A DNA stretch of 23,832 nucleotides from a virus: IMG/VR virus record IMGVR_UViG_3300017786_000146, positions 1 through 23,832 of that record, one strand, 5' to 3'. Every line of letters starts with the position of its first letter. Positions within the stretch are counted from its first letter, which is position 1. A program made the position numbers and the translations under genes. The notes under the pieces were generated by a model. The model worked only from the letters and a program-made list of their open reading frames with translations, did not search any database and was not told the DNA's origin. Positions 1 through 23,832 of this stretch are shown here, piece by piece.

Positions 1-60
1 CCATTAGAAATGCCATACTATGACCTGAGTAGATTTGGAATACATGATTATGGAACTTGA
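1..60 (+). CDS. Possible C-terminal end of an upstream gene (partial)
   Basis: The first frame is open from the window edge to a TGA at 58-60 and reads PLEMPYYDLSRFGIHDYGT; the other two forward frames hit stops early. A 7-bp stem-loop (GATACTA/TAGTATC, 59-77) directly follows the stop, as expected at a gene end. Nineteen codons are too few to identify a family, and the open frame could be chance. No function is proposed. Confidence 0.35.
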   Translation, partial: PLEMPYYDLSRFGIHDYGT

Positions 61-77
61 TACTATAGGATAGTATC
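59..77 (+). other. Small inverted repeat after the first stop codon
   Basis: GATACTA at 59-65 pairs with TAGTATC at 71-77 across a 5-base loop. There is no T-tract, so it is a weak terminator candidate at best. It may mark the 3' end of the upstream transcript. Confidence 0.35.
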
Positions 78-86
78 CTTGTACCA

Positions 87-144
87 TTATCCGCACATTG
101 CTGTCACAGGGTTTTCCACAGTTTTGTTGTGAGTTGTGGAAAAC
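87..144. promoter_or_regulatory. DnaA-box-like inverted pair (cyanobacterial form)
   Basis: GTTTTCCACA (111-120) and its exact reverse complement TGTGGAAAAC (135-144) face each other across 14 bases. TTTTCCACA is the DnaA-box form reported for cyanobacterial chromosomal origins. A weaker match, TTATCCGCA (87-95), lies just upstream with one change from the E. coli box. What is seen is the motif and its symmetry; binding of host DnaA is inferred. Together with the second pair at 376-396 it makes this non-coding stretch a candidate origin. Confidence 0.55.
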
Positions 145-267
145 TTTTAGAATCATTAAATAAATGGGGTTAAGGTGCTCTCAAGATGTAGTCTTAGCCC
201 GCAACCTACCGAATGTCAAGGAGAGATGTGCCAGTCCTCAAAGTGTCACACAAACCCTTGGAATCAC

Positions 268-296
268 TTGACATTTACTTGGAGCTCCCTTATAAT
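268..296 (+). promoter_or_regulatory. Perfect consensus sigma-70 promoter
   Basis: TTGACA (268-273) and TATAAT (291-296) match the bacterial vegetative consensus exactly, with the optimal 17-base spacing. Transcription should start near 302-304. This is the strongest promoter-like sequence in the window and is expected to be read by host RNA polymerase soon after infection. The predicted start falls on an ATG at 303 that opens only a 17-codon frame (303-356), so the transcript more likely serves as a leader for the gene at 501, a small RNA, or an origin primer. Confidence 0.75.
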
Positions 297-310
297 AACA
301 GCATGGATCT

Positions 311-365
311 CCAAAAGACTCGGAAACACTCGGTTGACTACTTCGTGACCTTCTGAGTCTTTTGG
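311..365 (+). ncRNA. Long stem-loop at the start of the 303 transcript (candidate small RNA or leader)
   Basis: CCAAAAGACTC (311-321) is perfectly complementary to GAGTCTTTTGG (355-365), an 11-bp stem closing a 33-base loop that can form a small inner GGTTG/TGACC hairpin. It begins about 8 bases after the predicted start of the consensus promoter. The bases after the stem are GATTCGCA, not a T-tract, so it is not a classical terminator. It could be a 5' stabilising hairpin, a small RNA, or an origin primer structure. No known RNA family was recognised. Confidence 0.4.
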
Positions 366-375
366 GATTCGCACC

Positions 376-396
376 TTTTCCACAACCTGTGGAAAA
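376..396. promoter_or_regulatory. Second DnaA-box-like inverted pair
   Basis: TTTTCCACA (376-384) and TGTGGAAAA (388-396) form a near-continuous palindrome separated by only three bases (ACC). Both halves match the cyanobacterial DnaA-box form exactly. The pair sits immediately upstream of the AT-rich repeat tract at 404-496, the usual order of initiator sites and unwinding region in bacterial origins. Function is inferred. Confidence 0.55.
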
Positions 397-403
397 CTCA
401 AAA

Positions 404-496
404 GATTAAAAAATGACTTTTTAAGATTCTTCTCTTTTTAAGAAAGTTAAAAAAGTGACTTTTTAACATTTTGAGGTTTTTAAGAAAATTAAACTT
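404..496. repeat. AT-rich tract with near-identical repeats
   Basis: TTAAAAAATGACTTTTTAA (406-424) recurs as TTAAAAAAGTGACTTTTTAA (447-466) with one inserted base, and related TTTTTAAGAAA strings lie at 435-445 and 477-486. Each repeat is itself nearly palindromic. The tract is very poor in G+C. It could be an origin unwinding element, an operator array for the gene at 501, or an upstream promoter enhancer. Confidence 0.5.
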
Positions 497-500
497 TAAC

Positions 501-737
501 ATGTTTGTGAAAACTTACGAAAATCTTGATAGTTCAGCTATTAATAGACTGAAAGTATCAAATAATAGTGTATTTGTAACATATAACAGTAATATTGACA
601 AAGAATATGAATTTAGCTGTGAAAACACAGTAGAATTCAATGATACAGTCAATAATACTGTTAACAATAAAGAATCTCTTGGTAAACTACTTAATAGTAG
701 TATAAGAGAAGGCAAACTCGTTGATATCACTAAATAA
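501..737 (+). CDS. Small hypothetical protein, possibly KTSC-like
   Basis: This 78-codon frame starts at ATG 501. A TTG 30 bases upstream (471) would extend it, but that would run into the AT-rich repeats. No good ribosome binding site precedes either start. The layout, an early DSSAI-type segment, a central YEFSCENTVEFND stretch and a C-terminal LLNSSIREGKLVD, weakly recalls KTSC-domain proteins (short beta-rich proteins with an 'A-S-x-G' type C-terminal motif), but the match is too loose for a firm assignment. It is Asn- and Ser-rich and is the first gene downstream of the consensus promoter at 268. Function unknown. Confidence 0.7.
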   Translation: MFVKTYENLDSSAINRLKVSNNSVFVTYNSNIDKEYEFSCENTVEFNDTVNNTVNNKESLGKLLNSSIREGKLVDITK

Positions 738-770
738 ATGCAGTATAGAGGTTAAAACACCCCAAAACCG

Positions 771-926
771 ATGACTAAGCGTTCTAAGAAAGAAGGCAAC
801 AGCAAGTACAAAGATTCAGAATGGACCAATGACGCATCTGGATACGATGTAAAGAACATACGCAGACAGACTAAACGTAAGATAACAAAATTCAAGAAAG
901 AGAGCAAGTGGGGTGAGGACAGTTAG
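771..926 (+). CDS. Small basic hypothetical protein (51 aa)
   Basis: ATG 771 opens a 51-codon frame ending at TAG 924-926. The protein is very basic and hydrophilic: it begins MTKRSKKEG and carries NIRRQTKRKITKFKKESK near its C-terminus, which suggests nucleic acid contact, though no domain was recognised. An AGAGG lies too far upstream to be a good ribosome site. The stop codon lies inside the first copy of a 20-base repeat that marks gene ends in this array, and a strong terminator follows 14 bases later. Both support a real gene end. Confidence 0.6.
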   Translation: MTKRSKKEGNSKYKDSEWTNDASGYDVKNIRRQTKRKITKFKKESKWGEDS

Positions 927-938
927 CAAAGTGACCAC
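917..938. repeat. Gene-end repeat, copy 1
   Basis: First of six copies of a roughly 20-base element (consensus about CCAGTTGNCAAACTGTCCAC). This copy covers the stop codon of the 771 gene, starts GGACAGTTAGCAAAGTGACC and is followed two bases later by a terminator. Confidence 0.6.
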
Positions 939-939
939 T

Positions 940-964
940 AAGACCCCACACGGGGTCTTTTTTT
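940..964 (+). terminator. Rho-independent terminator
   Basis: AAGACCCC (940-947), loop ACAC (948-951), GGGGTCTT (952-959), running into seven Ts (958-964). It ends the 771 transcript and forms the first terminator-plus-promoter cassette. Confidence 0.85.
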
Positions 965-969
965 GTTAT

Positions 970-979
970 TATATAAATG
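970..979 (+). promoter_or_regulatory. Promoter -10 (or late motif) behind terminator
   Basis: TATATAAATG spans 970-979, just after the terminator T-tract. It can be read as a host-type -10 box (TATATA or TATAAA) or as a one-off match to the T4-type late motif TATAAATA. It would drive the Api92-like gene at 1047 with a leader of about 60 bases. Confidence 0.45.
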
Positions 980-1046
980 TGGACAGGGATGGGCATCCCA
1001 TAAGCAACTGCTATTCCTTCCACACTATAAACACACAGGAGATCAA

Positions 1047-1502
1047 ATGCCAAACTGGTGTCACAACCGTGTTTCATTCTATTCAGACAATGTTGATGAA
1101 ATCTCATCAATAGCTAAGATCTTTAAGAGTGATGAAGTATTCAACACTATTCTACCATCACCAGACTGGAAGACGACACCCAACGACAAAGGCGAACTGC
1201 CTATCTTGAGAGAGATGAAATCTCCTAAGACTGGCGAAGTTTTCCACAGGACGTACGATTTTCCAGATGGCACAAATGATGACAGATGGTATTCCTGGAA
1301 TAATAACAACTGGGGTACTAAGTGGGAACTGGGTGAGGTAGACTGTGAGCATGACGAAGAAACACTTGAATGTGTATTTGAAACTGCATGGTCACCACCA
1401 GAGGGAATTTATCAAGCACTGCGTGAGCAGTTCCCTGATGTTAGTATATCATGGTTCTGGGATGAACCAGGTATGCAGCAGGCAGGATACCTCAACAACT
1501 AG
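1047..1502 (+). CDS. Api92/YubB-like protein (DUF1281 family)
   Basis: The start at ATG 1047 is set by AGGAG at 1037-1041; the in-frame extension back to 963 would encode an unrelated sequence. The 151-residue product begins MPNWCHNRV, the hallmark N-terminus of the Api92/YubB (DUF1281) family of phage and plasmid proteins with a ferredoxin-like C-terminal domain. Other family hallmarks visible are WNNNNWGTKW (residues 84-93), FETAWSPP (111-118) and EPGMQQAG (140-147). The biochemical role of the family is not established. Its length is near complete for a single-domain member. This is one of few genes in the array with a clear ribosome site. A DnaA-box-like string (1240-1248) inside it is probably coincidence. 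Confidence 0.9.
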   Translation: MPNWCHNRVSFYSDNVDEISSIAKIFKSDEVFNTILPSPDWKTTPNDKGELPILREMKSPKTGEVFHRTYDFPDGTNDDRWYSWNNNNWGTKWELGEVDCEHDEETLECVFETAWSPPEGIYQALREQFPDVSISWFWDEPGMQQAGYLNN

Positions 1503-1523
1503 TCCAGTTTACAAAGTGTCCAC
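1503..1523. repeat. Gene-end repeat, copy 2
   Basis: TCCAGTTTACAAAGTGTCCA begins directly after the stop of the 1047 gene and ends one base before the next terminator stem. Like copy 1 it has AAAGTG where later copies have AAACTG, so the internal palindrome is broken but the sequence is conserved. Confidence 0.6.
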
Positions 1524-1547
1524 ATACCCCTTCACAGGGGTATTTTT
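1524..1547 (+). terminator. Rho-independent terminator
   Basis: ATACCCC (1524-1530), loop TTCACA (1531-1536), GGGGTAT (1537-1543), then five Ts. The loop TTCACA is also a 5-of-6 match to a -35 box, 16 bases before the TATAAT at 1553. Confidence 0.8.
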
Positions 1548-1583
1548 ATGTGTATAATGAAAGAGTAGTCAACCAAAAGCATT
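1531..1583 (+). promoter_or_regulatory. Early-type promoter and repeated leader
   Basis: TTCACA (1531-1536) and TATAAT (1553-1558) are 16 bases apart. The next 25 bases, AAGAGTAGTCAACCAAAAGC and flanks, are nearly identical to the leader at 3032-3061 upstream of another gene. The leader ends at the start codon at 1584 and has no Shine-Dalgarno sequence. Confidence 0.7.
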
Positions 1584-1763
1584 ATGAGTTTTTTCAAGCA
1601 CGTTCAACTTCACGAGTACGACATCACAGACCTCGGAATTACACAGGCGTGTTATGATGAACTTATCGCAGATGGTAACAACAGTGATGAGAAGCAATTA
1701 CGCATTCTATCACGTGCCATGTGTGAAGAGTTCAAAGATTATATGAGACCATTGTTCTCATAA
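1584..1763 (+). CDS. Small hypothetical protein (59 aa)
   Basis: This frame begins at ATG 1584, right after a leader that is shared almost base for base with the 3068 gene, and ends at TAA 1761-1763. The product begins MSFFKHVQLHEYDI and continues with an acidic, mostly helical-looking segment ending MRPLFS. No domain was recognised. It is flanked by a promoter cassette upstream and by gene-end repeat copy 3 and a terminator downstream, so it seems to be transcribed as its own unit. There is no Shine-Dalgarno sequence. It may be an early, host-directed phage protein; this rests only on its size and context. Confidence 0.7.
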   Translation: MSFFKHVQLHEYDITDLGITQACYDELIADGNNSDEKQLRILSRAMCEEFKDYMRPLFS

Positions 1764-1776
1764 GGCAGCTGCCTCA

Positions 1777-1797
1777 ACCAGTTGGCAAACTGTCCAC
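1777..1797. repeat. Gene-end repeat, copy 3
   Basis: ACCAGTTGGCAAACTGTCCA, 14 bases after the stop of the 1584 gene. It contains the CAGTT/AACTG inverted repeat intact and lies three bases before the next terminator. Confidence 0.65.
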
Positions 1798-1800
1798 TAT

Positions 1801-1821
1801 TGCCCCACATGGGGCATTTTT
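1801..1821 (+). terminator. Rho-independent terminator
   Basis: TGCCCC (1801-1806), loop ACAT, GGGGCA (1811-1816), then five Ts (1817-1821). It ends the 1584 unit and sits immediately upstream of the next TATAAT. Confidence 0.8.
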
Positions 1822-1825
1822 CTTT

Positions 1826-1831
1826 TATAAT
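1826..1831 (+). promoter_or_regulatory. Promoter -10 box placed 6 bases before an ATG
   Basis: TATAAT at 1826-1831 is followed by GAAGAC and the ATG at 1838. Transcription from this box should start on or next to the start codon, implying a leaderless message. The -35 region falls in the terminator loop and matches poorly (CCCACA). Confidence 0.65.
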
Positions 1832-1837
1832 GAAGAC

Positions 1838-2017
1838 ATGAGCACATTACATCACGAATCCTTACTTGAAACCTGCTTTGACGAAGCATGGGACGAGTTC
1901 AGATCTCACAACAAACTATCTCTAAAAGAGATGGAAGAGTTATGGGACTTCTCACGTGGCACACGTGACGCCATAGAATCAACAGCACGCAAACTCTTCA
2001 CGGAGGCGTGCAGATGA
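1838..2017 (+). CDS. Small acidic hypothetical protein (59 aa), likely leaderless
   Basis: ATG 1838 lies six bases after a TATAAT box, so translation probably starts at the 5' end of the message. The 59-residue product (MSTLHHESLLETCFDEAWDE at its start) is acidic and predicted largely helical, with a basic end at RKLFTEACR. It overlaps the next gene by four bases (ATGA at 2014-2017), so the two are translationally coupled and probably act together. No family was recognised. The 3' end contains CGGAGGCG at 2001-2008, which supplies the ribosome site for the partner gene. Confidence 0.7.
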   Translation: MSTLHHESLLETCFDEAWDEFRSHNKLSLKEMEELWDFSRGTRDAIESTARKLFTEACR

Positions 2018-2178
2018 GTTGCACCCGTAATCTAAGCATGACCGAATCAGAGGAGGAAGTGCTAGTCAAAATGACTATGTTCTTTATTGACAACGGGTGG
2101 ACAGATGATGAGAGTCAAGAGGCATTTGATTCTCTCACAGATAAGATTTGTGATCCATCTCCATTTGACTACACCTAA
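2014..2178 (+). CDS. Small acidic hypothetical protein (54 aa), coupled to upstream gene
   Basis: ATG 2014 overlaps the previous stop (ATGA) and is served by a GGAGG at 2002-2006 inside the upstream gene. The product begins MSCTRNLSMTESEEEVLVKM and ends DPSPFDYT; it is strongly acidic, with three cysteines or fewer and no recognised domain. An internal ATG at 2038 is an alternative start that would drop eight residues. The stop is followed 20 bases later by gene-end repeat copy 4, which here also acts as the terminator. Function unknown; it is probably part of a two-gene early unit with the 1838 gene. Confidence 0.65.
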   Translation: MSCTRNLSMTESEEEVLVKMTMFFIDNGWTDDESQEAFDSLTDKICDPSPFDYT

Positions 2179-2198
2179 GGGAAAAATCCAGCTGCCCG

Positions 2199-2226
2199 TG
2201 GACAGTTCACAAACTGTCCATTTTTT
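2199..2226 (+). terminator. Gene-end repeat, copy 4, acting as terminator
   Basis: TGGACAGTT (2199-2207) pairs perfectly with AACTGTCCA (2212-2220) around a CACA loop, followed by six Ts (2221-2226). Elsewhere the repeat and the terminator are two adjacent elements; here they have merged into one, keeping the same CACA loop. Confidence 0.8.
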
Positions 2227-2249
2227 ATGGGAATGGGTCTGAAATCGTG

Positions 2250-2258
2250 TATTATAAG
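2250..2258 (+). promoter_or_regulatory. Promoter -10 box close to ATG 2262
   Basis: TATTATAAG contains overlapping -10-like hexamers (TATTAT, TTATAA) that end 4-6 bases before ATG 2262. No convincing -35 box lies upstream. It implies a leaderless or nearly leaderless message. Confidence 0.5.
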
Positions 2259-2261
2259 AAT

Positions 2262-2444
2262 ATGGAAATCACAGACCAGTTTCAAATCACTCTCACCTCT
2301 CAGGAATACGACCTGATCCAAGAGGTTTTCTCATTCGCTTATTCAATGGATTTTGAAGAGCACAGCGATGAGCAAATTTTCAACAGCACATGGGACAAAA
2401 TCTCAAACGCTGATCACAACATCAAATTTGAAGAGGTCAAATGA
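2262..2444 (+). CDS. Small acidic hypothetical protein (60 aa), likely leaderless
   Basis: The frame could start at GTG 2247, but that codon overlaps the -10 box; ATG 2262 is therefore preferred. The 60-residue product begins MEITDQFQITLTSQEYDLIQ and is acidic with an amphipathic, helical look; no domain was recognised. It ends in ATGA at 2441-2444, overlapping the next gene by four bases, which repeats the coupled-pair layout of 1838/2014. Function unknown. Confidence 0.7.
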   Translation: MEITDQFQITLTSQEYDLIQEVFSFAYSMDFEEHSDEQIFNSTWDKISNADHNIKFEEVK

Positions 2445-2620
2445 ATTCTTACGTTGCTGAGTTCTATCCCCAACTCATTCAAAAGGGATACACTGAACGA
2501 GAAGTGAGACAGGAGGCAAAACGTGACGAGTCACGCGAGGTTCCCGATCCTTTCAAATCCAAGTATGAGACATACGACGAGTATTTGGAAGCACTTCACG
2601 AATTCATGAACGGAATTTAA
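2441..2620 (+). CDS. Small hypothetical protein (59 aa), coupled to upstream gene
   Basis: ATG 2441 overlaps the preceding stop (ATGA), with AAGAGG at 2431-2436 as a modest ribosome site. The product begins MNSYVAEFYPQLIQKGYTER and is rich in charged residues, with a central EVPDPFKSKYETYDEY stretch rich in aromatic residues. No family was recognised. The stop (2618-2620) abuts gene-end repeat copy 5, which is followed by a terminator, so this is the last gene of its two-gene unit. Confidence 0.65.
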   Translation: MNSYVAEFYPQLIQKGYTEREVRQEAKRDESREVPDPFKSKYETYDEYLEALHEFMNGI

Positions 2621-2640
2621 ACCAGTTGACAAACTGTCCC
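2621..2640. repeat. Gene-end repeat, copy 5
   Basis: ACCAGTTGACAAACTGTCCC starts on the base after the stop codon of the 2441 gene and is followed one base later by the terminator stem. It differs from copy 3 at only two positions. Confidence 0.65.
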
Positions 2641-2641
2641 A

Positions 2642-2665
2642 AGCACCCACACAGGGTGCTTTTTT
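2642..2665 (+). terminator. Rho-independent terminator
   Basis: AGCACCC (2642-2648), loop ACACA, GGGTGCT (2654-2660), then six Ts (2660-2665). Confidence 0.85.
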
Positions 2666-2676
2666 ATTGCTATATT
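2648..2676 (+). promoter_or_regulatory. Early-type promoter behind terminator
   Basis: TATATT (2671-2676) lies 17 bases after CACACA (2648-2653), which is the terminator loop. The following leader, AGAAGAGTCAAACGAATACA, resembles the start of the repeated leader at 1559 and 3038 but then diverges. It drives the gene at 2702. Confidence 0.55.
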
Positions 2677-2701
2677 AGAAGAGTCAAACGAATACACACT
2701 T

Positions 2702-2998
2702 ATGACAGCATCTGCAGCAACACCTAAGGCACGCAAAACAAGAACACGCAAACCAAGGGCAACCGCAGCAGTCAAGACAGTTACTAAGGCAGCAGTGAAA
2801 AAAACAGTCATCAAGACTACATCACCCCGCCGCCCTAGCACTGCCAAACTCATCAACTCATCACGCTACATGCAAGACATAAAGCAAAGATGGGCAATAC
2901 ATGAGTTTGAGATCAACGCCCTAGCTAATGACCTTAAGAAAGGTTTTACCATGGTTCAACCATATGGTCAGCAGTTAGTCAACCAGTTTAAGAACTGA
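2702..2998 (+). CDS. Basic protein with histone-tail-like N-terminus
   Basis: ATG 2702 gives 98 residues. The first 45 contain 14 Lys/Arg and no acidic residue, with Ala, Thr and Pro filling the rest (segments such as KARKTRTRKPRA and VTKAAVKKTVIKTTSPRRP). This composition is typical of disordered nucleic-acid-binding tails, as in histone H1-like bacterial proteins. Residues 46-98 look folded and helical (RYMQDIKQRWAIHEFEINAL, then DLKKGFTMVQPYGQQL). The most economical inference is a small DNA- or RNA-binding protein, perhaps acting on host or phage DNA early in infection; no named family was recognised. It has its own promoter and terminator and no clear ribosome site. Confidence 0.75.
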   Translation: MTASAATPKARKTRTRKPRATAAVKTVTKAAVKKTVIKTTSPRRPSTAKLINSSRYMQDIKQRWAIHEFEINALANDLKKGFTMVQPYGQQLVNQFKN

Positions 2999-3000
2999 CA
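2982..3000. repeat. Gene-end repeat, copy 6 (diverged)
   Basis: ACCAGTTTAAGAACTGACA overlaps the last codons of the 2702 gene. It keeps the CAGTT and AACTG arms but has drifted in the middle and at the 3' end. Confidence 0.45.
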
Positions 3001-3005
3001 CACAC

Positions 3006-3026
3006 GCACCCCACGGGGTGCTTTTT
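3006..3026 (+). terminator. Rho-independent terminator
   Basis: GCACCC (3006-3011), loop CACG, GGGTGC (3016-3021), then five Ts. It follows the 2702 gene at once. Confidence 0.8.
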
Positions 3027-3031
3027 ATTTG

Positions 3032-3061
3032 TATAATAAAAGAGTAGTCAACCAAAGCATT
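3032..3061 (+). promoter_or_regulatory. Early-type promoter with repeated leader
   Basis: TATAAT (3032-3037) is followed by AAAAGAGTAGTCAACCAAAG and CATT, which match 1553-1583 with one substitution and one missing base. The gene at 3068 begins seven bases later. Confidence 0.7.
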
Positions 3062-3067
3062 CCACTC

Positions 3068-3388
3068 ATGAGATTAATTGAACGTCAGATGAACCGCGCA
3101 ATCAGAAACAACTCTGATTTCAGAAAGGATAACACAGAGGTCGTGAACATTCGCGGCAATGCATTTGTATACCTACACGGTAATCACATTGCAACTGTAT
3201 CAAATGATTCAATGCAAATCTTTGATGGCGGGTGGCAGTCAGTCACAACCAAGTCAAGACTGAACGCCCTATGCTATGAGTTCGCATATGGTTGCGGCGT
3301 ATTCCAAAGGAAATTTGAGTGGTTCATTTCAACCCGTGCTGGTGACGTTGATTTTGTTGACGGTTACGAGTTACCGCTGGCGACTTGA
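3068..3388 (+). CDS. Conserved-type phage hypothetical protein (106 aa)
   Basis: ATG 3068 is preferred over the in-frame upstream start at 3029, because that start lies inside the -10 box and leader. The 106-residue product has an N-terminal basic helix (MRLIERQMNRAIRNN), a beta-rich centre with VYLHGNHIATV, a GGWQSVTTKSRLNAL segment around residues 67-82, and VFQRKFEWF near the C-terminus. I associate this pattern with small hypothetical proteins of phages and plasmids, but cannot name a function. It has its own promoter and is followed by an elaborate stem-loop. Confidence 0.8.
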   Translation: MRLIERQMNRAIRNNSDFRKDNTEVVNIRGNAFVYLHGNHIATVSNDSMQIFDGGWQSVTTKSRLNALCYEFAYGCGVFQRKFEWFISTRAGDVDFVDGYELPLAT

Positions 3389-3405
3389 TGGCACACTATT
3401 CAATG

Positions 3406-3475
3406 CCCCATCTCCCAAAACTTAGAACAGAGGACCGCCTGGTCCATTATGATCTAATCGGGAAGATGGGGTCTT
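3406..3475 (+). terminator. Large two-level stem-loop after the 3068 gene
   Basis: CCCCATCT (3406-3413) plus CCC (3414-3416) pair with GGG (3460-3462) and AGATGGGG (3464-3471), with one bulged A. The enclosed loop holds a second perfect hairpin, GGACC/GGTCC (3432-3445). The sequence after it is TCTTCTCTTAT, a weak T-rich run. It may be a terminator, a structured RNA leader, or a small RNA; it is much larger than the other terminators in the array. Confidence 0.55.
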
Positions 3476-3479
3476 CTCT

Positions 3480-3485
3480 TATAAA
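3480..3485 (+). promoter_or_regulatory. Promoter -10 candidate
   Basis: TATAAA at 3480-3485 follows the large stem-loop and lies 26 bases before ATG 3512. Its position matches the cassette pattern of the neighbouring genes. Confidence 0.45.
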
Positions 3486-3511
3486 TCTTTTGAAGGAACA
3501 ATTTTTTAACA

Positions 3512-3721
3512 ATGACAAACGTTAACACCTGGGCAGTTCAGCCCGCCAGCTGGTCCAAATTTGATGAGCACGGCGCGGTGTACTGTGCAGACATTGACAC
3601 AGCATACAAAGTTTGCAGCTCAATTGCTGGCGAGGGTGACCAGGTAATTTACAAGCTAACACATGGCGACCCTATCAAGTGGGTACGTGTGACAGGCAAC
3701 GAACTGGTCCAATCTGCATAG
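3512..3721 (+). CDS. Small hypothetical protein (69 aa)
   Basis: ATG 3512 opens a 69-codon frame ending at TAG 3719-3721. An AAGGA at 3493-3497 is about 14 bases upstream, rather far for a ribosome site. The product begins MTNVNTWAVQPASWSKFDEH and later reads VIYKLTHGDPIKWVRVTGNE, a beta-strand-like pattern. It looks like a compact soluble domain with no signal peptide or membrane segment. No family was recognised. The following intergenic gap is only 31 bases, without a terminator, so transcription may continue into the 3753 gene. Confidence 0.7.
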   Translation: MTNVNTWAVQPASWSKFDEHGAVYCADIDTAYKVCSSIAGEGDQVIYKLTHGDPIKWVRVTGNELVQSA

Positions 3722-3740
3722 ATTTCTGCACACCCCGCCC

Positions 3741-3746
3741 TATAAT
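3741..3746 (+). promoter_or_regulatory. Promoter -10 box placed 6 bases before an ATG
   Basis: TATAAT (3741-3746), then AAGAAC, then ATG 3753. This is the same spacing as at 1826/1838 and again implies a leaderless message. CACACC upstream (3730-3735) is a poor -35. Confidence 0.6.
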
Positions 3747-3752
3747 AAGAAC

Positions 3753-3929
3753 ATGAACAAAACCAATTCACTCAAAACTTATCACGGCGGACGTGTTCTT
3801 GCTAATGAATCAGCAATGAGAGATCCAGCGGTTGTTGCCATGTTTGCAGCAATGGAAGAAAGAAACTGGGAAGACCTAAAGCACCCCAGTGGACACTTCG
3901 GATACTGGAACATCAGCGACAGACATTAG
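3753..3929 (+). CDS. Small hypothetical protein (58 aa), likely leaderless
   Basis: ATG 3753 begins six bases after TATAAT. The product reads MNKTNSLKTYHGGRVLANES at its start, then RDPAVVAMFAAMEERNWEDL and ends HFGYWNISDRH. The middle looks helical and amphipathic. No family was recognised. The stop codon TAG (3927-3929) lies in the loop and 3' arm edge of a 9-bp stem-loop, so gene end and control element overlap. Confidence 0.65.
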   Translation: MNKTNSLKTYHGGRVLANESAMRDPAVVAMFAAMEERNWEDLKHPSGHFGYWNISDRH

Positions 3930-3937
3930 TCGCTGAT
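3912..3937 (+). terminator. Stem-loop over the stop codon
   Basis: ATCAGCGAC (3912-3920) pairs perfectly with GTCGCTGAT (3929-3937) around an 8-base loop that contains most of the stop codon. No T-tract follows, so termination may be weak; it occupies the slot that terminators hold in the other cassettes, just ahead of a TATAAT. Confidence 0.6.
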
Positions 3938-3941
3938 CCAT

Positions 3942-3947
3942 TATAAT
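3942..3947 (+). promoter_or_regulatory. Promoter -10 box behind stem-loop
   Basis: TATAAT at 3942-3947, five bases after the stem-loop ends. It drives the gene at 3972 with a leader of about 18 bases that lacks a ribosome site. Confidence 0.55.
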
Positions 3948-3971
3948 AAGTACATCACATTCAAAGCACCC

Positions 3972-4223
3972 ATGACCTCAACCTATCAAACTCAAACAAC
4001 CGACACATCCTACAACGGTTGGACAAATTATGAGACTTGGAACGTTGCCCTATGGTTAGGCAATGATGAGGGCATGTATTCTCTAGCAAAGAGAAAGTCT
4101 TCCTATGATGAACTCATCCCAACACTTGAGAGCATCTATGGACAAATCACACCCGACGGCGTGAGATGGATGGACCCCAGCATCAACACATGTGAAATGG
4201 ATGAGATGCTAGCAGAATTATAA
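3972..4223 (+). CDS. Small protein with NGWTNYETW motif (83 aa)
   Basis: ATG 3972 gives 83 residues. After a Thr/Gln/Ser-rich N-terminus, residues 15-28 read NGWTNYETWNVALW, a highly characteristic string of small proteins found in phages and bacteria whose function is unknown. The rest is acidic and helical, ending CEMDEMLAEL. It closes the small-gene array; the next 280 bases are non-coding. A leader of about 18 bases follows the TATAAT at 3942. The family assignment is by motif recall only. Confidence 0.8.
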   Translation: MTSTYQTQTTDTSYNGWTNYETWNVALWLGNDEGMYSLAKRKSSYDELIPTLESIYGQITPDGVRWMDPSINTCEMDEMLAEL

Positions 4224-4340
4224 CATTCTGCCTCTGGGCATCCGTAAGACTGGCAGGGGTTGCGTTCACTAATCGCATTTAATCCGAACCTCAGCAAACA
4301 TAAGTCCCAGACCATGTGTGTGTTTACTACAAAAGACAGA
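4224..4340 (+). ncRNA. Possible structured RNA in the early/late junction
   Basis: No open frame covers this gap convincingly. Complementary segments nest: TCTGGG (4233-4238) with CCCAGA (4306-4311) outside, GGGGTT (4256-4261) with AACCTC (4287-4292) within (one G-U pair), and GCG (4262-4264) with CGC (4274-4276) innermost. The outer pairing brackets the whole gap and a strong terminator follows at 4341. It was compared by eye with a tRNA and lacks the T-arm GTTCRA-type motif. It may be a long 3' untranslated region or a small RNA. Confidence 0.3.
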
Positions 4341-4364
4341 GGGGCAGTAATATGCCCCTTTTTT
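4341..4364 (+). terminator. Rho-independent terminator at end of small-gene array
   Basis: GGGGCA (4341-4346), loop GTAATA, TGCCCC (4353-4358), then six Ts (4359-4364). Two more ATGCCCC strings follow at 4364-4381, possible remnants of duplicated stem arms. It separates the early array from the late genes. Confidence 0.85.
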
Positions 4365-4437
4365 ATGCCCCTTGATGCCCCCAAGCGGCGATGGGACTCC
4401 TAACCATTCACTAACCTACAAAAGTATCCAGACGACA

Positions 4438-4445
4438 GATAAATA
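4438..4445 (+). promoter_or_regulatory. T4-type late promoter
   Basis: GATAAATA at 4438-4445 matches the late motif (NATAAATA) used by T4-like cyanophages. It lies 58 bases before ATG 4503 and directs the first late unit. The run between it and the gene is rich in A and C (AAAACCCCAAAACCC). Confidence 0.7.
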
Positions 4446-4502
4446 TATTTTGAAAATGGTTTTAAAAAACCCCAAAACCCAAAAAAATTTTCCTGGTAAA
4501 AA

Positions 4503-4751
4503 ATGCCCCAAAAAGTTGATTACACAGACTACGATAAAATCCTCGCAAACTTTGATTCGTTCTGCGATGACTTTGAAAGTCGTGCGTCTAACGCCTACCT
4601 AAAAGGAGACCAAAATGATGGAAGAGTTACAAAAGAAATTGAGCGAGCAGGAAACGACGCACCTATGGCTGTCAGAGAAGTTGACGAGCCTGGACCAACG
4701 AATCTCGCAGCTGGAGCGACCAACGTTGATGTACAAGCGTCCGACTTCTGA
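4503..4751 (+). CDS. Small acidic protein overlapping the next gene (82 aa)
   Basis: ATG 4503 follows the late promoter by 58 bases; ribosome site is weak. The 82-residue product reads MPQKVDYTDYDKILANFDSF, then an acidic helix (CDDFESRASNAY), a middle GRVTKEIERAGNDAP and a C-terminus LAAGATNVDVQASDF. It overlaps the 4615 gene in another frame for 137 bases, which is unusual. Sequence quality looks protein-like over the full length in both frames. Either both are real, or the true product is shorter or shifted into the other frame. No function is assigned. Confidence 0.6.
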   Translation: MPQKVDYTDYDKILANFDSFCDDFESRASNAYLKGDQNDGRVTKEIERAGNDAPMAVREVDEPGPTNLAAGATNVDVQASDF

Positions 4752-4848
4752 GGATTACGAGACGATATCACAAACACTTGATTATCTTCATAATAATATA
4801 GAGGGTCTCAAAGGAGATCTAGCAAAAACACAAAGAGGAATGAGGTAA
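4615..4848 (+). CDS. Small coiled-coil protein (77 aa)
   Basis: ATG 4615 is preceded by AAAAGGAG (4601-4608), the best ribosome site in this stretch, and starts MMEELQKKLSEQETTHLWLS. Leu-spaced heptads across residues 4-35 and a second helix near the C-terminus (TISQTLDYLHNNIEGLKGDL) suggest a helical hairpin or coiled coil. It ends at 4846-4848, one base before the PAAR gene start, so it is probably co-translated with it. A structural or chaperone role for the spike is possible by position only. The first half overlaps the 4503 gene in a different frame. Confidence 0.75.
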   Translation: MMEELQKKLSEQETTHLWLSEKLTSLDQRISQLERPTLMYKRPTSEDYETISQTLDYLHNNIEGLKGDLAKTQRGMR

Positions 4849-4849
4849 T

Positions 4850-5167
4850 ATGGGACAACCAGCAGCAAGAGTAGGAGATAGTGTTTTCACAGGACATGGA
4901 TGTTCTACTACTACAAAGATCGTATCAGGTCTTGATCAAGGCAGAGTTCTCATAGAGGGAGAACCTGCAGCAGTGGTAGGAATGGAGATGGAAGCTCATA
5001 CCATCACTAATCCTGGACTTACACCTCCATGCGTTTCTCACATTGGTCCAGTGGTCAATGCAGGATCTGCAACGGTTTTAGTAGGTGGGAAACCACTTGC
5101 CAGAACAGGCGATAGTGCAGACATGGGGGCAATCACTGGAGGATGCTCTACCGTCCTTGCAGGTTAG
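4850..5167 (+). CDS. PAAR-domain spike-tip protein (T4 gp5.4-like)
   Basis: The 105-residue product begins MGQPAARVGDSV and repeats the motif as KPLARTGDSADMGAITGGCS near its end, the signature of PAAR proteins. These fold into a small zinc-bound cone that caps the central spike of contractile tails and type VI secretion systems and helps pierce the cell envelope. Likely zinc ligands are among His16, His50, Cys61 and His64. The length is normal for a stand-alone PAAR with no fused effector. T4 gp5.4 is the equivalent. It starts two bases after the coiled-coil gene, with GAGG at 4842 nearby. Confidence 0.92.
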   Translation: MGQPAARVGDSVFTGHGCSTTTKIVSGLDQGRVLIEGEPAAVVGMEMEAHTITNPGLTPPCVSHIGPVVNAGSATVLVGGKPLARTGDSADMGAITGGCSTVLAG

Positions 5168-5185
5168 CAAGACCTGTGTTATAAT
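5156..5185 (+). promoter_or_regulatory. Stem-loop plus TATAAT behind the PAAR gene
   Basis: CTTGC (5156-5160) and GCAAG (5167-5171) form a short stem across the PAAR stop codon, and TATAAT lies at 5180-5185. This copies the stem-loop-then-promoter layout of the early array inside the late region. It would drive the 5209 and 5355 genes. Confidence 0.45.
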
Positions 5186-5208
5186 TTTAAAGTATTCAAA
5201 AGGTATTA

Positions 5209-5355
5209 ATGGCAAAAGCAAAAGCATCGCTGACAGGGCAGAACTTCGTTGAAGCAATCCCCAAGAAAACTCGTCAGGGTATGGGGAAGCACTCAAAGTA
5301 TTCTGCGACCTCTGCGAATGGGAAGAGAAAGAGATATAGAGGTCAGGGGAGATAA
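5209..5355 (+). CDS. Small basic hypothetical protein (48 aa)
   Basis: ATG 5209 follows AAAGG (5199-5203) and opens a 48-codon frame. The product begins MAKAKASLTGQNFVEAIPKK and ends with a strongly basic GKRKRYRGQGR tail. Its stop overlaps the start of the next gene (TAATG), so the two are coupled. The composition suggests RNA or DNA contact, but no domain was recognised. It looks like a small basic protein typical of cyanophage structural regions, on memory only. Confidence 0.7.
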   Translation: MAKAKASLTGQNFVEAIPKKTRQGMGKHSKYSATSANGKRKRYRGQGR

Positions 5356-5618
5356 TGTTGTTTCTAATATCAATAATGTCTTTTGCAAATTTTGTATTCT
5401 ATCCGTTAGTGATAGCTACAATCATTGCATTTGTTATTGAGTCAATCTTTAGATCACAGGACAAGGAACCTCAAGTGTTGAGGTCTATGGCAGTTAGGAA
5501 GTATTTCTGGAGACAAGCATGGTTATTCAACATCATTTGGTTTGTTGGGTATTTCATACTTCTAGTTACTAACAGACCAGGAGTACAACAGATGCCCGAT
5601 ATGATCTGGCAAGGATAA
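5355..5618 (+). CDS. Two-helix membrane protein (87 aa)
   Basis: ATG 5355 shares bases with the previous stop (TAATG), with GGGGAG (5346-5351) as ribosome site. Two hydrophobic spans are clear: residues 2-31 and 56-72, joined by a charged loop (RSQDKEPQVLRSMAVRKYF). The C-terminal tail carries NRPGVQQMPDMIWQG. The order and charge suggest both ends face the same side, with the basic loop in the cytoplasm. A holin is possible in principle, because holins are small two- or three-span proteins near tail genes, but nothing specific supports it. Function unknown. Confidence 0.75.
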   Translation: MLFLISIMSFANFVFYPLVIATIIAFVIESIFRSQDKEPQVLRSMAVRKYFWRQAWLFNIIWFVGYFILLVTNRPGVQQMPDMIWQG

Positions 5619-5647
5619 CTTTTCTCCGAGCACCGAAAAACGCCGAC

Positions 5648-5654
5648 CTAAATA
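5648..5654 (+). promoter_or_regulatory. Late promoter candidate before the SET gene
   Basis: CTAAATA at 5648-5654, 23 bases before ATG 5677. The same CTAAATA form occurs before the DUF4815 gene (21036), supporting its use here. No stem-loop precedes it. Confidence 0.55.
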
Positions 5655-5676
5655 TTACTATTCCTCTTATTATATC

Positions 5677-5973
5677 ATGTACCAAGCATTGCCTAAAGAG
5701 CTTCATGTAAAAGATAGTCCTATAGCAGGGCAAGGTCTTTATGCAAAGGAAGATATAGAAGCAATGATGTATCTTGGTATATCCCACGTGGTAGTGGATG
5801 AAGATATTATGAGAACGCCTCTAGGAGGTTTCATAAACCACAGTGAAGACCCCAATTGCGTTAAATGGTATGAAGAGGAAGAATGGGGGAAGATCTATCA
5901 TATGAAGACGATTAAACCCATTAAGAAGGGTGAAGAGCTCTTTCTTAAATACACGTTCTATTCAGTAACCTAA
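5677..5973 (+). CDS. Minimal SET-domain protein (probable lysine methyltransferase)
   Basis: The 98-residue product carries the SET-domain hallmarks in order: AGQGLYA (17-23) at the cofactor loop, FINHSEDPNC (52-61) with the NHS-xx-PN core that forms the knot and binds S-adenosylmethionine, and GEELFLKY (85-92) with the catalytic-site tyrosine Tyr92. Pre-SET and post-SET zinc regions are absent and the domain is shorter than most, similar in scale to viral SET proteins. It would transfer methyl groups to lysine side chains; the target is unknown. Its place among tail genes behind a late promoter suggests a virion or late host substrate. The next gene overlaps its stop (TAATG). Confidence 0.9.
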   Translation: MYQALPKELHVKDSPIAGQGLYAKEDIEAMMYLGISHVVVDEDIMRTPLGGFINHSEDPNCVKWYEEEEWGKIYHMKTIKPIKKGEELFLKYTFYSVT

Positions 5974-6197
5974 TGGCATTACCAGAAATCCCTTATGATG
6001 AATGGTTTGACACTAAGTACAAATTTGAACCCCACCCTTACGATAATTGGCCAATGGCAACTGATAATAAAAAGAAAAAGGATAAGGATGTAGAAGCAGA
6101 GATAAGTCTTCATGAGAAGATGTATCGTCTAGCAACAGAAAAACATAACCCTTGGGGATCTGAGGGGTTCCATACAGGAGGATTACATGACAAATGA
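5973..6197 (+). CDS. Small hypothetical protein (74 aa)
   Basis: ATG 5973 reuses the last base of the SET stop (TAATG) and has no ribosome site of its own, so it depends on coupling. The product begins MALPEIPYDEWFDTKYKFEP, aromatic- and proline-rich, then a lysine-rich linker (TDNKKKKDKDVEAE) and a helical C-terminus ending HTGGLHDK. No domain was recognised. It overlaps the next gene by 11 bases. Tight coupling with the SET gene suggests shared expression, not necessarily shared function. Confidence 0.75.
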   Translation: MALPEIPYDEWFDTKYKFEPHPYDNWPMATDNKKKKDKDVEAEISLHEKMYRLATEKHNPWGSEGFHTGGLHDK

Positions 6198-6381
6198 TTT
6201 CTTAGATAATCTTGCTGCACAGCAATATTTAAAAATGCACGACAAAAAACAAATGATCACTGAAGTAGAAAGTGATATCTATCAACGTAAAAAGGGTAAG
6301 AGAAAAGATGTAAGTGAAGGAGAAATTTTTGAAAAAGAAGATTATTGCGAAGGAGAGTTTATACCAGGTTTCCACGACTAG
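6187..6381 (+). CDS. Small charged hypothetical protein (64 aa)
   Basis: ATG 6187 is preceded by an excellent AGGAGG (6177-6182) and overlaps the previous gene by 11 bases. The product begins MTNDFLDNLAAQQYLKMHDK, then a basic KKGKRK segment and an acidic end (EIFEKEDYCEGEFIPGFHD). It looks largely helical and charged, without membrane spans. No domain was recognised. A late promoter for the baseplate genes begins two bases after its stop. Confidence 0.75.
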   Translation: MTNDFLDNLAAQQYLKMHDKKQMITEVESDIYQRKKGKRKDVSEGEIFEKEDYCEGEFIPGFHD

Positions 6382-6382
6382 T

Positions 6383-6390
6383 GATAAATA
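6383..6390 (+). promoter_or_regulatory. Late promoter of the baseplate operon
   Basis: GATAAATA at 6383-6390, directly after the stop of the 6187 gene. The leader contains a perfect small hairpin, ACAGC-CTT-GCTGT (6394-6406), at its expected 5' end, followed seven bases later by ATG 6413. The leader lacks a Shine-Dalgarno sequence. Confidence 0.75.
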
Positions 6391-6412
6391 GAAACAGCCT
6401 TGCTGTGTCTAA

Positions 6413-6805
6413 ATGCCCACCTTTCAGACATTTAAAGATCTGAGTATTACATTCAAGAAACATCCTGTATCCGATGATTTGGTACAGGTGAAAGATAAGG
6501 CAGCTGTTGTGCAAGCAATTACTGCCTTAATTTTGACGTATAAAGGGGAAAGACCATTTCAACCTGAATTAGGATGCGATGTTAAGAACATGTTGTTTGA
6601 ACCATTAGACTATGGTTCCGCAGTATTAATTAAATCTGCTATCCGAGAAACTCTTGTTCGTTACGAACCTAGAATTGATATAGACGATATTGTTTGTACA
6701 CCAGATTATGATACTAATGGTTACCAAGTTGAATTGTGGTATACCATTATTGGTAGAGAGGACGCACCAATAGCTGTAGACTTCTTCTTAGAGCGTACAC
6801 GATAA
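6413..6805 (+). CDS. 25: Baseplate wedge subunit gp25
   Basis: The 130-residue product matches the GPW/gp25 family. Diagnostic features are LILTYKGERPFQPELGCDV (residues 38-56), DYGSAVLIKSAIRETLVRYEPRI with the near-universal EPR motif, and a C-terminal beta pair (VELWYTIIGR). gp25 is a core wedge protein that joins the baseplate to the sheath and nucleates sheath assembly in contractile tails. Its length is normal (T4 gp25 is 132). The stop overlaps the start of gene 6 (TAATG). No ribosome site is visible; the short hairpin leader may help translation. Confidence 0.95.
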   Translation: MPTFQTFKDLSITFKKHPVSDDLVQVKDKAAVVQAITALILTYKGERPFQPELGCDVKNMLFEPLDYGSAVLIKSAIRETLVRYEPRIDIDDIVCTPDYDTNGYQVELWYTIIGREDAPIAVDFFLERTR

Positions 6806-8598
6806 TGCCTTATACTCAGGTTGCCAATTTAGACTTTGAGGATATCAAAGTTGCTCTCAACGATTATATGAGAGCTCAAACGGATTTTACTGATTATGAT
6901 TTTGAAGGATCGGCATTATCCAACCTAATTGACGTATTAGCATATAATACGTACTATACGGCGTTTAATACTAATATGGTAGTCAATGAGTTATTCATTG
7001 ATTCTGCCACCTTAAGAGACAACGTAGTAGCGATTGCGAAGCAGCTAGGGTACAGACCCAAAAGTGCTACCTCTCCTACTGCGTATGTCTCTTTTACTGT
7101 AAGTTACACTAACCCAACAACCGATAAAGAGATAACTCTTAAGAAAGGAACAGGATTTATTGCGACTTATGACAATAATGTGTATCAGTATGTTACACTT
7201 GATGATGTAAAAGCACAGGTTGTTAATGATGTTGCAACATTTACTGACATTCCTCTTAAAGAAGGAACACAACTTGTCAATACATTCAATATTAATTCAT
7301 CATTAAAGAGTCAGAGATTCATTCTTGACAACCAAAATATTGATACCAACACAATTAGAGTAAAGGTATACCCAACTGGAGGTAGCTTTAGTGAACCATA
7401 CCTTATAGCAGATAATATTTTAGGTGTTGATGGAACTTCAAAAGTATTTTTCCTTGATGAGATAGAAGATGAGAGATATGAGATCCTAGTGGGTGACGGG
7501 GTTCTCGGCAAAAAGTTAGATAACAATGCAAGAATTGAAGTTTCTTACTTAACAACATCAGGTCCAGAGAGTAATGGAGTAAGAACTTTTGTCTTCTCTG
7601 GTGTATTAGAGAACGTAAATGGAAGTACACCTGCTATTAGTGTTAGTGTAACTTCTGCAGTTGCATCTGCTGGTGGAGAGGAGATTGAGAGTACACAAAA
7701 GATTAAGTATACTGCTCCTAAAGCATATGGCACACAGGAGCGTGCTGTAACCGCCCAGGACTACGAGGCAATCGTTCGGAAGGTATATCCTGCCACCAGT
7801 GACATTATCATCTTTGGAGGGGAAGATCAGGATCCACCTGAGTATGGAAAAGTATTCATTTCATTAAAACCAAAAGATGCAAGTTACATTACATCCTTGA
7901 CTAAGAATGAAATTGTAAAAGAATTAAAGCAATATGTGGTTGCATCTGTAGAACCTAAGCTAGTTGATCCTTCTATTCTATATGTTGAGATGAATAGTAA
8001 GGTCTATTACGATGGATCTGCTACTGATCAGACAACATCACAGATTAGAGACAAGGTTATTGGTGGTGTACAGTCTTATCTTGATACTTCTGATACTGAG
8101 AAGTTTAATGGTAAGTTCAGATATAGTAAGATGGTAGGTGTGATTGATGATGCAGATCGTACTATCAATTCTAATCTAACTTCTCTTACAATGAGAAAGG
8201 ATTTTTATCCATCTCTTAACTCTACCTTCTTTTATGAAGTATGTTTCCAAAATGAATTTGATCAGGACTGTGATGATCCAGTCTTGTCTACCACTGGGTT
8301 TAGAGTAACTGAGTATCCTAATTTTGACGTTTATCTGGAGGACAGGGCAGGCAAAATTGTCCTATATAGACTAGATAGCGTAACTGGTGAAAAGGTTGTC
8401 CTTGACAGTGAAGTTGGCGATATTGATTATGTAAAAGGTGAATTGATGATGTACGATTTAACTATCATTAAAGGTAGTTTCTTTGATAATCGCATTTCTG
8501 TTAGAGTAAAACCCAAATCCAACGATATCAAGGCACTCCGTGAGGTTTATCTTGACGTTGATGTTGCTAATTCATCGTTCACTGCATACAAAGAGTAA
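6805..8598 (+). CDS. 6: Baseplate wedge subunit gp6
   Basis: ATG 6805 overlaps the gp25 stop. The 597-residue product begins with the characteristic FEDIKVALNDYMRAQTDFTD and continues FEGSALSNLIDVLAYNTYY, then NELFIDSATLRDNVVAIAKQ, all typical of gp6/J-like wedge proteins. The middle holds a beta-rich baseplate-J-type domain with DERYEILVGDGVLGKKL (about 223-240) and the GTQERAVTAQDYEAIVRKVY stretch. gp6 dimers form the continuous ring of the baseplate that links the six wedges. T4 gp6 is 660 residues, so this is a slightly shorter, complete copy. The giant gene begins five bases downstream. Confidence 0.95.
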   Translation: MPYTQVANLDFEDIKVALNDYMRAQTDFTDYDFEGSALSNLIDVLAYNTYYTAFNTNMVVNELFIDSATLRDNVVAIAKQLGYRPKSATSPTAYVSFTVSYTNPTTDKEITLKKGTGFIATYDNNVYQYVTLDDVKAQVVNDVATFTDIPLKEGTQLVNTFNINSSLKSQRFILDNQNIDTNTIRVKVYPTGGSFSEPYLIADNILGVDGTSKVFFLDEIEDERYEILVGDGVLGKKLDNNARIEVSYLTTSGPESNGVRTFVFSGVLENVNGSTPAISVSVTSAVASAGGEEIESTQKIKYTAPKAYGTQERAVTAQDYEAIVRKVYPATSDIIIFGGEDQDPPEYGKVFISLKPKDASYITSLTKNEIVKELKQYVVASVEPKLVDPSILYVEMNSKVYYDGSATDQTTSQIRDKVIGGVQSYLDTSDTEKFNGKFRYSKMVGVIDDADRTINSNLTSLTMRKDFYPSLNSTFFYEVCFQNEFDQDCDDPVLSTTGFRVTEYPNFDVYLEDRAGKIVLYRLDSVTGEKVVLDSEVGDIDYVKGELMMYDLTIIKGSFFDNRISVRVKPKSNDIKALREVYLDVDVANSSFTAYKE

Positions 8599-8603
8599 AG
8601 TAA

Positions 8604-11600
8604 ATGCCTGCTGTAAAAACCAAGAGAATTTCCACTCTAATTGAAACGCAGCTTCCAGCTTTTATTACTGATGAATACGAACTCTTTAGTAAGTTCGTTC
8701 AAAAGTATTATGAAGCACAGGAGGTACAGGGTGGTACGCTGGATATTATCAGCAATCTACAAAAATATGCAGATATAGATTATTATGAACAAAATCTTCT
8801 TAGACAGTCTGATATCTTGGACACTAGTATTTCTGCTAGTGATGATACAATTGTACTACAAGATGCGACGAGCTTTCCAAAGAAAAACGGATACGTAAAA
8901 ATTGATGACGAGATTATCTTCTACGGATCTAGAACAGATACCCAGTTAAATGAGTGTTCTAGAGGCGTTAGTGGAAATACCTCACTAGGAGACCTATACG
9001 AGTCTAGCACTTTCTCTAGCACCACTGCGGCGTCACACAGTACAGGTGTGAATGTATATAATGTAAGTAATCTATTCTTATATGCATTTGTAAAGAATTT
9101 TGAGAATCAGTACCTAGGTTCTTTCCCTGAGAAGTATCTAAAGGGAGAAGTAGATAAGAGAACTCTTATTAAGAACATTCAAAAGTTCTACAAAGCTAAG
9201 GGAACTAAGAGTTCTATTCAATTCATCTTTAATACTGTTGTTGCTAAGGATAGTGATAACAAACCAGAAGTATACAAACCAAGAGATTTTACTTACAAGT
9301 CATCAGAATCTGACTGGATTAATGTTTATGCATTAAAATGTAAGGTTGTTAGTGGAGATCCTAAGAATTTAATAGGTAATAAGATTTCACAAGTATCTAC
9401 TGCAGAATATGGGTATGCAGATGCTATTGTTGACAATGTAAATTCTGATGGTACAGCAGACAACGAAAAGATTTATAATATTGTTCTAGCTCCTGAAACT
9501 GTTAATGGTCAATTTGCTATTTCCACCAAAACTAAACTTGCGAAATCCCTGTCAGGGACTGCGATCTCAGGGGATAGAATTAATGTGTCTTCTACCCTTG
9601 GATGGGAGACTACTGGATCTGTATTAATTGGTGAAGAGACTATTACATTCAGTGAGAAGAATGTAACACAGTTTATTATTGATGAAAGACAAGCACAAGG
9701 AGCTACGGTTCATCCTGTTGGGACATCTGTATATAAACCAGTCACAATTTCTGGAAGTGGTGTAACACTATTAACTTTTGGTGTTGTTTATAATTTAAAA
9801 CCACAGAATTCACAACCATATTCTAGTCCTGGTGATGACATTCAAGTTTCCAATCCAGGATTTGAAACTGATGATCCTAAAATTGTACAGGTAGGTACTA
9901 ATCAAACAAGATGGGTAATTAATCAAGGTACTGCACCTGTCATTCCAACATTACCATCTATTCAATCATCCTTAAGTCAGTTAACTACTGATGTATCTTC
10001 CATTTTTGAGGATGATCAATATTACTATATCACAAGTTCTAGTTTTCCATCATATAAAATTTTAGATGGATCAACTGTAAACGAAAATCTTCTTGATCAA
10101 AGAATACTCCGTATCATCAGGAAACAATCTACAAGGACTACAGAGATCTATCCAACTCCTAGAAGAGATGTTGGTATCCTCCTAAACGGTGTTCCTGTCT
10201 ACGGTTTCAAGGATTATGATAGTATTCGTTTTGGTAAACTAGAAGAAATCAAAATTAACACACAAGGTAGAGGTTATGAAAAACCACCTTTTGTATTAGT
10301 TGATCAGGTTCCAAATAAAGCAAGAGCTGTTCTTTCTGGTCAAGTTGTAGAAAGTATTATTGTTGATACTGATGACATCTTCCCAAGAACTCCAGATGTT
10401 ACTATTACATCTGGTCGTAATGCATCTGTTCGTGCAGTTGTAACTGGTGGTAAAGTAACAAGTTTAATACTTGATAATCCTGGTGAATTTTATTCTTCTC
10501 CACCAATTGTAAGAATTTCTGATACTGCTGGTAGAGGAAGGTTTGCTGATTATGAAGCAGTTGTTAATACTGATGGAAACATAACTGGATTTAACAAACG
10601 TGGTGAAGGAAATTTCTATAAGCAGAATTCTGTTAGAGTAGATATCATTCCTGTTGGTGAAGATGCAGATGGTATTCCTTTATTAAAAGAGTGGAACTTT
10701 AATAGATTTAATAAATTAGAAAACAATCTTGATACTGAATATGGTTATATCTTCCAGAATTATAACAATGCATTAGATTATGGTTATGGTCATGTTGCCA
10801 ACCCAAAAGCTTTACGTGTTGATTTAAACGACAATATTAACAGTGCAGGAACTGAGCCTACTGTAAAGACACACTCACCAATCATAGGATTTGCTTATGA
10901 TGGTAATCCTATTTACGGTCCATTCGGACATCAGGATTCATTAGATTCTACTTCATCAATTGTGAGAATGACTTCTGGATATTCTTTAGGTGGAAGTCGC
11001 TCTAATGGTCCATCGTTATCTGAGTACCCTTTGGGTAGTTTCAATAACGATTATACTTACACTCATAAGAGTGGTACCTTAGATCAAAACAATGGAAGAT
11101 TTTGCACCACCCCAGAATTTCCGCAAGGAACTTATGCTTATTTCATTACTGTTGATAGTAATCAAGTACCGCAATACCCATATATTATAGGAGAGAACTT
11201 CTATTCCCTACCAGTAGATAGTAATTATAATTCCAATATTAATCAGGATGATGTTCCAAAGACTTCTAAGCAATATTATGTTCCTGGAATGCAAGGAAAT
11301 GGAGAAGGTGTTATTGCAAAAATTGCAGAGGTTAGTTCTGGTACAGTTGATGAAGTAGAAGTTTTAGAATCTTCTTCTAACTTTTCAATCAATTCTCAAA
11401 TTTATTTTGATAATAGAGGAACAGAAGGTTCTGAAGTAGAAGCTATTATTTCTTCAGTTAAAGGTAAAGACGTTTCTTACCTAGAATCAAAAGAAACTAA
11501 GGTAGTAAAACTTACTACTATTCAAAGTGCATACTTATTTGCAGATGATACATTATCACAACCTTCATCTGGTGCATCTGGTTCTATTGTCGGTACTGTG

Positions 11601-14600
11601 AAGAATGATAATACAATTGTACTAAGAAATGTTAGTGGTACATTTGATAATACTGGTACTTTCTCAGCTGCAATTAAAACATTTACAATTTTACTAGATC
11701 AAAGAAGTTCATATACTAAAGGTGCAACATTAAGTCTTACTGATGGTGTTAATACACCTATTGCAACTGCTGAGGTATTGGAAGGTACATCCTCTCAAAA
11801 CACAGTCCAGATCAAGGTTCTTACAGGTACATGGATTGTAGATAATACATATTTCTTACAATCTGATGATTTGTTTAATACATCTGGAACTAGGATTGAA
11901 AAACTAACATCATTGAGTGATGGACTGGAACCATTTGAAGTTAATCAAAGTGTAGCATTAATTGAGACAGCATCAAATCATGGATTGGGAGTTGGAGATA
12001 AAGTAACAATTGATATTAATCCTAATGATGTAACTAAACTTAAGACTTATTATTTAAGAAAGAGATTATATCAAGAAGCAGTTCTAATACCTCCTACTGC
12101 AGCTACTACTATTAATTTCACAGGAATAGGAAGATATGAAATCCTCAATGGTGGTGCTGACTATACTCCTGGTACTTACACTGGTGTTGCTTTCACTAGT
12201 GGATCGGGATCTGGAGCAACTGCTACCTTTACTGTTTCTGCTGCAGGGGTAATTTCTAATATTCAAATTGAAAACGGTGGTTCTGGATATGCGAGAGGTG
12301 ATTATCTATCTGTTGCAGATGAAGACTTAGTAAGATCTGGTGCATCTACATCAACAGCAAGATTGACTTTATATGTTGGACATGTTGGTGTTCCTGCTGG
12401 TGGTACAAAAGTAACTGTTGATAATCCATTAGGATTTTCTACTAATGATTTAATTCAAATTGGTGAAGAAATCTTAAAAGTTACTGATGTTACTGGAAAT
12501 GATATTACTGTAATTAGAGGACAGGAAGGAACTATAGATGTAGATCACTTTGATGGACAGGAAGTAATACTATACAAAGGACAATATAATTTTAATAATA
12601 ATTTCCAAATCTTTACAGGTGCTAATTCTGGACGTATTCAATCATATGATCCAGTAACACATAAAGTTATCATTTCATATCCATATGGAACTTTAAAGAC
12701 AACTGCAAATGAAGTTGTGTTAAGCTCTAGTTTCTTTGATAGTAGTGATCCTAAGAGATTAGTTGCTGTTAAATCTACAGAAGATCCTACATATAAATTT
12801 GAATTCTCGGAAGATAATAGTACATTTGTATCTAATCCTAATATAAACGTACAGGAATTTTATAAGTATAAGTTTGATACGTCTCATTCTAGTCTTACTG
12901 GGACTTACTTTGATATTAGTCCAAGTAAAAATCTAAATCTTGTTACTGTAGAGAAGACAGAAGGTACACATCTTCCTGGTAATGCTGGTGCATTTACAGA
13001 TGTTAAGTTTGGATTTGGATCTAGATTAGAAACAAATGATTATAAAGCTAAAGTAGGAACTGATTTTACTAACTTCTATTACTACGATAAGAAGAATGTA
13101 GTAAATGCAGAAGATGCTTATTTAAAGATTATTACAGATCCTTTACAAGGAACTAAAACTCTCAATTATGTTACCCCAAATCGTTTTGTTTATGATGTTA
13201 CTAGTCAGCCTCTTTGGGATGGTTCTGGATCCATTTCTTATACTACTGCTGGTCAGTTCGCTATCGGTAAGATTAACACAGTAGATATTATTAACTTAGG
13301 ATTAAACTATAAAAAAGTTCCTACTATTAATGGTGTTGATGTAACTGAAAGTTATAGAGCATCTGCTACTGTATTATTTGATACAGCATCTGAAGTTATT
13401 ACTGGAGTTACTATTGACAACAAAGGATCAAACTACATAGATCCAAAAATAGTAATTACAGAAGGTGATGGAGTTGATGCAAGGTTTAATATTGTTGTAA
13501 GAAATGGTGAAATCTTTTCTATTACTGTAGATAAAACAGGAAAAGGATATACAAAAGCACCTAAGATTAAAATTATTGAGGGTAGTGTTGAAGCATATAT
13601 TAATAGTTCTTCTATTGGTATTCCTCAGAGTGTTAATTTTATTCAAAATGGTGGTTCTTTCCATCTTGATAAAACAGTAGCTTCTACATTCTCATCAAAC
13701 TATATTGCTGTTCTAAAGGATTATACTGGCAACTTTAGTAAAGGAGAATTAGTAACACAAACTATTAATGGTACAGAAGTTTTTAGAGCACGAGTTTCTG
13801 AGTGGAGATCTGGATCAAGACTTCTTAAATTAAAAGATGCATCTGGAACTATTCGTCAAGATGTCGCTATTGCATCAAGATTTGTTTCTGGAATTGTTCA
13901 CTCTGTATTTGTAACTACTTTCCAAGAAGAGATTAGTAGTTTCTATGATAATCTAGGATACTTTGATTCTGATAGGGGTCGTCTTGGTGTATCTAATCAA
14001 AGATTGTTGGATAGTGACTTCTATCAAGATTATTCTTATGTTGTAAAATCTAAAACACCTATTGATGAATGGCGTGATCTTATTAAGGCTACTACACACC
14101 CATCTGGATTTAAATTATTTGGTCAGGTTGATATAGAAGCTACTGCTAGTAGTAAAATGCCAGCAGAACTTCCAAAGGCATCACATTTCAGTGTTGTTCA
14201 ACTCTGGGATCCTGAAAAGAATAAGATTACTGTTGAGAACACAACATATGCTATATCACTGTCTGTACAGTCAGTTAAGAGTCAGAGAATCCGTAAAGGT
14301 GTTGGTTCTGCTGCAGCTAGTGAGTTCTTGTTCAATGAAGTTCGTGCATTTGAATTTACTCTTAATGGTACATTTGATGGTTACTATGATACTGATGGTA
14401 GATTGCAAGGAACTACAACATTCCAAATCATTAATGATCTAGGTGTTCCTTTCTTCCCTGCAAGCGATAAAGGTCTTATCGTTACACTTGATGGCATTCT
14501 TCAAGAACCAGGAGTTTCATATACTATCAATAACGATACTATTGTATTCTCTTCTCCACCATTGGGAGATGGAACTAAAAATGGTTATGATTATAAGGGT

Positions 14601-17600
14601 GTTACTTTCTATGGTAAGGTATTCCAGTTTAAGGATGATCAATACAATACTAAGCACCTAAGAAAATTAAAAAATATTTTCCAACGTAGTGGTACATGGA
14701 TTGATGCTGCAAATCAAATTGAAAGGAATGTAGAGTTTATTGTTAATGAAACTATTGGATATGCAAAATCTACATATCCAAATTTAGATTGGGCAACTAA
14801 ACAAGATGATTATGAAGAAAACCTCAGATTTATTTTAGATGCTTATCAACATGATATTAGATTTGGTGGAAACATTAAAACTGTTGATTATACATCTGCT
14901 TTTAATACTGAGAGTCAGTATCTTTATATTAAAAATAACAGATCTGAATCTAATTCTATTTTTGCATATGCAACTAGATTAGCAAAGCTAGCAATGCGTA
15001 ATTGGGATTACACTGATACTGGTGTAACCTATATTCAAGGAACAAGTAAAATTAACCTAACATCTACTGATAATGTTGCTGTTGGTATGTTTGTTAGTTC
15101 TGGTAGAGCATTCCCATCTGATACAAAAATTACATCTATTGATAGTGCTACTCAAGTTACATTAAGTCGTAATGCATTAGCAAACTCTGCTGGTGGCGGT
15201 GGTGCTCCAACTGGAGTTACATTATTAAGTGGTACAGGAACCACAGGACCTATTGCTACTAGCACGGGTGCTGTTGCTCCTGGTGATGAATTTAATGCTC
15301 CACCTGGAGTTATTGTTACTGTTCCTACATCATTCTCTGGTAGTGACCAAGCAACATTCTCTTGGAGTGGACTTAATAATGGTATGTTCTATAAAGCAGG
15401 ACAACTAATTGAAGGTAACAGACAGTATATTATTGATACAACACATTCTTGGATGTCTACAACATATCCATCTCTTGCAGCAGCTTCAGGAACTGCAGCA
15501 ATTAAGTGTAAGAGAGATATTGGTCTTATCTTAGATGCATATGTTTATCATCTTAAACAGGGTGGTAACTTTAAAATTGTAGAAGCAGCACAGTTGTACT
15601 ATACAAAAAATGAATATCCTTATGGTGAAACTAGAACTTCTCTAGTTGGAGTTCTTACTGAAGCACTCGCAACATTTACTTATGCTAAGGATTTAGCAAT
15701 ACAGGCAATGAGAAATCAGTTGCCTTATCAAGATGGATCTGCATTAATTGATTCCAATACACCCAAATGTGTAGAGGTAGAAAGCACATTAAACACATAT
15801 CATAGTATTGTTAATACTATTTTAACTGAGGGAGCAGGTCTTATAGAGAAGACAAAGCAAAATTCTAACAAACGTGGTAATTGGACTCCTACATTGACAT
15901 ATTCCAATTACAATATTATAGGTGATGCCAATATTCCTTTGCAGGAGTGTAGTAATGTTGCTTCCTCTATTAATTCCTTATATGATAATTTGGATGATAT
16001 TATGAATTTAAAATCTGTAACTAGAACGTTACCAGATTATATTGATGGAGAAACAAAAGAATTTGAATTATACTGGGATGATAATACTGCTGTAGATAGC
16101 GAAAAAGATGAGAATCTATTCTTATCATTAAATGCTGTAATACAGAAACCTAAGTTTACTGAGGATTATCCAGGAGAGGATTCTTACTTTATTGATAGAA
16201 CTGTAATTCCTAACGTAATTAAATTTGATGTAGCTCCTATATGGGATCAAGATCTTGGAGCTAAGACTATTGGTGAACCGACTGCAGTTGAGAAAGTAGT
16301 TGGTATTGGTGTTGGTAATTATAAACGACTTACTATTGATTATAACTTAGTTGATGGTATAAAAAATGGTCCTTTCCTAATTTTAGATTTAGAAGACTAC
16401 ACAGTACAAAGTATTGAATCAAATGATTCTTTATATGTATTCTTAGATGGTGTCTTACAAAGAGAAGGATACTCATATACTGTATCTGGTCCAAATATCT
16501 TCTTTAATGTTCCTGTTACAAAGGAAATGAAGATTGATATGAGATATCTCTATGGAAGAGATGTTGGACAGGTTATCAATTTCTATGATTTTGCTCCAGA
16601 TACTTATTTTTCTACTGGTACTTTAACTTTTGATTCAACATCTTCTGTTTGGGATACATTCTCAAAGTATACTTGGATGGGTGATAAGATTGGTTTACCT
16701 ATTCATGCATGGCAAGTAAAACCAGATGGAACTTATAATGTTATTGGTAAAGTAAAAAATTATCTCAATACTGGAACACAAGTTAAATTTGATATTCCAC
16801 AAGCACAAAATTCTTCCATTTTACCTGGTGTTGATGTTATCTTTGGTGTAGCAAGTTACTATGACAGAAATATAACTGTTGCTGCTTCAGAATTTACGAA
16901 TGCTACTCTAGATCTAGAGGAAGATGAAGTTGGTAGAAAACTATTAAAAGCTGATATCCAAGCTTGGGCGGGAACTGTTATTGGTAAAACTTATACCAAT
17001 CCTTTCTTAAGTCTATCAGGTGGAGATCAGATTCGTGTAGAAGGTGAAGATGGTTTTAGAAAAATCAAGAAACTTCCTGGTATTACTACCAGTAAAGATA
17101 ATAGAGATGGTGAACAACTATCAGATGATATTTTTTCTCCAGTCTCAGTTGAGTCTTATACTGGAATCACGAGAGGTGAAGGTCTTTCTATAATTGCTAC
17201 TATTGAAAATGGTAGTGTTACCAAATTAACTTGGAACCAACGTAGCTATGATCCTATTACACAACCTACTGCATATCAGTATTTTACTCCTCCAGTTCTT
17301 AAATTTGAACCTAAAAATGGAGAAGGTGGTGGTGCTAGTGCAACTGTACTAGTCAGTAAAGGACAAGTTGTTAGTGTTGATCTTATTAATGGTGGTTCTG
17401 GTTATACAGAAGCTCCAAAAGTTATTGTAACAAGAAGATTTGATGTTTTATCTGAAAGGGGTATTGGTGTATCACTAATCAACTTAAGAATGAATCCAGT
17501 TGTAGAACACACTGGAATGACTGCAACATCTAGTATTAGTATTCTTGGTAATAGACTAGTTGATGCGTTCTCTTTCTCTTCTGTGGATCTTCTCAGTCCA

Positions 17601-19142
17601 GCAGATGTTGATCGTGAAATTGAGGCAGAAATTCAAACGGGAATTAACAATATAGTTGATGCTTCTTCAGATGGCACTATGCCAGTTAGTGATACTTTAG
17701 AACCTCCATCTGAAGGTGCTCATATTGTTTATATTGAACCAGAGCCTGTTGAGGTTGAAGGAGAAGGTGGTGTATTAAGACTTCAAGGTTCTGAAACTGT
17801 TGTCACGGCAGAAATTCAGGATATTATAAGTGCTAACACTATTTCTAGTGTAACTAAGGTAATTACAGCAACTCAACAAATTGAAATTCCTAATAATGCA
17901 TTAAGCAATATCAATTACTTTGAGAATGCTGCATATCTTGATCTTGACTTTAATATTGGTGAGACTATTGCTTATATTCCTGATACATCTAAATTCTATG
18001 GAACAGGTCTCTTATTGATTGGAGATGAAGTTGTACGATACAATAGAAAACTTTCTGATAGATTTACCAATATCACTAGAGGAAGAAGGGGAACTACTGA
18101 AAAGGATTGGGTTGCTGGTACTTTCTTGAGACAGATTCCACAATTTGTATCTGTTGCTCCTGTTGGAATTGCTAAGATTGAGTCTGAATCTCAACTAGTT
18201 GCTGTAAGTGTTGGTGCTGAAGGGACTGGAAGAACTGAAAGAAAATCTACATACCAGATTGAGGTACCTAGTCAATTTGAAGAGGTAATTTATAGTGAGG
18301 TTCATCTTGATCTTCAACCACAGTTAGATGTAAATTCTATTTCTAATATTATAGTAGAAGTAGTTCGCACACCACCAACACTAGGACCTGCTTCTGTTAT
18401 TACAACACATCAGGTTATTCATAACCAAACTGTTGTTGTTAATCAAGTACAAACAGTTCATACTGAATTTGTAATGCAAAAGAACCAACTAGAGGTTCTA
18501 TTGTTTACACCTCCAGGTGGAGTTATTGACGGATATCAAGAAAGTCTATTCATCTCAGATCCTCTTGATATCAGAGCTGGTAATACTACTGGTGGTCATG
18601 ATGGAGAAGTTGAACTTGATCAAATTAATAGTCGTTATTATGCTGTTCTAAGAGATACATCTACAGTATTTGTTGATAACGTCTTGTTTGGTGCTGGTAG
18701 TGAATATGTTGGAAAATACACCAAGACAAATGCTGGTCATAGAATCAGTCACTTTGATGGTATATTTGATGACGGATTTTCTAGAGTATCTGGAGTATCA
18801 CTTGGAGAACTTGATCTATACTATGGAGCTCTTACTATCAAAGACTTCACTGAAAGAGCTAACTCCAGCTACACTCTAGCAGGTGACAAGTTCATTCTAT
18901 TGAATCCTTCAATACAAAATCCAGTTACTGTCAGTTCCGTTAACAACAGTATTGTTGCATCTATTGGTGTACAAGACACTACATCTTTCCCAGATGAGGG
19001 ATATATATTCCATAGGTCAAACAATTACGCTGGTGTGATCAAATACACTGGTAAGACTGCAAGCACTTTCACTGGATGTACCATACATAGTGGTGATAAT
19101 CAGATTGAAGCGGGTTCCGAAATGGTACCTTTCACAATTTGA
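8604..19142 (+). CDS. Giant baseplate/tail-fibre protein (3512 aa) in the gp7 slot
   Basis: One unbroken frame of 10.5 kb between gp6 and gp8, where T4 has gene 7 (about 1030 residues). The N-terminus (LIETQLPAFITDEYELFSKF) is of a type seen at the start of phage structural proteins that attach to baseplates. A YHYH domain lies at about 756-852 (IGFAYDGNPIYGPFG to QGTYAYF). Repeats include a four-fold IGEE-type motif near 98, 340, 1284 and 3136; eight GxGY-type repeats between 553 and 2940; three LDGxLQ-type modules near 1957, 2504 and 2609; and a duplicated helical domain (about 2030-2138 and 2261-2378). A Gly-rich linker lies near 2195. It is probably an elongated peripheral wedge or receptor-binding fibre. 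Whether its first part replaces gp7 is inference from position. Confidence 0.92.
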   Translation: MPAVKTKRISTLIETQLPAFITDEYELFSKFVQKYYEAQEVQGGTLDIISNLQKYADIDYYEQNLLRQSDILDTSISASDDTIVLQDATSFPKKNGYVKIDDEIIFYGSRTDTQLNECSRGVSGNTSLGDLYESSTFSSTTAASHSTGVNVYNVSNLFLYAFVKNFENQYLGSFPEKYLKGEVDKRTLIKNIQKFYKAKGTKSSIQFIFNTVVAKDSDNKPEVYKPRDFTYKSSESDWINVYALKCKVVSGDPKNLIGNKISQVSTAEYGYADAIVDNVNSDGTADNEKIYNIVLAPETVNGQFAISTKTKLAKSLSGTAISGDRINVSSTLGWETTGSVLIGEETITFSEKNVTQFIIDERQAQGATVHPVGTSVYKPVTISGSGVTLLTFGVVYNLKPQNSQPYSSPGDDIQVSNPGFETDDPKIVQVGTNQTRWVINQGTAPVIPTLPSIQSSLSQLTTDVSSIFEDDQYYYITSSSFPSYKILDGSTVNENLLDQRILRIIRKQSTRTTEIYPTPRRDVGILLNGVPVYGFKDYDSIRFGKLEEIKINTQGRGYEKPPFVLVDQVPNKARAVLSGQVVESIIVDTDDIFPRTPDVTITSGRNASVRAVVTGGKVTSLILDNPGEFYSSPPIVRISDTAGRGRFADYEAVVNTDGNITGFNKRGEGNFYKQNSVRVDIIPVGEDADGIPLLKEWNFNRFNKLENNLDTEYGYIFQNYNNALDYGYGHVANPKALRVDLNDNINSAGTEPTVKTHSPIIGFAYDGNPIYGPFGHQDSLDSTSSIVRMTSGYSLGGSRSNGPSLSEYPLGSFNNDYTYTHKSGTLDQNNGRFCTTPEFPQGTYAYFITVDSNQVPQYPYIIGENFYSLPVDSNYNSNINQDDVPKTSKQYYVPGMQGNGEGVIAKIAEVSSGTVDEVEVLESSSNFSINSQIYFDNRGTEGSEVEAIISSVKGKDVSYLESKETKVVKLTTIQSAYLFADDTLSQPSSGASGSIVGTVKNDNTIVLRNVSGTFDNTGTFSAAIKTFTILLDQRSSYTKGATLSLTDGVNTPIATAEVLEGTSSQNTVQIKVLTGTWIVDNTYFLQSDDLFNTSGTRIEKLTSLSDGLEPFEVNQSVALIETASNHGLGVGDKVTIDINPNDVTKLKTYYLRKRLYQEAVLIPPTAATTINFTGIGRYEILNGGADYTPGTYTGVAFTSGSGSGATATFTVSAAGVISNIQIENGGSGYARGDYLSVADEDLVRSGASTSTARLTLYVGHVGVPAGGTKVTVDNPLGFSTNDLIQIGEEILKVTDVTGNDITVIRGQEGTIDVDHFDGQEVILYKGQYNFNNNFQIFTGANSGRIQSYDPVTHKVIISYPYGTLKTTANEVVLSSSFFDSSDPKRLVAVKSTEDPTYKFEFSEDNSTFVSNPNINVQEFYKYKFDTSHSSLTGTYFDISPSKNLNLVTVEKTEGTHLPGNAGAFTDVKFGFGSRLETNDYKAKVGTDFTNFYYYDKKNVVNAEDAYLKIITDPLQGTKTLNYVTPNRFVYDVTSQPLWDGSGSISYTTAGQFAIGKINTVDIINLGLNYKKVPTINGVDVTESYRASATVLFDTASEVITGVTIDNKGSNYIDPKIVITEGDGVDARFNIVVRNGEIFSITVDKTGKGYTKAPKIKIIEGSVEAYINSSSIGIPQSVNFIQNGGSFHLDKTVASTFSSNYIAVLKDYTGNFSKGELVTQTINGTEVFRARVSEWRSGSRLLKLKDASGTIRQDVAIASRFVSGIVHSVFVTTFQEEISSFYDNLGYFDSDRGRLGVSNQRLLDSDFYQDYSYVVKSKTPIDEWRDLIKATTHPSGFKLFGQVDIEATASSKMPAELPKASHFSVVQLWDPEKNKITVENTTYAISLSVQSVKSQRIRKGVGSAAASEFLFNEVRAFEFTLNGTFDGYYDTDGRLQGTTTFQIINDLGVPFFPASDKGLIVTLDGILQEPGVSYTINNDTIVFSSPPLGDGTKNGYDYKGVTFYGKVFQFKDDQYNTKHLRKLKNIFQRSGTWIDAANQIERNVEFIVNETIGYAKSTYPNLDWATKQDDYEENLRFILDAYQHDIRFGGNIKTVDYTSAFNTESQYLYIKNNRSESNSIFAYATRLAKLAMRNWDYTDTGVTYIQGTSKINLTSTDNVAVGMFVSSGRAFPSDTKITSIDSATQVTLSRNALANSAGGGGAPTGVTLLSGTGTTGPIATSTGAVAPGDEFNAPPGVIVTVPTSFSGSDQATFSWSGLNNGMFYKAGQLIEGNRQYIIDTTHSWMSTTYPSLAAASGTAAIKCKRDIGLILDAYVYHLKQGGNFKIVEAAQLYYTKNEYPYGETRTSLVGVLTEALATFTYAKDLAIQAMRNQLPYQDGSALIDSNTPKCVEVESTLNTYHSIVNTILTEGAGLIEKTKQNSNKRGNWTPTLTYSNYNIIGDANIPLQECSNVASSINSLYDNLDDIMNLKSVTRTLPDYIDGETKEFELYWDDNTAVDSEKDENLFLSLNAVIQKPKFTEDYPGEDSYFIDRTVIPNVIKFDVAPIWDQDLGAKTIGEPTAVEKVVGIGVGNYKRLTIDYNLVDGIKNGPFLILDLEDYTVQSIESNDSLYVFLDGVLQREGYSYTVSGPNIFFNVPVTKEMKIDMRYLYGRDVGQVINFYDFAPDTYFSTGTLTFDSTSSVWDTFSKYTWMGDKIGLPIHAWQVKPDGTYNVIGKVKNYLNTGTQVKFDIPQAQNSSILPGVDVIFGVASYYDRNITVAASEFTNATLDLEEDEVGRKLLKADIQAWAGTVIGKTYTNPFLSLSGGDQIRVEGEDGFRKIKKLPGITTSKDNRDGEQLSDDIFSPVSVESYTGITRGEGLSIIATIENGSVTKLTWNQRSYDPITQPTAYQYFTPPVLKFEPKNGEGGGASATVLVSKGQVVSVDLINGGSGYTEAPKVIVTRRFDVLSERGIGVSLINLRMNPVVEHTGMTATSSISILGNRLVDAFSFSSVDLLSPADVDREIEAEIQTGINNIVDASSDGTMPVSDTLEPPSEGAHIVYIEPEPVEVEGEGGVLRLQGSETVVTAEIQDIISANTISSVTKVITATQQIEIPNNALSNINYFENAAYLDLDFNIGETIAYIPDTSKFYGTGLLLIGDEVVRYNRKLSDRFTNITRGRRGTTEKDWVAGTFLRQIPQFVSVAPVGIAKIESESQLVAVSVGAEGTGRTERKSTYQIEVPSQFEEVIYSEVHLDLQPQLDVNSISNIIVEVVRTPPTLGPASVITTHQVIHNQTVVVNQVQTVHTEFVMQKNQLEVLLFTPPGGVIDGYQESLFISDPLDIRAGNTTGGHDGEVELDQINSRYYAVLRDTSTVFVDNVLFGAGSEYVGKYTKTNAGHRISHFDGIFDDGFSRVSGVSLGELDLYYGALTIKDFTERANSSYTLAGDKFILLNPSIQNPVTVSSVNNSIVASIGVQDTTSFPDEGYIFHRSNNYAGVIKYTGKTASTFTGCTIHSGDNQIEAGSEMVPFTI
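10869..11160 (+). other. YHYH domain inside the giant protein
   Basis: This segment encodes residues about 756-852. It begins HSPIIGFAYDGNPIYGPFG and ends RFCTTPEFPQGTYAYFITVD; the DGxPIYGP core and the terminal P.GTYAYF are hallmarks of YHYH proteins. The family is found in secreted and surface proteins of bacteria and in cyanophage structural proteins; its activity is unknown. Confidence 0.75.
14691..15735 (+). repeat. Internal duplication of a helical domain in the giant protein
   Basis: Residues about 2030-2138 and 2261-2378 share a pattern: a helix with a YP turn (KSTYPNL; STTYPSL), then RFILDAYQHDIRFGGNIKTV versus GLILDAYVYHLKQGGNFKIV, then a closing helix ending LAMRN or QAMRN. Between the copies is a beta-rich, Gly-rich insert. 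The divergence shows the duplication is old. Confidence 0.75.
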
Positions 19143-19166
19143 TAAATATTGATATAAATATAAATA
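19141..19166 (+). promoter_or_regulatory. Triple late promoter before gene 8
   Basis: Three late motifs lie in tandem: GATAAATA (19141-19148), TATAAATA (19153-19160) and TATAAATA (19159-19166, sharing two bases with the second). The first overlaps the stop codon of the giant gene. They would give gene 8 its own transcript, with leaders of about 32-50 bases. Confidence 0.75.
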
Positions 19167-19203
19167 ACTCAAGACAATTTTAAACGTCGGATAAAGAAAC
19201 ACC

Positions 19204-21027
19204 ATGGCTGCTATTATCTCTGATAAGTTTCGTATTTTTAACGCGAAACAATTTCTAGAATCACTCACTGAAGGTCCCACGGACACTAGTGCGGAAAAAA
19301 CTAGGATGTACTTCTTTGTGGGGCGTCCACAACCATGGAGAGCTTACTTAGAAATTTACTCTAAAAACGCTACTGCATTTAGTGTAGGGGATGAGGTTTA
19401 CGAAGGAACATATGGTCCAGGTGTATTCCGTGCCACAGTTGCTGCAGTTTATGATAGTGCTCTCCTTCTTACCGACGTTTTTGGAGGTGCTGGTGTAAAC
19501 TCTGCTCCTGCTCTTAATACTCCTCTTAAGTGCCGTACTGGTGGAAATGGTACTAATGGATCAGGATCCGACACAGGTGCTGAAGCAAAGTCTGGTGTTT
19601 ATCGTTATGCAACTGAAGACGTTCCTCCCCTTCCTCTTGACAACCAAAGAGAAAAAAGAAATCTTTATGACGAGTTAATTGCTGCTAAGCGTATTACTGA
19701 TACTTTCGCAAGAACAGTTATTCGTCGTTACAACTGGGATCTAGTTGCTAACCCTAAGTTTGATATGTGGAAACCCGACTACGCAGCTACACCAGGTGGC
19801 GGTGGTCAAATTGGTAAATCTACTGCAACAGGTCAAACTAGTATTGCTGATGCGAAGTTCTATGTAATGAACTCTTCATATGAAGTATTCAAGTGTCTTT
19901 ACAATGGTGAAGATCCTTCAAACACAACAGGTCAGAACGCAACTGAAGAACCAACTACTGCAGGTGGTAACTATGCTTCTTCTACTGGTCTTTATACAGA
20001 AACAACTGGTGCTAAGTACATTTGGAAGTATATGTACACCATTTCAACTGATGATGTACTGAAGTTCCTTTCTTCTGACTTCCTTCCTATCGTTCTTTCT
20101 ACCAACGCTTCTAGACAAGCTGTTATTGCAGCTGCTGTTGATGGTGCTGCTGACGTTGTTTTAGTTGAAGACGCTGGTTCAGGTCTTCCTTCATCACAAA
20201 CTTTATACACAAGTATTAAAGGAGATGGTACAGGTGGTGTTGTAGAATTTGTAACAAATGGTTCTGGTACTATTACATCTGCAAATATTCAAGCTCGTGG
20301 ATCAGGTTACACTTATGCTAATGTTCTATTTGCTAATGGTAACCTCTTCTCTGATGCTGGTTTATCATCTGCTGTAACAACTGGTGCATCTGCTGTTGGT
20401 GCTTTAGAAATTGTTCTACCTCCTGAAGGTGGTCATGGTTCTGATCATGAGACAGAATTGAATGGTAAGCGTGTTATGACAAACATTCGTCTAACATATG
20501 CTGAAGGTTCTGGAGACTTCCCTGTAGATAACGACTTCCGTAGAATTGGTATTATTGCTGATCCATTTAACTTTGGAACAACAACTTTCTCTACTGCTGA
20601 AACACTTTCTGGTTTAAAAGCAATTAAGATTACAGGTGCTACTGCAGACTATTCTGTTGATGAGAAGATTACTCAGTCTGTATCTGGTGGTACTGCAAAT
20701 GGTACAGTTGTATCATGGACACTTGATAGTGGTTCAACAACTCAAGGTGTTCTTAAGTACATCCAAACAACTGATGCTCATACCGATCAAGGTGTTGTAA
20801 GACCATTTGAATCTAGTGGTAATGCTATTGGTGGAGAGACATCTACTGCATCTGGTACTGTAAATACTTCTTATAATCAAGCACTATTAGGAGTCACTTT
20901 CTCAAGTGGTTTAGCAACACCTGAAATTGAAAATAATTCTGGTGATGTCATCTATGTTGAGAACAGAAGACTAATCACTCGTGCTCCTGACCAGATTGAA
21001 GATATCAAGTTAGTTATTGAATTCTAG
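19204..21027 (+). CDS. 8: Baseplate wedge subunit gp8 (enlarged)
   Basis: ATG 19204 gives 607 residues. The first segment (ISDKFRIFNAKQFLESL) and FFVGRPQPW (about 36-44) match the start of gp8 proteins. The middle has YEVFKCLYN (about 223) and YIWKYMYTIS (about 272), equivalent to T4's VYRC and YVWEYLFEI. The end has FRRIGIIADPFNFG (about 445) and VIYVENRRLITRAPDQIEDI, matching T4's closing MENRPPI and DQTEEI pattern. T4 gp8 has 334 residues; this copy has extra beta-rich inserts, including a GSGY-type repeat near 363 like those in the giant protein. gp8 dimers stabilise the wedge next to gp7 and gp6, which fits the gene order. A weak ribosome site precedes it. Confidence 0.93.
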   Translation: MAAIISDKFRIFNAKQFLESLTEGPTDTSAEKTRMYFFVGRPQPWRAYLEIYSKNATAFSVGDEVYEGTYGPGVFRATVAAVYDSALLLTDVFGGAGVNSAPALNTPLKCRTGGNGTNGSGSDTGAEAKSGVYRYATEDVPPLPLDNQREKRNLYDELIAAKRITDTFARTVIRRYNWDLVANPKFDMWKPDYAATPGGGGQIGKSTATGQTSIADAKFYVMNSSYEVFKCLYNGEDPSNTTGQNATEEPTTAGGNYASSTGLYTETTGAKYIWKYMYTISTDDVLKFLSSDFLPIVLSTNASRQAVIAAAVDGAADVVLVEDAGSGLPSSQTLYTSIKGDGTGGVVEFVTNGSGTITSANIQARGSGYTYANVLFANGNLFSDAGLSSAVTTGASAVGALEIVLPPEGGHGSDHETELNGKRVMTNIRLTYAEGSGDFPVDNDFRRIGIIADPFNFGTTTFSTAETLSGLKAIKITGATADYSVDEKITQSVSGGTANGTVVSWTLDSGSTTQGVLKYIQTTDAHTDQGVVRPFESSGNAIGGETSTASGTVNTSYNQALLGVTFSSGLATPEIENNSGDVIYVENRRLITRAPDQIEDIKLVIEF

Positions 21028-21035
21028 AAACTTCG

Positions 21036-21042
21036 CTAAATA
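21036..21042 (+). promoter_or_regulatory. Late promoter before the DUF4815 gene
   Basis: CTAAATA at 21036-21042, 36 bases before ATG 21079. The intervening leader has the near-repeat CTAGGGACTAGAGACTTAG. Same motif form as at 5648. Confidence 0.65.
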
Positions 21043-21078
21043 CTAGGGACTAGAGACTTAGTAATTTGGCGGAGTACG

Positions 21079-23832
21079 ATGCCTCAGAAGACAAACCTAA
21101 ATGTTAATCCTTATTATGAGGACTTTGACGCGAGTAAGAATTTTTATAAGATTCTATTCCGTCCTGGTTACTCTATTCAAAGTAGGGAATTAACGCAAGT
21201 ACAATCCATTCTCCAAAACCAAATTGAGAGTTTTGGAAAGTATGCATTCAAGCAAGGTGAGCTTGTTATTCCTGGTGAGGTAGGTCTCAACACAAAATTA
21301 GATTACGTAAAATTATCGTCTGTCTCTGAGGTTGCTATTTCAGAGGGAGACGATATTGTTTATAAGAAGTATGATATTAGTCAGTTAGTAGGACAGAAAT
21401 TAGTTGGTCTTACTTCTGGAGTTACAGCTACTATATTAACTACAACGTTAGCAACTGAATCTTCTGCTGATACTTTGTTTGTTAGTTACGTTAATAGTGG
21501 TAATTCTAATACTGAGTCTACTTTTAGACAAGGTGAGACTCTAGAAGTAGCTGATGGTGTCAATACGCCACTTCTAGTTGTTGGTACAGATGGTAGCGTA
21601 CTTCCTACAAGTATTCAAGTAACAAATCCTGATACAGGTGAGGTAACTTCATTAGAAAGTCCTGCTATGGGATTTGGTTCTGCTGTTAAGGTAGAAGAAG
21701 GTATTTACTTTGTTAATGGTTATTTTGTTCGTAATAGTGAACAACTACTTGTCATTGATGAGTATTACGATAAACCATCTGCAAAAGTAGGTTTTACAAT
21801 TAAAGAAGAAGTTGTAACACCAGAAACAGAAGCAAGCCTATATGACAATTCTATTGGTTCTGCAAACTACACAGCACCTGGTGCACATAGATTAAAGATT
21901 AGTTTAGAGTTAAAAGAGTTTGCTCTTAATGCAATTACTGATAAGAACTTTATTCAGTTATTGAATATTTTTAGAGGACAAGTTAGAAGTAAGATTTCCT
22001 CTACAGATTTTAGTGTACTAGAACAAACTTTAGCACGTAGAACATTTGATGAGTCAGGTGATTATATTGTAGATAATTTTTCTGTAGATGTTAGAGAGTG
22101 GGCACAGAAAGATGGTAATAAAGGTATCTACAGTCCTGATGAATTTAATCTTTATAATGGATATGATGCTTCTGATGCAGCTAAGAAAATGGTTGCAAGT
22201 ATTGGTCCTGGTAAAGCATATATTAAAGGATATGAAATTGTTAATAAAGAAACTAAGTATCTTGAAATCAATAAGGCAAGAGAAAGTCTTTCTAGTGATA
22301 ATGTAAATCTTAAGACTAAAGGTCTCCCAACATACAGTATTACCAATGTATTTGGTAGTGTTCCTTTAAATAAAGAAGGATCTGAGCTAACTGCTTATCC
22401 AGATGTATTCTTATATTCTACATTTAATGATGGATCTATTGGTCTAAACAATACAGAACTACCTACTGATCACAGACAAACTATTGATAGAAGAGGTAAG
22501 ATTTTTAATACTGATGATGGTATTAAAACTATTACTTTACAAATTACTAACACTACAACTTTAATTGGTGCAGTATCAGATTCCACATTCCAAACTCAGT
22601 TTGCTGAGTTGTTCTTTGTTAAAGTTAGAAGTGATTTAGGAACACCAACATCTATTAGTTCTTTCAAAACACTATCTTTTGCAACTACAAACAAACCATT
22701 AATCAATGCTTCTGAGTCTGTTCAATTTTTAGAATTAACAGTTTCTGGTAATAAGAGTGAACTAGAGTTACTATGTTTAGAGTATGATTTATCTGATGAT
22801 GACAAGCAGAGAAAAATCTACTTAACATCAGCTGATGCTTCAGCAGGTAATAATGAGTTTGGATTTATCGTAGATTACTCAGAAATTATTACTCCTATTA
22901 TTGGAAAAACAAAACCAAGTAATTTCTATTTACAGAAAAGAGGATCTGGATTTAATTCCGATTCTGATATTGTTCTATCCAAAGGTCGTTTAGAAGAAGG
23001 AACATCTGCATACAATACCACATTTGGTTATTCATATTTTGATCCTCAGTTCTTTACTAAGATTATCCTAGAAAAAATTCCTTCAGGTGCTAATGCATTT
23101 GATGAAGGTAAATATGTATTTGGTATTAAAAGCAATGCATATGGTGTTGTAGAAGGATCTTCTGCTGGTGTTTATAGTACAGGAAGGATTTTATTTGTTA
23201 AAACTTTATCTGGTAAGTTCCAATCTGGTGAGACAATCAGAGATGAGAGTGGCAATACTGTAAAAATTGCAAAAGACAATACAATCTCACATTTCATAGT
23301 TCAGAATAGAGGTTTAGGATACGCTGAAAGTGGTGTTACATTATTAATTAATGGTCTTGAATTTGATGCATCAAAAATTGCATTAGGTCAAACAATTGCA
23401 GGTAATATTTACAGTGCTACTGTTGCTAATAGAAATGCAGTAAATATTGAGTATGCACAACCACCAGCTGTAACTGTAAAGAATCCTGATGGTGCTGCTA
23501 ATCCAGGTTCTGCAGCTGCTGTTATACCTGTTCTATTCAGAAATACAGTAACTACATACACTCCACAGAATGTTAAATCTATAGGTTGTTCATATGGATC
23601 TGGTAATGCAAATAGTTTCTCTGCAGACGTTGTTGTAGATAGTCAAGAATATTCTGATATTAAAGCAGTTACAAGTTATACTTTCTTTGGTACACAAGGA
23701 ACTAATTTTATTGAATCAACTAGTTTTAGTGCAGACGCATCTGTTTTATTGCAGCAAGGAGATCTTATACAATTCTCTGATAATACTAACAACCTAGTTC
23801 GTTCAGTAGTACAGTACGCAACAAAACACGAA
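21079..23832 (+). CDS. DUF4815 baseplate/fibre structural protein (partial, 3' end outside window)
   Basis: ATG 21079 follows GGCGGAG (21068-21074) and opens a frame with no stop through the window end, at least 918 residues. The N-terminus reads NVNPYYEDFDASKNFYKILF, then RPGYSIQSRELTQVQSILQN, the signature of DUF4815 phage structural proteins. Further family features are GIYFVNGYFV (about 207) and the stretch from VGFTIKEE to TAPGAHRLKI (about 237-275). A GLGY-type repeat near 743 matches modules in the giant protein and gp8. Position after gene 8 is where T4 carries genes 9-12, which build and connect fibres, so a wedge-to-fibre connector or fibre role is likely. The protein is truncated only by the window. 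Confidence 0.88.
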   Translation, partial: MPQKTNLNVNPYYEDFDASKNFYKILFRPGYSIQSRELTQVQSILQNQIESFGKYAFKQGELVIPGEVGLNTKLDYVKLSSVSEVAISEGDDIVYKKYDISQLVGQKLVGLTSGVTATILTTTLATESSADTLFVSYVNSGNSNTESTFRQGETLEVADGVNTPLLVVGTDGSVLPTSIQVTNPDTGEVTSLESPAMGFGSAVKVEEGIYFVNGYFVRNSEQLLVIDEYYDKPSAKVGFTIKEEVVTPETEASLYDNSIGSANYTAPGAHRLKISLELKEFALNAITDKNFIQLLNIFRGQVRSKISSTDFSVLEQTLARRTFDESGDYIVDNFSVDVREWAQKDGNKGIYSPDEFNLYNGYDASDAAKKMVASIGPGKAYIKGYEIVNKETKYLEINKARESLSSDNVNLKTKGLPTYSITNVFGSVPLNKEGSELTAYPDVFLYSTFNDGSIGLNNTELPTDHRQTIDRRGKIFNTDDGIKTITLQITNTTTLIGAVSDSTFQTQFAELFFVKVRSDLGTPTSISSFKTLSFATTNKPLINASESVQFLELTVSGNKSELELLCLEYDLSDDDKQRKIYLTSADASAGNNEFGFIVDYSEIITPIIGKTKPSNFYLQKRGSGFNSDSDIVLSKGRLEEGTSAYNTTFGYSYFDPQFFTKIILEKIPSGANAFDEGKYVFGIKSNAYGVVEGSSAGVYSTGRILFVKTLSGKFQSGETIRDESGNTVKIAKDNTISHFIVQNRGLGYAESGVTLLINGLEFDASKIALGQTIAGNIYSATVANRNAVNIEYAQPPAVTVKNPDGAANPGSAAAVIPVLFRNTVTTYTPQNVKSIGCSYGSGNANSFSADVVVDSQEYSDIKAVTSYTFFGTQGTNFIESTSFSADASVLLQQGDLIQFSDNTNNLVRSVVQYATKHE

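Follow-up and report, generated by a model that had tools for sequence, protein, structure and literature searches.

On where and how T4-like cyanophages start to replicate their DNA, the searchable open literature appears to offer little more than a prediction: a 2010 review cites one predicted theta origin, that of Syn9. Could a non-coding locus carrying DnaA boxes of the host type be such a start site? The locus considered here lies in a fragment of a T4-like cyanophage (cyanomyovirus) record, 23,832 bases long, and the whole of this stretch is referred to as the window. Its large ORFs encode baseplate proteins, and DNA like it is present in Synechococcus myoviruses, e.g. S-WAM2 and S-CAM4. 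An earlier note on this DNA had proposed a replication origin at the locus, which we retain as a plausible inference and the best single reading, although the GC skew gives it no support. Our search of the open literature found no phage study of DnaA boxes in cyanophages; the texts containing both terms were, by title, on cyanobacterial genomics.

Results

The window contains four exact copies of TTTTCCACA, the published cyanobacterial DnaA box (PMC4674748; PMC3480399), arranged in two inverted pairs, just as the earlier note had described them. Box 1 (112–120, plus strand) is the left arm of the upstream pair and stands in a 23-bp register with box 2 (135–143, minus strand), and box 3 (376–384, plus strand) is separated by 3 bp from box 4 (388–396, minus strand). 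Their setting is indeed non-coding, with no convincing gene before the ATG at 501. A fifth exact copy was found at 1240–1248 (plus strand), inside the ORF at 963–1502. Dinucleotide shuffles put the expected number of copies in the whole window at 0.31, with a maximum of 2.

The two pairs flank a conserved block and a promoter. The block (about 172–251, plus strand; GGTGCTCT...CTTAGCCCGCAACCTACCGAATGTCAAGG...TGTGCCA-N10-TGTCACA) has its core, CTTAGC, at 193, and the pattern common to relatives is CTTAGC..GC.......C....GTCAA; it is probably bound by some phage or host protein. Between the first box pair and the block lies a short AT-rich element, CTTTTAGAATCATTAAATAAATGGGGTT (144–171), whose counterpart in relatives is AAATGGTTAAAAAAATATAGG, whether these have boxes or not, and AT content is maximal between −80 and −60 relative to the block core. 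The promoter (268–296, plus strand) is, by motif match, a perfect one of the sigma-70 type, as had been noted, with TTGACA at 268–273, a 17-nt spacer and TATAAT at 291–296; in relatives, TATAAT is enriched within 100 bp downstream of the core. The boxes had been placed downstream of this promoter. The AT-rich tract and boxes 3 and 4 do lie downstream, but boxes 1 and 2 precede the promoter, which stands between the two pairs.

Transcription from this promoter would produce a predicted structured leader RNA (300–400, plus strand) made up of a hairpin at 311–365, near-perfect in the predicted RNA, and the inverted repeat of boxes 3 and 4; the predicted folding of 300–500 has a z of −7.0. Beside the second pair we confirmed the AT-rich repeat tract (about 401–500), a candidate DNA-unwinding element composed of two 42-nt direct repeats (401–442 and 443–484) that are 79% alike. 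Directly downstream is a 78-aa ORF (501–737, plus strand) belonging to phrog_4357 (T4-GC_805). Searches gave no Rfam match in positions 1–2000 of the window, no tRNA in the window and no Pfam match for three small ORFs. An intrinsic-terminator-like hairpin with a T-run was seen at 940–959, 3' of the second small ORF.

Regions matching the locus were detected by distant blastn in S-PM2, S-WAM2, S-B43, S-RSM4, ACG-2014e/h, S-RIM12, MED4-213 and P-HM1. In 10 of 10 complete cyanophages the block occupies a single syntenic place (at most 2 mismatches, the flanks being judged without formal alignment), and the other matches to its pattern in those 10 genomes, with 1–2 mismatches and located elsewhere, look like chance. 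Searching IMG/VR for the block pattern, with no reference to boxes, returned at least 119 loci. The IMG/VR matches listed, the loci from phage records and the window together gave 131 loci with the core, which fell into 65 dereplicated groups at 85% identity, between which common ancestry remains; the frequencies given below for these loci are those of a sample, among the matches listed. In S-PM2 (AJ630128, 19177–19333), tRNA-Asn and tRNA-Leu are annotated over the boxes and the block. These annotations may be spurious, because ARAGORN finds no tRNA at the S-PM2 locus.

The locus is maintained even though the downstream gene switches family, between phrog_4357 and phrog_718. The type represented by Syn33, S-RIM12, ACG-2014g and Syn9 has a different downstream gene family (phrog_718 in S-RIM12 and ACG-2014g) and, by eye, no AT-rich tract, but the box pair, block and promoter are kept; in Syn9 the block locus has the box pair, the block and a near-perfect promoter. 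Taken together, these data identify in marine cyanomyoviruses a control locus that is conserved, lies in non-coding DNA and occurs once per genome. It consists of separable modules, namely DnaA boxes, a short AT-rich element, the block and a sigma-70 promoter, with the AT-rich repeat tract added in many lineages, and the order of the modules is conserved across loci.

Among the matches listed, TTTTCCACA occurs within 200 bp upstream of the block core in 36 of the 65 dereplicated loci. These 200-bp intervals hold 78 boxes, against 0.44 expected (maximum 4 in shuffles), and TTTTCCACA is their commonest 9-mer. Box density among the same matches amounts to 6.1/kb over the 200 bp preceding the core, 1–2/kb at +100 to +350 and roughly 0–0.1/kb in nearly all bins beyond +350, with a minor rise to 0.36–0.49/kb at +750 to +1150. 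Some phages have more box pairs about 0.8–2.4 kb downstream of the block (locus L012, about +815 to +870; locus L081, about +822 to +2423).

The earlier note had called for a scan of the rest of the genome for boxes, which we carried out on 22 complete relatives instead of the 23,832-base fragment. The cluster withstood this comparison: all nine clusters (at least 2 boxes within 50 bp, read from the listed box positions) sit at the block locus and none elsewhere, in S-PM2, S-RIM12, Syn9, Syn1, Syn33, S-CAM1, ACG-2014g, Sf-CH11 and S-RIM44. T4 has no box cluster; its two copies of TTTTCCACA and five of TTATNCACA are scattered and not above the reversed control.

The remaining 29 of the 65 loci (among the matches listed) have the block without an exact box, and box-free loci often have TTGAGAATCAATAA-like repeats at the box position. 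In two loci (L045 and L086), GAAATAGTG-type repeats replace the boxes upstream of the block. Tandem TTTTCCACA pairs, often TGTGGAAAAACCTGTGGAAAACT, were also seen in a series of IMG/VR contigs (L293–L407), many of them without the block and some with 60% GC. A looser regex placed the block on the expected side of 18 such tandem-box viral contigs (n = 115) and on the control side of 2; the strict block regex was too narrow for these contigs (1 of 115).

The close neighbouring box pairs (n = 49, among the matches listed) comprise 23 head-to-tail on the minus strand, 24 inverted, 1 plus-plus and 1 divergent, and 19 of the 23 minus head-to-tail pairs are exactly 12 bp apart. When the window was compared with three near relatives (four sequences only), 35 of 36 box columns were invariant, the single lost one being an alignment gap, as against 196 of 414 columns outside the boxes. 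In the same four sequences, the spacer of the first pair is invariant in 4 of 14 columns, whereas that of the second pair, 3 bp long, is invariant like the boxes. Because the boxes are invariant while spacers diverge, and half of the close pairs are head-to-tail, the boxes look like DNA-binding sites rather than RNA hairpins.

The AT-rich tract is a different matter. Among the matches listed, a tract follows the promoter in 17 of 34 box-bearing and 15 of 27 box-free loci (Fisher p = 0.80), and by this comparison it is an independent module. The earlier note held that the region combines two origin layouts at once, and this is literally true in the window, but boxes and tract occur independently across relatives and hence do not form one fused design. 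In thermodynamic terms the tract ranks among the least stable 0.06% of 100-bp windows in S-PM2 and the least stable 0.004% in S-WAM2, and by the same measure the locus is less extreme in S-RIM12 (1%) and P-HM1 (5%).

On the host side, of 145 genomes belonging to one cyanobacterial class, 119 have a same-direction TTTTCCACA pair with at most 30 bp between the boxes, and the reversed-pattern control was almost nil. We examined the DNA upstream of dnaN, ten regions in all, in small genomes with CsoS2, which we take to be a marker of alpha-cyanobacteria, the group name being assigned to the sampled hosts by reading. Exact boxes upstream of dnaN number three in one genome (G043) and one in each of three others (G128, G141 and G028); six genomes (G069, G102, G080, G112, G057 and G092) have one-mismatch boxes only. 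DnaA-trios were present in 10 of 10 regions, nine as CTACTA and one as CTACGACTA. A script run on five regions identified CTACTA in four of them and CTACGACTA in the remaining one, and CTACTA is visible in the sequence of G080, G028, G112, G057 and G092. These host stretches match the DnaA-trio element of bacterial origins (PMC8287927).

At the phage locus DnaA-trios were not found: a trio-like stretch lies within 32 bp of just 2 of 104 phage boxes. The phage thus has host-type boxes without the host unwinding element, and a captured host oriC was rejected for lack of trios. The assignment of the boxes to the cyanobacterial DnaA form is nevertheless strongly supported by identity with the published motif, by clustering at a single locus across cyanomyoviruses and by invariance relative to the spacers, and binding of host DnaA to these putative sites is likely.

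The earlier note had also suggested looking for a change of skew at the locus. Cumulative GC and AT skew in four genomes showed no GC-skew inflection there, a weak test, since the genes run mostly in one direction and skew follows gene direction.

Discussion

The fixed-locus box cluster suggests that the T4-like marine cyanobacterial viruses carrying it attract the host replication initiator, and most likely this recruitment helps to start or control phage DNA replication. In the leading, unproven reading, the locus most likely serves as the main replication origin or as an early one, and we lean slightly towards an origin at which host DnaA is an accessory factor. A single syntenic copy per genome, kept with changing neighbours, would fit an origin, as would DnaA boxes beside AT-rich DNA and, in many lineages, a promoter with an unwinding-prone tract behind it. 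Against it stand the missing skew inflection, the absence of exact boxes from 29 of 65 loci (among the matches listed), the lack of DnaA-trios and a tract that is not universal. The single theta origin predicted for Syn9 (PMC2984593) also counts in favour of an origin, by its existence and not by its position.

In such an origin, host DnaA would bind the boxes cooperatively early in infection. The adjacent AT-rich DNA would then open, or transcription from the promoter would hold it open, as in T4 origins built of a promoter plus an unwinding element. The T4-type replisome of the phage itself, which all cyanomyoviruses are reported to have (PMC2984593), would enter at the opened locus, and recombination-dependent replication would later take over. 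The part played by DnaA would be accessory, because nearly half of the loci (among the matches listed) have the block and no exact box. A wider proposal, that cyanomyoviruses start at one dedicated origin recruiting DnaA without DnaA-trios, and that lineages swap the box module for another repeat so that initiator dependence is exchangeable, is put forward tentatively and held to be somewhat doubtful.

A rather unlikely, though still appreciable, alternative is that host DnaA regulates transcription here, coupling the 268–296 promoter and its operon to the state of the host, in which case the locus would be an early-gene control region and not an origin, and the second box pair a roadblock in the leader. 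The perfect promoter within the locus, the promoter-like TATAAT after the core in many loci, a TGTG-N16-CACA dyad immediately upstream of the −35 hexamer and the strongly structured leader all agree with this. However, the upstream boxes lie about 160–190 bp before the expected start site, which is far for direct control, and the block stays at a single place per genome with different downstream gene families.

It is improbable that the boxes serve to titrate DnaA, like E. coli datA, with consensus sites on many phage copies soaking up the host protein and halting host initiation. Phage boxes are exact consensus and the boxes of several host origins are one mismatch off, as titration would have it, but a sponge could lie anywhere, yet the clusters sit only beside the conserved block, and each genome has no more than about 2–5 boxes at the locus. 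We give equally little weight to another host or phage protein whose motif coincidentally equals the cyanobacterial DnaA box. The other repeats at the same place in box-free loci (TTGAGAATCAATAA types) and the tandem TTTTCCACA pairs in unrelated viral contigs speak for such a protein, and the exact nine-base identity with the published host box speaks against it.

It is very improbable that the inverted boxes act in the leader as RNA hairpins or terminators. The 376–396 pair does lie inside the predicted transcript and folds well, but no T-run follows it and no terminator was called there, the first pair precedes the promoter, and the 23 of 49 close pairs (among the matches listed) that run head-to-tail in one direction could form no hairpin; we reject this reading. 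Chance clustering is refuted by 78 boxes against 0.44 expected (among the matches listed) and by nine of nine clusters at one locus, and its probability is negligible.

Returning to a putative origin with accessory DnaA, the locus resembles several known systems in part. It shares with the dnaN-adjacent cyanobacterial oriC the same 9-bp box, clustered, intergenic and near AT-rich DNA, but all ten alpha-cyanobacterial regions upstream of dnaN have CTACTA-type trios, whereas the phage locus has none and is not beside dnaN, and tandem boxes are spaced 12 bp apart in the phage and often 11 or 21 in host pairs. T4 origins consist of a promoter and a DNA-unwinding element and are R-loop primed. In the window and in many relatives, though not all, a promoter likewise precedes an AT-rich tract that is easily unwound; T4, however, lacks a DnaA-box cluster, the promoter at the phage locus resembles the sigma-70 type, and phages of the Syn33-type lineage have no such tract. 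P1 oriR, pSC101 and R6K carry DnaA boxes beside sites for the replicon's own initiator, and the phage locus similarly has host DnaA boxes by a conserved replicon-specific block and AT-rich DNA. Unlike them, it has no iterons, no phage initiator was identified, and the phage has a T4-type replisome. E. coli datA has clustered consensus DnaA boxes outside oriC, as does the phage, in which the cluster belongs to a conserved promoter-containing locus of a lytic virus.

The box cluster is not peculiar to the contig of the window but is common among cyanomyoviruses. Its conservation makes it a direct target for footprinting and deletion, and the box-block signature can be used to find the locus in metagenomic phages. 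If the proposed role of DnaA is true, a lytic T4-like phage would be linked to the initiation system of its host.
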